Origin: Tidjanibacter massiliensis
GTDB lineage: Bacteria; Bacteroidota; Bacteroidia; Bacteroidales; Rikenellaceae
Direction: 5' to 3'
Assembly (NCBI RefSeq): GCF_900104605.1
Contig: NZ_LT629960.1
Span: 1,860,001-1,924,000 of the forward strand
DNA length: 64,000 nt
Shown piece after piece: positions 1-64,000 of this stretch (the first letter of the stretch is position 1; each line of letters starts with the position of its first letter). Below the pieces are notes generated by a model, which had not been told where the DNA came from, ran no database searches, and was given only the letters and a program-made list of their open reading frames with translations. A program made the position numbers and the translations under genes.

Positions 1-1155
1 ACCCGCCAGCGCTTCGAACTCGCTGAAGGTGAGGGGACGGTTGTCCTTGGCCGCCGGGAGCCGGAAACCGTACTCCACGAGGCTCTCCTTGCGGGCACGG
101 TCGCCGCCGTACATGGCCCTTATCTGCGGAATGGTTACATGGCTCTCGTCGATGACCAGCAGGTAGTCTTCCGGAAAGTAGTCCAGCAGGCAGAAGGGGC
201 GCGTCCCCTCCTTCCGTCCGTCCAGATAACGGGAATAGTTTTCGATGCCGGAACAGTAGCCGAGCTCCTTTATCATCTCCAGGTCATACTCCACGCGCTG
301 TTTGATACGCTGTGCCTCCATCATCCGGCCCGCCTCCTCGAAGAAGCGGATTCGTTCGCCGAGGTCGAGCTGTATCTGTTGGATGGCCCGGTTGGTGCGT
401 TCCCGCGTCGTCACGAACATGTTGGCGGGAAATATCGTCACCGTGTCGAGTCTTTCGAGTACCTGTCCGCTTGCAGGGTCGATGCGTGCGATTTGTTCCA
501 CTTCGTCGTCGAACATCGAGATGCGGTAAACCGAATCGCTGTATGCCGACATGACGTCGATGACCTCGCCGTTCACCCGGAAGGTACCGCTCTGGAGTTC
601 CGCCTCGGTGCGGGTATAGAGGGCATCCACAAGAGCGTAGAGGATTTTCTTGCGGCCGGGAGCCTCGCCTGCCGTCAGTTTCACGCTCGAAGCGTGGAAA
701 TCCTCCGGGTTCCCGATACCGTAGAGACACGACACGCTCGATACCACGACAATATCCCTGCGCCCGGAAAGGAGCGAGGCCGTGGTACGCAGACGCAGTT
801 TCTCTATCTCCTCGTTGATGGAGAGGTCTTTTTCGATATAGGTATCGGAGGCCGGAAGATAGGCTTCCGGCTGGTAATAATCGTAATAGGAGACGAAATA
901 CTCCACGGCATTCTCCGGGAAGAACGACTTGAATTCGCCGTAAAGCTGTGCCGCCAGCGTCTTGTTGTGGCTTAGGACGAGCGTGGGCCGCTTCAACTGG
1001 GCGATGACATTCGCAATGGTGAATGTCTTCCCGGAACCGGTGACGCCAAGCAGGGTATTGTGCCGGCTGTGCCCGTTGATGGAACGGACGAGTTCGGCGA
1101 TGGCCTCGGGCTGGTCGCCGGTCGGTTTATAATCGGATACTAACTTGAAATCCAT
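1..1155 (-). CDS. uvrB: Excinuclease ABC subunit B, N-terminal 385 residues (3' end outside window)
   Basis: UvrB is the helicase-like damage-verification subunit of nucleotide excision repair; UvrA loads it on DNA and it recruits UvrC. The frame runs off the left edge with no stop. The start MDFKLVSDYKPTGDQPEA is the family N-terminus. Walker A GVTGSGKT lies at residues 37-44, the beta-hairpin region YYDYYQPEAY at about 90-99 (it clamps one DNA strand), and the DESH helicase motif at about 338. A -7 element (TATCTTTG on the minus strand) sits only four bases before the ATG, so the transcript may be nearly leaderless. The gene stands alone on this side, transcribed leftward. Function is certain from sequence; only the C-terminal part is unseen. 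Confidence 0.97.
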   Translation of the reverse strand, partial: MDFKLVSDYKPTGDQPEAIAELVRSINGHSRHNTLLGVTGSGKTFTIANVIAQLKRPTLVLSHNKTLAAQLYGEFKSFFPENAVEYFVSYYDYYQPEAYLPASDTYIEKDLSINEEIEKLRLRTTASLLSGRRDIVVVSSVSCLYGIGNPEDFHASSVKLTAGEAPGRKKILYALVDALYTRTEAELQSGTFRVNGEVIDVMSAYSDSVYRISMFDDEVEQIARIDPASGQVLERLDTVTIFPANMFVTTRERTNRAIQQIQLDLGERIRFFEEAGRMMEAQRIKQRVEYDLEMIKELGYCSGIENYSRYLDGRKEGTRPFCLLDYFPEDYLLVIDESHVTIPQIRAMYGGDRARKESLVEYGFRLPAAKDNRPLTFSEFEALAG

Positions 1156-1159
1156 GCTG

Positions 1160-1167
1160 CAAAGATA
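1160..1167 (-). promoter_or_regulatory. -7 promoter element of uvrB
   Basis: Minus-strand TATCTTTG matches the Bacteroidota TAnnTTTG element. It ends four bases from the uvrB start codon, which predicts a very short or absent 5' leader. No TTTG is seen at the usual -33 distance. Confidence 0.45.
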
Positions 1168-1335
1168 ACGATAAGGAAGGTGTATCAGACCTTATAGAAA
1201 CGGATTCCGAGACTCCCGCAGTATGGAGACGGCACGAAGAACCTTCCCGTACACCGGGAAAGCGCTCCGCCATCCGTACCGTACCGATTGTTTGCCCGAC
1301 CGGTCGGCAGCCCCGACCTCGGAACGATGCGGATA

Positions 1336-1926
1336 TCAGACTTCCCGCCTCTCCTGCATGAATTCCGCAAAGCGGCGGACGGCGATGGCCCTGTGGCTGA
1401 TGGCGTTTTTCAGTCCGGCGGGCATCTGCGCGAAAGTCTCCGCGTAACCGTCGGGTATGAAGACCGGGTCGTATCCGAAACCCTCCCCGCCACGGGGCGA
1501 CTCCGCAATGGTTCCGTTCACAATCCCTTCGAAGGTATATTCCTGTCCGTCGAGTATCAATGCGACGACTGTCCGGAAACGGGCGCGGCGGTCGGAAACC
1601 CCTTCGAGGTTGTGCAGCAGAAGCCTCACGTTGGCTTCGAAGTCATGGCCTTCCGTAGCGTAACGCGCGGAGTGTACGCCCGGCGCACCGCCCAGCGCCG
1701 CAACTTCCAGACCGGTATCGTCGGCGAAACAGTCGGCACCGCTTCTCGCATGGACATAACGCACCTTCTGGAGCGCATTGCCCTCGATGGTGGGCTGTTC
1801 CTCCGGAATCTCCTCCGTAATACCTCGCTCGCGCAGCGTGACGAGCCTGTAACCGTCGCCGAGGATGGCTTTTACCTCCTCCAGCTTATGCGCATTGTTC
1901 GTAGCGAACAGAATCTCTCTCTGCAT
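1336..1926 (-). CDS. rdgB: RdgB/HAM1-family XTP/dITP diphosphatase
   Basis: A 196-residue house-cleaning nucleotidase that hydrolyses non-canonical purine triphosphates (XTP, dITP) to monophosphates, keeping them out of DNA. Family motifs are visible: FATNNAHK at residues 7-14 (substrate loop), FADDTGLEV at about 67-75 (catalytic metal-binding Asp pair), GEGFGYDPVF at about 146-155 and ISHRAIA near the C-terminus. Length is normal for the family. It starts four bases after the stop of the upstream HAD phosphatase gene, so the two are probably one leftward transcript. Confidence 0.95.
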   Translation of the reverse strand: MQREILFATNNAHKLEEVKAILGDGYRLVTLRERGITEEIPEEQPTIEGNALQKVRYVHARSGADCFADDTGLEVAALGGAPGVHSARYATEGHDFEANVRLLLHNLEGVSDRRARFRTVVALILDGQEYTFEGIVNGTIAESPRGGEGFGYDPVFIPDGYAETFAQMPAGLKNAISHRAIAVRRFAEFMQERREV

Positions 1927-1930
1927 GATG

Positions 1931-2797
1931 TTACTCTTCGCACTTGCGGTTCACTCTGAGCGACTCCGCCATGAGCTTTATCTTGTTGTCCGTATATATC
2001 TTGTCAATAATGGTCTTTACCAGCTTGTCTATCTCGCCCCCTTCGGTATAGTCCGCCGGGCAGACGTAGGTCGCACGCCCCTCGTCTATCAGCTTCCTCA
2101 TGGCTTCGAACGAACCCTGGTGGGCGGGGTTATAGACGGCTATCGAGTGTCCTCCCTGCGACTTGACGAGCCGCATGCAGGGGATGTCCGTCGTCCCGTC
2201 GCCGATGAATATCATGTGCTTGAACTGCACGGGCCGCTTCTCCTCCTCGAGGTACTGGTTCACCAGTTTCGTATCGCTCACCGATTCGACACCCTTGTTT
2301 ATCTTGTAGATGAACTGCGTCTTGTTGGTATAGTTCACCCCCACGGCGGGCCAATAGGCAGCGCCTTCGTCGTCGTACAGGAACGAACTCGCGTAGATGT
2401 TCTTGAACTCCCGGGCGATGTCCGTCCCTTCGATAATTTCCTTGATGCCGGAGGAGTTGATGTAGTGCTGTACGTCGATGCCCCGCCCGGCGCCGTATGC
2501 GTTGATGCGGCCGAACCACTCCCGCACGCCCCGGTAATAGGTTATCTTACGCCCCGACTCGCGGAACGCTTCCCGCTTGAGCGAAAGCCCTTTCCGGCGG
2601 GCGCACTCAATCATCTTCGCCATATAGGTCAGTATCGGGTCGGCATCCTGCGCCTTGGCTATCACGTTGCTCTCCTCCCAAAACTCGGCCGCACTCTTGC
2701 CGACGGCAGGAATAAAGTCGTACTCCTGCATGTTGCCGGGTGCCAGCGTACCGTCAAAGTCGTATATCAGCGCTACCGTAACGGGTTTATTCTCCAT
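1931..2797 (-). CDS. HAD-superfamily hydrolase (phosphatase-like)
   Basis: A 288-residue protein with the haloacid dehalogenase signature: motif I DFDGTLAPG at residues 13-21 (nucleophile Asp and acid Asp), a motif II-like segment NSSGIKE at about 113-119, and motif IV GDGTTDIPC at about 201-209. A large insert between motifs I and II should form a helical cap. The substrate cannot be told from sequence; close relatives in Bacteroidota are annotated only as HAD-family hydrolases. It lies directly upstream of rdgB and is likely cotranscribed with it, suggesting but not proving a role with small phosphorylated metabolites. Confidence 0.85.
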   Translation of the reverse strand: MENKPVTVALIYDFDGTLAPGNMQEYDFIPAVGKSAAEFWEESNVIAKAQDADPILTYMAKMIECARRKGLSLKREAFRESGRKITYYRGVREWFGRINAYGAGRGIDVQHYINSSGIKEIIEGTDIAREFKNIYASSFLYDDEGAAYWPAVGVNYTNKTQFIYKINKGVESVSDTKLVNQYLEEEKRPVQFKHMIFIGDGTTDIPCMRLVKSQGGHSIAVYNPAHQGSFEAMRKLIDEGRATYVCPADYTEGGEIDKLVKTIIDKIYTDNKIKLMAESLRVNRKCEE

Positions 2798-2892
2798 AAT
2801 CCATAATATCTAATGACGGGAAACTCTCTGCCGCATTCCGGGAAAACGTCCTCCGCCGAAAAGTGCCGACACCGCTCCCGACAAAGAAGGTC

Positions 2893-3429
2893 TCACGGCA
2901 GGATGACGACCCTGTCATCCGCGTCGGGTATCTCCTCCTTTCGGATAGGGGCCGGTTCGGCCGTATGCCCTATCGCCACTGCACACAGAATGCGCCTGCT
3001 CTCCGGTACTGGCAGGAACGAACGCAAATAATCCTCTGCGGCGGGGCCGCCGGGCTCCTCTCTGCGTCGCGGCCGTCCGGCGACATGTACCCAACAACTG
3101 CCCAGTTCCAATGCCTGCGCAGCGAGCTGTACATAGGTAGCCGATATGGCGGCATTCACCTCCCACAGGTCGCTCCGTAGCTGGTCGCCCATCACAAGTA
3201 TTACGAGCGGGGCCTTCTCCACGAACGCCGAACCGTAATCCCTCATCCGGGCTATCCGGCCGATAAGCTCCGGCTCCTCTACCACCATAAAACTGCTGCT
3301 GCGCGTATTTTTCGCAGAGGGCGCCGACAACGCAGCCTTCAGTATCCGGGTTATCGCCGCCTGTTCTACCGGTTCGCCAGTAAAACTGCGGACGCTGTGC
3401 CTCCGTTCCACCAATTCGAAAAACTCCAT
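2893..3429 (-). CDS. Nitroreductase-family FMN-dependent oxidoreductase
   Basis: A 178-residue protein starting MEFFELVERRHSVRSF, the typical nitroreductase opening, in which RRHSVR contacts the FMN phosphate. Other family features are SAPSAKNTRSS (about residues 37-47) and AAISATYVQLAAQALELGSCW (about 95-115), the dimer helix region, with a C-terminal PIRKEE. The ATG at 3429 is preferred over upstream GTG/TTG codons because a strong GGAGG lies just before it. The substrate is unknown. A TAACTTTG promoter element lies about 115 bases upstream, leaving a leader of roughly 110 bases in which I recognise no riboswitch. Confidence 0.88.
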   Translation of the reverse strand: MEFFELVERRHSVRSFTGEPVEQAAITRILKAALSAPSAKNTRSSSFMVVEEPELIGRIARMRDYGSAFVEKAPLVILVMGDQLRSDLWEVNAAISATYVQLAAQALELGSCWVHVAGRPRRREEPGGPAAEDYLRSFLPVPESRRILCAVAIGHTAEPAPIRKEEIPDADDRVVILP

Positions 3430-3778
3430 ATTTCCTCCTTTTTCTCTCTCCACGCAGCATCCGCCCGACCCGCTTTGCAAATGCGGACCGCAGGACGGCA
3501 ACCGCCGCGACAAGAGGCTGCAAACCCCCTGGACTATCTGATGACAAAGTTATAAAAACTTATGTCATATCTTTCATTCCGGCCGACCGCTTTCGGAACG
3601 GTCTCCCTAAGCATCGGAAAGCCAACAAGGATACCAAGCGTCGGGATTCGGAACAGAGGCACCCTCCCGCCGCAACGACCGGACACCGACACCGGACATA
3701 ACGCCACGGTGTACCATGACAATGCACCGTCCGAATCTTCCCCATTGCCGACACTCCCCCGTATAGGGAGAGACCGGC
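3430..3778. other. Intergenic region between sppA and the nitroreductase gene
   Basis: This 349-base stretch has no supported gene. It holds the nitroreductase leader and a minus-strand TAACTTTG at 3545-3552. The rest is strongly C- and A-rich on the plus strand; in 3661-3720 I count 26 C to 13 G and 16 A to 5 T. A weak five-pair hairpin (CTCCC/GGGAG) near 3759-3772 could help end sppA transcription but is not convincing. Confidence 0.6.
3545..3552 (-). promoter_or_regulatory. -7 promoter element of the nitroreductase gene
   Basis: Minus-strand TAACTTTG matches TAnnTTTG. It lies 115 bases upstream of the nitroreductase start codon. No TTTG is seen at the -33 distance, so confidence is moderate. 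Confidence 0.4.
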
Positions 3779-5584
3779 CTATTCGAAGGATATCGTATAG
3801 GGCATCAGCGCCATCACTCCGTCCTCCCGAAGCGTACGGCTGAGCATATCGTAATGCACGAACGCCTCGCCGAGTTCACCGTGCACGCAGGCCGCGGAGA
3901 AGCGCTGCATCCGTGCAGAGAACATCGAAAGGAATGCGGCAAACGAATCGGGTTCGGAAAGTATCTCGTACACCCGGAAATCGGCGGCGATACCGGCCCG
4001 GTCAGCAGCCAGCGCCACCGCATCCGAAAGGCCGCCGAAACCGTCCACGAGGCCGTTCTTTTTAGCTTCCGTTCCGAGCCATACCCTGCCCTGACCTATC
4101 TCATCGACCTGCTCGAAGGTCATGTTCCGGCCTGCGGCCACATGCTCGACAAAAGTACCGTAGGTCTTCTCGACCTGCCCCTGTAGGAATGCACGTTCGG
4201 CCGGCATCAACGGCCGCGCGATGCTGCCCATATCGGCATAAGCGTTGGTCTTGGCCACATCCACCGTAATGCCCACCTTGTCGCGCAGCGTCTTTTCCAG
4301 ATTGAGTTTCATTCCGAACACACCGATGGAACCTGTCTGCGTGGTGCGGTCGGCGAGTATCACATCGGCCGGAGCGGAGATGTAATAACCTCCCGAAGCC
4401 GCCACACCGCCCATGGAGACCACAACGGGCTTCACCTCGCGGCAAAGTTCCATTTCGCGCCACACCACATCCGAAGCGAGAGCGCTTCCGCCCGGGGAAT
4501 TGACCCGAAGTACGACCGCCTTTACACCGTTGTCCTCACGGGCCTGGGCTATCTGGTCGGCCAACGTGGCACCTCCCACCGCACCGGGATAACTCTCGCC
4601 GTCCACGATTTGTCCGTCGGCATATATCAGGGCCACTTTGTTTTTGGAGACTTTACGGGCATGTACGGCCCGTGCCGCTATGTAATCGCCGAGGGAGACG
4701 GCATTGAAATCGGTATGTTCCGACACGGAAGCGGCCGAAAGTTCCTCTCCGCGGCAGAGGGCGGAGAGCATGTCCGCCATCTCGTCCCGATAGAGAACAC
4801 CGTCCACGAAACCGAACCGCAAGGCATCATCCGGTTCACGCACCGCCATCTCCTCCGCATATTGCCGGAGCTTATCGGCCGGTATGCCGCGGGATTCGGA
4901 AATATCCGCCAGCATGACATCCCACAGGGAATTGACGAGGGTGGTCATCTGCAAACGGTTGGCCGGACTCATCCGGTCGGTGATATAGGGCTCCACCGCC
5001 GACTTGAACGTACCGTGCCGGATAATTTCAACGTCTACTCCGAGTTTATCGAGCAACCCTTTATAAAACATTACATTGGCTGCAACTCCCCGCCAGTCCA
5101 TGAACCCTTCCGGATGAATGAACACCCTGTCGGCGGCGGAAGAGAGCCAGTAGGCCGGCTGCGAATAAACTTCGTTGTAAGCTACAACGAACTTGCCCGA
5201 CTCCTTGAAACGCAGCAACTCGCTACGCAGCTCCTCCATATTGCCGTAATTGACCGCACCCGAACCCGCTATATTGATATATATCCCCTTGATATTGGGG
5301 TCCGAAGCGGCAAGCCGGACAGCATCGGTCACCTCGAGCATCGTATTGGAAGTCTCCAACCTTCTCCTGTTCACGTCGAAAGCCCCGAACCGGTTATCCG
5401 GAGAATCGACTATCCCGGAACGAAAATCCACCACGAGGACGGCATCCGAAGGAACATACACTTGCCGCTGTCCGAAGGAGGCGGCAATCCCTCCTATAAT
5501 CGAAAACAGCACGAACCACATCAGCACCGTTCCCACGAAAAACGCCAGCAAAGCGGCTCCGAAAGTCTTGAAAAAATTCTTCAT
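3779..5584 (-). CDS. sppA: Signal peptide peptidase SppA, 67-kDa type
   Basis: A membrane-anchored serine protease (601 residues) that degrades cleaved signal peptides. There is an N-terminal transmembrane segment at about residues 8-36 and two tandem SppA/ClpP-like domains. The catalytic dyad is split as in the long E. coli form: Lys194 in RHGTFKSAVEP (first domain) and Ser397 in GGVAASGGY (second domain). I chose the ATG at 5584 (MKNFFKTF). A longer reading begins with TTG at 5614, but that start would lie about six bases from the predicted transcription start set by the TAATTTTG element at 5627-5634. It is monocistronic and transcribed away from mrp. Confidence 0.95.
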   Translation of the reverse strand: MKNFFKTFGAALLAFFVGTVLMWFVLFSIIGGIAASFGQRQVYVPSDAVLVVDFRSGIVDSPDNRFGAFDVNRRRLETSNTMLEVTDAVRLAASDPNIKGIYINIAGSGAVNYGNMEELRSELLRFKESGKFVVAYNEVYSQPAYWLSSAADRVFIHPEGFMDWRGVAANVMFYKGLLDKLGVDVEIIRHGTFKSAVEPYITDRMSPANRLQMTTLVNSLWDVMLADISESRGIPADKLRQYAEEMAVREPDDALRFGFVDGVLYRDEMADMLSALCRGEELSAASVSEHTDFNAVSLGDYIAARAVHARKVSKNKVALIYADGQIVDGESYPGAVGGATLADQIAQAREDNGVKAVVLRVNSPGGSALASDVVWREMELCREVKPVVVSMGGVAASGGYYISAPADVILADRTTQTGSIGVFGMKLNLEKTLRDKVGITVDVAKTNAYADMGSIARPLMPAERAFLQGQVEKTYGTFVEHVAAGRNMTFEQVDEIGQGRVWLGTEAKKNGLVDGFGGLSDAVALAADRAGIAADFRVYEILSEPDSFAAFLSMFSARMQRFSAACVHGELGEAFVHYDMLSRTLREDGVMALMPYTISFE

Positions 5585-5626
5585 CTTCGTTATATTTATA
5601 TTTATTGCATGCAATAGGAAAGTCTA

Positions 5627-5634
5627 CAAAATTA
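5627..5634 (-). promoter_or_regulatory. -7 promoter element of sppA
   Basis: Minus-strand TAATTTTG matches TAnnTTTG and predicts a leader of roughly 40 bases to the ATG at 5584. It supports that start over the TTG at 5614. Confidence 0.5.
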
Positions 5635-5962
5635 CAAGATAATTTTCTTATACTTATCGTAATTCGATATTTTTTTATTAAGTAACAAACAACTCCGTGC
5701 CTTTGAATCTCCTTCTCATCACGAATCGGTTCTATTTGCCCCAACCGAACCGTTGCGCAAACGCATACCGGGTTTCCGCCGGACGTTTGTCTCCGGTCCG
5801 AAGCGGATGTTTCATATATTCCCGCATTGCATCTGCAAACGGGTACCGACGTGTCGTCAGACGACCGTTTTCGGCTCTCATCGAATATATTCCGTCATTT
5901 CGCTTCAAACGAACCGCTTCGCAAGCGTACACCGGACATGCACTTTCGTATCTCAGCGAATA

Positions 5963-5979
5963 TAATTTTGTTATATTTG
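5963..5979 (+). promoter_or_regulatory. Two overlapping -7 promoter elements of mrp
   Basis: TAATTTTG (5963-5970) and TATATTTG (5972-5979) both match TAnnTTTG. The second predicts a start near 5983-5986 and a leader of about 25 bases to the mrp ATG. No clear -33 TTTG is seen. Confidence 0.5.
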
Positions 5980-6008
5980 TATCGTTGTTACAATAAAACC
6001 GAACACCA

Positions 6009-7076
6009 ATGACTGAATACGAAAACAGGATAAAATCGGTACTCGGCGGCATCGTGCATCCGGAAACGGGAGAAGATATCGTTTCATCGGGTATCGTCGA
6101 GCATATCACGGCCAACGGACAGGATGCAGTCATCACCCTCGCCTTCCGCAAACGGCGCGACCCGTTCGCCAACTCCATCAAACGGCAGGTAACAGCGGCA
6201 GTGACCGAAGCATTCCCCGAATTGGCCGGCAAGATAGCCGTTACGGAAAAGGAAGAGGCTCCGGCACCGCCCGTAAAAGAGAAAGTATCCTCCACGGCTG
6301 GCATACGACATATCCTCGCAATCGCCTCCGGCAAGGGAGGAGTCGGCAAATCGACCGTCACGGCCAACCTGGCCGTAACGCTACGCGACATGGGTTACAG
6401 CGTCGGAATACTCGATGCGGATATCTACGGACCCTCCATGCCGAAGATGTTCGGCGTTGAAGGATATACGCCGCAGGCAATTCTCCGCGACGAACAGGAG
6501 TACATCCTGCCGGCCGAAACCGGAGGCATCAAAATCGCCTCGATAGGTTTTTTCATCTCGCCCGACGACGCTCTTATCTGGCGCGGCCCCATGGCGACGA
6601 CCGCCCTGAAGCAACTGCTCCATCAGACGCTTTGGGAAGGACTGGACTATCTGCTCATCGACCTCCCTCCCGGAACGGGGGATGTCCACCTTTCGGTAGT
6701 CGGAGAGGTAAAGGTAAACGGAGCCATCGTGGTTTCCACACCCCAGCAGGTGGCCGTGGCCGACGTGCGGCGCGGCGTGAACATGTTCCGCGCAGAGGGC
6801 ATCGACGTACCCGTACTCGGTATCATCGAAAACATGGCCTGGTTCACTCCGGCGGAACTCCCGAACAACCGGTACTACCTGTTCGGAAAGGGGGGAGCAC
6901 GGAACATGGCCCGTACCGAAGGCATCGATTTTCTCGGAGATATTCCTATCGTCCAATCGGTTATGGAAGGTGGTGAGAACGGAACGCCGGCAGTATCCAT
7001 CCATCCGGAAGTAAAAAAATACTATCGGGAGATAGCGGACAAGATTGTCGAAAAGCTGGAAAAAACCGACCGCTGA
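6009..7076 (+). CDS. mrp: Mrp/ApbC-type Fe-S carrier ATPase
   Basis: A 355-residue P-loop ATPase of the Mrp/NBP35 family, which bind and deliver iron-sulfur clusters. An N-terminal DUF59/MIP18 domain covers about residues 5-80, followed by a Pro/Glu linker. The deviant Walker A GKGGVGKST is at 108-116, and DLPPGTGD at about 219-226 is the switch/Walker B region. The usual C-terminal CxxC that bridges a cluster between two subunits is absent: the equivalent stretch after ENMAWF reads TPAELPNN. Unlike its neighbours, the coding strand shows no G excess, as expected if it lies on the lagging strand left of an origin. It directly abuts the candidate oriC. Confidence 0.93.
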   Translation: MTEYENRIKSVLGGIVHPETGEDIVSSGIVEHITANGQDAVITLAFRKRRDPFANSIKRQVTAAVTEAFPELAGKIAVTEKEEAPAPPVKEKVSSTAGIRHILAIASGKGGVGKSTVTANLAVTLRDMGYSVGILDADIYGPSMPKMFGVEGYTPQAILRDEQEYILPAETGGIKIASIGFFISPDDALIWRGPMATTALKQLLHQTLWEGLDYLLIDLPPGTGDVHLSVVGEVKVNGAIVVSTPQQVAVADVRRGVNMFRAEGIDVPVLGIIENMAWFTPAELPNNRYYLFGKGGARNMARTEGIDFLGDIPIVQSVMEGGENGTPAVSIHPEVKKYYREIADKIVEKLEKTDR

Positions 7077-7271
7077 GTGTTGAAAAGCGAGAAAGAAACT
7101 GTTCGCAAATGTTGAAAGATTCCCCCTTTTCCAGCTGGGAAATGCCGTCAATCCGTATATACGGGAATACGAAGGAAAAAAACAAGGAAAATCTTTCATC
7201 GGCCGTTACGGAATTATCGACAGCATCTGCACACGGGCAGGCATCCGTTTTGCCGCTGTCGATATGTTGAT

Positions 7272-7285
7272 AACATTATGAACAG
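7272..7285 (+). repeat. Direct repeat AACATTATGAACAG, copy 1
   Basis: This 14-base sequence directly follows a TTATCAACA-type nonamer on the minus strand. It is identical to 7568-7581. Confidence 0.75.
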
Positions 7286-7567
7286 CTATTGACAACTCCG
7301 CCGCTTCCCTCCGCCGGACGCATCCTCTCCTTGCGACACACAAGATAGGGAGAAAGGCACCGACAAACGGACGGACAAGACATGATGAAGACGGAAAACG
7401 GAAAAATGCCGCCCTATCTGAAAGTTACATGGCTGTTTTTCAGTAATATATATACAAAAAACTGAAAGACACATGGATAAAGCGAAGTCATGCGGACACT
7501 TTCCTACCGGGAGCAATGTTGATAATTTTTGGCAATTTGTCCGGAAAGCGGAATATAAGGAGTTATC

Positions 7568-7581
7568 AACATTATGAACAG
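7568..7581 (+). repeat. Direct repeat AACATTATGAACAG, copy 2
   Basis: Identical to 7272-7285. Here it overlaps the plus-strand TTATCAACA (7563-7571) and abuts the AT-rich tract. Confidence 0.75.
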
Positions 7582-7642
7582 GCTTTATTATTGTTATTTT
7601 CTTTTTAAGATTTAATTAAGAAATAAATAAAAAAATAAAAAG

Positions 7643-8578
7643 ATGGCTGACAACACGACTCTGGCGGATAAGATAGCGGCGTTGAAAAGAGAGAAGAACG
7701 CCGTGATTCTCGCTCATTACTATACGCGGCCCGAAGTGCAGCAGGTGGCGGATTTCATCGGGGATTCCCTCGCACTTTCCCAGGCCGCAGCGGCGACCGA
7801 TGCGGACATTATCCTTTTTGCGGGCGTCTATTTCATGGCCGAGACGGCCAAGGTGCTGTCGCCGGGGAAAAAGGTGCTGATACCCGACCCGGCTGCCGGG
7901 TGTTCCCTGGCCGATTCTTGCAGCGCTGCGGATTTCCGCAGGTTCCGCGAACGGTATCCCGACCATAAGGTGGTGGCCTATGTCAATACCTCGGTTGAGG
8001 TGAAGGCACTGACAGATATCTGTTGTACCTCGTCCAACGCCGTGAAAATCATCCGGGCGCTGGAGGGACAGAAGATACTGTTCGCCCCGGACCGCAATCT
8101 TGGGGATTACCTGAAGCGGGTGACCGGCCGCGACGACATCGTGTTGTGGGACGGAGCGTGTCATGTGCATGAGAAATTCTCGCTCGAAAAGATTCTCGAA
8201 CTGAAAAGGGAACATCCGGACGCCAAGGTGCTTGCCCATCCCGAATGCAAGAAACCGGTGCTGCTGGCTGCCGATTTTGTGGGGAGTACGGCGGCTATCA
8301 TTGATTACGTAGGTTCCGATGGCGGGAAGAAGTATATCATCGTAACCGAATCGGGTATCTTGTTCGAACTGCAGGAGAAGTATCCGGAAATCGATTTTAT
8401 TCCGGCTCCTCCGACGGATTCCACCTGCGGATGCAACGACTGCGAATATATGAAACTCGTGACGCTCCCGAAGATATACGATGCGCTTGTGAACGAATCT
8501 CCCGAAGTCGTGATTGACGAGGAGGTGAGGCGCCGGGCCGAGGGCTCTATCCGCAACATGCTCGGCATGTCGAAATAG
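7643..8578 (+). CDS. nadA: Quinolinate synthase A
   Basis: This 311-residue [4Fe-4S] enzyme condenses iminoaspartate with dihydroxyacetone phosphate to quinolinate in de novo NAD synthesis. The three-fold repeated fold is recognisable. Cluster ligands are expected at Cys87 (PAAGCSLADSC), Cys173 (WDGACHVHE) and one Cys of the 262-267 TCGCNDC group. Substrate-contact segments AHYYTRPEVQ (24-33) and AHPECKKPV (198-206) are also present. nadB and nadC are not in the window, so the pathway is split. The gene starts immediately after the AT-rich end of the candidate origin; the promoter probably lies inside that tract. Confidence 0.96.
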   Translation: MADNTTLADKIAALKREKNAVILAHYYTRPEVQQVADFIGDSLALSQAAAATDADIILFAGVYFMAETAKVLSPGKKVLIPDPAAGCSLADSCSAADFRRFRERYPDHKVVAYVNTSVEVKALTDICCTSSNAVKIIRALEGQKILFAPDRNLGDYLKRVTGRDDIVLWDGACHVHEKFSLEKILELKREHPDAKVLAHPECKKPVLLAADFVGSTAAIIDYVGSDGGKKYIIVTESGILFELQEKYPEIDFIPAPPTDSTCGCNDCEYMKLVTLPKIYDALVNESPEVVIDEEVRRRAEGSIRNMLGMSK

Positions 8579-8654
8579 GGCCGTCTTTTTCGTGCCGCAC
8601 TGCCGGAGCGGAGGGACGTGCCGTTTTCTTCCGGGAGAAAAAGACGTTTGTGCC

Positions 8655-9230
8655 ATGACACTGGAAACGGTAAGAAACAGGATAAGGTTTTACAGGGATT
8701 TTCCGAAGGAGGGCATCCTGTTCATTGATTTGCTGCCGCTGCTGGGCGATTCGGATATATTCGCCTGGGTAGTCCGGGAGATAGCCGTGCGTATCTCCTC
8801 TCCGAATGTGGCGGTTCCCGAGGCCCGTGGTTTTCTCTTCGCCTCGCCGCTGCTTACCGTACCCGGCGGGGTAAAAAGTCTTCTGATATTTCGCAAAAGC
8901 GGGAAATTGCCGGCCCGGGCCGATGATTTGGTGAAGATACCGATAGAGAAGGAGTATGGCGACGACAGTCTCTATTTCCGTAAATCCGATTTGAAAGCGG
9001 CACGGACGGAGGACGGTTCGGTGGAGGTGACCGTTTTTGACGATGTATTGGCTACCGGTGGGACGGCCGAGGGGATGGCTTTGGAGCTGAACAGGCTGAC
9101 TGTCGAAACGGCTGCCGGCCTGTTGCCGGTACGGGTACGGGAATTTGTCTTTCTTGCAGAGATAGCGGATATCGGAGCCCGTTCCCGGCTTGAACGGATT
9201 GCTCCTGTCGAATCGTTGCTGCGTTTCTGA
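8655..9230 (+). CDS. apt: Adenine phosphoribosyltransferase
   Basis: A 191-residue type I phosphoribosyltransferase that salvages adenine to AMP using PRPP. The N-terminal FPKEGILFIDLLPLLGD (about residues 15-31) is the APT hood/flexible region, VPEARGF (about 53-59) contacts the base, and VTVFDDVLATGGTAEG (about 124-139) is the PRPP-binding loop. The ATG at 8655 is used; the frame extends further upstream, but the homologous N-terminus begins here. It lies 76 bases after nadA, probably on the same transcript, and ends at a strong bidirectional terminator. Confidence 0.9.
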   Translation: MTLETVRNRIRFYRDFPKEGILFIDLLPLLGDSDIFAWVVREIAVRISSPNVAVPEARGFLFASPLLTVPGGVKSLLIFRKSGKLPARADDLVKIPIEKEYGDDSLYFRKSDLKAARTEDGSVEVTVFDDVLATGGTAEGMALELNRLTVETAAGLLPVRVREFVFLAEIADIGARSRLERIAPVESLLRF

Positions 9231-9378
9231 TTGGGCGGTGCGTCCTCCCTTCCGGAACTTCCGGAGATGGGGAATGTACGGATGTTCCGGTCTTTTAGCC
9301 GGTATGTCCGGGCGGGAACCGTGCAGAAAGCCCGGGTGCTGGAGCAGGCGTAATGTTACCGGCAGCTTGAATGGAAAG

Positions 9379-9414
9379 AAATACCCGAAAAAACTGAAGT
9401 TTTTTCGGGTATTT
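9379..9414. terminator. Bidirectional terminator between apt and nrnA
   Basis: A perfect 17-base inverted repeat with a two-base loop. The arms are AAATACCCGAAAAAACT and its complement, with runs of A and T inside the stem. It lies between convergent genes. Confidence 0.85.
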
Positions 9415-9438
9415 CGTATTGCCGTCGTCCGGTTTTCG

Positions 9439-10473
9439 TTATTCCGGCATCTTTGCCGGATGGAAGAACTCTGTTACGGCCTGTTCGAATCTCGCTACGG
9501 TCTTTTCAATGGTATCGTAGGATTTGCCTCCCGAGGCGTTCTTGTGTCCCCCTCCGTTGAAATATTTGGAAGCGAACAGGCTGACGTCCACATCTCCCCG
9601 CGAACGGAAGGAAATACGGATGAACTTGTGGGTTTCTATGAACATCGCGGACATCTGTACGGATGCAATCGAGAGTGGATAATTGACGAATCCCTCGCTG
9701 TCGCCTACTTGAAAGTCGAAACGCCTCATTTCATTCTCTTTCAATGCTATGTACGCTGCCCGTCCGTTCTCTATCATGCGCATCTTGTCGAGCAGCACAT
9801 AGCCGAGCAGCCGCACTCTTCCTTCGCTGTAGGAGTTATAGACCTTCGAATTGATGTCGGGGATGTTGATTCCTTTCTCGATGAGTCCCGCAACGGCCCG
9901 GAACAGTCCCGGGGTGAGGAAACTGAAGGAGAAATTGCCGGTGTCGGTCATTATCCCGACGTAGAGCGACTCGGCCGCCTCCCGGTCGAATACGTCGAGT
10001 CCCGTCAGCCTTTCCGTTATCTGGTAGACCAGGTAGGAGGTGGAACAAGAGGTGGGGTCGGAGAATACCAATGTATATTCGTCCGTCGGCGGGTCGAGGT
10101 GATGGTCTATCAGTATCCTGACTGCTTTCCGGTTATCAATGATGTGACGGCTGAGATTTTCGAGCCGGTCTATCCGGTTGAAGTCGAGAAAGAAGATGAT
10201 GTCGGCATTGTCCACCGCACCGATGGCCCGTTCGTTCTCCTCTTTGGCGATGATGACGTCCCGGATACCCGGCATCCAGGAGAGGAATCCGGGATATTTG
10301 TTTGGAACGAGGCACTGTACGTCATGGCCGAGCGAACGGAGCACTTTGGCCCAAGCGAGCGAAGAACCGATGGCGTCTCCGTCCGGATTGGTATGCGCCA
10401 GAATGGCGATGTGTTTCGGAGTGTCGGTTATGTATCCTTTCAGTATTTCGATTTTTTGTTCCAAATCTTTCAT
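9439..10473 (-). CDS. nrnA: DHH-family bifunctional oligoribonuclease / PAP phosphatase
   Basis: A 344-residue phosphoesterase of the NrnA type that degrades nano-RNA and dephosphorylates pAp. The N-terminal DHH domain has the metal-binding motifs AHTNPDGDAIGSS (about residues 26-38), FLDFNRIDRLE (about 92-102), IDHHLDP (about 119-125) and GIMTDTGNFSFS (about 167-178). The C-terminal DHHA1 domain carries GGGHKNASG near residue 308. The ATG at 10473 is used; a TTG two codons earlier is unlikely to be the start. It converges on apt and diverges from manA. Confidence 0.93.
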   Translation of the reverse strand: MKDLEQKIEILKGYITDTPKHIAILAHTNPDGDAIGSSLAWAKVLRSLGHDVQCLVPNKYPGFLSWMPGIRDVIIAKEENERAIGAVDNADIIFFLDFNRIDRLENLSRHIIDNRKAVRILIDHHLDPPTDEYTLVFSDPTSCSTSYLVYQITERLTGLDVFDREAAESLYVGIMTDTGNFSFSFLTPGLFRAVAGLIEKGINIPDINSKVYNSYSEGRVRLLGYVLLDKMRMIENGRAAYIALKENEMRRFDFQVGDSEGFVNYPLSIASVQMSAMFIETHKFIRISFRSRGDVDVSLFASKYFNGGGHKNASGGKSYDTIEKTVARFEQAVTEFFHPAKMPE

Positions 10474-10665
10474 ACACAAACAATTCTCTGCCTTCCTCTC
10501 ACGTTTTTTCCTTGTCGCCGATAGACGAAGTTACGAATTTTACCCGAAATAAAAAATTCAGCGGTTTCCTCCCTGTCCGCTATCCTGTACGGCCGGAAAG
10601 CGGAACGATGCCTGCGGGGTTCTCCGAATGTGCGTCTGATACGAATGTATCGACGGATATTTTCG

Positions 10666-10673
10666 TATTTTTG
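10666..10673 (+). promoter_or_regulatory. -7 promoter element of manA
   Basis: TATTTTTG matches TAnnTTTG and predicts a leader of about 35 bases to the manA ATG at 10713. No -33 TTTG is seen. Confidence 0.45.
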
Positions 10674-10712
10674 CCGATGGGTCCCGCCGGATGGAGGCGG
10701 CCTGTCAAAAAT

Positions 10713-11702
10713 ATGGAAGTCATGCTCTATCCGTTAAAGTTCAAACCTATCCTGAAGTCCCAGATATGGGGGGGCGACAGGCTTGTGAAGGCAGGAAAGA
10801 GACTGCCCGCAAAATTGTCCGCTGCTGCCGGAAGTATCGGCGAAAGTTGGGAGATATCCGGTGTGGAAGGAGATGTTTCGGTAGTGTCCAACGGTTTTCT
10901 CAAGTCGAACAATCTGGAGGAGATAACCGAAGTCTATATGGGCGACCTGGTCGGAGAGAAGGTGTACGATACCTACGGACTGGAGTTTCCGGTATTGGTG
11001 AAGTTCATCGACGCGCACGATGTGTTGTCGGTGCAGGTGCATCCGGATGACGGACTCGCACGGGAGAGACACGGTAGTCGCGGCAAGACCGAGATGTGGT
11101 ATGTGGCGGACTGCGAACCGGGAGCTTACCTGTATGTGGGTTTCAATCGTCCGGTAACGCGCGACGAGTATTTGCGGGCGGTTTCTGAGGGTACTCTGAC
11201 CGACCTGCTGATGCGTTACGAGGTTCGGAAGGGAGATGCGTATTATATTCCGGCAGGTACGGTCCATGCAATAGGACCCGGACTGCTCATCGCCGAAATA
11301 CAGGAGACTTCGGATATTACCTACCGTATATCGGATTGGGGTAGGCTCGGCAGGGACGGGAAGCCGCGGCAGCTCCATACGGCGGAGGCTACCGATGCGA
11401 TAGATTTCAATTACGGAAAGGAGTATTTCAGGCCGGCCGTCGCAGCGCCCGGTAGTGTGAAAGAGATAGTTTCCACTCCTTTTTTCACGACCAACGTGAT
11501 AGAGGTGGACGGAGAGGTGAGGCGCGACTACGCCTCGCTGGACAGTTTCGTGGCGTATATATGTACCGACGGGGCGCTTCGGGCGGATACCGATGGGGGC
11601 AGCGAAAAGCTTGCGGCTCTCGAGAGCCTTTTGCTTCCGGCCGAAATAGACGAAGCGGTCCTGTCCGGAAAGGGGACGCTTCTCGAAGTGTATATGGTAT
11701 GA
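10713..11702 (+). CDS. manA: Type I mannose-6-phosphate isomerase
   Basis: This 329-residue zinc cupin-type enzyme interconverts fructose-6-P and mannose-6-P, feeding mannose and fucose nucleotide-sugar synthesis. It is the short form, as in Bacillus ManA. Metal-site features are QVHPDD (about residues 108-113), GKTEMWYV (about 122-129) and PAGTVHAIGPG (about 182-192). The N-terminal KFKPILKSQIWGGDRL is typical. The start at 10713 (MEVMLYPLKF) fits the promoter element; the second Met at 10722 is possible. It is followed by nth after 59 bases. Confidence 0.93.
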   Translation: MEVMLYPLKFKPILKSQIWGGDRLVKAGKRLPAKLSAAAGSIGESWEISGVEGDVSVVSNGFLKSNNLEEITEVYMGDLVGEKVYDTYGLEFPVLVKFIDAHDVLSVQVHPDDGLARERHGSRGKTEMWYVADCEPGAYLYVGFNRPVTRDEYLRAVSEGTLTDLLMRYEVRKGDAYYIPAGTVHAIGPGLLIAEIQETSDITYRISDWGRLGRDGKPRQLHTAEATDAIDFNYGKEYFRPAVAAPGSVKEIVSTPFFTTNVIEVDGEVRRDYASLDSFVAYICTDGALRADTDGGSEKLAALESLLLPAEIDEAVLSGKGTLLEVYMV

Positions 11703-11761
11703 TATGAACGCAGTCGGCGGTACGCACGTACCGCCGGTGGAATATTGTCGTTGGTATCGTT

Positions 11762-12409
11762 ATGACTACGGAAGAGAGATACAGGGGCATCATCGGATGG
11801 TTTTCCGAAAATATGCCCGTCGCGGAGACCGAGCTGCATTACGGTTCCGCATATGAACTTCTGGTTGCTACCATCCTGTCGGCACAGTGTACCGACAAGC
11901 GGGTGAACATGACTACTCCGGCCCTGTTCGAACGTTTTCCTACTCCGCAGGTGATGGCCGAAGCCTCTGCGGAGGAGATATTTCCGTATATCAAGAGCAT
12001 ATCCTACCCGAACAACAAGGCGAAGAACCTTGCGGCGATGGCTCGGAAACTCGTGGACGATTTCGGAGGAGTGGTTCCGGACAGTGTGGAGGAGCTCCAG
12101 AAACTTCCCGGCGTGGGACGGAAGACAGCCAACGTGGTCGGTTCGGTGGTGTTTCACCGGGAGGTGATGGCAGTGGATACGCATGTTTTCCGCGTATCGC
12201 GCAGACTCGGACTGACCCGGAATGCCAAGACGCCCTTGCAGGCCGAACAGCAGCTTACGGCGCATATCCCTTCGTCGCTGTTGCCGAAAGCACACCATTG
12301 GCTGATACTCCACGGCCGTTATGTCTGTACGGCCCGCCGTCCGCAGTGCGATACCTGCGGCGTGCGCAAATGGTGCCGGAATCCGGTCGTTCCGGCGGAG
12401 AAGGGGTGA
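11762..12409 (+). CDS. nth: Endonuclease III (DNA glycosylase / AP lyase)
   Basis: A 215-residue base-excision repair enzyme that removes oxidised pyrimidines and cleaves the abasic site. The helix-hairpin-helix LPGVGRKTA carries the catalytic Lys121, and AVDTHVFRV holds the catalytic Asp139. Four cysteines at 189, 196, 199 and 205 have the exact C-x6-C-x2-C-x5-C spacing of the [4Fe-4S] loop. It is located between manA and tyrS on the same strand; tyrS has its own promoter element. Confidence 0.96.
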   Translation: MTTEERYRGIIGWFSENMPVAETELHYGSAYELLVATILSAQCTDKRVNMTTPALFERFPTPQVMAEASAEEIFPYIKSISYPNNKAKNLAAMARKLVDDFGGVVPDSVEELQKLPGVGRKTANVVGSVVFHREVMAVDTHVFRVSRRLGLTRNAKTPLQAEQQLTAHIPSSLLPKAHHWLILHGRYVCTARRPQCDTCGVRKWCRNPVVPAEKG

Positions 12410-12417
12410 ACCCTCCC

Positions 12418-12449
12418 CTTGTCTATTCATGGAGTTTGGGCTATCTTTG
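12418..12449 (+). promoter_or_regulatory. Promoter of tyrS
   Basis: The -7 element TATCTTTG is at 12442-12449, with CTTG (three of four bases of TTTG) 20 bases upstream at 12418-12421. It predicts a leader of about 40 bases. Confidence 0.5.
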
Positions 12450-12493
12450 TGGGAACGTATCGACAAACCATACAATTTAAACGGAACAAACCG

Positions 12494-13783
12494 ATGAATT
12501 TCGCAGAAGAACTGAAATGGCGCGGCATGGTGCACGACATGATTCCGGGCACCGAAGAGTATCTCAAACAGGGAATGGCCACGGCCTATCTCGGCTTCGA
12601 CCCTACGGCCGATTCGCTGCATATAGGCCATCTGGTGGGCGTGATGATACTGCGGCATTTCCAGCGCTGCGGCCACCGGCCCATCGTCCTCATAGGGGGA
12701 GCAACGGGCATGATAGGTGACCCTTCGGGCAAATCGCTCGAACGCAATCTGCTCGACGAGGAGACGCTCCGTCACAACCAGGAGGCCATCAGACGGCAGC
12801 TCTCCAGGCTGATAGATTTCGATTCGTCCGCCCCGAATGCCGCCGTTCTGGTCAATAATTACGACTGGATGAAGGGGATGGGGTTCCTCGAATTTATCCG
12901 TGATATAGGCAAGCACATTACCGTCAACTACATGATGGCGAAGGATTCCGTGAAAAAGCGCTTCAACGGCGAGGGCGACGGCATGTCCTTTACGGAGTTC
13001 ACCTACCAGCTCGTGCAGGGTTACGACTTCATGCAGCTTTACCGTAATTACGACTGTCGGCTGCAGTTGGGCGGTTCCGACCAATGGGGCAATATCACCA
13101 CCGGTGTGGAGCTCATCCGCCGCATCGAGGACGGACAGGTGTACGGCATGACCTGTCCTCTTATCAAAAAGGCGGACGGTACGAAGTTCGGAAAGACCGA
13201 GAGCGGCAACGTATGGCTCGATGCCCGCTATACCTCTCCTTACAAGTTCTATCAGTTCTGGCTGAACGTGAGCGACGAGGATGCCAAAAGTTATATCAGG
13301 ATATTTACGTTTCTTGACCGGGAGACCATCGAAGCCCTTGTTGCCGAACACGAGGCGGCACCGCATGAACGCAGGCTGCAGAAAACGCTCGCACGGGAGC
13401 TGACTTGCATGATTCACTCCCGGGAGGAGTACGACAAGGCCGTGGAGGCTTCTGCCATCCTGTTCGGGGGAGCTACTGCGGAGGCTTTGCACCGTCTCGA
13501 TGAGCAAACGCTTCTGCAGGTTTTCGACGGCGTTCCGCAGTACAGGGTGAGCCGGTCGGCATTGGAGACGGGTATTTCGTTTCCGGAACTTTGCGTGGAG
13601 CGATGCCCCGTTTTTCCATCCAAAAGCGAACTTCGCAAGCTGATACAGGGGGGCGGAGTATCCATGAACAAGGAGAAGGTGGAGTCGCCGGAACGTATCG
13701 TCGATACCGGCGACCTCATAGCAGGTCGGTATCTCGTACTCCAGAAGGGGAAGAAAAACTATTTCCTGATAATCGCCGAATAG
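12494..13783 (+). CDS. tyrS: Tyrosyl-tRNA synthetase
   Basis: A class I aminoacyl-tRNA synthetase of 429 residues that charges tRNA-Tyr. The signature HIGH is at residues 43-46 (SLHIGH), and the KMSKS equivalent reads KFGKT at 231-235, as is normal for bacterial TyrRS. The tyrosine pocket has [10 protein letters not shown] and GGSDQWGN (193-200). A C-terminal S4 RNA-binding domain starts at about residue 360 and ends KNYFLI. It is followed by a clear terminator. Confidence 0.97.
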
Positions 13784-13806
13784 GTCGGCTGAATGTGATT
13801 TAAGAG

Positions 13807-13844
13807 AATCCGGGACGGAATGTGTTCTTTGTCCCGGATTTTTC
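13807..13844 (+). terminator. Terminator of tyrS
   Basis: A ten-base inverted repeat AATCCGGGAC (13807-13816) / GTCCCGGATT (13831-13840) followed by TTTC, 24 bases after the tyrS stop. Confidence 0.75.
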
Positions 13845-13886
13845 GTACCTTTCAAACAAAGTATGCAGTAACGAACGGATACAGTT

Positions 13887-15371
13887 ATGGGAAGAAGGTT
13901 CATTTTTACGGCGCTGCTGCTGTCGCTCTGCACAGCCGTTTCGGCGCAGGAACAGGTATCGGAGACCCGTTCCAATCTTGAGAGACACGTGCGTACGCTC
14001 GCTTCCGACCGGATGCTCGGCCGCCAGGCGGGTACCGACCAGGGGATGCTTGCGTCGTCCTATATCGTTTTTCAGTTTGAAGAGATGGGACTTCGTCCAG
14101 GTGCCGACGACGGCGAAGGGAAATCGTTCATGCAGCGTTTCGAGCGCTATTCGGGCAGGTATGCCAATGTAGTGGGATTCATTCCCGGCAGCGACCCCGA
14201 ACTGCGCGATGAATATATCGTTCTGGGGGCGCATTACGACCATTTGGGATACCGTTTACGCGGCAGGGATACCGTGATATACCACGGTGCCGACGACAAT
14301 GCTTCCGGTACGGCCGTATTGATAGAGGCGGCGCGTAAACTGATGGAGCGCGAGGGCGAGCTGAAACGCACGGTCATCATCGCTGCTTTCGATGCGGAAG
14401 AGATAGGGCTTTACGGTTCCGAAGCGATGGCCGCCAATATGGACATCGACAAGGTGAAGTTCATGGCCAGCATCGATATGGTGGGTTGGCTCCGGGAGGC
14501 GGGCTATCTCGAAATCGAACATGCCGGTTCGCTGGCCGGCTGGCAGGAGCTATTCGCATCCATTCCCTGCCCTGCCGGACTCCAGGTCAAACCGCTGAGC
14601 GACGGGGGGAGCCTGTTTACGGGTTCCGACCACGATTCGTTTACGGCTGAGAGCGTACCGGCGGTGTTGCTCACGACCGGTACGAAATCGCCCTACCATA
14701 AACCGGAAGATACGGCCGACAAGATAGATTACGAAGGATTGGAACTGATAACGGAGTATGTGGCGGCCATGGCGACGGAGCTGTCCGAATGCGACCGCAT
14801 CGTACCGTCGGACAAATTGCTTAGGAAGCGGGAAGGTCCGCGGACGGTGGAGTTCGCCGTCAGCGGTTCGGTAGGTTCTTCGTACATGTATTACGGTAAC
14901 GGGGCCGCCGTGAACGGTGCTCCGCGTTTTTCGTGGAATGCGGGAGCTTTCCTGCAGTTCAATATCAACGACGTCTTCGCCATCCGTCCGGAGGTGATTT
15001 ATAACCACCGTACTTTCCGTTATCCGCAGCAGAACCCGTCGGGAGAGCTGATAGTGACCGATTCGTTCCGCAAGATGGTTTCGCCGACGCTGACCGTACC
15101 CGTCAATCTGTTGCTGAAGACGGCCGTGGACAGCGATTATTATATGTACGTGGGTGTGGGCGGTTATTACTCCTATGTGTTCGATACCCGGCTGGATGGC
15201 GAACCGATACCCTACAACCGGCACGAGGGAGGTATCTCGATGACCGTGGGATGGAATATCCGTCATGTGGGGGCGGCCTTCACGGGATATTATCCCCTTT
15301 CGCGGATGTCGTCCGAAATATTCGGTAAACGCGGTTTTTCGGCCTTTTTTACGATGTATTACAAGTTCTGA
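13887..15371 (+). CDS. Secreted M28-family metallopeptidase with C-terminal beta-barrel-like domain
   Basis: A 494-residue exported protein with a signal peptide (MGRRFIFTALLLSLCTAVSA). Residues about 30-300 are an M28 (aminopeptidase Y-like) dizinc peptidase: GAHYDHLG (first His and Asp), YHGADDNASG (bridging Asp), AFDAEEIGLYG (Glu-Glu pair), SIDMVGW (Asp), and GSDHDSF with SPYHKPEDT (last His). From about 310 to the end, alternating strands with many aromatics finish in Phe (MYYKF), as in small outer-membrane barrels. So a peptidase seems fused to, or anchored by, a barrel-type domain. It likely acts at the outer membrane on peptides. It is 41 bases upstream of the Stealth gene. Confidence 0.85.
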   Translation: MGRRFIFTALLLSLCTAVSAQEQVSETRSNLERHVRTLASDRMLGRQAGTDQGMLASSYIVFQFEEMGLRPGADDGEGKSFMQRFERYSGRYANVVGFIPGSDPELRDEYIVLGAHYDHLGYRLRGRDTVIYHGADDNASGTAVLIEAARKLMEREGELKRTVIIAAFDAEEIGLYGSEAMAANMDIDKVKFMASIDMVGWLREAGYLEIEHAGSLAGWQELFASIPCPAGLQVKPLSDGGSLFTGSDHDSFTAESVPAVLLTTGTKSPYHKPEDTADKIDYEGLELITEYVAAMATELSECDRIVPSDKLLRKREGPRTVEFAVSGSVGSSYMYYGNGAAVNGAPRFSWNAGAFLQFNINDVFAIRPEVIYNHRTFRYPQQNPSGELIVTDSFRKMVSPTLTVPVNLLLKTAVDSDYYMYVGVGGYYSYVFDTRLDGEPIPYNRHEGGISMTVGWNIRHVGAAFTGYYPLSRMSSEIFGKRGFSAFFTMYYKF

Positions 15372-15412
15372 CGGTCGGAAGGCGGAACGTGATTAACGGT
15401 AGTTGTAGATTT

Positions 15413-16456
15413 ATGGGGCATGATGCTGTCGAAATAGATTTCGTGATGCCGTGGGTGGACGGCAGCGACCCGGCTTGGCGGGAGGAGTTTCTGAAATACC
15501 GGGCCCTTCAGGCTCCGCAGGGAGAGCCTGCATGTGATACGGGCATGGCAGCGGGTGTGGTCGATGTTTCCGAGGAGCGTTACCGCGACTGGGATACCCT
15601 GCGTTACTGGTTTCGCGGCGTGGAACGGTTCGCGCCCTGGGTGAACCGGATACATTTCATCACTTGGGGGTATCTGCCCGCGTGGCTCGATACCGCCCAT
15701 CCGAAACTGCACGTCGTCCGTCATGCCGACTACATCCCCTCCCCTTATTTGCCTACCTTCAACTCCTGTCCCATCGAACTCAACATGCACCGCATCGAGG
15801 GATTGGCAGAGCACTTCGTCTATTTTAACGACGATACGTTTCTGTGTCGGCCTGTCGGTCCCGAACGCTTTTTTCTGAACGGACTGCCGAGGGACGCCGC
15901 CCGTCTGGCCGTCATTCCCGCCGAACGGGCCGGCCATAACGTCCTCGAATGCGTGGCGGTCATCAACCGCCGCTACGACAAGCGGGAGGTCGTGCGACGG
16001 AATGTGGGCAGGTGGTTCAACAGGTGTTATTCCGTGACCGACATGCTCAAGACGCTGACGCTCATGCCGTGGAGTTTCTTCCCCGGATTCAGGGATTTCC
16101 ATATGCCCCAACCTTTCCTGAAAGAGACCTTCGTGAGATTATGGAACGAGGAAGCCGGGGCACTCGATGCAACGTGCCGCAGCCGGTTCCGTACGGCCAC
16201 CGACCTCTCGCAGTGGCTCGTGCGCTACGAACAGCTTGCTTCCGGCCGATTCCGGCCGGTCGGCATGGGAGATACGAAACTGGCGACGCTTTCGGAGGGA
16301 GGCATGCCGGAATTGCGGCGTGATATCCTTTCCGGGAGATATGCCATGATATGTATGAACGACAGCAACGACATCCGCGATACGGGAGGCGTCCGCCGGG
16401 CACTCACCGATATTTTCGATGCGCTGTTGCCGGAAAAATCCGCCTATGAACGTTGA
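15413..16456 (+). CDS. Stealth-family sugar-phosphate transferase
   Basis: A 347-residue member of the Stealth family (hexose-1-phosphotransferases that make phosphodiester-linked capsule polymers). Conserved region 1 is IDFVMPWVDGSDPAW at about residues 8-22. Region 2 runs from RDWDTLRYWFR through VYFNDDTFL (about 55-150). Region 3 follows PQPFLKE, and a short region 4 is MICMNDSND near residue 322. I chose the ATG at 15413 rather than the in-frame GTG at 15389. It overlaps the following GT2 gene by 11 bases, so the pair probably modifies one surface glycan. Donor and acceptor are unknown. Confidence 0.88.
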   Translation: MGHDAVEIDFVMPWVDGSDPAWREEFLKYRALQAPQGEPACDTGMAAGVVDVSEERYRDWDTLRYWFRGVERFAPWVNRIHFITWGYLPAWLDTAHPKLHVVRHADYIPSPYLPTFNSCPIELNMHRIEGLAEHFVYFNDDTFLCRPVGPERFFLNGLPRDAARLAVIPAERAGHNVLECVAVINRRYDKREVVRRNVGRWFNRCYSVTDMLKTLTLMPWSFFPGFRDFHMPQPFLKETFVRLWNEEAGALDATCRSRFRTATDLSQWLVRYEQLASGRFRPVGMGDTKLATLSEGGMPELRRDILSGRYAMICMNDSNDIRDTGGVRRALTDIFDALLPEKSAYER

Positions 16457-17375
16457 ATTCTCGGTCGTCGTACCGCTTTACAACAAGGAGCGCGAAGTAG
16501 GTGCGGCGCTCGACTCGGTGTTGGGACAGCGCCGGCTGCCCCGTGAAATAATCGTTGTGGACGACGGTTCGACCGACGGCGGTGCTGCGGTTGTAGGCGG
16601 TTATACATCGCCTTTGATACGTCTCGTGACCCAGAAGAATGCGGGGGTTTCGGCGGCCCGTAACCGGGGGGCGGTTCTGGCACGGAGCGAGTATATTGCC
16701 TTTCTCGATGCCGACGACCGCTGGCAGCCCGGTTATCTCGAAAAGATGGCATTCCTGATAGAACAGTATCCCGATTGCGGTGCCTATGCGGCTGCGTTCG
16801 ACATCGTGAGCGGCGACCGGATATACTCCAACGTACATCCGGCACAGGAGGGAATCGTTCCCGACTTTTTCCGGGAGGCGATGCGTTCCTATATTTGCCA
16901 GCCCTCGGCAACGGTCGTTCCGCGTGGCGTTTTTCAGGAGCTCGGGGGGTTTCCGGAAGGGATGAAGATAGGGGAAGACCTCTATTTCTGGATACGGCTG
17001 GCAAGCCGTTACCGGATTTGTTTCACGCCGGAAAACCTCGTCCTTTACAGTCGGACGGCTTCGAACCGCTCGGCCGGAATCTATACACCCGAACGGACGG
17101 TCTATTCGTTTGAAGATTTGTACTGTCCGCAGGAGGAGAATTCTTTCCGAAACGAGTATATCGCCCGCTGTGCCATCGGAAAGGCATTGACATTGAGTGC
17201 TAAGGGAGATACTGCGTTCGGACTGCGTACCGAAAGGTTTTTCGCCTATACGCGGATGTATCGGCGCGGGTGGTGGAAACTCCGTCTTCTGAACCGGATA
17301 CCGCCGCGTCTGCGCCCTGTCCTGCATGTGTTTTACAACCGCATGGCATGGGCGCTCGCCCGGAAGGGTTTCTGA
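16446..17375 (+). CDS. Glycosyltransferase family 2
   Basis: A 309-residue GT-A enzyme: FSVVVPLYNKEREV (strand 1), EIIVVDDGSTDGG (nucleotide-sugar Asp, about residues 35-47), NAGVSAARNRG (about 68-78), AFLDADDRW (DxD, about 89-97) and IGEDLYFWIR (acid motif, about 178-187). No transmembrane segment is seen. It starts inside the end of the Stealth gene, which suggests translational coupling and a shared pathway in surface polysaccharide synthesis. The sugar specificity cannot be told. Confidence 0.9.
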   Translation: MNVEFSVVVPLYNKEREVGAALDSVLGQRRLPREIIVVDDGSTDGGAAVVGGYTSPLIRLVTQKNAGVSAARNRGAVLARSEYIAFLDADDRWQPGYLEKMAFLIEQYPDCGAYAAAFDIVSGDRIYSNVHPAQEGIVPDFFREAMRSYICQPSATVVPRGVFQELGGFPEGMKIGEDLYFWIRLASRYRICFTPENLVLYSRTASNRSAGIYTPERTVYSFEDLYCPQEENSFRNEYIARCAIGKALTLSAKGDTAFGLRTERFFAYTRMYRRGWWKLRLLNRIPPRLRPVLHVFYNRMAWALARKGF

Positions 17376-17699
17376 TGCCGCGAAAGGGCGGAAACACCGT
17401 TCATTCGGAGGTATCCTTCGCCGCGGCCGAGAACCGATTGGAGAACCGTTTTGAAGAAATACCGGAAAAAACTTTCTCCAGAGAGCGGCGGAGGGCACAT
17501 CCCGTTATAAACGGCGGAGAATCTCTTCTGCTCGGAGAGCATGTTTTCGAGGTATTCTGATTACGGAGTTACCGGAGTGGAATCGGCGTTATTGCTGTCT
17601 CTCCGCTGTCTGTTCGCTCCGGGAAGGGAGATGAGCGAATAGCGAAAGATGCGAAAGGCCCGCAATCGCGCGGGCCCTCCCATATTCCGGTTGGGGATA
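17376..17699. other. Intergenic region between convergent GT2 and cupin genes
   Basis: This 324-base region has no supported gene. Its only recognisable element is the hairpin at 17657-17676. The rest shows no repeat or promoter. Confidence 0.55.
17657..17676 (-). terminator. Terminator of the cupin gene
   Basis: GGCCCGC/GCGGGCC stem (17657-17663 and 17670-17676) with a six-base loop, followed on the minus strand by TTTC. It lies 23 bases beyond the cupin stop. Confidence 0.6.
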
Positions 17700-18149
17700 T
17701 CACCACTGAACAGGTTCCTGCAGTATGATGCCGTCGGCGGCATCTTCGGCGGTGAAAGTGCCGCTTTTGTACTGCACGCAGAGCATGACGAGCGGCCGGG
17801 TGCCGTTGTTGCGTACCGAGCGCTTTCCTGCCGGGGCAACCCGCACGACACTCCCTTCGGATACGGGGAAGACCTGCCCGTCCACCTGGAATTCGCCCGA
17901 CCCGCTGAGGAAGAAGTAGAGTTCCTCGTGATTTCGGTGGATATGCAGGAAACTGCTTTCCGTTCCGGGCATGAACGATTGGAAAGAGAATTCGCTGCCG
18001 GTGGCCTGTACGGCTGTGCCGCCGAACACCTTTCCGGGAATTTTCACTCCGGAACCGAGTTCCATAACATAGTCGTTCAGTTCGTCTGATTTCCCTACGC
18101 TGACTGCGTTGAAGTTCGCTCCAGCCGCAATCTTTTCGATTTGTTTCAT
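17700..18149 (-). CDS. Single-domain cupin protein
   Basis: A 149-residue protein with one cupin barrel. Motif 1 HIHRNHEELYFFLSGSGEF (about residues 68-86) carries the two metal His and the Glu. Motif 2 falls around VVRVAPAGKRSVRNNG (about 101-116), where the usual third His is replaced, so metal binding may be partial. The function is unknown; such proteins are often sugar- or small-molecule-binding or isomerases. It has its own promoter and terminator and diverges from glnS. Confidence 0.85.
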   Translation of the reverse strand: MKQIEKIAAGANFNAVSVGKSDELNDYVMELGSGVKIPGKVFGGTAVQATGSEFSFQSFMPGTESSFLHIHRNHEELYFFLSGSGEFQVDGQVFPVSEGSVVRVAPAGKRSVRNNGTRPLVMLCVQYKSGTFTAEDAADGIILQEPVQW

Positions 18150-18191
18150 GACAGTCGTATTTTATGTTTGTGCATGTTGTTTCCGAGATGG

Positions 18192-18223
18192 CAAAATTAG
18201 TATGTTATAATTTATAAAACAAT
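18192..18223 (-). promoter_or_regulatory. Promoter of the cupin gene
   Basis: Minus-strand TAATTTTG (18192-18199) is preceded by ATTG 20 bases upstream (18220-18223), close to the TTTG-N20-TAnnTTTG consensus. It predicts a leader of about 38 bases. Confidence 0.5.
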
Positions 18224-18440
18224 AAGTTACATAAACTACACTTGGTTACCTGCATGTGACCTTTGCAGGCGGTCAGCGATTTTCGGCCGATAAAAATTTG
18301 CAATTCCGTGTTGTGTGTCGGACTTCGGTTCCCTGTATTGGACCGGCCGGTGGTCATCACGCGCTTCCGTGCCGGCGTGAACGTACCGAAACAATCGGCA
18401 GAACCGGCGGGTTGAAATGACAAGAAAACATCAAAAATCT

Positions 18441-18448
18441 TAACTTTG
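18441..18448 (+). promoter_or_regulatory. -7 promoter element of glnS
   Basis: TAACTTTG matches TAnnTTTG, 19 bases before the glnS ATG, implying a leader of about 15 bases. No -33 TTTG at the usual distance. Confidence 0.5.
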
Positions 18449-18467
18449 CACGAAACAAGCAACCATT

Positions 18468-20153
18468 ATGGCAACGAACGACAACGGGACGGCCGGCCGG
18501 GAACGTCCCCTCAATTTTCTGGAAGAGATAATAGAAGACCATATCAACAGTGTGGACGGGAGAATTCATACCCGTTTCCCGCCGGAACCCAACGGCTACC
18601 TGCATATAGGCCATGCCAAGAGCATCTGCCTTAATTTCGGTCTTGCGGAGCGGTACGGAGGATTGTGCAACCTCCGTTTCGACGATACCAATCCCGTTAA
18701 GGAGGATGTGGAGTATGTCGATTCCATCAAGGAGGATATCCGGTGGCTCGGTTTCCGGTGGGCCGAAGAGCATTATGCCTCGGACTATTTCGAGCAGCTC
18801 TACGCATGGGCCGTACAGTTGATTAAGCAGGGATTGGCCTATGTGGACGACCAGTCGCAGGAAGAGATACGTCAGACACGCGGTACGGTGACCGTGCCCG
18901 GTACCGAGAGTCCGTGGCGCAACCGCAGTGTGGAGGAGAATCTTGACCTTTTCGCCCGCATGCGGGCCGGCGAATTCCCCGACGGAGAGAAGGTGCTCCG
19001 TGCCAAGATTGACATGGCGCACCCGAACATGCTGCTGCGCGACCCCATTATGTACCGTATCCTGCATACCGAACACCACCGTACCGGCGATAAATGGTGC
19101 ATCTATCCTATGTACGACTATGCGCATGGGCAGAGCGATTCCATAGAGAAGATAACCCACTCCATCTGTACGCTGGAGTTCGACGTGCACCGTCCGCTTT
19201 ACGATTGGTTCATCGAGAAACTCGGAATCTTTCCCAGCCATCAGTACGAATTCGCCCGGCTCAACCTTACCTATACGGTAATGAGCAAGCGCAAGTTGTT
19301 GCAATTAGTTGAAAATAAAATAGTTAATGGATGGGATGACCCTCGTATGCCTACCATTTCCGCTATTCGGCGCAAAGGATATACCCCGGCTGCCGTGCGG
19401 GCTTTTGCCGAGCGGGTGGGTGTGGCGAAACGGGATAATGTCATCGACCTTTCGCTGCTTGAGTTCTGTGTCCGGGAGGACCTGAACAAAACGGCCGAAC
19501 GACGAATGGCGGTACTCGACCCTTTGAAGGTTACCATTATTAACTATCCCGAAGGGAAGACCGAAATGTTCGAGGCTGTCAATAATCCGGAGGATGCTTC
19601 GGCGGGAACACGGCCGGTACCCTTCTCGCGCGAGATATATATCGAGCGTACCGATTTCATGGAGGAGCCGCCTAAGAAGTATTACCGTCTCGCACCCGGT
19701 ACCGAAGTACGGCTGCGTTACTCCTATCTTATTAAATGCGAGGAGGTTGTTAAAGACAATGCAGGCAATGTTGTGGAGTTGAGGTGTACTTACGACCCCC
19801 AGTCGGGCAACGGTTCTTCTTCTGATGGACGCAGGGTGAAGGGGGTCATCCATTGGGTGTCTGTTCCCCATGCCCGGGCAGCAGAAGTACGGCTCTACTC
19901 CAATCTCTTCACCAAGGAAGACCCTAATGATGTAGAGGAGGGTAAGACTTTTCTCGATTATCTCAATCCGGATTCTGTTGTGGTTCGGACGGGATACGTC
20001 GAACCCTCATTGGCACAGGCTGCCGTGGGCGAGAAGTTCCAGTTTGAGCGTGTCGGCTATTTCTGTGTGGACCCTGATTCCCGTCCGGAGCGGATGGTAT
20101 TCAACCGTACAGTCGGATTGAAAGATACATGGGCTAAAATAGCGGATAAATAG
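18468..20153 (+). CDS. glnS: Glutaminyl-tRNA synthetase
   Basis: A class Ib synthetase of 561 residues that charges tRNA-Gln directly. HIGH lies at residues 46-49 within [23 protein letters not shown] at about 69-76 is the glutamine-specific element, and VMSKRKLL is the KMSKS loop near residue 270. The C-terminal beta-barrel anticodon-binding domains are complete. Its presence suggests that tRNA-Gln is charged directly rather than through GatCAB. A good terminator follows, then the parS-like pair. Confidence 0.97.
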
Positions 20154-20168
20154 TTTTCTTATTTTTTG

Positions 20169-20212
20169 AAAAGGGAGGGATGCTCTGCTTATAAGGGGCA
20201 TCCTTCCCTTTT
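20169..20212 (+). terminator. Terminator of glnS
   Basis: AAAAGGGAGGGATGC (20169-20183) pairs with GCATCCTTCCCTTTT (20198-20212) with one mismatch, followed by AATCTTTT. It starts 15 bases after the glnS stop. Confidence 0.8.
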
Positions 20213-20226
20213 AATCTTTTCGGAAG

Positions 20227-20242
20227 TGTTCCACGTGGAACA
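20227..20242. other. parS-like partition site 1
   Basis: The perfect 16-base palindrome TGTTCCACGTGGAACA has the form of bacterial ParB/Spo0J centromere sites (TGTTtCACGTGaAACA in Bacillus; TGTTCCACGTGGAAC forms in pseudomonads). It lies between glnS and mnmG, outside coding sequence. ParB would nucleate here for chromosome segregation. parA/parB are not in the window. Confidence 0.85.
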
Positions 20243-20261
20243 ATAGCATCCCTGAGGGAAG

Positions 20262-20331
20262 TTGAATTCAGGGGTTATTCGGTTCGGAATAACAAGGATT
20301 ACTCTGGACTGGAGATTTGAATCCGGGGTTA
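20262..20331. repeat. Imperfect direct repeats and hairpin between the parS-like sites
   Basis: TTGAATTCAGGGGTTA (20262-20277) recurs as TTGAATCCGGGGTTA (20317-20331). Between them GTTATTC (20274-20280) and GAATAAC (20287-20293) form a seven-pair hairpin with a six-base loop. The function is unknown. The symmetric placement between two parS-like sites is notable. Confidence 0.5.
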
Positions 20332-20338
20332 GGCGGAA

Positions 20339-20354
20339 CGTTCCACGTGGAACA
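20339..20354. other. parS-like partition site 2
   Basis: CGTTCCACGTGGAACA contains the 14-base palindrome GTTCCACGTGGAAC (20340-20353), identical to the core of site 1, which is 112 bases away. It lies 13 bases beyond the mnmG stop codon. Confidence 0.83.
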
Positions 20355-20367
20355 CCTGCCTGCCTTT

Positions 20368-22275
20368 TTATCTTCCGAAGAATATAAGCAGAACGTTGAT
20401 GTCTGCAGGCGATACACCCGGAATACGCGACGCCTGCCCTATCGTTTGAGGCTTGATGCGGCTTAGCTTTTGACGGGCCTCGATGGTTAGCGATGTCAAA
20501 GCATTGTAGTCGAAATCCGGCCGAAGCCGAATATTCTCCAAGCGTCGCATTTTTTCCGCGATGAATCGCTCACGTTCTATATATCCCCTGTATTTTATCT
20601 GTATTTCCACCTCCTCTACTATCTCTTCGTCGATATCGTTTTCATGAATGAAGCTATTCAGGTCGGAGAGTACGGTCGTCAATCTTTCGATACTGACACC
20701 GTTTCGCAGCAGGATGTCGTAAAGTTTACGCCCCTGTTCGAGCGGATTCGTGCCTATGGATTGCAGGTAACCGTTGATTTCCTCTTTTCCGACACTTCTT
20801 TGGCGGATAAAATCAATTAGGTGCTGTGTCAGACGATTTTTTCGTTCAAATGCTTCACGCCGTTCGGATGAAGCAAGTCCGAGTTCAATCGCTTTCGGAG
20901 TGAGCCTTAAATCGGCATTGTCTTGCCTAAGCAAGATGCGATATTCTGCCCTGCTGGTGAACATGCGGTAAGGTTCGTCTACGCCTTTGGTAACAAGGTC
21001 GTCTATCAGTACGCCGATGTAGGCCTCGTCTCTGGCAAGTACGAAAGGTGCTTTGTCCTGTAATTTCAGAGATGCATTGATGCCGGCCATCAGTCCCTGT
21101 GCCGCCGCTTCCTCATAGCCCGTGGTACCGTTTATCTGTCCTGCGAAATAGAGATTGTCCACCCTTTTCGTTTCGAGTGTATGCTTCAGTTGCGTAGGCG
21201 GAAAGTAGTCGTATTCTATCGCATATCCCGGTCGATAGATATGAACCTTTTCGAATCCCCGTACTTTGGAGAGCGCTTTGATTTGAACATCCAGCGGCAG
21301 CGACGAAGAGAAGCCGTTCAGGTAGTATTCGTTCGTTTCCCTGCCCTCGGGTTCGAGAAAAAGCTGGTGCGAATCCTTGTCGGCGAAGGTACGCAGTTTG
21401 TCTTCGATACTGGGACAATAACGCGGCCCTATCCCCTGAATTGTACCGTTGAAGAGCGGCGAATCCGCGAACCCTTCCCGCAGAATATCGTGAACTTCGG
21501 CGGTCGTATGTACGAGATAGCAGGGAATCTGGTTGATGACGCTTTTACTGAAGGGCAGGAAAGAGAATTTTGCGGGTTTTTCATCGCCGTATTGGGGTTC
21601 CAGTGCGGTAAAATCCACGCTGCGCCCATCTATTCGGGCCGGAGTGCCGGTCTTCATCCGGCCCGCCTCGAAACCGAGGCTGCACAAATATTCGGTAAGT
21701 CCGTACGATACGCCGTCGCCTGCCCTGCCTCCCGGAGCGCTGGCCCGTCCGGTATGCATCAGCCCGTTCAGGAAAGTACCGTTGGTGAGGATGACTGCGC
21801 GGGCTTTGAAAAGGACGCCTATAATGGTATGCACTCCTGTAATAATGTATTGATTTTCTGATAATTCACTGTCTGAATCCGTCCGTTTCTCCACCGTGAG
21901 CCTGTCTACGGTATCCTGCCAGATGCGGAGGTTTTCGGTATTCTCCAGTACCTGACGCCAGGACTCCGAGAAACGGGCTTTGTCGCATTGGGCACGGGGA
22001 CTCCACATGGCACTTCCTTTCGAGCGGTTCAACATCCTGAATTGGATGGCAGTCCGGTCGGTGATAATGCCCATGTGTCCGCCGAGAGCATCTATCTCTC
22101 TTACTATCTGTCCTTTAGCTACTCCGCCTACGGCGGGATTGCACGACATGTTGGCGAATTTGCCCATGTCCATGGTGATGAGCAGGGTTTGTGCTCCGAG
22201 TTTTGCAGCGGCTGCAGCGGCTTCGCATCCAGCGTGCCCGCCGCCTACCACGATGATGTCGTATTCGTAAGTCAT
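20368..22275 (-). CDS. mnmG: tRNA uridine 5-carboxymethylaminomethyl modification enzyme MnmG (GidA)
   Basis: This 635-residue FAD enzyme, with MnmE, adds the cmnm5 group to wobble U34 of several tRNAs. The N-terminal dinucleotide-binding motif GGGHAGCEAAAA is at about residues 11-22. Other family blocks are CNPAVGGVAKGQIVREID (about 45-62), RMKTGTPARIDGRSVD (about 202-217) and FAGQINGTTGYEEAAAQG (about 367-384). The C-terminal tRNA/MnmE-binding helical domain is complete. In many bacteria gidA sits near the replication origin, which fits the adjoining parS-like pair. No clear promoter was seen upstream. Confidence 0.97.
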   Translation of the reverse strand: MTYEYDIIVVGGGHAGCEAAAAAAKLGAQTLLITMDMGKFANMSCNPAVGGVAKGQIVREIDALGGHMGIITDRTAIQFRMLNRSKGSAMWSPRAQCDKARFSESWRQVLENTENLRIWQDTVDRLTVEKRTDSDSELSENQYIITGVHTIIGVLFKARAVILTNGTFLNGLMHTGRASAPGGRAGDGVSYGLTEYLCSLGFEAGRMKTGTPARIDGRSVDFTALEPQYGDEKPAKFSFLPFSKSVINQIPCYLVHTTAEVHDILREGFADSPLFNGTIQGIGPRYCPSIEDKLRTFADKDSHQLFLEPEGRETNEYYLNGFSSSLPLDVQIKALSKVRGFEKVHIYRPGYAIEYDYFPPTQLKHTLETKRVDNLYFAGQINGTTGYEEAAAQGLMAGINASLKLQDKAPFVLARDEAYIGVLIDDLVTKGVDEPYRMFTSRAEYRILLRQDNADLRLTPKAIELGLASSERREAFERKNRLTQHLIDFIRQRSVGKEEINGYLQSIGTNPLEQGRKLYDILLRNGVSIERLTTVLSDLNSFIHENDIDEEIVEEVEIQIKYRGYIERERFIAEKMRRLENIRLRPDFDYNALTSLTIEARQKLSRIKPQTIGQASRIPGVSPADINVLLIFFGR

Positions 22276-22573
22276 CTTCTTTCTTGCCCTTGCCGAGGGC
22301 GGTCTGTCCGTTGAAATTGTGCGTCGTTTGCGTTCAGCTGGCCGTGCGGTGTGCGCTGGTTCCTTCTCTCCCCTGCCCGTTTGTTGTGAGTCTTTCTGCG
22401 GAAAAGATGCAGGGTTGCCGGAGGCACACTCTCCTGGACCCGTAAAAGGGCTTTTCCCGTTGGAAAGACGGGTCGGCGGGTACTCGTTCGGCTATGGATG
22501 GAGTGCGCCTGAAAGGGCGGAAAAAGGCCCTTGCCGTGCCTGTGGTACTTCTTGCCTTTCGGAGGCCTTTCCC

Positions 22574-23041
22574 TTACCGGGCCGGCAGTACGAACGGAGG
22601 ATAATCTCCGTTCGCCTGACGGTATGCGGCCAGGCTGCGGTCCTCCAATGCACGCATGGCCCGCTCCTCCTCCGGGGTTTTGTCGCCATGGCCGCAGAGG
22701 TGCAGTACGCCGTGTATGATGACCCGCATCATCTCCTCCTGCGGCTGCGTCCCGATGGTTTCCGCATTGGAACGTACCGTGTAAGGGTCGATAAAGATGT
22801 CTCCGCTGATATTTCGCGTACCGTTCAGGTCGCTGTAATCAAACGTGATGACATCCGTATGGTAGTCGTGGCCGAGATACTGCCTATTGATTCCGATGTG
22901 ATACTCCGGTGAACAGAAGATATAGGCGATGTCGCCGGGGCTGTACCCTTCGGCGGTTATCACCTCTTTTATCCAAGCCGTTATCCTGCGCCTGCCCTGC
23001 GGCAGGAATGTGCACTCTTCCGTGTGGAAACTGACAGCCAT
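22574..23041 (-). CDS. ybeY: Endoribonuclease YbeY / rRNA maturation factor
   Basis: A 155-residue metal-dependent protein acting in 16S rRNA 3' end maturation and ribosome quality control. The signature is HGVLHLCGHGDKT at residues 110-122. His110 and His114 match the first two zinc ligands; the canonical third His of the GxDH motif is not there, and the position reads Asp120-Lys121. DVITFDYSD and NISGDIFID (about 63-85) are also typical. It lies in a leftward run after the EnvC-like gene (137-base gap). Confidence 0.9.
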   Translation of the reverse strand: MAVSFHTEECTFLPQGRRRITAWIKEVITAEGYSPGDIAYIFCSPEYHIGINRQYLGHDYHTDVITFDYSDLNGTRNISGDIFIDPYTVRSNAETIGTQPQEEMMRVIIHGVLHLCGHGDKTPEEERAMRALEDRSLAAYRQANGDYPPFVLPAR

Positions 23042-23178
23042 TGTTTTGGTAAGTTTGTTAAAGTCCGTTGCGGAATACCGCCATTATCTTCTCAGCCGTA
23101 TTGTCTGCCGTGGTGCGTGTCCAGGCCTGTTTCCGCTCCGGCCCTGCCCTTTGGGAGACGCCGCATCCGGAACCGCCG

Positions 23179-24381
23179 TTATCTCGACAGCCACTTTTCC
23201 GGATTGAGGAACGTCGTACCCTTCCACAATTCGAAATGCAGGTACCAGTCGTCGTTGTTCGCGGTCGAGGGGAGGTTGCCTATCACCTGGTTCCGTCCGA
23301 CCGCGTCGTTGGCCTTCACGCTGACCGATTCAAGGTTGGAATAGACCGTATAATAATTTCCGTGATTGACCATCACGCAGTTGTTCAATCCTTTGATGAA
23401 GACCACCCTGCTCACGGTTCCTTCGAAAATACACCGCACGGGGGCTCCCTTCTCCCCTGCGATATTGACTCCTTTGTTGTCTATCGTCAAGCCGCGCTGC
23501 GTGGGGTGCGGATGCTTGCCGAAACGGTCGATGATTACGCCATCGCTTACCGGATAGGGGAATTTGCCCTCGTTCTGTTCGAAGTTGTTGCTGAGTTCCA
23601 CCCTCACCCGCTCCTCTGCGGCGGTACGTTTGGTTCCCGCATTGCGGCGGGCCTCCTCTGCGACGAGCCGCTGAAGCTGCTTCTGGGCATTCTGCTTTTC
23701 GCGCTCCTTCTGGCGTATCCGGTCGGCCACCTTGCGTTCGTCGGCGGCCAGCCGCGAACTGTTCTTTTTGTAGGTCTGTTCGTCGGCCCGAAGGGTTTGG
23801 AGCTCCTTGTCGCGGTTGCTGCGCGAGGTTTCGAGCTGCGCCAACTGGGCATCCAGCCTTTTTACCTCGTCCTGCAACACCGCCGAGAGCGAATCCAGCT
23901 CCGAGGCTTTCGCCTCCCGCATCCGGTTGTAGCGCTTCATGTAGTTTATCCGCAGCGTCATCTCCCCGAAGTCGCGCGAGGCGAAGAGAAAAGCCATCGA
24001 GTTGTTCAGCAGGTAGTTCTTGTATGCGGCGTATATCATGTCGGCATACTCCTTTTTGAGTACCTCGATGCGCCGGTTCGTTTCCGTTATCTCCTTGTTC
24101 TTGGCCGCAATGTCGCGTTCGCAGATGGCGATTTGCTGGTTGAGCGAGGATACGATGCTCTGGCGGTTCGAGATGCGGGATACTATCAGTTTCAGTTCGT
24201 TCTGCGTGACGGCCCGTTCGCCCTTTATCTTGCTCAAGAGCGCTTCGTTGCGTCTTATCTCCTCCTCTGCGCGGGCTATCTGTTCATTCAGTGCCTGTAT
24301 CGAGGACTGCACTCCCTGTGCCCGCAGTCCCGCCGGGACGAGGCAGAGGAGCGAAATCAGTATCAGTAAGGTCCGTTTCAT
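23179..24381 (-). CDS. EnvC-like factor with coiled coil and degenerate LytM domain
   Basis: A 400-residue exported protein. It has a signal peptide (MKRTLLILISLLCLVPAGLRA), a long coiled coil over about residues 25-265, and a C-terminal M23/LytM domain at about 285-398. The zinc motif of active M23 enzymes (HxxxD) reads RGLTIDNKGVNIAG, without the His, and the HxH reads YLHFELWKG. It is therefore probably a catalytically dead activator of cell-wall amidases at division, as EnvC and NlpD are, rather than a hydrolase. Its ATG directly follows the TAG of the TPR lipoprotein gene, so both are in one operon. Confidence 0.88.
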   Translation of the reverse strand: MKRTLLILISLLCLVPAGLRAQGVQSSIQALNEQIARAEEEIRRNEALLSKIKGERAVTQNELKLIVSRISNRQSIVSSLNQQIAICERDIAAKNKEITETNRRIEVLKKEYADMIYAAYKNYLLNNSMAFLFASRDFGEMTLRINYMKRYNRMREAKASELDSLSAVLQDEVKRLDAQLAQLETSRSNRDKELQTLRADEQTYKKNSSRLAADERKVADRIRQKEREKQNAQKQLQRLVAEEARRNAGTKRTAAEERVRVELSNNFEQNEGKFPYPVSDGVIIDRFGKHPHPTQRGLTIDNKGVNIAGEKGAPVRCIFEGTVSRVVFIKGLNNCVMVNHGNYYTVYSNLESVSVKANDAVGRNQVIGNLPSTANNDDWYLHFELWKGTTFLNPEKWLSR

Positions 24382-26100
24382 CTATTCCTGTTTCTTTTCC
24401 AACCGTTGCCGGATAATCTCCGCATCGTACCCCTTGTCGAGGGCGCGTTTCCAGTAGACTTCCGCCATGAATGCGTCGCCCAACGCATAGAGTATCTCCG
24501 CATAATGGAACAGCAGTACCGGACTGCCGGTCATATCGAACGATACGGCCTGCTGCATGACGGTGCGGGCCTCGTCGTATCTTCCGAGCAGATAGAGTAT
24601 CCACCCTTCCGTGTCGAGGAACGTGGCATTGCCCGGAGTGAGCCCGTTGGCACGGCGGCTCATGTCGAGCGCCTTTTCCAGTTCCCTCCCCTCTTCGCTG
24701 AGGTAGTAGGCATAGTTGTTCAGTACGCCGGCATTGTCCGCGTCGAGCCGGAGCGCCTTTTCGTATTGCGTATAGGCTTTACGCGAGTTGCCGAGTTCGT
24801 GGTATGCGTCGCCGAGTATTCCTGCCGCTACGCTCCGCGTGGAGTCATCCTTCGCTGCACGGTAAGCCTCCCGGAAGGTACGCACTGCGCCCGCGGCATC
24901 GTTCGTGCCGAGGCGGGCGTAGCCTTTGCCGAGCAGGATATCCATATTGTCGGGAAAGCGTGCGAGCGCCATGTCGGAGTATTTCGTTACGGAGTCGGGG
25001 CGGTTCAGGAAGGTTTCTATCCCGATGACCTGGTTATAGGCTTCCAGTATGTCGGGTTTCATGCCGATGAACGACTTGTAGAGTCCGAGCGCCTGTTCTA
25101 TCTCCCCGCCCCGTATCAGGTGCGTGGCATACAGGTCCACCACGTTGTAATCGTCCGGATACTTGGCGATGAGCGTCAATATGAGGGAGTTGATGGCGAA
25201 GTAGTTGCGCCGGTAGAACTCCAGGTCGGAGGTGATGTCTTCGAAGATTCTTTTCTTCCCCTCCAGCGGCATGCCGTTGTTTTCGAAAATCAGTTTCAGC
25301 GTGGCGAGGTAGTTCCCCGCGTCGTTGGATTTACGGTAGAAATCGGCCAGCGAAGAGAGGGTTTCCATGTTCCCCGAATCGAGCCGCATGGCCTCCGCAT
25401 AGTTGGCCAGCGCCAGCGAGTCCTTGCCCATCGCGCTGTATATGTCGCCGAGGATACGGTAATTGCCGTCGTCGTAGGGATAGTCGCCGGCCAGCTTTTT
25501 CGCCTCCTCCACGGCCTTGTCATAGAGCCTTAGCCGTATCAGTATCTCGCGTTTGTAGGTGGAGAGCTCTTCGAGACGTCCCAACCGCATCTCTGCGGTG
25601 TCGAGGATGGCTATCGCCGTAAAGGGTTGCCCCTTGTAGTCGTAAAGGGCTGCCAGCAGCCGGTAGTTGAGCGGATTGTGCGGGTCGTCGCGCATCAGGC
25701 GGGTGTAGATGCCCATCGCCTCGTCGTACTTTTCGGACATCACCAGTGCCCGTCCCAACTGGTTCTGATAGGCAAGGTTGGCCGTGTCGAGCGCATTGGC
25801 CGTTTGGCTGTAGGCCACGGCCCGCTGTGGGTCGGTTTCGAGCAGTATTTCGGCTATTTCGTAGTAGGCCGGGGCGTAGGAGGAGTCCGCCTGTATGGCG
25901 CGGCCGAAGCAGGCGATGCCCGCCTGCATGTCGCCCTTCACGGTATGGGCCTTGATGCCTTCGGCATGGTAGTAATAGGGTGCGTTGCGGCCGGCGAAAT
26001 CCCCTTCGGCCGCCGCCTGCGACGTGCCGTGCGTGGTCACCGTACAGGATATGAATCCTGCCGCCGCGATGCCTGCTGCTATCACCCTGATGTTTTTCAT
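24382..26100 (-). CDS. TPR-repeat lipoprotein
   Basis: A 572-residue lipoprotein. The start at 26100 gives MKNIRVIAAGIAAAGFISC, a signal peptide with a lipobox ending at Cys19; a longer frame upstream lacks this. About twelve tetratricopeptide-like repeats follow, for example AYYEIAEILLETDPQRAV, LANYAEAMRLDSGNMETL and AYTQYEKALRLDADNAGV. TPR arrays are protein-docking scaffolds; the partner is unknown. It is zero bases from the EnvC-like gene and 83 bases from pheS, suggesting an envelope or division role linked to the EnvC-like factor. Confidence 0.88.
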   Translation of the reverse strand: MKNIRVIAAGIAAAGFISCTVTTHGTSQAAAEGDFAGRNAPYYYHAEGIKAHTVKGDMQAGIACFGRAIQADSSYAPAYYEIAEILLETDPQRAVAYSQTANALDTANLAYQNQLGRALVMSEKYDEAMGIYTRLMRDDPHNPLNYRLLAALYDYKGQPFTAIAILDTAEMRLGRLEELSTYKREILIRLRLYDKAVEEAKKLAGDYPYDDGNYRILGDIYSAMGKDSLALANYAEAMRLDSGNMETLSSLADFYRKSNDAGNYLATLKLIFENNGMPLEGKKRIFEDITSDLEFYRRNYFAINSLILTLIAKYPDDYNVVDLYATHLIRGGEIEQALGLYKSFIGMKPDILEAYNQVIGIETFLNRPDSVTKYSDMALARFPDNMDILLGKGYARLGTNDAAGAVRTFREAYRAAKDDSTRSVAAGILGDAYHELGNSRKAYTQYEKALRLDADNAGVLNNYAYYLSEEGRELEKALDMSRRANGLTPGNATFLDTEGWILYLLGRYDEARTVMQQAVSFDMTGSPVLLFHYAEILYALGDAFMAEVYWKRALDKGYDAEIIRQRLEKKQE

Positions 26101-26183
26101 GCCGTTTCCAAATGATGCGTGCGGAGCGGAACGCCGCCTTCCCGCTTCTTGCCGGACGGTTTTCGTGCCGCCGGAAGCGGGTA

Positions 26184-27212
26184 TCAAATCACCGTGCCGA
26201 ATTGGCGCAGGAACCGGATGTCGTTCTCGAAGTAGAGACGGAGGTCCTTGACGCCGTATTTCAGCATCGAGCAGCGCTCTACTCCCATTCCGAACGCGAA
26301 CCCGCTGTATTTATTGCTGTCTATGCCGCATGCTTCGAGTACGTTCGGGTCCACCATGCCGCATCCCATGATTTCGAGCCATCCGGTATGTTTGCAGACG
26401 TTGCACCCCTTCCCGCCGCAGAGGTTGCAGGAGATGTCCATCTCCGCCGAGGGCTCCGTGAAGGGGAAGTAAGAGGGTCTCAGGCGTATTTTCGTCTCCG
26501 GGCCGAAGAACTCCTGCACGAAGTAGAGAAGCGACTGTTTCATGTCGGCGAAGGAGACCCCTTCGTCGATATAGAGTCCCTCTATCTGGTGGAAAATGCA
26601 GTGCGCACGGTAGGAGATGGCTTCGTTGCGGAAGACCCTGCCGGGGCATACTACCCGGATAGGCGGTTTCTGCGTCTCCATGGTGCGTACCTGAATGGAG
26701 CTGGTGTGGGTACGGAGCAGGATGTCGGGGTCTTTTTCGATGAAGAACGTATCCTGCATGTCGCGTGCCGGATGTTCCGGCGGGAAGTTCAGGGCCGAGA
26801 ATACGTGCCAGTCGTCCTCTATTTCCGGGCCTTCGGCTATGACATAACCGAGCCGTTCGAATATACCGCATATCTCGTTTCTTACCAGCGATATGGGGTG
26901 CCGGCTGCCGAGCGGCTGCGCGGTGCCGGGGCGCGTCATGTCGTCCAGCGTGGCCGAGGGAGTCCCGGCTGCATGCGCTTCGAGTTCGCTTTTCAGTTCG
27001 TTGATGCGTTCCTGTGCGCGGTTCTTGAGTCCGTTGAGGCGCTGGCCCAGTTCGCGTTTCAGTTCCGGGGCGACGGTTTTGAATTCGTCCATCAGTTCGT
27101 TGAGCTCACCCTTGCGGCCCAATACCTTGATTCTGAACTCTTCCAGCTCCGCAGCGGTACCGGGGTGGAACTCCTCTACCCTTTTCAGCAGTCGTTCTAT
27201 CCTGTCGGTCAT
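26184..27212 (-). CDS. pheS: Phenylalanyl-tRNA synthetase alpha subunit
   Basis: The catalytic alpha subunit (342 residues) of the alpha2-beta2 class II synthetase. It has an N-terminal coiled coil (about residues 1-90). Motif 2 is around VVCPGRVFRNEAISYRAH (about 187-204), motif 3 is GFAFGMGVERCSMLKYGV (about 303-320), and FPFTEPSAEMD (about 248-258) lies in the active site. A four-Cys cluster CNLCGGKGCNVC (about 261-272) probably binds zinc and is common in this family. pheT is not adjacent. The gene heads a leftward run pheS, TPR lipoprotein, EnvC-like, with a TAACTTTG promoter element upstream. Confidence 0.97.
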   Translation of the reverse strand: MTDRIERLLKRVEEFHPGTAAELEEFRIKVLGRKGELNELMDEFKTVAPELKRELGQRLNGLKNRAQERINELKSELEAHAAGTPSATLDDMTRPGTAQPLGSRHPISLVRNEICGIFERLGYVIAEGPEIEDDWHVFSALNFPPEHPARDMQDTFFIEKDPDILLRTHTSSIQVRTMETQKPPIRVVCPGRVFRNEAISYRAHCIFHQIEGLYIDEGVSFADMKQSLLYFVQEFFGPETKIRLRPSYFPFTEPSAEMDISCNLCGGKGCNVCKHTGWLEIMGCGMVDPNVLEACGIDSNKYSGFAFGMGVERCSMLKYGVKDLRLYFENDIRFLRQFGTVI

Positions 27213-27261
27213 ATCCTTCGTATTGTTTCGGTTCTCCTGAATGATACATTACAATAACTTA

Positions 27262-27294
27262 CAAAGTTAAGGATTTTTGCGGTTACTTTACAAG
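27262..27294 (-). promoter_or_regulatory. Promoter of pheS
   Basis: Minus-strand TAACTTTG (27262-27269) with CTTG (27291-27294) 21 bases upstream. It predicts a leader of about 45 bases. Confidence 0.5.
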
Positions 27295-27363
27295 CCGTTG
27301 CCGGATAACGGCGTTAAAAGTCGTCCGGTACCGGGAAAGTTTTTTCATGCCGCGTAAATTGTA

Positions 27364-27371
27364 TATCTTTC
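27364..27371 (+). promoter_or_regulatory. -7-like element of murA
   Basis: TATCTTTC differs from TAnnTTTG only in the last base. It would give a leader of about 38 bases before the murA ATG. Confidence 0.35.
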
Positions 27372-27414
27372 GTCTCCGTATTGCATTGCATTCCGGATAA
27401 AGAAATTTCGAGAT

Positions 27415-28722
27415 ATGGCTGAATTCATCGTGCAGGGCGGAAACCGCCTGAAGGGAGAGATAGTACCGCAGGGGGCCAAGAACGAAGCCCTCCAGATAAT
27501 TTGTGCCACGCTCCTTACCCCCGAACGGGTGACGCTGCACAACGTTCCGGAGATAGTGGATATTCTGCAGCTCATGGATATGCTGCGTGCCATGGGGGTC
27601 GAGGTGGAGAAGACGGGGCCGCAGAGCTACGCGTTCCGTGCCCGCGACATCGACCTCGATTATATCCGTTCGGAGGATTACCGCCGTCGAGGCGCCCGGT
27701 TGCGCGGTTCGGTCATGGTCATCGGGCCCCTGCTGGCCCGTTTCGGCATCGCCTATCTGCCCAAACCGGGCGGCGACAAGATAGGGCGCCGGAGGCTGGA
27801 TACCCACCTGATAGGGTTTCAGAAACTCGGTGCGAAGTTCGATTACGATTTCGACAACAACTATTTCGCCCTCCGCTCGGACGGTCTGCGCGGAACCTAC
27901 ATGCTGCTGGACGAGGCTTCGGTGACGGGTACCGCCAACATCGTCATGGCTGCCGTGCTGGCACGGGGGGAGACGACCATCTACAATGCGGCCTGCGAAC
28001 CCTACATCCAGCAGCTGTGCCGGATGCTTGTTCGCATGGGGGCCGACATCCGCGGTATCGGTTCCAACCTGCTGACCATCCGCGGTGTGGAGCGTCTCGG
28101 AGGAACGGAGCACACCATGCTGCCGGACATGATAGAGATAGGCAGCTTCATCGGAATGGCGGCCATGACGCAGTCGGAGATAACGATTAAGGAGGTCTCT
28201 TTCGGCGACCTGGGCATCATTCCCGCACAGTTCGCCCGCATGGGAATCCATTTCGAGCAGCGCGGAGACGATATCTATATTCCCAGTCAGGAGCACTACG
28301 AGATAGACACGTTCCTCGACGGTTCGATAATGACCATTGCCGATGCACCCTGGCCGGGACTGACGCCCGACCTGCTTTCGGTCTTCCTCGTGGTGGCGAC
28401 GCAGGCGAAGGGTTCTGTGCTCATCCACCAGAAGATGTTTGAAAGCCGCCTCTTTTTCGTGGACAAACTGATAGACATGGGGGCGCAGATAATCCTCTGC
28501 GACCCGCACCGGGCCACGGTCATCGGGCACAACCACGAACGCCGCCTGCGCGGTACGATGATGACTTCGCCCGACATCCGTGCCGGGGTAGCGCTCCTTA
28601 TCGCCGCCCTGAGTGCGGAGGGGCGCAGCGTCATCCAGAATGTGGAGCAGATTGACCGCGGTTATCAGAACATCGATGCGCGCCTCAACGCGCTCGGCGC
28701 CAATATCGTTCGGGCCGAATAG
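27415..28722 (+). CDS. murA: UDP-N-acetylglucosamine 1-carboxyvinyltransferase MurA, Cys-to-Asp active site
   Basis: This 435-residue EPSP-synthase-fold enzyme transfers enolpyruvate from PEP to UDP-GlcNAc, the first committed step of peptidoglycan synthesis. GAKNEAL (residues 20-26) carries the catalytic Lys22. The active-site loop, PGGCAIG in E. coli, reads PGGDKIGRRRLDTH, so the residue equal to Cys115 is Asp121 (codon 27775-27777). Cys-to-Asp MurA enzymes (for example in mycobacteria and chlamydiae) stay active but are not inactivated by fosfomycin, which alkylates the Cys. Length and other blocks are normal. It is monocistronic, diverging from pheS. Confidence 0.96.
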   Translation: MAEFIVQGGNRLKGEIVPQGAKNEALQIICATLLTPERVTLHNVPEIVDILQLMDMLRAMGVEVEKTGPQSYAFRARDIDLDYIRSEDYRRRGARLRGSVMVIGPLLARFGIAYLPKPGGDKIGRRRLDTHLIGFQKLGAKFDYDFDNNYFALRSDGLRGTYMLLDEASVTGTANIVMAAVLARGETTIYNAACEPYIQQLCRMLVRMGADIRGIGSNLLTIRGVERLGGTEHTMLPDMIEIGSFIGMAAMTQSEITIKEVSFGDLGIIPAQFARMGIHFEQRGDDIYIPSQEHYEIDTFLDGSIMTIADAPWPGLTPDLLSVFLVVATQAKGSVLIHQKMFESRLFFVDKLIDMGAQIILCDPHRATVIGHNHERRLRGTMMTSPDIRAGVALLIAALSAEGRSVIQNVEQIDRGYQNIDARLNALGANIVRAE

Positions 28723-29019
28723 CCCGTTGACCGGCCGGCCGGAATGCGGCTGCGGGATACCGTGCATCGGAGGGAAGGATTCCCTGCCGTGTACGGTTTT
28801 TCGTATGCCTGCCATGGAGAGAGGCGGCAGGTGTTGGTCGTTTCTGCAAAAAATTTTCGTTTCCGTGCAACAAAACGGAACCTTCGGGCATCATATATAT
28901 GAAAGCCGCCTCCGGCAGGGGAGGCCGGATTTGTCGACAAGGATGTTTCCGGAGACTCTGCGGGGCGGGCGACGGGCAAAGAGATTCCCGGGAGAACCGC
29001 TGTGGTCCGATGGCCTGAA

Positions 29020-29586
29020 TCAGCCGTTGTCCCTTTCCCAAATATCCAACTCGCCGATTTCGGCCAGATGAAAAATCCGTGCCAGTTCCCCTATTACCGG
29101 CGAAACGAGCTCAATCACATCGGAGATTGAGCTCTCTTTTGTCTTGTCCCCCTTCATGCGGTAGAGCATGGCGGCGTAGAGCGTCCGGAAAGCGAGTTCC
29201 GTATCGGATATCTCCTGCCGCCCGATGAGCTGCCGCAGACGCGGCAGTTCGGGCTGCAGACGGGCGTACAGTTCGCGGTAATGCTCTCCGGCTGGAGCCT
29301 GGAGCAGCTGTTCGTGCAGATTGTTCAGGTCGCCTATGAGATGCAGGGTGTGGTCGAGATGGCCCGTCTTTTCCTTTCCCTCTTCGCGTAGCAGCGACCC
29401 CACGTCCATGTACCACATGAGCAGGTTGTTCTGTCTCTCCTCATCCCCGGGTATCTGCGGGGCCACGAGTTGCGACCAGATGGCTTCGGGACTGAACCGG
29501 AGCGCCCGGAGCAGGTCTTCCAACTGCCACAGGTAGAGGATATATTCCGCGATATTCTCCTTTCGTTTCGCTTGTGCTATGTACAT
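29020..29586 (-). CDS. DUF4924-family protein
   Basis: A 188-residue soluble, helix-rich protein beginning MYIAQAKRKENIAEYILYLWQLEDLLRAL, the recognisable opening of the DUF4924 family that is widespread in Bacteroidota. There is no signal peptide, membrane segment or catalytic motif. The function is unknown. It stands between murA (convergent) and the large metalloprotease-barrel gene, 79 bases downstream of the latter on the same strand but with no obvious link. Confidence 0.8.
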   Translation of the reverse strand: MYIAQAKRKENIAEYILYLWQLEDLLRALRFSPEAIWSQLVAPQIPGDEERQNNLLMWYMDVGSLLREEGKEKTGHLDHTLHLIGDLNNLHEQLLQAPAGEHYRELYARLQPELPRLRQLIGRQEISDTELAFRTLYAAMLYRMKGDKTKESSISDVIELVSPVIGELARIFHLAEIGELDIWERDNG

Positions 29587-29665
29587 TTTCCTTGTTTGAA
29601 CGGTTTATGTCCTCCGGGCATCCGTTTCCGGAAGGCGGTTTCCGGGCCGCTCTTTTTCCGGCTGT

Positions 29666-32566
29666 TCAGAGCGGTACCGAGAAGCCGCATGTTACGAATA
29701 CTTTCTTGTCGCGCGGTTTGTAGACGCCTACCGTAAGCGTGCAGGTCGATTCCGCCGGCATGCGGAACGGGGCGATGTCGAGGCTGACGGCTCCCCCGAA
29801 CGTATAAATGTGGCGCGGTACGCCGCGTTTTTGCAGACCGTTGCCCGCGGTTCCCGTGAGGTCGATGAAATATTCCGGTTCCAGATAGCGTGCGTATTGG
29901 AACGACAGGTCGAGCGAGATGCGTTTCAGGAAAAAGACGCCGCTCACTCCCCAGTCCGGATAGGCTACGGGGAAGAGGTAGTCGGCCGAGGCGGCGAAGT
30001 AGCTCGTCGTGGCTATCTGGTCATATCCGCGGGGCTGGAAATCGATGACGTTTATCATGGGGAAGACGTCGGTAGTCCGCTGGTAGGCTGCGGCGAGCGT
30101 CAGGCCGTGGTGAAGGAAGAGACCGGGGGTGTAGACGCGTCCGTACACGCTCCATGCGGTGGCGAACAGCTTGCTGAACGGATTGCTGACCGTGCTGGCA
30201 CGGAGCGTATAACCCCAGCGCGGCTGCAGGTCGAGGCGGGCCTTGCGGACGTATTCGTTGTACTGTACGGAGGCGAGTACGAGCGATGCCCGGTTCGACT
30301 GCCCTTCGGGGGTGATGATTTCCGTATTGTCGAGGTTGAATTGCAGCGTCGGCACCAGCGAGCGTATCCGGTAGCCCGACGAGAGCAGCAGCGGCAAGTA
30401 GGCCCTGACCGAGAGGTCGAAGCTGTTGCCCTTGTAGTAGCTCGTATAGAAGGGACTGCTGGCCGTATTGATGGTTTGGTGGGGATGGTCGCTCCACAGG
30501 GCCGTCACTTCGATTTTGGGTGCCCAGCCGTAGTAGGCGAACCGTCCCCTGACCGTGGAGTGGCCGTCGAGCGTATAGCCGTATCCGAGGCTCGCTTCCG
30601 TCGTACCGAGCAGGTTCTGTGAGATGAGCGTCGCGCCGAACTGGGCATCCAGCGTGGAGTTCTCCATCAGCCGGTCGGGCGAGTAGTAGAGCGGCGCCCA
30701 ACTGTGCAGGTTGAAGAGGTGTCCCGCTTTGGAGTAGCGTTCGGCCGGATGTTTCTCCATCGAGGCATTCAGCTCTTCCTCCGTGAAGACCACGTCGTCC
30801 ACGACCGGAACGTCCCACGGTTTCAGGGGGGCATTCACCACGTTCCGGGGAACGGGCGTCCATTCCACCTCCTCCCAGTACTCCACCTCCTGCAGGGCCG
30901 TTTTGTAGCCGTCCCTTTCGTAGGTCGTGAGTGCCACGAATTCGCCGCCCGGCGAAGGAGAGGGGGCGAAAGAACCGTAACGCGATTCGGAGATGCGGTA
31001 CTGCCGCCCGGTGGAGAGGTCTATTGTGTGGGCTTCGTCCTTGCCGGAGTAGATGGAGTTGAAGTAGAGCATTCCGTCGCCGGCGCTCAGGTTATTGACC
31101 GTTACGTAAGCGGGGGAGGTGACGGGGAACCGCCGTCCTTTCAGGCCGGAAAAGTCGACTCCTCCGATGGACATGCCGTCATCGGAGAGTGCGATGTAGT
31201 AGAAACACTGCGTCAGGTCGTCCCATGCCAGGCCGTGCAGCGATACCGACTCGTCGAAGTGGGTACGCAGCGTACCGCGCTCGCGGGAGTGCAGTTCGAC
31301 GGAGTAGTGGCCGTCGTAGTGGTAACGGACGAAGGCCAAGTCGCCGTCATCGGTCAGTACCGGATAGAGGACGCCGTCGCCGAACGAAGCCTCCTGTCGG
31401 TATCGGTCGTCCCCGTACTGCATGACGCAGAGACGCGAATCGACTTTCTGTTCCCATACGGTGCTCTGCCGGTATTCCGTCCATACTACGGTGCCGTTGC
31501 GGAAGACGGGACGCGTGCTGACCGGCCCCGTGTAGCATACGGTGCGTTCCTGTCCTGAGTGCAGGTCTATTTCCACGAACCGCGATGCCCGGTCGTAATC
31601 CTCTTTCAGGACGAGCAGCGTGGAGTCGTTGACGTAGAGGGGATGGGAGTAGGTGGTGTAGATTTTCACCGGCGGCGATACCACGCGCGGACTGTTGCCC
31701 GTGTCGGGCAGCGAGTCCCACAGTTCGTTGAGGGAGGAAAAGGTCTCCCGGAAGAGCTGCCGCGTGGAGGTGCCGTAATATTTGTTCAGCGCGAGCTGCG
31801 TGGTGAAGATGAGTATCGGGTAGTCGGAGGTGTAGCGCGTGATGCTCGCTCCGATGTATTCGTCGTATCGCCTGTCGGCATAGGAAACGAGTTGGAATCC
31901 GAGTTCGTAATGGCTCGGTACGTAATCCTTGTAGGAACCGCAGAACCATTTGTCGGGATTCCGGCTGCGCAGTATTTCGTCGCCCAGCGCACGGTAGTGC
32001 ATGGTGAACGACGGCTGCAGCCCTCTCCCGAAGGAGGACATCTGCGTTTCGGCCATCACCGCATCGCCTTCGATGAACCAGAAAGGCAGGAGTCCCGTGG
32101 CGAGCAGCGGTGCCTGCTGTCCGAACAGATAGCCGAAGACCTTCACCGTCGAACGGTTGACGTTGCCGAACTGAACCATGTGGCGGTACTCGTGCGTGGC
32201 GAGCTGTTTGAGCCATGGTTCGGAGTAGGTGTCTATGGCGGGTATCCCTCCCATCTCTATCCGCCGGGGGGCCATCATGGCGAGACCGTTGGAGAAGAAG
32301 TTCTCCGTGGTCATCATGACGGGTGTTTTGAGCGGAGGCAGGGGATATCCGTAGCTGATGCGGCTCCGGACGGTGTCCATGTAGAAGAGCGTGCGGTGGG
32401 CCTGTTTCCCGAATCCGTCCGGAAAGACCACCTGCAGCGAATCGTTGCCGATGGATTTCCACCGCAGCGAAGCGGGCGACTGCCCCGTGTTGTAGTATTG
32501 GGCCCGTGCCTGCGGGACGGCTGCCAGCAGCCAGAGGGCGGTGAGCAGTATGGCGGTTTTTTTCAT
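29666..32566 (-). CDS. Secreted gluzincin-type metalloprotease with beta-propeller and C-terminal barrel-like region
   Basis: A 966-residue exported protein (signal peptide to about residue 22, MKKTAILLTALWLLAAVPQARA). His125-Glu126-x2-His129 (THEYRHMVQF) and Glu166 (FWFIEGDAV) form a HExxH plus Glu zinc site of gluzincin type. Residues about 330-640 look like TolB/WD40-style propeller strands (repeats such as FAPSPSPGGEFVAL). The last 300 residues are strand-rich with many Tyr and Phe and may be an outer-membrane barrel. Substrate unknown. Its ATG overlaps the yciH stop as ATGA, so it is cotranscribed and translationally coupled. A start further upstream would lie inside yciH. Confidence 0.75.
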   Translation of the reverse strand: MKKTAILLTALWLLAAVPQARAQYYNTGQSPASLRWKSIGNDSLQVVFPDGFGKQAHRTLFYMDTVRSRISYGYPLPPLKTPVMMTTENFFSNGLAMMAPRRIEMGGIPAIDTYSEPWLKQLATHEYRHMVQFGNVNRSTVKVFGYLFGQQAPLLATGLLPFWFIEGDAVMAETQMSSFGRGLQPSFTMHYRALGDEILRSRNPDKWFCGSYKDYVPSHYELGFQLVSYADRRYDEYIGASITRYTSDYPILIFTTQLALNKYYGTSTRQLFRETFSSLNELWDSLPDTGNSPRVVSPPVKIYTTYSHPLYVNDSTLLVLKEDYDRASRFVEIDLHSGQERTVCYTGPVSTRPVFRNGTVVWTEYRQSTVWEQKVDSRLCVMQYGDDRYRQEASFGDGVLYPVLTDDGDLAFVRYHYDGHYSVELHSRERGTLRTHFDESVSLHGLAWDDLTQCFYYIALSDDGMSIGGVDFSGLKGRRFPVTSPAYVTVNNLSAGDGMLYFNSIYSGKDEAHTIDLSTGRQYRISESRYGSFAPSPSPGGEFVALTTYERDGYKTALQEVEYWEEVEWTPVPRNVVNAPLKPWDVPVVDDVVFTEEELNASMEKHPAERYSKAGHLFNLHSWAPLYYSPDRLMENSTLDAQFGATLISQNLLGTTEASLGYGYTLDGHSTVRGRFAYYGWAPKIEVTALWSDHPHQTINTASSPFYTSYYKGNSFDLSVRAYLPLLLSSGYRIRSLVPTLQFNLDNTEIITPEGQSNRASLVLASVQYNEYVRKARLDLQPRWGYTLRASTVSNPFSKLFATAWSVYGRVYTPGLFLHHGLTLAAAYQRTTDVFPMINVIDFQPRGYDQIATTSYFAASADYLFPVAYPDWGVSGVFFLKRISLDLSFQYARYLEPEYFIDLTGTAGNGLQKRGVPRHIYTFGGAVSLDIAPFRMPAESTCTLTVGVYKPRDKKVFVTCGFSVPL

Positions 32567-32913
32567 TGTCCCCCTGCTTTTTTTGCCTTGTATCCCGCTT
32601 TGGTGAGTATTTCCGTCACACGGTCGCGGAAATCGCCCTGTATGATGATTTCGCCCTCTTTGGCCGAACCGCCCACCCCGCACCTGTTTTTCAGCATGCT
32701 CGCCAGAGCCCGGAGGTCTTCCTCGCTTCCCCGGAAGCCGCGTACCAGCGTCACCTGTTTGCCGGCCCGCGATTTTCGGTCGAGCCATACGCGCAGTTCC
32801 TGCTGCTGCGGCGGAAGCGTCGGAATGTTTTCCGGCGCTTCGGTTTCGTATTCGAAGTCCGGATTCGTGGAGTAGACCACGTTCAGCCTCGATTTCCAGT
32901 CGTTGTCTGCCAT
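32563..32913 (-). CDS. yciH: SUI1/eIF1-like translation factor YciH
   Basis: A 116-residue protein whose C-terminal half (about residues 40-112) is a SUI1 domain: RKSRAGKQVTLVRGFRG, LASMLKNRCGVGGSAKEGEIIIQGD, with the GVGGS turn. The eukaryotic homologue eIF1 monitors start-codon choice; bacterial YciH has been proposed to repress translation under stress. A TATATTTG promoter element lies 17 bases upstream. Four-base overlap with the large protease gene downstream. Confidence 0.92.
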   Translation of the reverse strand: MADNDWKSRLNVVYSTNPDFEYETEAPENIPTLPPQQQELRVWLDRKSRAGKQVTLVRGFRGSEEDLRALASMLKNRCGVGGSAKEGEIIIQGDFRDRVTEILTKAGYKAKKAGGQ

Positions 32914-32930
32914 CGCTTGTCTGTTTAGTG

Positions 32931-32938
32931 CAAATATA
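32931..32938 (-). promoter_or_regulatory. -7 promoter element of yciH
   Basis: Minus-strand TATATTTG matches TAnnTTTG, 17 bases before the yciH ATG. Confidence 0.5.
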
Positions 32939-33051
32939 GGAAAATATATTCGACGAAACCCGAAAGGAGGTAAGACGGTAGTCCGATATCCGTACAGAAG
33001 GTGTCGTGCCGGAACGGCTTGCGCAAGGATGTCGATATATATGATTAAATA

Positions 33052-33083
33052 TTTGTATTGTTGGTAATTATTTCGTATGTTTG
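33052..33083 (+). promoter_or_regulatory. Canonical Bacteroidota promoter of the lipoprotein locus
   Basis: TTTG (33052-33055), exactly 20 bases, then TATGTTTG (33076-33083): a full match to the TTTG-N19-21-TAnnTTTG consensus. It predicts a transcript start near 33088 and a leader of about 175 bases before the first lipoprotein. Confidence 0.65.
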
Positions 33084-33138
33084 AAATAACTACACTGTTG
33101 CCTTGTGTTTGTTTGAATTTATTAACCAATCGGATGTT

Positions 33139-33210
33139 ATGAAAAATGTTTCTGCACACTCCCTCACCGTCTTGAAGCCAGAGGGCGAAATTTTCTGTGA
33201 CGGCGTTTGA
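33139..33210 (+). CDS. Possible 23-residue leader peptide
   Basis: A short frame MKNVSAHSLTVLKPEGEIFCDGV inside the leader of the lipoprotein transcript, 54 bases before the lipoprotein start. It has no recognised homology and could be chance. The distance from the promoter makes translation possible. Confidence 0.2.
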   Translation: MKNVSAHSLTVLKPEGEIFCDGV

Positions 33211-33263
33211 ACAAGCCGCAGTTAATGCTGCTTCAATAATCTTTAACCTATTAAAATTCTATT

Positions 33264-33707
33264 ATGAAACTAAGATTACTTTCTTTATTATGTGTACCGC
33301 TGCTGTTTGCAGGCTGTGAATCTCCGGCCGGGGTAGCCCATTATCGTTATGGCAACCTGACGGACAGAATCATTCAGGTAGAAGCGCCAGATGCAGATGA
33401 TTATTGGAATCCGTGCACGTTCGAGCTTGCTCCGGGGGAGGAATATGAACTCACATACGTTCATGCCAGAAGTGTAATACTTTCTCCGTTTGGTTCTAGT
33501 AAATATGTCAAGATTTCCGACGGAGAACGGGAAGTCACTTTTGTTTCCCGTCCGGACCAAGAAGGGCAAAAGACTTATTTATATGATATGGATTCGTATC
33601 AGGTAGTCAAATCGAAGAAATGCGAAATCTGGTTCCGTTACGATTTTACGGACGCCGATTTCCGGGACGGCGTTCCGGTAACGGAAGAGTCGGATACTGA
33701 TTATTAA
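33264..33707 (+). CDS. Small lipoprotein A (unknown function)
   Basis: 147 residues with lipoprotein signal MKLRLLSLLCVPLLFAGC (lipobox Cys18). The mature part is strand-rich (HYRYGNLTDRIIQVE, FELAPGEEYELTY) and ends FTDADFRDGVPVTEESDTDY, an acidic tail shared residue for residue with the next gene. GC is lower than in flanking housekeeping genes. No known family recognised. First gene of a three-lipoprotein run, under the canonical promoter upstream. Confidence 0.8.
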   Translation: MKLRLLSLLCVPLLFAGCESPAGVAHYRYGNLTDRIIQVEAPDADDYWNPCTFELAPGEEYELTYVHARSVILSPFGSSKYVKISDGEREVTFVSRPDQEGQKTYLYDMDSYQVVKSKKCEIWFRYDFTDADFRDGVPVTEESDTDY

Positions 33708-33716
33708 TCTAAAACT
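33644..33716 (+). repeat. 73-base direct repeat, copy 1 (lipoprotein tail plus spacer)
   Basis: It covers the last 20 codons, the stop codon and nine spacer bases of lipoprotein A. It matches 34115-34187 at 72 of 73 positions (C at 33671, T at 34142). Confidence 0.9.
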
Positions 33717-33722
33717 ACTATC

Positions 33723-34178
33723 ATGAAAATTAAAATTCTTTTCTGTTTTTGCCTTGTACTATTGTTTACGGGCTGTCATGAGATGTACACTGTTCACTAT
33801 GTTTATCGCAATGGCACGGATAAGTCTCTCGAGGTGGTGGCATATGATATCACTGATAATGCTCAAGGCTCTGCGGTGGAAATACAGTATCGCTTTTCCC
33901 TTGTTCCGGACGGCGAGTACTCGATTACAGTTCATGTTCCCGGGAATAGCAATTTTTTTCCTTTTTGGACAGTCGATTATGTCCAATTGTCGAATGACGA
34001 GCAGGCGGTTGTTTTTGCAAAGGCTGGTGATATCGATGGTGTAAAATACAGCATCTTCAGGCCTGACTGTTATAAAGAGCGGTCCAGAAAGCGTACATTA
34101 TGGCGTACCTATATTTTTACGGACGCCGATTTCCGGGACGGTGTTCCGGTAACGGAAGAGTCGGATACTGATTATTAA
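33723..34178 (+). CDS. Small lipoprotein B (paralogue of A)
   Basis: 151 residues with lipoprotein signal MKIKILFCFCLVLLFTGC (lipobox Cys18). Middle part resembles lipoprotein A in layout (HYVYRNGTDKSLEVVAYD, FSLVPDGEYSITVHV) but has diverged, while the C-terminal 20 residues are identical. It is 15 bases after gene A. Function unknown. The A/B layout looks like a tandem duplication kept uniform at the tail. Confidence 0.8.
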   Translation: MKIKILFCFCLVLLFTGCHEMYTVHYVYRNGTDKSLEVVAYDITDNAQGSAVEIQYRFSLVPDGEYSITVHVPGNSNFFPFWTVDYVQLSNDEQAVVFAKAGDIDGVKYSIFRPDCYKERSRKRTLWRTYIFTDADFRDGVPVTEESDTDY

Positions 34179-34187
34179 TCTAAAACT
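34115..34187 (+). repeat. 73-base direct repeat, copy 2
   Basis: Same as 33644-33716 with one mismatch, offset 471 bases. The pair brackets lipoprotein gene B, so recombination between copies would remove or duplicate that gene. Confidence 0.9.
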
Positions 34188-34195
34188 TAATTATT

Positions 34196-36550
34196 ATGAA
34201 GAGACACATTGGACTGCTGCTGTTGGCAGCGTTGTCGGTCGTATCCTGCAATAAGGAGGGAGAGATTTTTTACAGGGAAGGGGAGCAGAAAACGGAGGAG
34301 GCAGCGGTGACCCGTGCATTGCAAAATGCCAGCGACCCTTTCGCCATCGATGTCATGCAGCAAGCGCTGGACCTCGTGGCGGCCGATGACCCGTCGGTGC
34401 CGCGCATTACCCTGCAGCCGACCGGTTATTACGTGAAGTTCAATCCGCAGGACAGCGTGCAGATGGCGACGCTCGACGGGCTCGGTATCGAATTGTTCAG
34501 CCATCCCCTCGACAACGGGATTTATCCCGAAACCGAACCCGAAGAGGTGACGGAGGACACCCCCATCGTGTATGAACCCCTTTATGCCGTCGTTCCTGCC
34601 GGTTTCGTGTTTCCGGAAGAGGTGGATTACGAACTTATTCACGGCGTATTCATCCAGAACAAACGAGGTCCTGCATCGGATGAGGGCCAGCTACCTGCCG
34701 GGGTGTATGCCAGCGTATTGGATGCGTCGCTTCGGCTGACGGGCAACGTTTCTTCGGCGAGGAGCACCGTACAGCCGTTCCAGCCTTCGGCGAGGCTCAG
34801 GTTTGAAATTACGGATAAATCTGGTTATGGTATTAACAATGATACCCTCCCGCTGGTCGGAGCGAAGGTGCTGGCATTCTACTATACCGATGTTTCGTGG
34901 GGCGTTACCGATGACAACGGCGAGACGGGACCGATATGCACTACCAATACGCCGGTGCGCTACGAGGTGCATTGGGGCGACGACCGTTGGAATGTGTACA
35001 TAGCCAATAAGAACAAGAAAAGGATAAGCATTCTGGACGGCACCCATACGGGGCCGGTGGATGTCGTTTTCGCCGACGGAACCTGGGAGGGGGTGATGTC
35101 CGGCATGCACACGGCCCTTTACTCCTATTTCTACCGGGACTATCCGCTGACGCGCTACCTGATAAAAGGCGATTATACCCTCGATATAGCGACGATGACG
35201 AAAGGCGGAAGGAGCAGCGCCGCTCCCGTACGGCCGTTACGTGAAATATACTTTTACGGAAAATATAAAGGAGCATCCCGGTATCATACACCGGAAAAGG
35301 CGATGAATACGATGTTCCACGAACTGGGGCACATTTCACACCATAAACTGGAACCGTTGAAGTTCAATCTTAGGGCATTGGGGAAAGACGGCGAATCGTG
35401 GGCGACCGGCGTGGAATATGCCTACATGAAGTCCTTCTTTCCGGAGTATACCGACCCTAATAACAGAGGGGAGAAAAATAAATATACCCGCGTGGTCGAA
35501 TGTCTGCTGAAGAACGGATTTTCGATGGGCGACATCCAGCACGGTTTTCACGAGAGCGGTAACTGGGCTTCCTGGCAGATAGAGATGAGACGCATCGTGA
35601 CCGGCAGGACGGACATGACTGACGATGAAAAGGAGCGGTTGTGCGAGATAGTGAATATCATTTTCAGTCATCCCAACGACGCCGCCCTAGACCTGCGCGA
35701 TATCGTGGAGGCGGAGTATGAATCGGTCGGTTTGAACCAACTCGTTCGGCTCCGTCTGAACGAAGATGCGAGAAAACTCTCCTCCAAAAGCAGTAATCTG
35801 CTCTCCATAGAGGGTTGGGAGATAGCGGACAGCGACGGCGTTTCGGTGCCGCACCAGTACACGGACAACTCCCTGTTCGTCTATTTCACCCGGCCGGGGA
35901 GAAAGAAGATTCGGCTTACCGCCAATGTTTTCGGAGGAGAACGGGTGTATGAAAAGGAGCTGAATGTCGGTTCGCAGGACATCGTCGAACGGCCGGCGGA
36001 CCCGATTGTCGGCCGGGAGGAGGTATTTAAACTGCGTCAGACGCTGACGGATGCCGGCGTCGAGGTGAAGAAGTGGGCCAGCGGCGACAATAAAACGGAA
36101 CTGCTCTCTTTCCCCTCCAATGTGCCCAACGGAAGGTTCCGGTTTACCGAAAAGGGCGAACGTACCGTCAAAGTCACGGTATATTATCCGACGCTGCGGG
36201 GGACGGTGGAGTATGAGATAAAAACGCTGGTGCGCGACCCCGAGTCCGATGAAATCTTTTACATCCTGAATCCTCCGGAACTTTTCGCCTACGATACGAC
36301 CTACCGGGCGATGTACGGTGTCGTCGGGGAGAAGATAACGGGCATCGAACGGATTGAGTGCGACCACTGCCATTATCTTTTTTATCTCTATTTCGATGAT
36401 TCGTGGAGTTTCGACAGAAACAGCGGCGTCCTCTCTTTTTCCATTCCGAAGCACGGTACCTACCTGGATTATTGCCTGACGATATTTTATACCGTGGAGA
36501 CCTCCGATGATGTGCGGGAGGCCCGGCTGTTCGTCTCCAATTACCGGTAA
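34196..36550 (+). CDS. Lipoprotein with HExxH zinc-peptidase motif
   Basis: 784 residues with signal MKRHIGLLLLAALSVVSC (lipobox Cys18). His375-Glu376-Leu-Gly-His379 (MFHELGHISHH) with ESWATGVEY about 25 residues later suggests a metallopeptidase of gluzincin type, the latter Glu as possible third ligand. The N-terminal 200 residues are strand-rich and may include a carboxypeptidase-regulatory-like region (PLVGAKVLAFYYTD with GVTDDNGETG). The C-terminal 250 residues look like Ig-like strands. Third gene of the lipoprotein run, 17 bases after gene B. Extracellular or periplasmic protein processing is plausible; the target is unknown. Confidence 0.7.
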   Translation: MKRHIGLLLLAALSVVSCNKEGEIFYREGEQKTEEAAVTRALQNASDPFAIDVMQQALDLVAADDPSVPRITLQPTGYYVKFNPQDSVQMATLDGLGIELFSHPLDNGIYPETEPEEVTEDTPIVYEPLYAVVPAGFVFPEEVDYELIHGVFIQNKRGPASDEGQLPAGVYASVLDASLRLTGNVSSARSTVQPFQPSARLRFEITDKSGYGINNDTLPLVGAKVLAFYYTDVSWGVTDDNGETGPICTTNTPVRYEVHWGDDRWNVYIANKNKKRISILDGTHTGPVDVVFADGTWEGVMSGMHTALYSYFYRDYPLTRYLIKGDYTLDIATMTKGGRSSAAPVRPLREIYFYGKYKGASRYHTPEKAMNTMFHELGHISHHKLEPLKFNLRALGKDGESWATGVEYAYMKSFFPEYTDPNNRGEKNKYTRVVECLLKNGFSMGDIQHGFHESGNWASWQIEMRRIVTGRTDMTDDEKERLCEIVNIIFSHPNDAALDLRDIVEAEYESVGLNQLVRLRLNEDARKLSSKSSNLLSIEGWEIADSDGVSVPHQYTDNSLFVYFTRPGRKKIRLTANVFGGERVYEKELNVGSQDIVERPADPIVGREEVFKLRQTLTDAGVEVKKWASGDNKTELLSFPSNVPNGRFRFTEKGERTVKVTVYYPTLRGTVEYEIKTLVRDPESDEIFYILNPPELFAYDTTYRAMYGVVGEKITGIERIECDHCHYLFYLYFDDSWSFDRNSGVLSFSIPKHGTYLDYCLTIFYTVETSDDVREARLFVSNYR

Positions 36551-36585
36551 TCCCGTTTCGTGGAGACGGGGCTCGGCCGGAAACC

Positions 36586-36628
36586 GGAACGGCTGCAAGG
36601 GAAATTCCCCTGCAGCCGTTCCTCTTTG
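36586..36628 (+). terminator. Terminator of the lipoprotein locus
   Basis: GGAACGGCTGCA (36586-36597) pairs perfectly with TGCAGCCGTTCC (36611-36622) and is followed by TCTTTG, 35 bases beyond the 784-residue gene. Confidence 0.75.
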
Positions 36629-36633
36629 TCCGG

Positions 36634-36706
36634 AGCCGCAACCGAGACTTGAACTCGGGACCTCTTCATTACGAGTGAAACGCTCTACCAACTGAGCTAT
36701 TGCGGC
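36634..36706 (-). tRNA. tRNA-Thr, anticodon CGU
   Basis: 73 bases folding as a complete cloverleaf: acceptor GCCGCAA/TTGCGGC, D-arm GCTC/GAGC, anticodon stem TTTCA/TGAAG with loop CTCGTAA (anticodon CGT, reads ACG), T-arm CCGAG/CTCGG with loop TTCAAGT. The discriminator base is U, as suits threonine. The CCA end is not encoded (the next bases are CCG). Confidence 0.95.
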
Positions 36707-36797
36707 CTCTTTATGCGGGGCAAATATAGGACATTTCATTTAAATGACGAAGTTTTCCGGGCGGAAATTTTGTCCGCGCGGCGTTATATGCTTTTTT

Positions 36798-36828
36798 TGC
36801 AGGCATTATTGCTATCTTCGCGCCTGCA
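36798..36828. repeat. Inverted repeat TGCAGGC/GCCTGCA around a -7-like element
   Basis: Seven-base arms at 36798-36804 and 36822-36828 enclose TATCTTCG (36813-36820), one base from TAnnTTTG, 40 bases before the next gene. It could be an operator or chance. Confidence 0.35.
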
Positions 36829-36867
36829 AAACGATACATACGTATTCTCAGCAAAAGGTCTGTCAAG

Positions 36868-37572
36868 ATGATGAAACCGGTACTTAGGCCGACGGGGGAG
36901 GACAGCTACGTTATCGCCTATCTCCCTGCCGCCGACGGAGATGATTTCGATTTCGCTGCGGAGCTCGCCCGTTCGAGGAGGCAGGAGGACGAACGCGATT
37001 TCGAGGGAGCCTGCAATACGCGGCTGCATGCGTTCCAGCGGTTGGTGGATATGATTCCCGAAGAGGGGGAGACCGTGCTGGAGTGGGAGGATGAGCCGAC
37101 ACAGGCCGCCGTGCTGACCGGTTACTGTTCCGGCATCGACCATTTTCTGGCCGGAGACTGGGAGATGGCCGCCGCCATTTTCGAGATGCTGCTCGACGTA
37201 GACCCCGAAGACCATACCGAAGCGACCATTCCGTTGGCTTATACCTACATCGCCATGGAAGAGTATGAGTCGTTCGACGATATTATCAACGACGTGAACG
37301 ACAAGTATATCGACAAGGTAATCTTGACCCTGTGGAGCGAATTCCGGCGGACGGGCACGCTGCCCCATGGCGAGGTAGTGAGGCTGCGCAGCCGCTTCCG
37401 GCCCTATTATGACGAATTTCTGGCCGGGGAGCATCCCGTCAGTGACGCTTACCTGCAGGAGATACGTGCCGAAAGGCCCTCCAAAGAGGCGCTCGCCAGG
37501 GAACTGTGGCTCCAGACCGAACATTTGTGGTCGCTCTTCCCGGGTTTCGTCGAGGCGCTTCGGAAGGCGTGA
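36868..37572 (+). CDS. Conserved hypothetical TPR-like cytoplasmic protein
   Basis: 234 residues, acidic, with no signal peptide. The central part (about residues 85-140, for example GDWEMAAAIFEMLLDVDPEDHTEATIPLAYTYIAMEEY) reads like one or two tetratricopeptide-type helical hairpins; the rest is helical. No catalytic motif is seen. The function is unknown. It is 48 bases upstream of the radical SAM gene on the same strand, so cotranscription is likely. Confidence 0.7.
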   Translation: MMKPVLRPTGEDSYVIAYLPAADGDDFDFAAELARSRRQEDERDFEGACNTRLHAFQRLVDMIPEEGETVLEWEDEPTQAAVLTGYCSGIDHFLAGDWEMAAAIFEMLLDVDPEDHTEATIPLAYTYIAMEEYESFDDIINDVNDKYIDKVILTLWSEFRRTGTLPHGEVVRLRSRFRPYYDEFLAGEHPVSDAYLQEIRAERPSKEALARELWLQTEHLWSLFPGFVEALRKA

Positions 37573-37620
37573 GGCCCCGTGAGGAGGACTCCGTGCGGGA
37601 ACTTTTTTCAATCGAGAACG

Positions 37621-38565
37621 ATGATATATCCCTGGGGTGACGAGAGGCCTTTCAACAGCTATTCGGGCTACTTCCGGAGACTGTTCGGAGGGCGTGTGCA
37701 GAAGCTGGCCGTCAATGCCGGCTTTACGTGTCCCAACCGCGACGGACGGGTGGGAACGGGTGGCTGCACCTTCTGCAACAACGAGGCTTTCACCCCTTCG
37801 TATTGTCAGCCCTTCAAAAGCGTCGCCCGCCAGATAGAAGAAGGTATCGAATTTCACCGCAACCGGTATCGTCGGGCCGAACGCTACCTCGTCTATTTCC
37901 AATCCTTTTCGAATACATACGCGCCGCTGGAGCGGTTGCGGGCCGTGTACGGCGAGGCGCTCGCCAACCCCCTCGTGGCGGGTATCGTGGTGGGGACACG
38001 TCCGGACTGCGTGGACGATGCGGTACTCGATTACTTCGCGGAGCTGGCCCGCACCTGTTACGTGGCCGTTGAGTACGGCATCGAGTCGTGTTACGACGAA
38101 ACGCTCCGTGCCGTGAACCGGGGGCACGATTTCGACTGCGCACGCCGTGCTGTGGAGGCGACCGCCGCACGCGGAATACATGTCGGGGCGCATTTCATTC
38201 TCGGGCTGCCGGGCGAGACCGACGGGATGATGACCGCCCAGACGGAGACCATCAATGCGCTCCCCCTGACGACGGTCAAGTTCCACCAGCTCCAGATATT
38301 CCGGGATACCCCCATGGAGGCGGACTGGAAGGCACATCCGGAACGATACCGCTTCCGTACCCTCGACGAATATATGGAACTTTTCATCGGCATCCTGCGC
38401 CGGCTGCGGCCCGACCTGGTCGTGGAACGTTTCGCCGGAGAGGCTCCGCCGCGGTTCCACTGCGGGCCGACCTGGGGCCTTATCCGCAACGAACAGTTGA
38501 TGGCCATGCTCGAAAGACGTCTGCTCGAAACGGGCGCCTGGCAGTCCCAGCTCTGGGAGGGGTAG
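37621..38565 (+). CDS. TIGR01212-family radical SAM protein (YhcC/YtqA type)
   Basis: 314 residues. The N-terminal FGGRVQKLAVNAGFTCPNRDG, then GTGGCTFCNN, is the family hallmark; the cluster ligands are the Cys of TCPNRDG and the two of GGCTFC. Later blocks are VGTRPDC, EYGIESC, GAHFILGLPGET (about residues 194-205) and KFHQLQIFRDTPM. The biochemical reaction of the family is not settled to my knowledge. The start at 37621 (MIYPWGDERPFNSYS) fits homologues better than the GTG upstream. It ends at a shared terminator opposite pfkA. Confidence 0.88.
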   Translation: MIYPWGDERPFNSYSGYFRRLFGGRVQKLAVNAGFTCPNRDGRVGTGGCTFCNNEAFTPSYCQPFKSVARQIEEGIEFHRNRYRRAERYLVYFQSFSNTYAPLERLRAVYGEALANPLVAGIVVGTRPDCVDDAVLDYFAELARTCYVAVEYGIESCYDETLRAVNRGHDFDCARRAVEATAARGIHVGAHFILGLPGETDGMMTAQTETINALPLTTVKFHQLQIFRDTPMEADWKAHPERYRFRTLDEYMELFIGILRRLRPDLVVERFAGEAPPRFHCGPTWGLIRNEQLMAMLERRLLETGAWQSQLWEG

Positions 38566-38623
38566 AGGGGGGGCGCCTGCGGCCTGTTGCCGGTGCTTCC
38601 ATGCGGTCGTATGGATATGAGAG

Positions 38624-38648
38624 GCCCCGTACCTTTCGGGTACGGGGC
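38624..38648. terminator. Bidirectional terminator between radical SAM gene and pfkA
   Basis: GCCCCGTACC/GGTACGGGGC perfect stem with a short loop, between convergent genes. Confidence 0.7.
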
Positions 38649-38677
38649 GTTCGTTTCTGCGGGCATGTCCGCAGCTT

Positions 38678-39658
38678 TTATATGGAGAGCATTTTGATGG
38701 TCTGTATCAGGTCGCGGTTTATCGGCTTGTCGTCGCGTATCGCCTTCGAGAAGGGGACATAGATGAGTTTGTCGTCCTGTATGCCTACCATGACGTTCCG
38801 CTGTCCCTCGATGATGGCGTCCACCGCCGCTTCGCCCATCCGGGTAGCCAGAATCCGGTCGGCCGCCGTGGGCGAACCTCCGCGCTGGATGTGACCGAGG
38901 ATGGTGACGCGCACCTCGTACTCCGGATACTCCTGCTTCACCCGTTCGGCGAGCCCCATGGCTCCCCCCGTCACTTCGCTTTCGGCCACGAGTACGATGC
39001 TGCTGCTTTTGCTCTTGCGGAAACCGTTCTGAATGAGTTCGGCCAACTGGTCTACCTCGGTGGCGATTTCCGGTATGATGGCCGCCTCCGCACCGGTGGC
39101 TATCGCGCCGTTGAGGGCAAGGAACCCGGCATTGCGTCCCATCACTTCGATGAAGAAGAGCCGTTCGTGCGACATGGCCGTGTCGCGTATCTTGTCCACC
39201 GCCTCCATGATGGTGTTCAGGGCCGTGTCATAACCTATCGTCGTATCCGTGCCGGAGAGGTCGTTGTCTATCGTTCCGGGAAGGCCCACAATCGGGAAGT
39301 TGAATTCGGCCGCGAACTCCCTCGCTCCGGCCAGCGAACCGTCGCCGCCTATCACCACGAGCGCGTCGATGTGTTCGCGCTGCATGTTCTCGAACGCCTG
39401 CCGGCGTCCTTCGGGGGTCTGGAACTCCTTGCTCCGGGCCGTTTTCAGGATGGTTCCGCCGAGCTGGATGATGTTGCTTACGTTTTCCGTGCGGAACGTT
39501 TCAATCTCTCCGTTCAGGAGTCCCCTGTATCCGTGGTAGATGCCCTTGACCTCGAAGCCGTTGTACAGGGCGGTACGGGTCACCGCACGGATGGCGGCAT
39601 TCATGCCGGGGGCATCGCCGCCGGATGTCAGTATGCCTATGCAGTTAATACCGAGCAT
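38678..39658 (-). CDS. pfkA: 6-phosphofructokinase, ATP-type
   Basis: A 326-residue glycolytic enzyme phosphorylating fructose-6-P to fructose-1,6-bis[19 protein letters not shown] (about residues 8-25) and [11 protein letters not shown] (about 102-112; the Gly after GGD favours ATP over pyrophosphate) form the nucleotide site. [12 protein letters not shown] (about 126-137) holds the catalytic Asp, and [10 protein letters not shown] (about 173-182) binds the sugar. Length is standard. It is transcribed convergently to the radical SAM gene; a -7 element lies about 105 bases upstream. Confidence 0.96.
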
Positions 39659-39763
39659 ATCGTTTGTTTTTTAATCGAATATCGTTCTCTCCGGGATTCA
39701 ATAATCGTGCAAATGAAGGTCCGTTTCCCTTTTTGCCGTTCGTACGGGATGCAGACCACGGTG

Positions 39764-39771
39764 CAAAATTA
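39764..39771 (-). promoter_or_regulatory. -7 promoter element of pfkA
   Basis: Minus-strand TAATTTTG matches TAnnTTTG and predicts a leader of about 100 bases. No -33 element seen. Confidence 0.4.
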
Positions 39772-39897
39772 CCATAAAATACACGAGTAACGGTCCCTGC
39801 TGCCCTTTTATTTCATTTGCAGCGGTGCGGCCTCTCCATGTTATTTGCGGTCTTTCGCATCTCTTTGGCAGGACCGGGGGAATATAATTGTGATATT

Positions 39898-39930
39898 ATT
39901 GCGTCCTTTTATATTATTTTAATAAATTTG
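39898..39930 (+). promoter_or_regulatory. Promoter of the short peptide and fimbrillin-like genes
   Basis: TAAATTTG (39923-39930) matches TAnnTTTG, with ATTG (39898-39901) 21 bases upstream. It predicts a leader of about 55 bases. Confidence 0.5.
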
Positions 39931-39988
39931 TATTCGTATAACTGTCAGGCGGTGTGCAATGTAACCGCCGGAAATTGAAAAGTTGCGC

Positions 39989-40129
39989 ATGATGGAAAAA
40001 GAGATTTACGCCGCTCCCGTCGCGGAGATGGTGGGAGTGGCGTGCGAGGGGGGCATCGCGCTCTCCTATGGTGCGGAGGGGGCCGCCGGCGGTGACCTCC
40101 GGGTGGATGATACGGATTTGGAATGGTAA
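39989..40129 (+). CDS. 46-residue peptide of the short-peptide-before-surface-protein type
   Basis: The frame begins MMEKEIYAAPVAEM, continues with VACEGGIALSYGAEG and ends in the acidic tail DDTDLEW. Short peptides of this design (a YxAP-like start, a Gly-rich SYG centre, an acidic end) often precede fimbrillin or other surface lipoprotein genes in Alistipes-like bacteria; I give this from memory, not from a search. The role is unknown. Its stop lies five bases before the next gene's ATG. Confidence 0.6.
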   Translation: MMEKEIYAAPVAEMVGVACEGGIALSYGAEGAAGGDLRVDDTDLEW

Positions 40130-40134
40130 GGCGT

Positions 40135-41505
40135 ATGAAACATGGTTATGTGACGGCGGCATGCCGAGTGGGTGTGCTGGCCGGTATTGCGGCTCTGGCG
40201 GCATGTGCCGGAACCGGGGAAGGAAATGACGGTCGGAACGGCGTACGCATCGTATCGGGTGCCTATCCGGACGGGGAAGGTACGCGGGTGGCGTACGAAT
40301 ACGACGGGGAAGCCCATCGCGTGGTGTGGTCGGAGGGCGATGCGCTCCGGGTGGCGGCTTTTGCGGAGGGGGCACGTGTGGCCGACGGCGGCAGGCTGTG
40401 GAGCCGTTTCGACATGGTGGCCGATGGCGGTTTCGATGCCTCGTATATGTTGTTTGCGGGGGATGCCCTCGTTCCGCCGGATGCCGGGCCGTTTTCACAG
40501 CAACGGCTCTATGCCCTGTATCCGGCCGGTATGCTCGTCGGGGATGCGGACGATTCGCTGCTCTTTCCCGCCGTACAGGCGTACTCCCCGGATGCTTTCG
40601 ATACCGAAGCCGTGCTGATGGTGGCCGCTCCGGTGGAGGCGGAGATACCGCAGGAGGGTACGGTGCATACGGCTCCGTTCCGATTCGCTCACTATACGGG
40701 TTACCTGCGGCTGTCGCCGAAGGATATGCCGGCGGCCCTGTCGGATGAACGCGTCAGCCGTATCGTGCTGGAGAGCCTGGAGGGGGTTCCCATGGCCGGC
40801 GGTTTTACGGTGTCGATAGACGATGCGGGCGGCGGCTGGACGCTGGTTCCCGGTGCGGATACGGAAAGTACCGTAACCCTTGACTGTTCGGGCAGCACCG
40901 TAACGGTGGGGGAACTCGGTGACTGCTGGTTCGCTCTGCTGCCGGGGAACTACGGCAGGGTGGCGGTCACCGTCGCTACCGAATCGGGTGCGGCCGTACG
41001 GATGGAGCGGGACGGACTCGCAATGGCATCCGGGGTCATCAAGGTGCAGGATATCCATTTCGGGAGCGGCGATACCGTGAGCCGTACCTTTACCATGGAC
41101 GGCGGCGACCTCGGTATACGGGATTATGTGAACGGGGAGACGCTGACCGGCACGGAGAATGGAGTGGAGTTCGGCTTTCTGAAACTGAAATATACCGTGT
41201 CCGGGAGCGACAAGTACATGGAGTTCGGCAAACGGGGCGGAATGCTGTGGAATACCGCTGCGCTGCCCGGCCGGGTGGTGAGCGTGGAGGTGGATTGTAC
41301 GGAGGCATATAACTCCCGCTTTATCGAAGTCGGTATGGGAACCTCTTCCGGGACGTACGAATATACCCGGATGGGTACTACGTCCGAGTTCAACAGTTTC
41401 GAGGCACCGGACGGAAGCGATTACCGGTACGTCAGTATCGAGAATACCGGTACCGCTGCCGCCGTCGTCCGGAGTATCAGGATAATCTGCGTGCAGGCCG
41501 GGTGA
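40135..41505 (+). CDS. Fimbrillin-like / surface adhesin lipoprotein
   Basis: 456 residues. The signal sequence ends in the lipobox LAAC at about residue 28. The mature part resembles Bacteroidota fimbrillin-like proteins: an early RVAYEYDGEAHRVVWSEGDALRV segment (a beta-sandwich opening with WxxGD), HYTGYLRLSPKD (about residue 183), and a second half of strands such as FGFLKLKYTVSGSDKYMEFG that may be a separate beta-sandwich (about 330-456). These proteins make pilus tips or stalks or act as adhesins. The start at 40135 gives the signal peptide. No fimbrial assembly partners are adjacent. Confidence 0.65.
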   Translation: MKHGYVTAACRVGVLAGIAALAACAGTGEGNDGRNGVRIVSGAYPDGEGTRVAYEYDGEAHRVVWSEGDALRVAAFAEGARVADGGRLWSRFDMVADGGFDASYMLFAGDALVPPDAGPFSQQRLYALYPAGMLVGDADDSLLFPAVQAYSPDAFDTEAVLMVAAPVEAEIPQEGTVHTAPFRFAHYTGYLRLSPKDMPAALSDERVSRIVLESLEGVPMAGGFTVSIDDAGGGWTLVPGADTESTVTLDCSGSTVTVGELGDCWFALLPGNYGRVAVTVATESGAAVRMERDGLAMASGVIKVQDIHFGSGDTVSRTFTMDGGDLGIRDYVNGETLTGTENGVEFGFLKLKYTVSGSDKYMEFGKRGGMLWNTAALPGRVVSVEVDCTEAYNSRFIEVGMGTSSGTYEYTRMGTTSEFNSFEAPDGSDYRYVSIENTGTAAAVVRSIRIICVQAG

Positions 41506-41532
41506 CCTGCGCCCTTTTCAGCCCCCGTAAGG

Positions 41533-41563
41533 CGACAGCCCGGCACGAATTGCCGGGCTGTCG
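41533..41563 (+). terminator. Terminator of the fimbrillin-like gene
   Basis: CGACAGCCCGGCA (41533-41545) pairs perfectly with TGCCGGGCTGTCG (41551-41563), 28 bases past the stop. There is no long T run after it. Confidence 0.6.
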
Positions 41564-41708
41564 TGGTTGAAGGCGGGCCGTTGTCTTTTGTATCTATCCC
41601 GTGTTCATACGGTGTCTTTGCTTTTTCGGAGCATTAATTTATGCGTATAATATATATTAGGAAAATTCTTTGTTTCTTTGCAGCATCGAATTTTCAGATT
41701 CACCGTGA

Positions 41709-42538
41709 ATGATTAGCATTGTTACGGCCATTCACAATTAAATCGGCATGAATCGGCTTTTTTATGAAACGCTGAAACGAAATACCCGCAATGTTTACGA
41801 GCTGATTATTATCGACAACAATTCGACCGACGGGTCGCGCGAATTTTTCCGGGAGCATGCCGATACGGTGATTGAAAACCCCGGCAACTACTCCTACCCT
41901 TATTGTCAGAATCAAGGCATTGCCGCCGCCCGTTACGACTATCTCGTTTTTCTGAACAACGACGTGCTGGTGCCGGCAGGATGGGATGAACATCTGCTTC
42001 GGACGATGCACGTCAGCGGAGCCGATGCCATCTCTCCCTGTTCGAACGACGATATGGAGTCGCGGGCTGTCCAGCGCCGTATCAATACCCGGTGGAAATA
42101 TGTAAAGTATCCGCTGCTTAAGTTGTTCGGGACACGGTATGCTGTGCTGCGGTTGATGAAAAGGCTGATGTATCCCGATTTCGAACGGTTCGCTGCCGTC
42201 GCTGGGAGCGGTTCGGCGAACGGACGGCCGAGGGGTTTACCGGCTCCTGCATCCTGCTTACGCGCCGGGTAATCGAACGGGTAGGCCCGTGGGACGAACG
42301 TGTACAGGCGGCCGATTTCGATTATTTCTGTACCCTCAAACAATATTGCATAGGGCATGGGAAGGAGGGCTTGCGTCCCATGTGCGTGGCATTGGGCGTC
42401 TATGTCCATCATTACCAGCGCCTCACCTTCAAGGTGAAGCATCCCTCTTATCTCGATTCGGCGGGCATGGTCGAATTCCGCGACAAATGGGGCGGCCGCG
42501 AGGCTGCTCTGCTGGCCGATATCGAGGTGAACCGTTAG
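41709..42538 (+). pseudogene. Glycosyltransferase family 2 pseudogene (nonsense plus frameshift)
   Basis: The frame opens MISIVTAIHN at 41709, meets TAA at 41739-41741 where GT2 relatives have Gln (HNQ), then continues in the same frame with IGMNRLFYETLKRN, ELIIIDNNSTDGS and DYLVFLNNDVLVPAGWD. Near 42195-42210, after FERFAAV, homology moves to another frame (WERFGERTAEGFTGSC, VGPWDERVQAADFDYF, HHYQRLTF) and runs to TAG at 42536-42538. The length from the internal ATG at 41748 to that stop is not a multiple of three. Two independent lesions argue for a genuine dead gene rather than one sequencing error. It lies alone between the fimbrillin-like and BACON genes. Confidence 0.82.
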
Positions 42539-42705
42539 CCTTTTCCCGGCCGGGGCCGTCGTGTGGAGCGGTTGGGTCCTGTCGGAAATAGGGGCGGTCA
42601 GCGTTGGGTTGTTCCGTAGGAAGCGTTTTTCGTCCGGCGGGAAATTGTACGGCAAGGGCAGACCCGTCCATGGCCTGCCCTCGGATTCGTTGCAGAGTGG
42701 TGCCG

Positions 42706-44169
42706 TCACTTCGCCGGGTTGGGTGCCACGTACCAGTTGGGTTCGCTTACGGTCGAGTCGGGTGAGATTCCCCAAAGAATGAATTCGCTGCCCGGTTCGC
42801 CGGTAGGAATGACATATTGTACGAATCCGGCTGCCGGCAGATAAAGGCCGTATCGCTCCATTACCCATTCCTGGATACTGCCCAGATGTTCGCCCGTTTC
42901 GATATTGACTACCGCTCCGGCGGTGGTGAAGACGCTCGGTGTGCCGATGAAACCGATGCCGTCGTCGGTAGCCGTCATGCCGCATCCGTCTCCGAACTCG
43001 CTGAAAACGTGTGTTTTCTTAGTTTCGGTATTGAAGAACGCCGGCCAATAGCTCTCGTTGATTGTTTCCCCGTTCTCTGAGATTGATTCTTCGCGGTACG
43101 TGCCTGCGATGTATTTGCCGCTCGGACTGGCCTGATAGGTTCCCGCCCAGCTTATCATACCGTTCACTATATTGTAGTCGTATGTGCCGCCGTAACCGTC
43201 GGACCGCTGGACAGTGGTGACTGTCCGCACGTCTTCGCCTACGTAATGGACATTGCCCTCCTTGTCCCAATAGACCATGCCGAAGTCGAGGTTGTCCCAA
43301 ATCGTCCCGTAGGCAATCGAGCCGTCGGCGGAGATGCCGCGGGCGATAATGCCCATGCTGTGCGGTTCGTTGCGGTAGTTGAGCTCCGTCATGGGCAGTT
43401 CGCGCACGGTGCCGTTTTCGGATATGAGCGGCACATACATCGTTTCGCCCTTGCCGGTTGCTCTGCCTACCCATTTGGTGCCGTCGGCACTGGAACTGTT
43501 GACCTGTATGGTGGCGTATCCGGCGACTTCGGGAATGAAATAGTTGCGTTCGTGCATATCGAATGCGAACATGTCTCCCTGCCCGTTTACGACATACATC
43601 AGGCCCTGGCTCGTTACGCAGCTTACGGAGGTAGGCAGTATCAGGCTCTCCGGATAGGGGCCGAATTCGGTCCGTTCGCCCGTGCGCAGGTCGATGAAGA
43701 CCACCGTCATTTTCGAGTAGCTTTCGTCGTCGGCCGTGGAGTAGTATCCGCCCACGATGTTGCCGTCGGGCGAGATGGCCGACGAATGGAGGTCGTCGAG
43801 CTTACGGTATATTATCGGCAGGGTAGTGTCGCCCAACTGTGTGACCTGGATGCGTGCCGTGGCCTGGCCTGCCGTGACGGTCACTTCCGTACTCCTTTCC
43901 GCTCCGGTCAGGTTCTCTTCGGGGGTGAGAACGAGTGCCGTTCCCTGTCGTTCTGCTTGTAGCCAACTGCCCGACGAGCGTGCTTCCCAATTGTCGGGTG
44001 AAGTGATTACCTCTATCGTAAAAGGCATGTTGTCCGTATGGCGGAAGGTACAGGCGGCATCGCTGAGCCGGACGTAATGCGTTTCGTTATTTGCCGGATT
44101 GCTGCATCCCGTCAGCGTTCCTGCAAGGAGGAGCACTATGGGAATGATACGGCGGATGATGTGTTTCAT
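42706..44169 (-). CDS. BACON-domain lipoprotein with beta-propeller-like region
   Basis: 487 residues. Signal MKHIIRRIIPIVLLLAGTLTGC with lipobox Cys22. Residues about 35-112 are a BACON domain (WEARSSGSWLQAERQG, TVTAGQATARIQVTQLG), a carbohydrate- or mucin-associated Ig-like fold. The rest repeats strand blocks with DG turns (SSAISPDGNIVGGYYS, GIIARGISADGSIAYGT, ASPSGKYIAGTY), like a six- or seven-bladed propeller. No catalytic residues are obvious. Probably outer-membrane-attached; ligand unknown. Monocistronic with its own promoter. Confidence 0.82.
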   Translation of the reverse strand: MKHIIRRIIPIVLLLAGTLTGCSNPANNETHYVRLSDAACTFRHTDNMPFTIEVITSPDNWEARSSGSWLQAERQGTALVLTPEENLTGAERSTEVTVTAGQATARIQVTQLGDTTLPIIYRKLDDLHSSAISPDGNIVGGYYSTADDESYSKMTVVFIDLRTGERTEFGPYPESLILPTSVSCVTSQGLMYVVNGQGDMFAFDMHERNYFIPEVAGYATIQVNSSSADGTKWVGRATGKGETMYVPLISENGTVRELPMTELNYRNEPHSMGIIARGISADGSIAYGTIWDNLDFGMVYWDKEGNVHYVGEDVRTVTTVQRSDGYGGTYDYNIVNGMISWAGTYQASPSGKYIAGTYREESISENGETINESYWPAFFNTETKKTHVFSEFGDGCGMTATDDGIGFIGTPSVFTTAGAVVNIETGEHLGSIQEWVMERYGLYLPAAGFVQYVIPTGEPGSEFILWGISPDSTVSEPNWYVAPNPAK

Positions 44170-44224
44170 GACCGAATAAGGTTTGCTAAGTGGAATTTAG
44201 GTTGTCTTTGTATCGATACGGTTT

Positions 44225-44255
44225 GCAAGTTACGAATGTCATATTTCATTTCAAA
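44225..44255 (-). promoter_or_regulatory. Promoter of the BACON lipoprotein gene
   Basis: Minus-strand TTTG (44252-44255), 19 bases, then TAACTTGC (44225-44232), which has two mismatches to TAnnTTTG. It predicts a leader of about 50 bases. Confidence 0.45.
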
Positions 44256-44472
44256 TGATATATTATAAATTTGTTTGATGATAAAAATATCACAGAAAGG
44301 GTGGAAGATACAGATGCTCGGAGAGGGTGTCGCGGATGGAAGAAATGGGGTAGGGGGGAGTCGCCCTCCGGTCGGGGCAGCCGGCTGAGGCGGCAGGAAT
44401 GCCCTGTTTTCCCGTTGTTTCCTCTTTCTGCCGTCCGGTGAATGGAAGAGAGCGATATCAGTAAAAGGGACA

Positions 44473-44509
44473 GCCCCGCCGTACCTGTCGGCAACGGGTA
44501 CGGCGGGGC
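44473..44509 (-). terminator. Terminator of the activase-like gene
   Basis: GCCCCGCCGTACC (44473-44485) / GGTACGGCGGGGC (44497-44509), a perfect 13-pair stem, followed on the minus strand by TGTCCCTTTTA. Confidence 0.75.
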
Positions 44510-44531
44510 GGGCGGGGGAATGGGCTGCAGT

Positions 44532-47500
44532 TTACCGGATGTTGTCGGTGAGGAGCATCAGGCGGTTGGTGACGTTCACGTCGCTCACACCGCTGTCGAA
44601 GTCGAGCGAAAGCAGGTGCATCTGCGGGTAGAGGGTTTTTATCCGTTTCTCGACCCCTTTGGATACGATGTGGTTGGCGATGCAGCCGAAAGGCTGCAAG
44701 CTGACGACGTTGTTCACTCCCGTGCGGGCGAAAGTGACGATTTCGGCCGGCAGGAGCCATCCCTCGCCGAACTGCGCTGAAAGGGAGATGACTTCCCGTC
44801 CGCGTTCGGCCTGTTCGTAGATGTTGTGGAACGGGGTGAAGTACCGGAACGCCGAAGCGTCGCGGTTCACCTGCTCCATTTTCCGCCACAGCAGGCCGTA
44901 GATTTGCCGCAGCATGGCGAGCGGTACGGGAGAACGTTGGACGCCGGTACGGTGCTTCACGCTACGGTTTACAAATGCCTCCATGAAGAAATCCGTCAGG
45001 ACGGGCGGAACGACCTCCACGCCGTGTTCTACGAGCCAACGGACTACCCGTTTGTGGGCGAATGAGTTGAATTTCAGATATATCTCCCCGACGATGCCCA
45101 CCTTCGGGAGCGTTTTCTCCTCGATGATGGCGTCGAAACTGCGGGCGGCCTCTCCGACGAGGCCGTAGAGCTCGCCCACCGCATTGCGGGATATGGCCTC
45201 TTTCGCCTTTTCGAGATATGCTTCGCGCAGACGCATCGCCTCTCCGGGGCGTATCTCCCGGACGGCGGCCGAGTGGTAGAATTTCGAGATGCAGTCGCCC
45301 AGCAGGACGGCCGCCAGCGCGAGCGGAAGGAATTTCGCCCAGTTCAGGCCGAAGCCCGGCTGGGGGTTTACCGACGAGCCCATGCCGAGCGAGATGACCG
45401 GTACCTGTGCATAGCCCGCCTCCACCATGGCCCGCTTGAGCAGCGCCACGTAGTTTGTCGCACGGCACTGACCGCCGGTCTGCGTGATGATGACGGCGGT
45501 TTCGTCGAGGTCGTAGCGTCCCGAATCGAGCGCCTTAATCAGGTCTCCCACCACGAGGGTGGCCGGATAGCACACTTCGTTGTTGGCGTAGCGCAGGCCA
45601 TACTCCGCCGATTCGTTGTCGCTTTCGGGAAGCTGTACGATTTCATAACCCGCCTGTCGGAAAGCGGCCGGTACGAGCGGTGAGACGTAGTCGGTGAAGA
45701 AAGGCGCCAACAGCGTGCGTCGCCGTTCGGATTTGGTGAAGGTCTTTGTCGTGACGAACGGTTCGGGTCGTTCCCTGGCGGTATTGCCGAAGCGGATGCT
45801 TTCGATGACGGAGCGTACCCGGAGTTTCAGGGAGCCGATGTTGTTCACGTCGTCTATCTTGAGGAGTGTGAAGCTTTTGCCGTGCCTTTGCAGGACATTG
45901 CGCGTTTCGTCGAGCAGGAAGGCGTCGGGCCCGCAGCCGAACGACGTGGTCTGTACGAAATGTACATCCTGCTGCGCCGCCGCCCAGTGTGCCGCCCGCA
46001 GGATGCGGTTGATATAGCTCCACTGCGTGACCAGGTGCGAATCGGCGATGCCCGTCGTACTGTCGCCGCGGACGATGTCTTCGGTTATCACCGTAGCCCC
46101 CATGTCGGTTATCATGTCCGAAATCTTGTGCTGGACGAGCGGGTCGGTGTGGTAGGGGCGTCCGGCGAGCAGAATGGTGACGCCGCCGGCGGCACGGCTT
46201 TCGGCCAGCGCATCGCGGTTGAGGGTCGCGATACGCTGTTCGTACTCCTCCTGTGCAGCGAAGGCGGCCCGTATCGCCCGCCGTACCGTCGTGCTCTCCA
46301 CGCCCAGTCCCGTGAGGTATTTGCGGCAGGCGGCCCGCAGTTTCTTTGCGTCGCGGAACGTCACCACGGGCGAGTCTACCGGTACCTCCGGCATGATGGC
46401 GTTGCGCACCACCTCCGGATAGCCGGCCACCACCGGGCAGTTGTAACTGTTGCGGGTGTCGGGTCCTTCCGGTTTTTCATACACCGCCCATGGATAGAAT
46501 ATCCGGTCTACCCCCTTGGCGGCGAGTTCGTAGATGTGGCTGTGGGCGAGTTTGGCCGGGAAACAGATGTTGTCCGACATGACCGAGTGGACGCCTGCCT
46601 CGTAGGAGCGGTAGGTGGAGGGGGAGGAGAGAACGACCTCGAAACCAGCCTCCGACAGGAGGGCGTGCCAGAAGGGGTAGTCCTCGTACATGTTGAGGAC
46701 ACGGGGTATGCCGATGCGTCCGCGGGGCCCGGCGGGACAGGGCCTGTCGAAAAGGAGCGCGTTCTTCTCCGCCGATACGTTGCGCCCTTTCGCCGCTCCT
46801 GTGCCGCGGTTGGAGAAGACCTTCTCGCATTTGTTGCCGGAGTAGTAGGTGTGGTTCCCGGCGAAGGTGTATTTCGTGATGAAACAGTGGTTCTCGCAGC
46901 CGCCGCACGTCAGCCTGCGCGAGGTGTGGGAGGCCGAGGCCAGCAGGCTGTCGAGGCTTGCGGCCGGCTTCTTCTTCGCGGCGGTACGGGCGTACAGTGC
47001 GCATCCGTAGGCCCCCATCAGTTCCGGCATGTCGCTGCGCGATACTTCCGCACCGGTGAGCAGTTCCAGCGCCCGTACGACCGAATCGTTGCGCATGGTA
47101 CCTCCCTGCACCACTATCCGGTCGCCCAGTTCTTCGCGTTTCTTCAGTTTCAGAACCTTGTAGAGGCAGTTCTTGACCACCGAATAGGAGAGCCCGGCTG
47201 CGATATCGGCCACCGTAGCCCCTTCGCGGAGTACCTGTTTCACTTTGGAGTTCATGAAGACCGTACAGCGCGTGCCCAGGTCGCACGGCCTCTCGGCAAG
47301 GCATGCCTGCGCCGCGAAATCGGCGACCGCATACCCCAGCGAGTTGGCGAATGTCTCGATGAAGGAGCCGCAGCCCGATGAACAGGCCTCGTTGATTTCC
47401 ATGCGGCTGAGTACGCCGTGGTCCACGAAGATGGCCTTCATGTCCTGTCCGCCGATGTCGAGTATGAACGATACCTGCGGGTCGATGTCACGGGCGGCGA

Positions 47501-48731
47501 GATAGTGGGCGATGGTCTCTATGATGCCCTCGTCGAGGGAGTAGGCCGCCCTTATCAGGTCTTCGCCGTATCCGGTCGAACAGCTTCCCCGGATGCCGAG
47601 CGATGCGCCTTGTTCGGCACATGCGGCGGCGAGTCGTTCGAGTCCCTTGCCGACCGTGCCGATGGGGTCGCCGCCGTTCGGGGCGTAGTAGTGGTAGAGC
47701 AGATTCCCTTCGCCGTCCGTGACTGCTATCTTGGTGGTCGTCGAACCGGAGTCGATGCCGAGGTACGCATCCCCGGAATATCCCTTCATTTCCCGTTTTC
47801 TCATGCGGTTTCCGGCCTTCGAAGCTATCCATGTACCGTATGCCTCTGCGGAGGGGAAGATGCGCGGCAGACGCGGCGTTGCGGAGAGCGGGGCCGTTCC
47901 GGCCGGCGGCCGCGATATGAATTCCGAGAGTTTCATCCGGCCGCTTCCGTCGCAGTGCAGTGCGGCGCCCCATGCGGGGATGAGATTGGCCCGGTCGGGT
48001 ACGCGGAAATCCTCTTCCGGAAGTCCGAGGTGGTTGATGAAGGCCTGCCTCAGGGCGGGGATGAAGGTCAGCGGGCCTCCGCAAAAGAGGATGCCCGGTT
48101 TCAGTTCGCAGCCGTGGGAGAGGGTCGTGACGGTCTGTACCGCTACGGCGTGGAAGATGGATGCGGCGATGTCGGTTTTCGGGACGTTCTTGCTGATAAG
48201 GTTCTGTACGTCGGTTTTGGAGAAGACGCCGCACCGCGAAGCGATGGGGTGTATATGGGTCGCCTGTCCGGCCAGCGTATCGAGCTCGTCTATCTCCGTG
48301 CCGAGCAGCAGGGCCATCTGGTCGATGAATGCGCCCGTTCCGCCTGCACAGTTGCCGTTCATGCGCAGGTCGGCCTGTCCGTCGTCGCGCAGATAGACGA
48401 TTTTCGCATCTTCGCCGCCTATGTCTATGATGGTCGCTATGCCGTGTTCCCGCTGCCTTACGTATTGGACGGCGGCGATTACCTCCTGTACGAACGGTAC
48501 CGCGAAACGTTCCGCAATACCCATTCCGACCGACCCCGTCACCGTTACCGCCACCTCCGGGTCGCCCAGACGGGCGGCGGCATCGTGCAGCAGGCCGGAG
48601 ACGACTCCGTCGATGTCGGCCTGATGGCGCCTGTAGTCGCAGAATGCCACTTCGCCCCGTGGGTCGAGTATCACTATTTTGGCCGTGGTCGAACCGACAT
48701 CCAGGCCAAGCCTGTAGCAGTTGTTGTCCAT
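44532..48731 (-). CDS. Large 2-hydroxyacyl-CoA dehydratase activase-type fusion protein
   Basis: 1399 residues in one frame. The first ASKHA ATPase (BcrAD/BadFG/HgdC type) is at about residues 5-260 (LGLDVGSTTAKIVIL, IIDIGGEDAKI, NGNCAGGTGAF) and the second at about 320-590 (LGIDSGSTTTKIAV, ILDIGGQDMKA, NEACSSGCGSF). Then comes a DUF2229/HgdB-like half with many Cys (RLTCGGCENHCFITKY, TSFGCGPDAF, GGQCRATNYVALL). Such ATPases inject an electron into dehydratases using a [4Fe-4S] cluster bridged by CxGG-type Cys. No dehydratase gene is adjacent, so the substrate is unknown. The start at 48731 (MDNNCYRLGLDVGSTT) gives the family N-terminus. Confidence 0.85.
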   Translation of the reverse strand: MDNNCYRLGLDVGSTTAKIVILDPRGEVAFCDYRRHQADIDGVVSGLLHDAAARLGDPEVAVTVTGSVGMGIAERFAVPFVQEVIAAVQYVRQREHGIATIIDIGGEDAKIVYLRDDGQADLRMNGNCAGGTGAFIDQMALLLGTEIDELDTLAGQATHIHPIASRCGVFSKTDVQNLISKNVPKTDIAASIFHAVAVQTVTTLSHGCELKPGILFCGGPLTFIPALRQAFINHLGLPEEDFRVPDRANLIPAWGAALHCDGSGRMKLSEFISRPPAGTAPLSATPRLPRIFPSAEAYGTWIASKAGNRMRKREMKGYSGDAYLGIDSGSTTTKIAVTDGEGNLLYHYYAPNGGDPIGTVGKGLERLAAACAEQGASLGIRGSCSTGYGEDLIRAAYSLDEGIIETIAHYLAARDIDPQVSFILDIGGQDMKAIFVDHGVLSRMEINEACSSGCGSFIETFANSLGYAVADFAAQACLAERPCDLGTRCTVFMNSKVKQVLREGATVADIAAGLSYSVVKNCLYKVLKLKKREELGDRIVVQGGTMRNDSVVRALELLTGAEVSRSDMPELMGAYGCALYARTAAKKKPAASLDSLLASASHTSRRLTCGGCENHCFITKYTFAGNHTYYSGNKCEKVFSNRGTGAAKGRNVSAEKNALLFDRPCPAGPRGRIGIPRVLNMYEDYPFWHALLSEAGFEVVLSSPSTYRSYEAGVHSVMSDNICFPAKLAHSHIYELAAKGVDRIFYPWAVYEKPEGPDTRNSYNCPVVAGYPEVVRNAIMPEVPVDSPVVTFRDAKKLRAACRKYLTGLGVESTTVRRAIRAAFAAQEEYEQRIATLNRDALAESRAAGGVTILLAGRPYHTDPLVQHKISDMITDMGATVITEDIVRGDSTTGIADSHLVTQWSYINRILRAAHWAAAQQDVHFVQTTSFGCGPDAFLLDETRNVLQRHGKSFTLLKIDDVNNIGSLKLRVRSVIESIRFGNTARERPEPFVTTKTFTKSERRRTLLAPFFTDYVSPLVPAAFRQAGYEIVQLPESDNESAEYGLRYANNEVCYPATLVVGDLIKALDSGRYDLDETAVIITQTGGQCRATNYVALLKRAMVEAGYAQVPVISLGMGSSVNPQPGFGLNWAKFLPLALAAVLLGDCISKFYHSAAVREIRPGEAMRLREAYLEKAKEAISRNAVGELYGLVGEAARSFDAIIEEKTLPKVGIVGEIYLKFNSFAHKRVVRWLVEHGVEVVPPVLTDFFMEAFVNRSVKHRTGVQRSPVPLAMLRQIYGLLWRKMEQVNRDASAFRYFTPFHNIYEQAERGREVISLSAQFGEGWLLPAEIVTFARTGVNNVVSLQPFGCIANHIVSKGVEKRIKTLYPQMHLLSLDFDSGVSDVNVTNRLMLLTDNIR

Positions 48732-49143
48732 ATCGTTAGTTCCCCTTTCATCTTTCATCGAAACAGAACCATGACCGGGACCGCGGGGGCCGGGCCATGT
48801 GTGCATACCTACCGTTCGTTCTTGTGGAGGTGAGCCGTTTCCGGGAGGAATTGCGGCTGTCTGCGGTGTGTATCACACGGCTCCCACACCGTGACCGACA
48901 AAAATACGAAAAATACGTTGTCGGAAATAGCCGTCCCGGTGCGGAAAATATTTGCTGGCGGCGCAAACGTATGGATACCACGTGTTTTTTCGGGACACCG
49001 CAGTCGAAAATAGGTATTATCGCTGAGGTCGGCCCTCCTTGTGCGGCTTTCGGGCGACAGGGATTGCGGGCCGTTCTCGCACCCTTACGGCAAACAGGGT
49101 GCCGTAACGAAACGGCACCCTGCGGCAAATGTTCGCGGAGAGG
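48732..49143. other. Intergenic region upstream of the activase-like gene
   Basis: A 412-base gap. A possible minus-strand -7 element TATTTTTG is at 48899-48906, implying a leader of about 160 bases. The hairpin at 49095-49122 ends the next gene. The rest is G/T-rich without a supported gene. Confidence 0.5.
49095..49122 (-). terminator. Terminator of the 169-residue barrel protein gene
   Basis: CAGGGTGCCGT (49095-49105) / ACGGCACCCTG (49112-49122), a perfect 11-pair stem, 21 bases past the stop on the minus strand. Confidence 0.7.
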
Positions 49144-49653
49144 TCAGTTGAAGCGGAACCCGATGCTGACGTAGAGGCAGAGACGGTCCCTGCCGGTGTT
49201 GCCGAGCGACTGGTAGTAGCGTACTCCGAGTCCTACGAGCGGTTTGAAGTAGGCGGAAGTGCCCCATTTTGCACACAGGTCGTAGTAGAGCGACCGGTGG
49301 TATTGGGTGTAGACGCTTCCTCCGAAAGCGGCGCTGAGGGATACGAGCGTGCCGTGACCTGACAGGATGTTGTATCCGGCGCTGATACCCATCCGGAAGT
49401 TGTTCTCGTAGTTCTGTACGCCGTCTGTGCGGAACAGCTCGTTGGAGAGGGTGAGGGGGACTCCGACGAAGAACCGTCCGTCGAACGCATAGCCCGGCGT
49501 GAAAGCGACATCTATGGGGCTGAATCCCGTATTCTTTCGGAAATTGTTTCCTATCTCCGTCGATACGGAGTACATGAAACCCCGTCCCTGCCCGGTCGCC
49601 GTTGCAGCGAAACAGAGGAGTGCGGTCAGTACCGACAGCCATTTCATTTTCAT
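49144..49653 (-). CDS. Small outer-membrane beta-barrel-like protein 1
   Basis: 169 residues with a signal peptide (MKMKWLSVLTALLCFAATATG). The mature part is strand-rich with the block FTPGYAFDGRFFVGVPLTLSNELFRT and ends YVSIGFRFN, a C-terminal aromatic strand typical of outer-membrane barrels. It is a paralogue of the next gene (TPGYAF/APGYAF, ELFRT/ELYRT, GxGxRYYQS, and the FRFN/IRFN ends). Function unknown. Confidence 0.75.
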   Translation of the reverse strand: MKMKWLSVLTALLCFAATATGQGRGFMYSVSTEIGNNFRKNTGFSPIDVAFTPGYAFDGRFFVGVPLTLSNELFRTDGVQNYENNFRMGISAGYNILSGHGTLVSLSAAFGGSVYTQYHRSLYYDLCAKWGTSAYFKPLVGLGVRYYQSLGNTGRDRLCLYVSIGFRFN

Positions 49654-49774
49654 GTCTATTGCGGTTTTGGTTGTGATTATGATTACAGGTTCGTCCCGAT
49701 ATCAAAAACAGGCATTATTCCTGTCAGTTCCACGACTTATATATTCCGTTTTCAATTGCTCTCCGTATGTGGAA

Positions 49775-49804
49775 AATTACGGGGGCAGAGTGGCTTCCGT
49801 AATT
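49775..49804 (-). terminator. Possible terminator of barrel protein 2 gene
   Basis: AATTACGG (49775-49782) / CCGTAATT (49797-49804), an eight-pair stem followed by TTCC on the minus strand. Weak. Confidence 0.4.
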
Positions 49805-49908
49805 GCTTTCGGGGGGAAGTATCGTTTGCGGTTCCGTGCCGCCTGCCTGATAGGACGGGTGCCGTACATCGGACGGCCTTCCTGCGGGGCGGCGGTGTAC
49901 GGAGTATG

Positions 49909-50445
49909 TCAGTTGAACCGGATGCCGATGCCGGCATACATGGTGTGATAACTTTGCCCGGCAGTTCGGTTGGATTGATAGTACCTGTAACCGAGCCCGA
50001 TGGAGAACTTCGTTCGGCGGCCCAGGTGGAAGAAGAATCCTCCGTCGTAGTAGACATATTTACGGATACTGGCGGTTACCGTTCCCCCGATACTTCCTTC
50101 GATGCCCAGTGTCAGCACACCGTTCGACAAAAAATCGCAGGCGACCGTTCCGCCTATCAGCAGGGGCCTGTCGAACGTTTGGGTTGGCGTTCGGTAGAGT
50201 TCGCACGCGACAGTGAAAGGAACCCGGACCGAGAGCCAGTTGTTGAAAGCGTATCCGGGCGCCAGCATGAAATCTACCGAACTGAAATCATACTGCGCCG
50301 AATAGGGCCGATTGGTACTTACCTGATACCGGGCGGTTGCTTGGAATCCTTTCTGTTGTACCGGATACGGGGCGGTGTGCTGCCCGGAAGCGGGAGCGGT
50401 ACAGAGACCTGTCAACACCAGTAGCGTTAAGAGTGGGTTCTTCAT
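49909..50445 (-). CDS. Small outer-membrane beta-barrel-like protein 2
   Basis: 178 residues with a signal peptide (MKNPLLTLLVLTGLCTAPASG). Shared blocks with its downstream paralogue are APGYAFNNWLSVRVPFTVACELYRT, GLGYRYYQSN and the final GIGIRFN. Eight or so predicted strands would fit a small closed barrel. No partner genes identify the role. The two paralogues are 255 bases apart, each with its own terminator-like hairpin. Confidence 0.75.
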   Translation of the reverse strand: MKNPLLTLLVLTGLCTAPASGQHTAPYPVQQKGFQATARYQVSTNRPYSAQYDFSSVDFMLAPGYAFNNWLSVRVPFTVACELYRTPTQTFDRPLLIGGTVACDFLSNGVLTLGIEGSIGGTVTASIRKYVYYDGGFFFHLGRRTKFSIGLGYRYYQSNRTAGQSYHTMYAGIGIRFN

Positions 50446-50498
50446 GGTGTAGGTTGTTGGTTAGTTAGTTTGCAATGTCGTATGACAAGGTTCTATAA

Positions 50499-50506
50499 CA
50501 AATATA
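50499..50506 (-). promoter_or_regulatory. -7 promoter element of barrel protein 2 gene
   Basis: Minus-strand TATATTTG matches TAnnTTTG and predicts a leader of about 50 bases. No -33 TTTG at the usual distance. Confidence 0.45.
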
Positions 50507-50569
50507 CAAAATAACCGGATATGGTATTCGTCGAATAGAGTTTTTTATTCGGTAGACGGCCGTCAAAAC

Positions 50570-50607
50570 AAATCCCCTCCGGACGAAAATTCGTCCGGAG
50601 GGGATTT
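50570..50607 (-). terminator. Terminator of clpB
   Basis: A perfect 18-pair stem (50570-50587 with 50590-50607) with a two-base loop, A-rich on one side and ending in TTT on the other, 42 bases past the clpB stop. Confidence 0.85.
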
Positions 50608-50649
50608 CCGTAGTTTCGCTCTCCGCAGGGAGCGTGCTGGTGGTTACTG

Positions 50650-53250
50650 TCAGTTTCTGTAGGTCAGCGTATCGTTTGCGGCGTCTATGACGATGGGCCG
50701 CTCCTTCTCCACGTCGCCTGCCAGAATCTTCTTCGAAAGGTCGTTCACGATGTAACGCTGTATCGTCCGCTTGACCGGACGGGCACCGTACATCGGGTCG
50801 TAGCCCTGACGGGCCAGCCACTCCTGTGCCTTGGGCGTCACTTGCAGTTCGATGCCGTTCTCGGCGAGCATCTTCGTGAGCGAACGTATCTGTATCCCCA
50901 CGATTTCGTAGACGTTCTCTTTCGTGAGCGGCGTGAACATCACGATTTCGTCGATACGGTTCAGGAACTCCGGCTTGAGCGTCTGCTTGAGCATGTCGAT
51001 GACGTCGCCCCGCGTGCGGTCTATCACCTCCTGCGGAATTTTCTCGCCGTCGTATCCCCTCGAGAAGTTGTCCATGATGAGGTGCGAGCCCATGTTCGAG
51101 GTCATGATGATGATGGTGTTGCGGAAATCCACTGTCCGTCCCTTGTTGTCGGTCAGACGGCCGTCGTCCAGTACCTGCAGCAGGATGTTGAAGACGTCGG
51201 GGTGCGCCTTTTCGATTTCGTCGAGCAGTACGACGGAGTAGGGTTTGCGCCTCACCGCTTCGGTCAGCTGGCCCCCTTCGTCGTAACCGACGTATCCGGG
51301 AGGCGCTCCGATGAGCCGTGATACGGCGTGCCGTTCCTGGTATTCGCTCATGTCGATACGCGTCATCATGTTCTCGTCGTCGAAGAGGAACTCCGCCAGC
51401 GCTTTCGCAAGTTCGGTCTTGCCGACGCCCGTGGTGCCGAGGAAGATGAACGAGCCGATAGGGCGGCGTGCATCCTGCAGTCCGGCCCTCGAACGGCGGA
51501 CGGCATCGGCTACGGCCGATATGGCTTCATCTTGTCCCACGACGCGCCGATGCAGCTCCTTTTCGAGGTTGAGCAGCTTTTCGCGTTCGCTTTCGAGCAT
51601 CCGGCTGACGGGGATGCCCGTCCATTTGGCCACCACTTCCGCAATGTCCTCCGCATCGACCTCCTCCTTTATCATGGAGCCGTGCGAAGAGCTGGCTTTG
51701 TTCAGCTCCTCCTGCAGGAGGGCTATCTGCTCTTCCGCCTCGCGTATCTTGCCGTAACGTATCTCGGCAACCAAACCGTAGTCGCCATTGCGCTCGGCCT
51801 CCACGGCCTGTTGTTTGTACTCTTCGATAAGCTCCTTATTCTTCTGTATCTTGTCGAGCATACCCTTTTCGGACTGCCATTTGGCCCGCATCTCGCTCCG
51901 TTGGGAGTTGAGTTCGTCTATCTCGTGCGAGAGCTCTTCGATGCGTTTCGTGTCGCCTTCGCGGCGGATGCCCTCGCGCTCGATTTCCAGTTGGCGCACC
52001 TTCCGGTCGAGCGAGTCGATTTCCTCCGGTACGGAGTTCATCTCGAGCCGCAGCCGTGCCGCCGCCTCATCCACGAGGTCGATGGCCTTGTCGGGCAGGA
52101 AACGCGAAGTGATGTAGCGGTGCGAAAGCTCTACGGCGGCCACTATCGCCTCGTCTTTGATACGTACCTTGTGGTGGTTTTCGTAACGTTCCTTCAGACC
52201 GCGGAGAATGGAAATCGCGTCGGTGGTCGAGGGCTCGTCTATCATCACCTTCTGGAAACGCCGTTCCAGCGCCTTGTCCTGTTCGAAATACTTCTGGTAT
52301 TCGTCGAAGGTCGTCGCGCCGATGGTGCGGAGCTCACCCCTTGCCAGGGCCGGCTTGAGAATGTTGGCAGCATCCATGGCACCCTCACCCTTACCGGCAC
52401 CTACAAGGGTATGTATCTCGTCGATGAAGAGGAGTATCTCGCCTTCGGAAGCAGTCACCTCCTGTACGACGGCTTTGAGCCGCTCCTCGAACTCGCCCTT
52501 ATACTTCGCGCCGGCGACCAGCGCCCCCATGTCGAGCGAGAATATCTGTTTGCTGCGCAGGTTTTCGGGTACGTCGCCGTCCACGATACGGCGGGCGATG
52601 CCCTCCGCGATGGCCGTCTTGCCCACGCCCGCCTCGCCGACGAGGATGGGGTTGTTTTTCGTCCTGCGCGAAAGAATCTGGAGTACGCGCCGTATCTCCT
52701 CGTCGCGTCCGATGACGGGGTCGAGTTTTCCGGTGCGTGCCATCTCGTTCAGGTTGATGGCATATTTGCCCAATGCGTCGAATACCTGTTCGGAAGTTTG
52801 GCTGTCTATCGAGCCGCCTTTGCGGAGCTCCTTTATCGCCGCAATGAGCTCTTTTTCCGACACACCGCTCCCCTTGAGCAGTTTCGCCACATCGCCGCCG
52901 TCGGCCACCAGGCCGAGAAGCAGGTGCTCCACCGACGCGAATTTGTCCGCGAAGGTCGAGGTGTAGTCCACCGCTTTCTGAATAACCCGTGAAGAGGCCT
53001 GCGAAAAGTAGTTCTCGCCGCTGCCTGATACTTTCGGAAGTGCATTTATCCGGTTCTGTACTTCGCTGCGGAGGGGCTGTACGTTCACCCCTATCCGCGA
53101 CAGCAGGTAGGTATCCAGCGCGTCGTCCTCGGCGATGAGCGCCGCAAGGATGTGCACCGGTTCGACCGCCTGGTTGGAGGCTGCCGAAGCGATGGAGAAT
53201 GCCGATTGCAGAGCCTCCTGTGCTTTAATTGTCAGTGTGTTTATATTCAT
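50650..53250 (-). CDS. clpB: Protein disaggregase ClpB
   Basis: An 866-residue hexameric AAA+ chaperone that works with DnaK to pull proteins out of aggregates. It has an N-terminal Clp_N double repeat (about residues 1-145). NBD1 has Walker A GEAGVGKT (about 206) and Walker [11 protein letters not shown]. The coiled-coil M domain (about 405-525) separates ClpB from ClpA and ClpC. NBD2 has GTTGVGKT (about 610) and [13 protein letters not shown]. There is no IGF/L ClpP-docking loop, as expected. A GCAAAT/ATTTGC palindrome lies 43 bases upstream. No CIRCE element (TTAGCACTC-type repeat) is seen. Confidence 0.97.
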
Positions 53251-53292
53251 ATGCCGTTTTTTGTTATTGCTTTTTTCCGTTTTCCTTTTACA

Positions 53293-53305
53293 GCAAATAA
53301 TTTGC
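53293..53305. promoter_or_regulatory. Palindrome upstream of clpB
   Basis: GCAAATAATTTGC is a perfect 13-base inverted repeat around one base, 43 bases before the clpB start. It may be part of the promoter or an operator; nothing further supports it. Confidence 0.3.
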
Positions 53306-53467
53306 CAATCGTGGCTGCTGTCATTCTGTCATGTGTGGCAGTCGGGCCTTTTACGGCGGAGCCTGTCCGGAGAATACGTGTGTCCGGCCGGATTGGAACC
53401 GGGTTCGTTCGGAGTGTCCGGCATAGGCGGACAGGCTGCGGTTACCGTTTCCGCTTTTGCCGTAAAA

Positions 53468-53504
53468 CGGAGAACGGGAAGGCTGTCGGCCTTCCCGTTC
53501 TCCG
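53468..53504 (-). terminator. Terminator of clpX
   Basis: CGGAGAACGGGAAGGC (53468-53483) / GCCTTCCCGTTCTCCG (53489-53504), a perfect 16-pair stem followed on the minus strand by TTTTACGG, 21 bases beyond the clpX stop. Confidence 0.85.
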
Positions 53505-53525
53505 CTGCCGGTCGGAGCGGTTTCG

Positions 53526-54800
53526 TCATCCGGCTTTCCGGATATGCTGGAGTTCGGCCTTTTCGACGTTCGCCTTGGCGTAGGGCAGGCGGATATGAAG
53601 GCTCTTCCTGTTCTTGGAAGGGGTTTCAAACATCGCATCGGTCATGATGGCCTCGCATATCGAACGCAGGCCGCGAGCTCCCAGTTTGAACTCGATGGCC
53701 TTGTCCACGATGTAGTCGAGTACATCGTCGTCGAAGGTCAATTTGACGCCGTCGAGTTCGAAGAGTTTGACATACTGTTTGATTATCGCATTTTTGGGCT
53801 CGGTGAGTATCATGCGCAAGGCCTTGCGGTCGAGCGGGTCGAGGTGGGTGAGCACCGGGAGCCTGCCGATGATTTCCGGAATGAGCCCGTAGGCGCGCAG
53901 GTCCTGCGGTGTAAGGTACCGGAGCAGCCGATCGTTGTCGAAAGCGGCCGTATCGGGCGTGTCGTAACCTACGGCATGGGTGTTCAGTCTGCGCGAAATG
54001 CGTTTGTCGATACCGTCGAAGGCACCTCCGCAAATGAAGAGGATGTTCGACGTATTGACCTGTATGAATTTTTGGTCGGGGTGTTTGCGTCCTCCCTGAG
54101 GCGGAACGTTCACGACCGTGCCTTCGAGTATCTTCAGCAGTGCCTGCTGTACCCCTTCGCCGGATACGTCGCGCGTGATGGATGGGTTGTCGCTTTTACG
54201 GGCTATCTTGTCTATCTCGTCGATGAAGACGATGCCCCGTTCGGCCTGCGGTACGTTGTAGTCGGCAGCCTGGAGCAGACGTGTAAGGATGCCTTCCACA
54301 TCTTCGCCCACATATCCCGCTTCGGTGAGCACCGTGGCGTCCACTATCGTGAAGGGAACGTGGAGCATCCGGGCGATGGTACGTGCCAGCAGCGTCTTGC
54401 CCGTTCCCGTCTCCCCTACCATGATGATGTTGGATTTGTCTATCTCCACCTCATCCTCTTTCCCCGTTTCGGCCTCGGCGTGCATGAGCCGTTTATAATG
54501 GTTGTAAACCGCTACTGCGAGCGTCTTTTTCGCATCGTCCTGTCCGATTACGTATTGGTCGAGGAACTCCTTTATCTCGGCAGGCTTCATGAGGTCTTCC
54601 CGCTGCAGTTTGGTCTCTTCGCGGAGGAGCTGTTCCTCGGCCATCTGTCTGTCCATCAGGGTTTCGTATCCCCGTTCTATGCACTGGTCGCATATTGCGG
54701 CACCGTCTGCACCGGAGAACAGCACCCCTACCTCCGTTATCGGCAGGCCGCAGAACGAACACTTGTCCGCTTCGATGTATGTCCCTTTGTTATTTGCCAT
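53526..54800 (-). CDS. clpX: ATP-dependent Clp protease ATP-binding subunit ClpX
   Basis: A 424-residue AAA+ unfoldase that selects substrates and feeds them to ClpP. The N-terminal zinc-binding domain has Cys14, Cys17, Cys37 and Cys40 (CSFC, CDQC). Walker A is GETGTGKT (about residue 129), Walker B VFIDEID, with the pore loop GYVGED. The ClpP-docking loop is at about 265 ([10 protein letters not shown] region). It overlaps the clpP stop by 11 bases, so the two are translationally coupled. It ends the tig-clpP-clpX cluster. Confidence 0.97.
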
Positions 54801-55479
54801 TGTCGCGTTTTTTCTTGCTGGTAACTATGTTGTCGACGAGGCCGTACTCCACCGCCTCCTGCGCAGTCAGCCAGTAGTCGCGGTCGGCGTCTTTTTCGAT
54901 GGTCTTGATGTCCGCACCGCTGTGCCGTGCGAGAATCTCGTAGAGCTCCTTCTTGAGCTGGATTATCTGCCGCGCCGTTATCTCGATATCGGATGCCTGT
55001 CCCTGGGCGCCTCCCATGGGTTGGTGTATCATGACGCGCGAGTGGGGCAGGGCGGTGCGCTTGCCCTTTTCGCCCGCGGTCAGCAGTACGGCCGCCATGC
55101 TCGCCGCCATACCCGTACATATCGTGGATACGCTCGGTGCGATGAGCTGCATGGTGTCGTATATGCCAAGCCCCGCATAGACCGAACCGCCGGGGGAGTT
55201 GATGTATATCCGGATATCCTTGCTGCTGTCGGCCGCCTCGAGGTAGAGCAGCTGTGCCTGGATGATGTTCGCCACATCGTCGGTAATGGGGGCGCCGAGG
55301 AAGATTATCCTGTCCATCATCAGGCGGGAGAATACGTCCATGGTGGCTATGTTGAGCTGGCGTTCCTCGATGATGGTCGGCGACACGTAGTCTGTAACGG
55401 ACGAGGTGTAATCGTACAGCGTGTGCGAATTGATACCGAGATGGCCCGTCGCGTATTTTTCAAAATCGTTCTTCTTCAT
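54790..55479 (-). CDS. clpP: ATP-dependent Clp protease proteolytic subunit ClpP
   Basis: A 229-residue serine protease forming the two-ring barrel. The catalytic triad is Ser127 ([11 protein letters not shown]), His152 (MIHQPMGG) and probably Asp201 ([18 protein letters not shown]). [11 protein letters not shown] (about residues 94-104) is the substrate-binding strand. The N-terminus is about 30 residues longer than in E. coli, in the region that is processed or exposed at the axial pore. It is 391 bases downstream of tig and overlaps clpX. Confidence 0.96.
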
Positions 55480-55870
55480 GAGCGTAATTTTTAGATTGGC
55501 GCAAACTTGCGTGAATATACCGTTATAACGCGCGGCGGCAGCGGTTCATTATGCATGGCTTCGCTGCGGGCGAAACCGCTTCTTTCGCGCCGTACCGGAC
55601 GACGTTCTCTGCCGTTTGCTGCGTCTGCCGCCGGTGCCGGCTCTCCTTCGGGAGGCAATTATTGTGCCGCCCGAAGGCTCCTTGTACTCGTCCGGCGGGG
55701 CTTTCTCTCCGTGGAGAATACCCGGGGGTCTGTCGTCTTTTCCGGTCTCCGGCTTTTCTCCGGGCCGCTCGTTTTTACGGTTCGGCGTCGTCGGGGTTCT
55801 GTGTTGAGAAAGTTTTCCCCGTGCCGGAGTGCGGTACGGGGAAACGCATGGTATGTCCGTGCCTTGAAGA
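55480..55870. other. Intergenic region between tig and clpP
   Basis: A 391-base G/T-rich gap with no gene. A minus-strand CAAGTTTG (55502-55509, one mismatch to TAnnTTTG) flanked by CGCAA/TTGCG arms might start clpP. The tig terminator is at 55814-55844. The mid part (55560-55790) shows nothing recognisable. Confidence 0.5.
55814..55844 (-). terminator. Terminator of tig
   Basis: TTTCCCCGT (55814-55822) / ACGGGGAAA (55836-55844) extended inward by CCG/CGG, followed on the minus strand by ACTTTCTC. Placed 27 bases past the tig stop, so clpP is probably also transcribed separately. Confidence 0.65.
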
Positions 55871-57202
55871 CTATTTCGTCATGGCCTCGAATATCTTGCC
55901 GAGCTCCTCCGGTGTCACCGATTTGTTGGAGACCTTTACGAGGGGCGTTACCGCATCCACTATCTTCTTTTCATAGAGTCTGTCGAGTATCTTGTTGGCC
56001 TCCTCCTTGTTGCCGAGGATGGAGTGGGCATACTTCGTGAGCGTTTCGTCGCCTACGTTGGCCATGCCGTACTGTGCGAACTGGGCGGCGGCGTAGGCTT
56101 TGGCCTCTTCCAGCATCTCGTCCTGTTCCACTTTGATTCCGAAACGGTCGGCGAGTTTCTTCTGTACGAGGTTCCACTTCATCATCCTGAGGAATGCGGG
56201 GAACTCCCTCTCGATATCCTCCATCGAGAACTTGCCCTCGTTGATGGTATAGAGCCACTTCTTGAGGAACTCTTCCGGCATGGAGGGGTTGGCCTTCTCG
56301 ATGAGGAAGTTGCGTACTTCGGTGGTGAATACGTAATCCGTTTCGCGGGCGAGGTCGGCGGCCACCTGTTCGTCGATGTACTTTTCCAGCCCCTTTTCGT
56401 CTTTCACCGAGCCGTCCGGGAAAACCATCTTGAAGAACTCCTCGTTGAGTTCCGGTTCGGCGAATTTGCGTATCTGTTTGATGGTGAACTTGAATTCGGG
56501 ATTGACCGCTTCCAGCTCCTTCTCCTTGACGCCCAGCACCGATGCCCGCTGCGATGCGCTCGGATAGAGCTCATTGACATTGACCGTCAGCTCGTCGCCC
56601 ACTTTCTTGCCGATGAACGGCTTGCGCTGTTCGTCGTTCATGGAGATAAGGCCCACGTAACCCTCCTCGACCTTGATTTCGCCGTTGTCGAGGATACCTG
56701 TGAGCGCTTCGTCTGCTGCAACTTCGTCCACATCAACCAGCCGGCCGTAACGGCGCAGGAAATTGGTGCGGTAACCCTCGCGCATTTCGTCGGAGACCTT
56801 GATTTTGTACTTCGTGAGTTTATCCTTTTCGGAGAGTTCGATGTCGATTTCGGGCGCGAGTCCCACCTCGAAGACGAATTCGTGTTCGGTATTGTTGTCG
56901 AAGTCGAAGGCTCCCTGCTCGTCGCTCGGCAGGACGTCACCCACGTAGTCTATCTTCTCCTTGTCGAGATATTCGAAAACCGCGTCGGATGCCATCTTGT
57001 AGGCCGTTTCCGCTATCGCGCTCTTGCGGTATGTCTTGTTGATGATGCTCATGGGCACCATTCCCGGACGGAAACCCGGCATGTTGGCCTTGCGGCGGTA
57101 TTCGCGCAGCTTCTTCTCCACTGCTTCGTTGTAGTCGGACTCGCCGACGGTAACTTTGATGACCGAGACCTGGCCTTCGCGGTTCTCTCTTGTGATGTTC
57201 AT
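55871..57202 (-). CDS. tig: Trigger factor
   Basis: A 443-residue ribosome-associated chaperone that shields nascent chains. The N-terminal ribosome-binding domain contains the signature MPGFRPGMVP (about residues 41-50), here in place of the E. coli GFRxGKVP loop. A degenerate FKBP-type middle domain lies at about 150-245 (EEGYVGLISMND, GKKVGDELTVNV), and the C-terminal helical cradle follows. Overall divergence from proteobacterial Tig is typical for Bacteroidota. It is first of the tig-clpP-clpX cluster, driven by a consensus promoter. Confidence 0.93.
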   Translation of the reverse strand: MNITRENREGQVSVIKVTVGESDYNEAVEKKLREYRRKANMPGFRPGMVPMSIINKTYRKSAIAETAYKMASDAVFEYLDKEKIDYVGDVLPSDEQGAFDFDNNTEHEFVFEVGLAPEIDIELSEKDKLTKYKIKVSDEMREGYRTNFLRRYGRLVDVDEVAADEALTGILDNGEIKVEEGYVGLISMNDEQRKPFIGKKVGDELTVNVNELYPSASQRASVLGVKEKELEAVNPEFKFTIKQIRKFAEPELNEEFFKMVFPDGSVKDEKGLEKYIDEQVAADLARETDYVFTTEVRNFLIEKANPSMPEEFLKKWLYTINEGKFSMEDIEREFPAFLRMMKWNLVQKKLADRFGIKVEQDEMLEEAKAYAAAQFAQYGMANVGDETLTKYAHSILGNKEEANKILDRLYEKKIVDAVTPLVKVSNKSVTPEELGKIFEAMTK

Positions 57203-57343
57203 TATCTGTGCGTTTGATTTTGATTGTTTTCTCTTCCCCGTTTCGCTTCGGCCGCAAACGCTCCTCCGACCGGTTCGGCGGCCTGCCGTTTCTGCGACGC
57301 AAATCCGTTTATAAACGTCTGAAAAGGCACTTTATGCGGGTTG

Positions 57344-57375
57344 CAAAGATAATATATTTAGATGCCGGGAGCAAA
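57344..57375 (-). promoter_or_regulatory. Canonical promoter of tig
   Basis: Minus-strand TTTG (57372-57375), exactly 20 bases, TATCTTTG (57344-57351): full consensus match. It predicts a leader of about 135 bases. Confidence 0.65.
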
Positions 57376-57419
57376 TTTTAGGGCCACAAGATTGCGGGAC
57401 TCGCCGGCGGCGCTCTGCG

Positions 57420-57876
57420 CTACTCCACGAAAGTTACCGAGGAGAGCAGGCAGCGTGAGAATGCCACGTATTCGTTCCGGTCGGAACGGTAGCAGAGCGT
57501 CATGGCCCGGTCGTTCAGCCGTTCGATGCGGAAGTAGCACTCCATGCCCTTGCCTGAGACGGAGATGATGCCGCTTTCGGTATCCACACTGTACGTGCAT
57601 TGAGTCTCCAGGGCATACGCCGTTTTGAGGCTCGTGTTTTCGTCCGTGTCGTTCCGTTTCCTGAATACGGACATCGTATGGCCCGCCTTCTGAAAGAAGA
57701 CCGCGCCGTTCGGGTCGGCCAGCATTTCGGGCAATCCGTCGGCGTTTTCCGCGAAGTCGGCCACCGTCCACAGGCAGTCGTACAGATATTCGTAGGATAT
57801 CGGTGCGGCATCCGGCCAGCAGCAGGGCTGCTGCGAATGATACGGAGAGGATAAAGCGTTGCGCTATCGTTTTCAT
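57420..57876 (-). pseudogene. Small lipoprotein with frameshift after the lipobox
   Basis: The start at 57876 reads MKTIAQRFILSVSFAAALLLAGC, a full lipoprotein signal, followed in that frame by Arg-rich nonsense. Just after the Cys codon, at about 57803-57809, a good reading begins in another frame (PISYEYLYDCLWTVADFAEN, then GAVFFQKAGHTMSVF) and runs to the stop at 57420. Dropping one base of the GCCGC stretch would restore LLAGCAPISYEYLYD. So the gene carries a one-base insertion, a sequencing error, or is slippage-prone. The intact product would be about 151 residues, of unknown function, third in a lipoprotein operon. Confidence 0.75.
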
Positions 57877-57889
57877 TTTTTCGGTTCGG

Positions 57890-58348
57890 TTAATTTTCCG
57901 GAAAGGTTTCCGGGTGTTTGTCGAGATACTCTTCCCGGGACATGACGGTAACGGATTCGGCCGGGACCTTGATGAATTTTACGGTCTCCCCGTCGTCCGT
58001 TCCCAGCGTGAGGGTGGTACTGTTGAGTACGAGAATGTCGTACCATGCGTCAGGAAGCAGGCAGAGCCGCCCGTTCCGGACGTCGATGGCGTATTGTGTA
58101 TAGGATTGGATGGATGTATCGTAGTATGCGTCGTACCGGCCGGCCTTGTCCGGACCGGAGCAGGCGTAGTAGAAAAGACTTTCGGAACCGGAGAAGCGTA
58201 CCAGCAGTTTGTTTTCGTCCTGTTCTTCCCGCCAGTATCCCTCCGTCAGGTCGTTCAGCAGCGCCTCTTCCTTCGTTGCGTCACAAGACTGGAGCGGACA
58301 GAGTGCCGGGATGGCGGCCAACATGAGAATGAGGTTTTTCCAGTGCAT
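57890..58348 (-). CDS. Small lipoprotein, unknown function
   Basis: 152 residues with signal ending LCPLQSC (lipobox Cys22). Mature protein has lipocalin-like strand blocks (GYWREEQDENKLLVRFSG, LFYYACSG, LTLGTDDGETVKFIKV). The pattern suggests a compact beta-barrel domain like others that report growth-medium or stress inputs, but no family is recognised. Its start is three bases downstream of the 58352-58819 gene's stop and its stop is 13 bases from the frameshifted gene. Confidence 0.75.
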   Translation of the reverse strand: MHWKNLILMLAAIPALCPLQSCDATKEEALLNDLTEGYWREEQDENKLLVRFSGSESLFYYACSGPDKAGRYDAYYDTSIQSYTQYAIDVRNGRLCLLPDAWYDILVLNSTTLTLGTDDGETVKFIKVPAESVTVMSREEYLDKHPETFPEN

Positions 58349-58351
58349 CGT

Positions 58352-58819
58352 TTATCTCTTTTGTCCGTTGTGCGGAAGCCCCGCAGCTCGTTCCCTTTCC
58401 GGAACCGCGTCCGTGTCCGCATGGAACCGAAGGTCGAGGCTGCCGGTGACCCCCTCCAGCCACAGCCGCTCGACCGATATCTCCCGTACGGTGAACGTTC
58501 CGTATGAATCTATCACCATCTCCGCGGCTTTGGGGGTGTAGATGTACCGCAGTTGTTCGACGGGCTCCGAGGCGGTCCCTTCCCCTTCTGCGGCGAAGAC
58601 CGACAGGATGCCGTCTTCTCCGAATATATAGAGGAACAGGGCGGATTCCGCATCCCTCTCCGGAACGGTGTTCTGCTGTATGTCGGGCGTGAAACGCTCC
58701 CCACACCACACCGTCGAGAGAAGTATCTCCATATTGACTCTCCCGTCGTCTCTGCTCGTACAGCCTGCGGCCATCATACAGACCGCTGCCACCGTTATGA
58801 AGTGTCGTGGACGGAACAT
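58352..58819 (-). CDS. Small lipoprotein, unknown function, first of operon
   Basis: 155 residues with signal MFRPRHFITVAAVCMMAAGC (lipobox Cys20). The mature part has alternating strands (LFLYIFGEDGILSVFAAEGEG, EMVIDSYGTFTVREISVERL), similar in plan to the two genes downstream, so the three look like a diverged paralogous set. Driven by a consensus promoter at 58872-58903. Function unknown. Confidence 0.75.
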   Translation of the reverse strand: MFRPRHFITVAAVCMMAAGCTSRDDGRVNMEILLSTVWCGERFTPDIQQNTVPERDAESALFLYIFGEDGILSVFAAEGEGTASEPVEQLRYIYTPKAAEMVIDSYGTFTVREISVERLWLEGVTGSLDLRFHADTDAVPERERAAGLPHNGQKR

Positions 58820-58871
58820 TTTCTGATTTGTCCTGTTATTTTCCCCTGTTGTCCAAATATCCGAAGTAATA

Positions 58872-58903
58872 CAAAAGTAATGTTTTTTTCATTATTTACC
58901 AAA
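58872..58903 (-). promoter_or_regulatory. Canonical promoter of the three-lipoprotein operon
   Basis: Minus-strand TTTG (58900-58903), exactly 20 bases, TACTTTTG (58872-58879). Full consensus; leader about 48 bases. Confidence 0.65.
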
Positions 58904-58950
58904 AAATGACATTGGCATGTCCGGCGGTACGTTGCCGGGCGGCTGCCGGT

Positions 58951-59862
58951 CTATCTCCTGCGGATGAACGGGATGTTTTTCATCGCTTCGGCGACGTGTT
59001 CGGAGAGTATCGTGAGCGTTACGGCGCCGATTATCAGCAGGATGCCTGTGACCAGCCGGCCGGTCAGTGGTTCGTTGAAGACGGCGACGCTGATGAGGAC
59101 TGCCACCACGGGTTCGAGCGAACCCATGACCGCGGTCGGCGTCGAACCGATGAGTTTGATGGCATTGACAAGCGTTATGAGCGAAATGACGGTGGAAACG
59201 AGCGCGAACAGCAGGATGTTGATGCCCGTGCCGAATGTCATGGCCGGGGTGAACGAATCCCGCGAAAGGGCCCGCAGCAGGAAGAAGGCGGCGCAGAACA
59301 GCATGGAGTAGAAGGTGACTTTCGTCCCCTCCATCTTTCTGACCGAGGATTTGTTCACGATTATCATGTAAAGAGCATAGGCGAGGGCCGAGAGCAGTAC
59401 CGCCACCATTCCGGCGGGATTCATCCCGCCCTCCCCGCCGGTTCCGTTGAGTACGCCGACACCCAGCAGCGCGAGGGCTATCGCTCCCCACATCACCCAT
59501 GAGAGTTTCTCCCTGAAGAAGAGTCCCATTATCAGGGCCACGAAGACGGGATACAGGAACAGAATGGTCGAGGCCACTCCGGCGGACATGTAGTCGTATC
59601 CCACGAACAGGAAGTGGGCCGAAAGCGAATACATCACTCCCAGAACGGCGAGCGTCCCCAGCTCCTTTCCCGAAACGCGCATGGCGCTCTTTTTAGCGAA
59701 CAGGTAGACGCCGATGAGGATGGCGCTGAACAGAAACCGGTAAAAAAGCGCGGTATCGAACGAATAGCCGGCATGTTTGATAGGAAGTGCGAAAAGCGGT
59801 ATCGTGCCGTATGTGACTGCCGATATGCAGGCGAGCGTGTATCCTTTGGTCTTGACGTTCAT
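58951..59862 (-). CDS. EamA-family (DMT superfamily) transporter
   Basis: 303 residues with ten predicted transmembrane helices in two EamA repeats (about residues 7-140 and 150-285). Typical features are GTIPLFALPIKHAGYSFDTALFYRF at the first repeat and GSLEPVVAVLISVAVFNEPLTGRLVTGILLIIGA at the second. Such carriers export or import amino acids, nucleotides or other small metabolites; the substrate is unknown. A TAAATTTG element lies 31 bases upstream. Confidence 0.9.
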   Translation of the reverse strand: MNVKTKGYTLACISAVTYGTIPLFALPIKHAGYSFDTALFYRFLFSAILIGVYLFAKKSAMRVSGKELGTLAVLGVMYSLSAHFLFVGYDYMSAGVASTILFLYPVFVALIMGLFFREKLSWVMWGAIALALLGVGVLNGTGGEGGMNPAGMVAVLLSALAYALYMIIVNKSSVRKMEGTKVTFYSMLFCAAFFLLRALSRDSFTPAMTFGTGINILLFALVSTVISLITLVNAIKLIGSTPTAVMGSLEPVVAVLISVAVFNEPLTGRLVTGILLIIGAVTLTILSEHVAEAMKNIPFIRRR

Positions 59863-59893
59863 GGCATGGTCGTGCCGCGAAAGGCGGACGCCG

Positions 59894-59901
59894 CAAATTT
59901 A
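59894..59901 (-). promoter_or_regulatory. -7 promoter element of the EamA transporter gene
   Basis: Minus-strand TAAATTTG matches TAnnTTTG, 31 bases before the ATG. Confidence 0.45.
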
Positions 59902-59954
59902 GGATATTTTGTTCTAACGGGGAAGGGGGGCAGCGAAGCGGTATCTCCGCTGTG

Positions 59955-60512
59955 TCATTCGCCGGGGGCCGAATCGGAGTAGTAGCGGATGGCTCTGGTA
60001 ACGGCGGCTACGAGGTCGTCGGGAGCCGGGCTGCTGATGATGTAGCGTTTTTCGTAGGCGTCCGTAATTTCGATGAAGTTGTCCCACTGCTTGCAGTAGA
60101 GTTTCAGCGTTTCCCAGCTTTTGCCGTCGATGTAGTAGCCGTAGTAGCCGAAAAAACCGTAACTGCCGAAGAAGACGAACTTCTTTTTCATCGCTTCGGG
60201 CGGGATGCGCCGGATACTCCGCAGGTCGGCGTATTTGATATGGGTTATCTCCACGATACAGCGTATTTCCAGCGCCGTATCGCCCACCACCACCCTGCGG
60301 GGAATGGACATGACGTAGAGCAGGACAACTGCCCCGAGCAGGGAGACGGCCCATGCCGTGATGTAGCCCCCCTCCCCCCAGAAGAACCATACGGCGGCCA
60401 GGATGGCGGCCAGTAGCAGGAGCCAGCATACCGTGAGCCGGGCAGCCCTGCGGTCCATCCGGCCGTAGTCGAAAGTGCGGAAGGTGTCTTTTACCGTTGT
60501 GTGTCGTTTCAT
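59955..60512 (-). CDS. Membrane protein with PH-like domain
   Basis: 185 residues. Two transmembrane helices at about residues 28-45 and 50-68, then a bacterial PH-like beta domain (SIPRRVVVGDTALEIRCIVEITHIKYADLRSIRRI) with an aromatic loop FVFFGSYGFFGYYGYY. Such domains may sense or scaffold at the membrane; role unknown. The start overlaps the ispD stop as ATGA. Last gene of the overlapped operon. Confidence 0.75.
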   Translation of the reverse strand: MKRHTTVKDTFRTFDYGRMDRRAARLTVCWLLLLAAILAAVWFFWGEGGYITAWAVSLLGAVVLLYVMSIPRRVVVGDTALEIRCIVEITHIKYADLRSIRRIPPEAMKKKFVFFGSYGFFGYYGYYIDGKSWETLKLYCKQWDNFIEITDAYEKRYIISSPAPDDLVAAVTRAIRYYSDSAPGE

Positions 60513-61213
60513 AGGCTGTCCGTCTCTTTCCCGTCCCCCGCATGCCGCAGGATACGTGCTATGAGGAGGTCTGCGGGCGAGGTTATCTTGATGTTGGTGC
60601 GTTCGCCCTCGCAGAGCGTTACCTGTTCTCCGTTCGCCTCCACCACCGAAGCGTCGTCGGTGAATTCCGGGCGGTAGTCGGCCTTGTAGGCCCTGCGCAG
60701 CAGGTCGGCGCGGAAGACCTGCGGCGTCTGTACCGCCCGCAGCGTCTCGCGGTCTACCGGCCTGCTCTTCCCCGTCGTCGCATCGACCCTCCGGAACGAA
60801 TCGGCGGGGCGTATGGCGGGGACGGCCGTCCCGTACCGTTCCGCCGTTGCGACGCATGTATGGATGAGGCGTTCCGTGACGAGCGGTCTTACGCCGTCGT
60901 GCACGGCGATATAGTCGCACGGACCGAGCGCTGCGATTCCGTTCCGGACCGATTCGAAGCGCGTTGCCCCGCCGGAGCATAGCCGGTGGGTCTCCGATAT
61001 GTTCCGCTGCCGGCATATCTCCCGCCAGCGTTCCGTTTCGGCGGCGGGAAGTACGACGACGATTTCGCTGTCCGGCAGCGCCGCGAGAAATCTCCGCAGC
61101 GTCGCTTCCAGTATGGTCTTCTCTTCCTCCAGAGGGAGAAACTGTTTCGGTACGGCGGCTCCCATTCGTGTGCCCGAACCGCCAGCCACGATGATGACCG
61201 AGATGTTCGTCAT
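60509..61213 (-). CDS. ispD: 2-C-methyl-D-erythritol 4-phosphate cytidylyltransferase
   Basis: A 234-residue enzyme of the MEP isoprenoid pathway joining MEP with CTP. The nucleotide-binding opening VIIVAGGSGTRMGAAVPKQFLPL (about residues 6-28) holds the conserved GGxGxRMG and the PKQF Lys. AVHDGVRPLV (about 105-114), FRRVDATTGKS with TLRAVQTPQVFRADLL (about 155-175), and the late TDDASVVEANGEQV are family blocks. It starts within the stop of the SDR gene (ATGA overlap). ispF is not adjacent. Confidence 0.95.
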   Translation of the reverse strand: MTNISVIIVAGGSGTRMGAAVPKQFLPLEEEKTILEATLRRFLAALPDSEIVVVLPAAETERWREICRQRNISETHRLCSGGATRFESVRNGIAALGPCDYIAVHDGVRPLVTERLIHTCVATAERYGTAVPAIRPADSFRRVDATTGKSRPVDRETLRAVQTPQVFRADLLRRAYKADYRPEFTDDASVVEANGEQVTLCEGERTNIKITSPADLLIARILRHAGDGKETDSL

Positions 61214-62292
61214 GCCTCTCTCTTCTTTTTTCTGTTTCGGGAGGCTGCGACCACCCGTTCCACCGTTTCGGGGAGCGGCGTATAGGCGAAGTCGCAGTAC
61301 CTCGTTATCTTTGAACCGTCGTAACGTGTCGTCCGCAGGACGCTGCCGAGGTTCTCCCGTGTGACGCCCCGGTCGCGTATCAGATGCAGTGCGATGCCTG
61401 TTCGCATACAGCCGTATGCGAAATCGACGGCCCCCTTCCCGATGCGGATGAAAGGACGCGGCCGATGGGCGGCCCTGGCGCCGAGGGTGATGAGTTCCCG
61501 ATAGCTCAGGTCGCCGGCCGAGAGGATGAACCGCTCTCCGACGGCCTGCGGGGCTGCGTCGAGCAGCACCATGGCCCTCGCTACGTCGCGTACATCGACG
61601 TAGGACATCAGCCCTTCGGTATAAAAGGGCTGTCCGCAGCTGATGGCGGGGATGAGCGCCGCGCTGTTGTTGCCTGTTGTATCGCCCTCGCCGAGTATGA
61701 CGCCCGGCGAAACGATAACGGTCGGGAGTCCTGCCGCCGCACCCCGGCGTACCTCCTGTTCGGAGTAGTATTTGCTCTGTCCGTAAGCCGCATAATCCGT
61801 CACGCTTTCGGGGTCGCACTCCTCCGTGACAGGGAGGACGGGGCCCGTCGGATTGCCGAGGGCGGAGATGGAACTCACGTGTATCAGTTTGCGTACGCCG
61901 GTGGTCAGGCACCAGTCGGTGACGGAACGGGCGATGGCCACGTTGTTGGCGATGAGCTGTTCCGTGGTCATGTCGCCCGACATGATACGCGCCGCACAGT
62001 TGAATACCGTATCGATGTCCCGTACCTTTTCGTCCAGCCGGACGGGGTCGGTCAGCGGTGTTTCGATGATTTTCAGCGCGCCTTCGGGGGCGTGTACGCC
62101 GAGCCTTCGGAGGGCGGCCTCCGTGACGGCGATGCGGCCCGCATCGCGTACCGGAAGCGTGATGTCGGTGTAACCGGCACGGAGCAGTTCTGCCACGAGA
62201 TGGCTGCCGAGCATGCCCGTCGCCCCGGTGACTGCGATGCGTCGGCCGTGAAATTTTCCAAGGTCGGGAGCGGTGTTCCGTGCGTTATTCAT
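61210..62292 (-). CDS. Extended SDR-family NAD(P)-dependent epimerase/reductase
   Basis: 360 residues. The Rossmann signature GATGMLGSHL lies at about residues 23-32, catalytic HVSSISALG at about 137-145, and the YxxxK motif YGQSKYYSEQE at about 168-178 (Tyr and Lys visible). The C-terminal region is like flavonoid/dihydroflavonol reductase-type or NAD-epimerase proteins. The substrate is not predictable. It overlaps the upstream flavin-fold gene by eight bases and ispD by four, so all four genes form a translationally coupled operon. Confidence 0.88.
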   Translation of the reverse strand: MNNARNTAPDLGKFHGRRIAVTGATGMLGSHLVAELLRAGYTDITLPVRDAGRIAVTEAALRRLGVHAPEGALKIIETPLTDPVRLDEKVRDIDTVFNCAARIMSGDMTTEQLIANNVAIARSVTDWCLTTGVRKLIHVSSISALGNPTGPVLPVTEECDPESVTDYAAYGQSKYYSEQEVRRGAAAGLPTVIVSPGVILGEGDTTGNNSAALIPAISCGQPFYTEGLMSYVDVRDVARAMVLLDAAPQAVGERFILSAGDLSYRELITLGARAAHRPRPFIRIGKGAVDFAYGCMRTGIALHLIRDRGVTRENLGSVLRTTRYDGSKITRYCDFAYTPLPETVERVVAASRNRKKKREA

Positions 62293-62734
62293 GCCACAGG
62301 AGTTTTTTGCCGAAACCGAGCCGGTTGTCGGTGAATTTCATGGAGGTCGGACGCATCGTCCACAGCGTGAGGTCGGCCACGACGGCGTAAGGAAATCTCC
62401 GCAGGTAGGCACTGCGGGCCTCTCCTGCAACTTCTCCTTCGGCGAGGGCGGCGCGGCCGAGTATCTGGAGACCCTGCACCTGACCGACGGTGCGCGTTTC
62501 GAGGACGATGGTGGCCGCTACGCGTCCGTTCAGGTACATTTCGCGGTAGTGCCTCGTGCGGTCGTCGGAGGTGAATACGAAAAGGTTGCGTTCCGGAATG
62601 TAGGCATAGAAGAGGTTGGCGCAGTAGGGCCCGCATTCGGTTGCCGCCGACGCGATTGTCATGACGTGGTGGCGGCCGATGAACTTGACGATGCGTTGGT
62701 CTACCCCGTTGTCCGTATGTTTCCCGTTTGCCAT
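62285..62734 (-). CDS. Pyridoxamine 5'-phosphate oxidase-like flavin-fold protein
   Basis: 149 residues with the split-barrel flavin-binding fold: VMTIASAATECGPYCANLFYAYIPERNLFVFTS (about residues 24-56) and GRVAATIVLETRTVGQVQGLQILGRA (about 70-95). It is closer in length to the general YhbP/HugZ-like group than to true PdxH. FMN, F420 or heme may be the ligand. First gene of the overlapped operon flavin-fold, SDR, ispD, PH protein. No promoter consensus was found upstream. Confidence 0.85.
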   Translation of the reverse strand: MANGKHTDNGVDQRIVKFIGRHHVMTIASAATECGPYCANLFYAYIPERNLFVFTSDDRTRHYREMYLNGRVAATIVLETRTVGQVQGLQILGRAALAEGEVAGEARSAYLRRFPYAVVADLTLWTMRPTSMKFTDNRLGFGKKLLWHE

Positions 62735-63012
62735 GTACGTAATCGTGCTCTTTCCTGCCGGATATTCTGACCGAAGACCCGGAGCGAATCGGTTCAGGCC
62801 GGGATTTTCTTCCCGCTGTTTTCGGTCGTTTGCCGGCAGTTTTCGGCTTCTTGCCGGTTCGTTGTTGCCTCCTGCTTTTTATCTGCCGCCCGGTGCAGCA
62901 GTTGCGGTTTTGTGCAGGGGGCGCTGACGTAATCGGCCTCTGGCTTCCAGTGCTGCGGAGCGCTCATCCCGCGGGCTCTCCTCGGGAAAGGAGGTACCGG
63001 CCCCCGGTGGGG

Positions 63013-64000
63013 CTATTCGTCGCTGCCGGCGAGGTCTTCTATCCGGTGCTGCTGCACGGGCGTATAGTCGAGGCTGACGATTTTTTCATCGTCGGGAACC
63101 TCTCCCTCCAGTTCGGCGATTATGTTGGTTTTGAAATATTCGAAGGCTTCCCGATTCGCCGGGCTTATCGGTTCCACCGGGTCGGAGGGAATTTTGAGCG
63201 GGTCGATGGCCGTCCCGTTCTTCCAGATGCGGAAATCGAGGTGCGGGCCGGTCGATGCTCCGGTACTTCCGACGTAAGCTATCGGTTCGCCTTGCGATAC
63301 CCGTTTGCCAACGGTTATTCCTCTGGCGTATCCCTTCAGGTGCAGGTAGCCTGAAATGTAGTTGTTGGCGTGTTTTATCTTGAGGATATTGCCGCCGCCC
63401 TTGCTGTCCCACCGTTTTTCGGTTACCACGCCGTCGGCGATGGCTACCACTTCCGTCCCCGCAGGAGCGGCGTAGTCGACGCCGAGGTGCGGTCGGCGCA
63501 CTTTGTATATCGGGTGCAGGCGCGAGGGGGAGAAACGCGAACTGATGCGCGTGTATTTCAGCGGGGCCTTCAGGAACTGTCGGCGCAGGCTGTTGCCGTT
63601 CTCGTCCCAATAAGCCACCCGTCCGTCCTGCCGGAAGGGGATGGCACGGTAAAGTTTGCCGTTGTGCCGGAACTCTGCTCCCCACACCATGCCGGTACCT
63701 ACCCGAACGGTGTCAATCCACCGCTCGTCGAAGATGACCGTGAATTCGTCGCCCTCCTGAAGCCCGAAGAAATCCACGCTCCAGCCGAATATGTCCTCCA
63801 TTTCGCATGGAATGCTTGCCGGCATGCCGGCAGCAATCGTAGCGTTCCACAGCGAATTGTTCGTCTTGTCTATCTTCGCCGTCTCCTTGCGGCGTACCAG
63901 TTTCACCTCCTTGCTCTCCTGCCTGACCGTTACGGAGTCGCCTGCGAGCGATACCACGATGTAATCCGTGGGATTTTTCTCGTAAACGAAGTGGCGCAGC
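63013..64000 (-). CDS. M23-family (LytM-type) peptidase, 5' end beyond window
   Basis: The frame stays open to the right edge, so the N-terminus (signal and early domain) is missing; 328 complete codons are seen before the stop. The C-terminal M23 domain has HLGVDYAAPAGTEV (HxxxD zinc ligands), GYLHLKGYARGITVGKRVSQGEPIAYVGSTG, and PHLDFRIWKNG (HxD/HxH site), so it looks catalytically competent as a peptidoglycan endopeptidase. Upstream is an OapA-like/LysM-neighbour region ending EFTVIFDERWIDT. A cell-wall remodelling role is likely. Confidence 0.9.
   Translation of the reverse strand, partial: LRHFVYEKNPTDYIVVSLAGDSVTVRQESKEVKLVRRKETAKIDKTNNSLWNATIAAGMPASIPCEMEDIFGWSVDFFGLQEGDEFTVIFDERWIDTVRVGTGMVWGAEFRHNGKLYRAIPFRQDGRVAYWDENGNSLRRQFLKAPLKYTRISSRFSPSRLHPIYKVRRPHLGVDYAAPAGTEVVAIADGVVTEKRWDSKGGGNILKIKHANNYISGYLHLKGYARGITVGKRVSQGEPIAYVGSTGASTGPHLDFRIWKNGTAIDPLKIPSDPVEPISPANREAFEYFKTNIIAELEGEVPDDEKIVSLDYTPVQQHRIEDLAGSDE

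Follow-up and report, generated by a model that had tools for sequence, protein, structure and literature searches.

The window analysed in this study is a 64,000-nucleotide stretch (C8:1860001-1924000) of the 2.19-Mb contig C8 of Tidjanibacter massiliensis, whose genome comprises 2,390,301 bp in 8 contigs. Within it, a gene-free gap of 566 bases separates the stop codon of mrp (7076) from the ATG of nadA (7643) (Table 1). These boundaries reproduce those given in the initial annotation, which had proposed the gap as a candidate chromosomal replication origin (oriC), and the gene directions around the gap are also as described there; on the right, a DHH-family gene (9439-10479) runs leftward. 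Of 567 nadA loci found, 80 were kept, and among these the closest named relatives by nadA identity are Candidatus Tidjanibacter gallistercoris, at 87%, and an uncultured Tidjanibacter, at 78%. The only tRNA gene found in the window is a tRNA-Thr (CGT) at 36632-36706 on the minus strand.

Table 1 Features of the predicted oriC region and of the dif-like site (window positions unless a contig is given).
Feature	Position	Strand	Evidence or remark
mrp (NUBPL/ParA-type iron-sulfur P-loop NTPase), left flank	6009..7076	+	Pfam PF10609, E 1.8e-89
Gene-free gap, predicted oriC region	7077..7642	.	Skew switch, DnaA-box cluster, conservation; holds unwinding module and A+T-rich tract
Near-match TTTTCAACA	7078	-	One mismatch to TTATCAACA
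DnaA box TTATCGACA	7214..7222	+	Mean identity 0.78 (8 rows including window)
DnaA box TTATCAACA	7265..7273	-	Mean identity 0.90 (8 rows including window)
DnaA box TTATGAACA	7276..7284	+	In 14-base unit 7272-7285; mean identity 0.85 (8 rows)
DnaA box TTATCAACA	7517..7525	-	Mean identity 0.74 (8 rows including window)
Tandem pair, first box TTATCAACA	7563..7571	+	Mean identity 0.89 (8 rows); model hit 7563-7599, E 1.2e-7
Tandem pair, second box TTATGAACA	7572..7580	+	Abuts first box; in second 14-base copy (7568-7581); mean identity 0.81 (8 rows)
GGC, short GC cluster separating boxes from trios	7581..7583	+	Sequence
Eight DnaA-trio-type triplets	7584..7607	-	Middle A, lower strand 3'->5'; rule-based search (PMC8287927, PMC7561715)
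A+T-rich tract, probable DNA unwinding element	7584..7643	.	55/60 A+T
nadA (quinolinate synthase), right flank	7643..8578	+	Pfam PF02445, E 7.7e-122
dif-like 28-mer	C8:736763-736790 (outside window)	both	21/28 to a dif consensus; intergenic

The gap contains three exact copies of TTATCAACA, a nonamer with one mismatch to the DnaA box, and no other copy is present in the 64 kb. They are accompanied by four one-mismatch relatives of TTATCAACA (one TTTTCAACA, one TTATCGACA and two TTATGAACA), and a 14-mer, AACATTATGAACAG, is duplicated at 7272 and 7568 and nowhere else. All of these elements had been listed in the initial annotation and were recovered, as was the A+T-rich 60-base tract, which at its peak ends on the first base of nadA; elsewhere in the window the A+T content never reaches 51/60. 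The gap holds six copies of TTATNNACA, whereas a Markov model of its own composition predicts 0.097 (at least six in 0/5000 trials); three further copies lie across the remaining window. Genome-wide, the overall enrichment of TTATCAACA is slight (27 copies versus 21 for the reversed control word), and its copies cluster in the gap alone, the next closest pair being 1.9 kb apart. A DnaA-box cluster in an intergenic gap, one of the marks by which an oriC is recognized, is thus single in the genome, and the many equal clusters that had been named as evidence against an origin were not found. Another such mark, an A+T-rich element adjoining the boxes, is present at the window maximum, its melting being predicted.

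At 7563-7607, the gap carries an ordered module, in which TTATCAACA and TTATGAACA stand head-to-tail and are followed by GGC and eight triplets leading into the A+T-rich tract beside nadA. The triplets have a middle T on the top strand, that is, a middle A on the lower strand. The module fits the published rule for the DnaA basal unwinding system (BUS; PMC8287927), which asks for a box with at most 2 mismatches, a second box at most 3 bp away and, inside the permitted spacer, three or more NAN triplets; here, the boxes show 1 and 2 mismatches to TTATCCACA, the box gap is 0, the triplets number 8 and the trio spacer is 3 from the second box and 12 from the first. Under a search rule stricter than the published one (at most 2 mismatches in both boxes and at least 5 triplets), the module was found once in the window, whereas 600 kb of sampled genome sequence (5 kb of which overlaps the window's left end), 20 Markov sequences of 64 kb and 4000 sequences of gap composition all lacked it; the last of these controls rules out chance in an A+T-rich gap. 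The module also agrees with the trio form given in the accessible text of PMC7561715, '3'-[G/A]A[T/A] n>3 preceded by a GC-cluster'. The box-proximal trio here is AAA on the lower strand, not the favoured 3'-GAT-5', which is the most frequent form and not a required one; several relatives have CTATTAT after the boxes, giving 3'-GAT-5'.

Conservation of the module and its boxes in relatives

Conservation was assessed with a leave-one-out matrix over 72 loci; nine of 81 had been removed because of their length or because too little upstream sequence was present. In 62 of the 72 rows (window included), the top-scoring position of the locus was no more than 600 bp upstream or 100 bp downstream of the nadA start, and 55 of these 62 hits were on the nadA strand. 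Twenty column-shuffled matrices placed a mean of 28.7 (21-38) of 72 hits upstream versus the 62 of the real matrix, and A+T richness was rejected as the cause of the hits. A model, R1, was trained on 29 nadA-adjacent sites with the window and the Tidjanibacter-labelled locus L058 excluded; some of its training sites may share a genus or species with the genomes searched. In the T. massiliensis genome, R1 gave a single hit at E <= 0.1, the one in Table 1 (67 of 587 first-look candidates scored). Across 100 Rikenellaceae genomes, 78 had a hit at this threshold and 22 had none. In 59 of the 78 (T. massiliensis included), the best hit was on the nadA strand, 21-188 bp upstream of the gene; in 15 it lay elsewhere, and no nadA was found in the remaining 4. 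Among 151 genomes of the order, 37 had an R1 hit at E <= 0.01, and in 8 of the 33 outside Rikenellaceae the hit adjoins nadA as judged by eye; G210, G244 and G229 had no hit at this threshold, though skew turns at nadA there.

Two features would fit a gap that is just the promoter or leader of nadA, with incidental A+T richness and DnaA-like nonamers: its position immediately before nadA and a single weak promoter-like match that overlaps 7563-7591. Promoter-like sites, however, occur at the level of chance (2 versus a mean of 1.6 in shuffles), and neither the skew switch nor the conservation of the boxes would be explained. Moreover, five of the 19 genomes with the best R1 hit elsewhere or without nadA were inspected, and in four of them the module stays behind mrp even where nadA was not found (G045 and G038, the latter judged from an antisense frame) or lies on another contig (G015 and G064); in G047 it is not beside mrp. 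The promoter-only reading was rejected on this ground and is exceedingly improbable.

The boxes themselves are conserved. Over 8 rows, in which the window row counts itself, identity to the window is 0.83 for six boxes and 0.40 for the non-box part of the gap, and random sextets match this conservation in 1/5000. The rows are the window, L058 and six same-genus-labelled genomes, 8 of 10 having been kept; one of the dropped rows was empty and the other seemingly identical to L058 over the gap. A plain 18-mer search with at most 2 mismatches matched 28 of 100 family genomes and is too weak a test, since the reversed control also matches many.

GC skew and the positions of dnaA and a dif-like site

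Within the window, GC skew turns from about -0.13 to +0.10 near 7 kb. The initial annotation had expected the cumulative minimum of the complete genome at the gap; that of C8:1845001-1924000 lies at window position 6671, inside mrp and 406 bases from the gap, so that on sampled sequence this expectation holds. Skew was followed over 600 kb of samples besides the window, with a right arm that spans contig joins, and raw skew reflects gene direction as well as replication. All 14 stretches (20 kb each) sampled between 722 and 1865 kb of C8 have negative skew, and on the other arm the C8 samples at 20-660 kb and 1880-2187 kb and both samples of contig C7 are positive; values at 660-720 kb are between 0.001 and 0.022, and over 640001-720000 the cumulative curve peaks at C8:710859. 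The samples thus agree with a skew minimum at the locus, as expected of an oriC, except for C8:1-20000, where skew is -0.059 within the otherwise positive arm, perhaps owing to an inversion or acquired DNA.

In relatives, the sign of skew flips at nadA in both G008 and G087, the latter with a noisier background, and it also turns there in G210, G244 and G229, which belong to three other families; wrong-sign stretches are present in G087, G210 and G229. No clear switch at nadA was seen in G013 and G217. In G013:C1:1574001-1765000, several sign changes surround nadA (1662337) and the best module hit (1589067), a pattern suggestive of a rearranged origin region. Of 81 rows (80 nadA loci and the window), 31 were set aside for short flanks; among the 50 with at least 4 kb on both sides, skew is negative to the left and positive to the right in 34, and the minimum lies at most 1.5 kb from nadA in 26. 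The minima of Alkaliflexus imshenetskii (L134) and Breznakibacter xylanolyticus (L120) are 68 and 51 bp upstream of nadA, respectively.

Two further readings of the gap bear on these data. Clustered DnaA boxes are also a feature of control sites of the datA or DARS type, which counts in favour of the gap being a DnaA-binding control site near the origin, involved in titration or reactivation like those of E. coli. This reading is extremely unlikely, given that the gap sits at the skew minimum and has a tandem-box/trio/A+T module and that no second cluster was found in the genome to serve as the origin. The gap might instead be half of a two-part origin whose other half is located outside it, perhaps within mrp or past nadA: the skew minimum is 406 bases inside mrp, the C. 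difficile origin is two-part, and H. pylori is cited as another such case in the accessible text of PMC7561715. The gap alone, however, contains the box array and the unwinding module, and no further TTATCAACA cluster was found in the window or the genome, leaving a two-part origin very unlikely.

The sole dnaA found (likely start C8:730027, end 731451; domain C8:730432-730920) is 1.137 Mb from the gap, in keeping with the separation of origin and dnaA that the initial annotation had anticipated; adjacency to dnaA is a usual and not a defining property of an oriC. Along the 1156 kb that separate oriC (1867.3 kb) from the skew maximum (710.9 kb), dnaA is reached after 1137 kb, 98% of the way. 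Downstream of it are recA and a RelA/SpoT-type gene, as named from their translations. In six genomes with usable skew (T. massiliensis included), dnaA lies 63-98% of the way toward the terminus; the fractions of the relatives, taken from the bounds of the sign change with the wrong-sign stretches in G087, G210 and G229 set aside, are 80-88% (G008), 84-92% (G087), 76-83% (G210), 80-88% (G244) and 63-69% (G229). The nadA-dnaA distance is 0.60-0.97 of half the genome in 14 genomes among the matches listed (G000, G008, G013, G027, G040, G049, G057, G087, G175, G187, G210, G217, G229 and G244), each with nadA and dnaA on one contig holding most of the genome; some genome sizes were rounded. Also among the matches listed, nadA and dnaA are separated by about 7 kb in G169, 141 kb in G125 and 370 kb in G222, which weakens the notion that dnaA is always near the terminus; nadA may fail as an oriC marker in these three. 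In G169:C7:55574-64150, from Bacteroidales, the 7-kb spacing leaves room for oriC and dnaA themselves to be close together. A copy of TTATCAACA was also observed at C8:730031-730039, in the first codons of dnaA (ATG GTT ATC AAC A, start 730027), possibly as an autoregulatory DnaA box or by chance.

The dif-like 28-mer lies 5.3 kb downstream of the dnaA stop and 26 kb from the skew maximum, in intergenic DNA near the skew switch opposite oriC, where a dif site is expected. It was scored against a dif (XerC/XerD) consensus, and its score is equalled at C8:1901640 in the window. When the site was used as a query on 4.0 Mb, the second-best match (23/28) was in G011, from another genus, 1.07 kb downstream of dnaA, and the other short dnaA loci (about 3 kb each) gave no match above 20. 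In five dnaA flanks of 9-12 kb, the site was found downstream of dnaA in G019 (27/28, 5.4 kb), G011 (23) and G002 (21, 5.6 kb) and was absent from G037 and G016; seven more flanks score 16-19, and in several of them dnaA opens the contig, with one side visible. A dif-like site thus follows dnaA in 4 of 13 genomes (T. massiliensis included), ruling out that dif always lies beside dnaA. The G011 and G002 scores are not decisive alone, because shuffled queries over the five flanks reach a maximum of 23 (at least 22 in 5/200 runs). In G000, G019 and G002, the site is nevertheless flanked by the same two genes, an XRE-type regulator preceding it and a ZnuA-type gene following it (both named from their translations). 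In each of the four genomes the site is free of overlap with any retained open frame, and 20 of 48 columns of its alignment are invariant. We infer that C8:736763-736790 is a putative dif.

The DnaA protein aligns with 8btg, presumably a B. subtilis-type DnaA, over residues 11-472 (E 8.6e-93), and its recognition motif is GGKNHATV where 8btg reads GGRDHTTV. Among 27 Rikenellaceae dnaA loci, seven were missed by the first motif search, three of which were read with a looser search and four remained unread; the motif is N-H-A in 22 of the 23 readable loci and D-H-A in one (G011). In those 22 loci, the helix reads (K/R)NHA versus RDHT in B. subtilis-type DnaA (L371, L354-L380, domain IV). Of 31 aligned origin sites, 20 have A at position 6 of the first box, 8 have G and 3 have C, the base found in TTATCCACA. 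Residues of this helix contact the box in E. coli DnaA structures, and we suggest that the N-H-A change may be linked to the purine at box position 6.

The predicted origin and known systems

The skew switch, the unique box cluster, the unwinding module and the conservation of this module support the reading of the initial annotation, and the gap at 7077-7642 is very probably the chromosomal replication origin. On sequence evidence, its identity as an ordinary DnaA-type origin in an unusual chromosomal layout is nearly certain. By analogy with studies of other bacteria, we infer that DnaA binding, unwinding and helicase loading take place at the gap. DnaA, encoded near the opposite pole, would bind the tandem pair as well as the boxes scattered over 7214-7525, extend from this pair across GGC to the lower strand of the triplets, and stretch that strand, opening the A+T-rich DNA ahead of nadA. 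The helicase would then be loaded there, and forks would depart both ways.

A broader joint reading, which we hold to be rather doubtful, is that in part of Bacteroidales oriC is anchored at mrp/nadA, that dnaA (with recA) is held by dif and copied last, that dnaA dosage acts as an end-of-round signal for the next initiation, and that the DnaA helix (N-H-A for D-H-T) and the box (purine at position 6) changed together. If true, the layout would be opposite to the textbook plan, with the dose of the initiator gene rising only as a round ends. Should dnaA-dif proximity hold generally within part of the order, it would offer a natural test of how the dnaA-oriC distance affects replication timing. 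The present analysis narrows the origin, by sequence criteria, to a 566-base gap in a gut lineage in which origins are easily misplaced when position 1 is set at dnaA, and sequencing-coverage estimates of growth rate require the true origin.

Prevotella intermedia, a member of Bacteroidales like T. massiliensis, provides a close comparison in layout. The accessible parts of PMC4755523 describe oriC as commonly far from dnaA in Bacteroidetes, and the chromosome-1 oriC of P. intermedia OMA14 was likewise predicted there via skew and DnaA boxes at a distance from dnaA; nadA linkage, a dnaA-dif neighbourhood, the flanks and an unwinding module are not mentioned in those parts. A figure legend in PMC5771137 places the Porphyromonas gingivalis oriC at the first dnaA nucleotide. 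No published description of a nadA/mrp flank of oriC or of dnaA beside dif was found in the openly accessible literature; an origin of this kind may already be recorded in a database such as DoriC.

As described in the accessible parts of PMC3025954 and PMC3091885, dif sites of other bacteria share with the present candidate a 28-bp imperfect palindrome, an intergenic location and proximity to the skew switch opposite oriC; the site here, a candidate by its match to a consensus, differs in being close to dnaA, and recombination at it is putative. The module differs from the BUS of the Bacillus subtilis oriC (DnaA-boxes #6/#7 and DnaA-trios, accessible text of PMC8287927) in that its boxes are TTATCAACA and TTATGAACA and not TTATCCACA, its proximal trio is not GAT and dnaA is not adjacent. 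It is not claimed as new for the order, because the predictions of unwinding modules in that text span 1755 of 2070 origins across bacteria, and relatives of this module may be included among them. Common to the B. subtilis BUS and the T. massiliensis module are the tandem boxes, the short GC spacer and the middle-adenine triplets on one strand.
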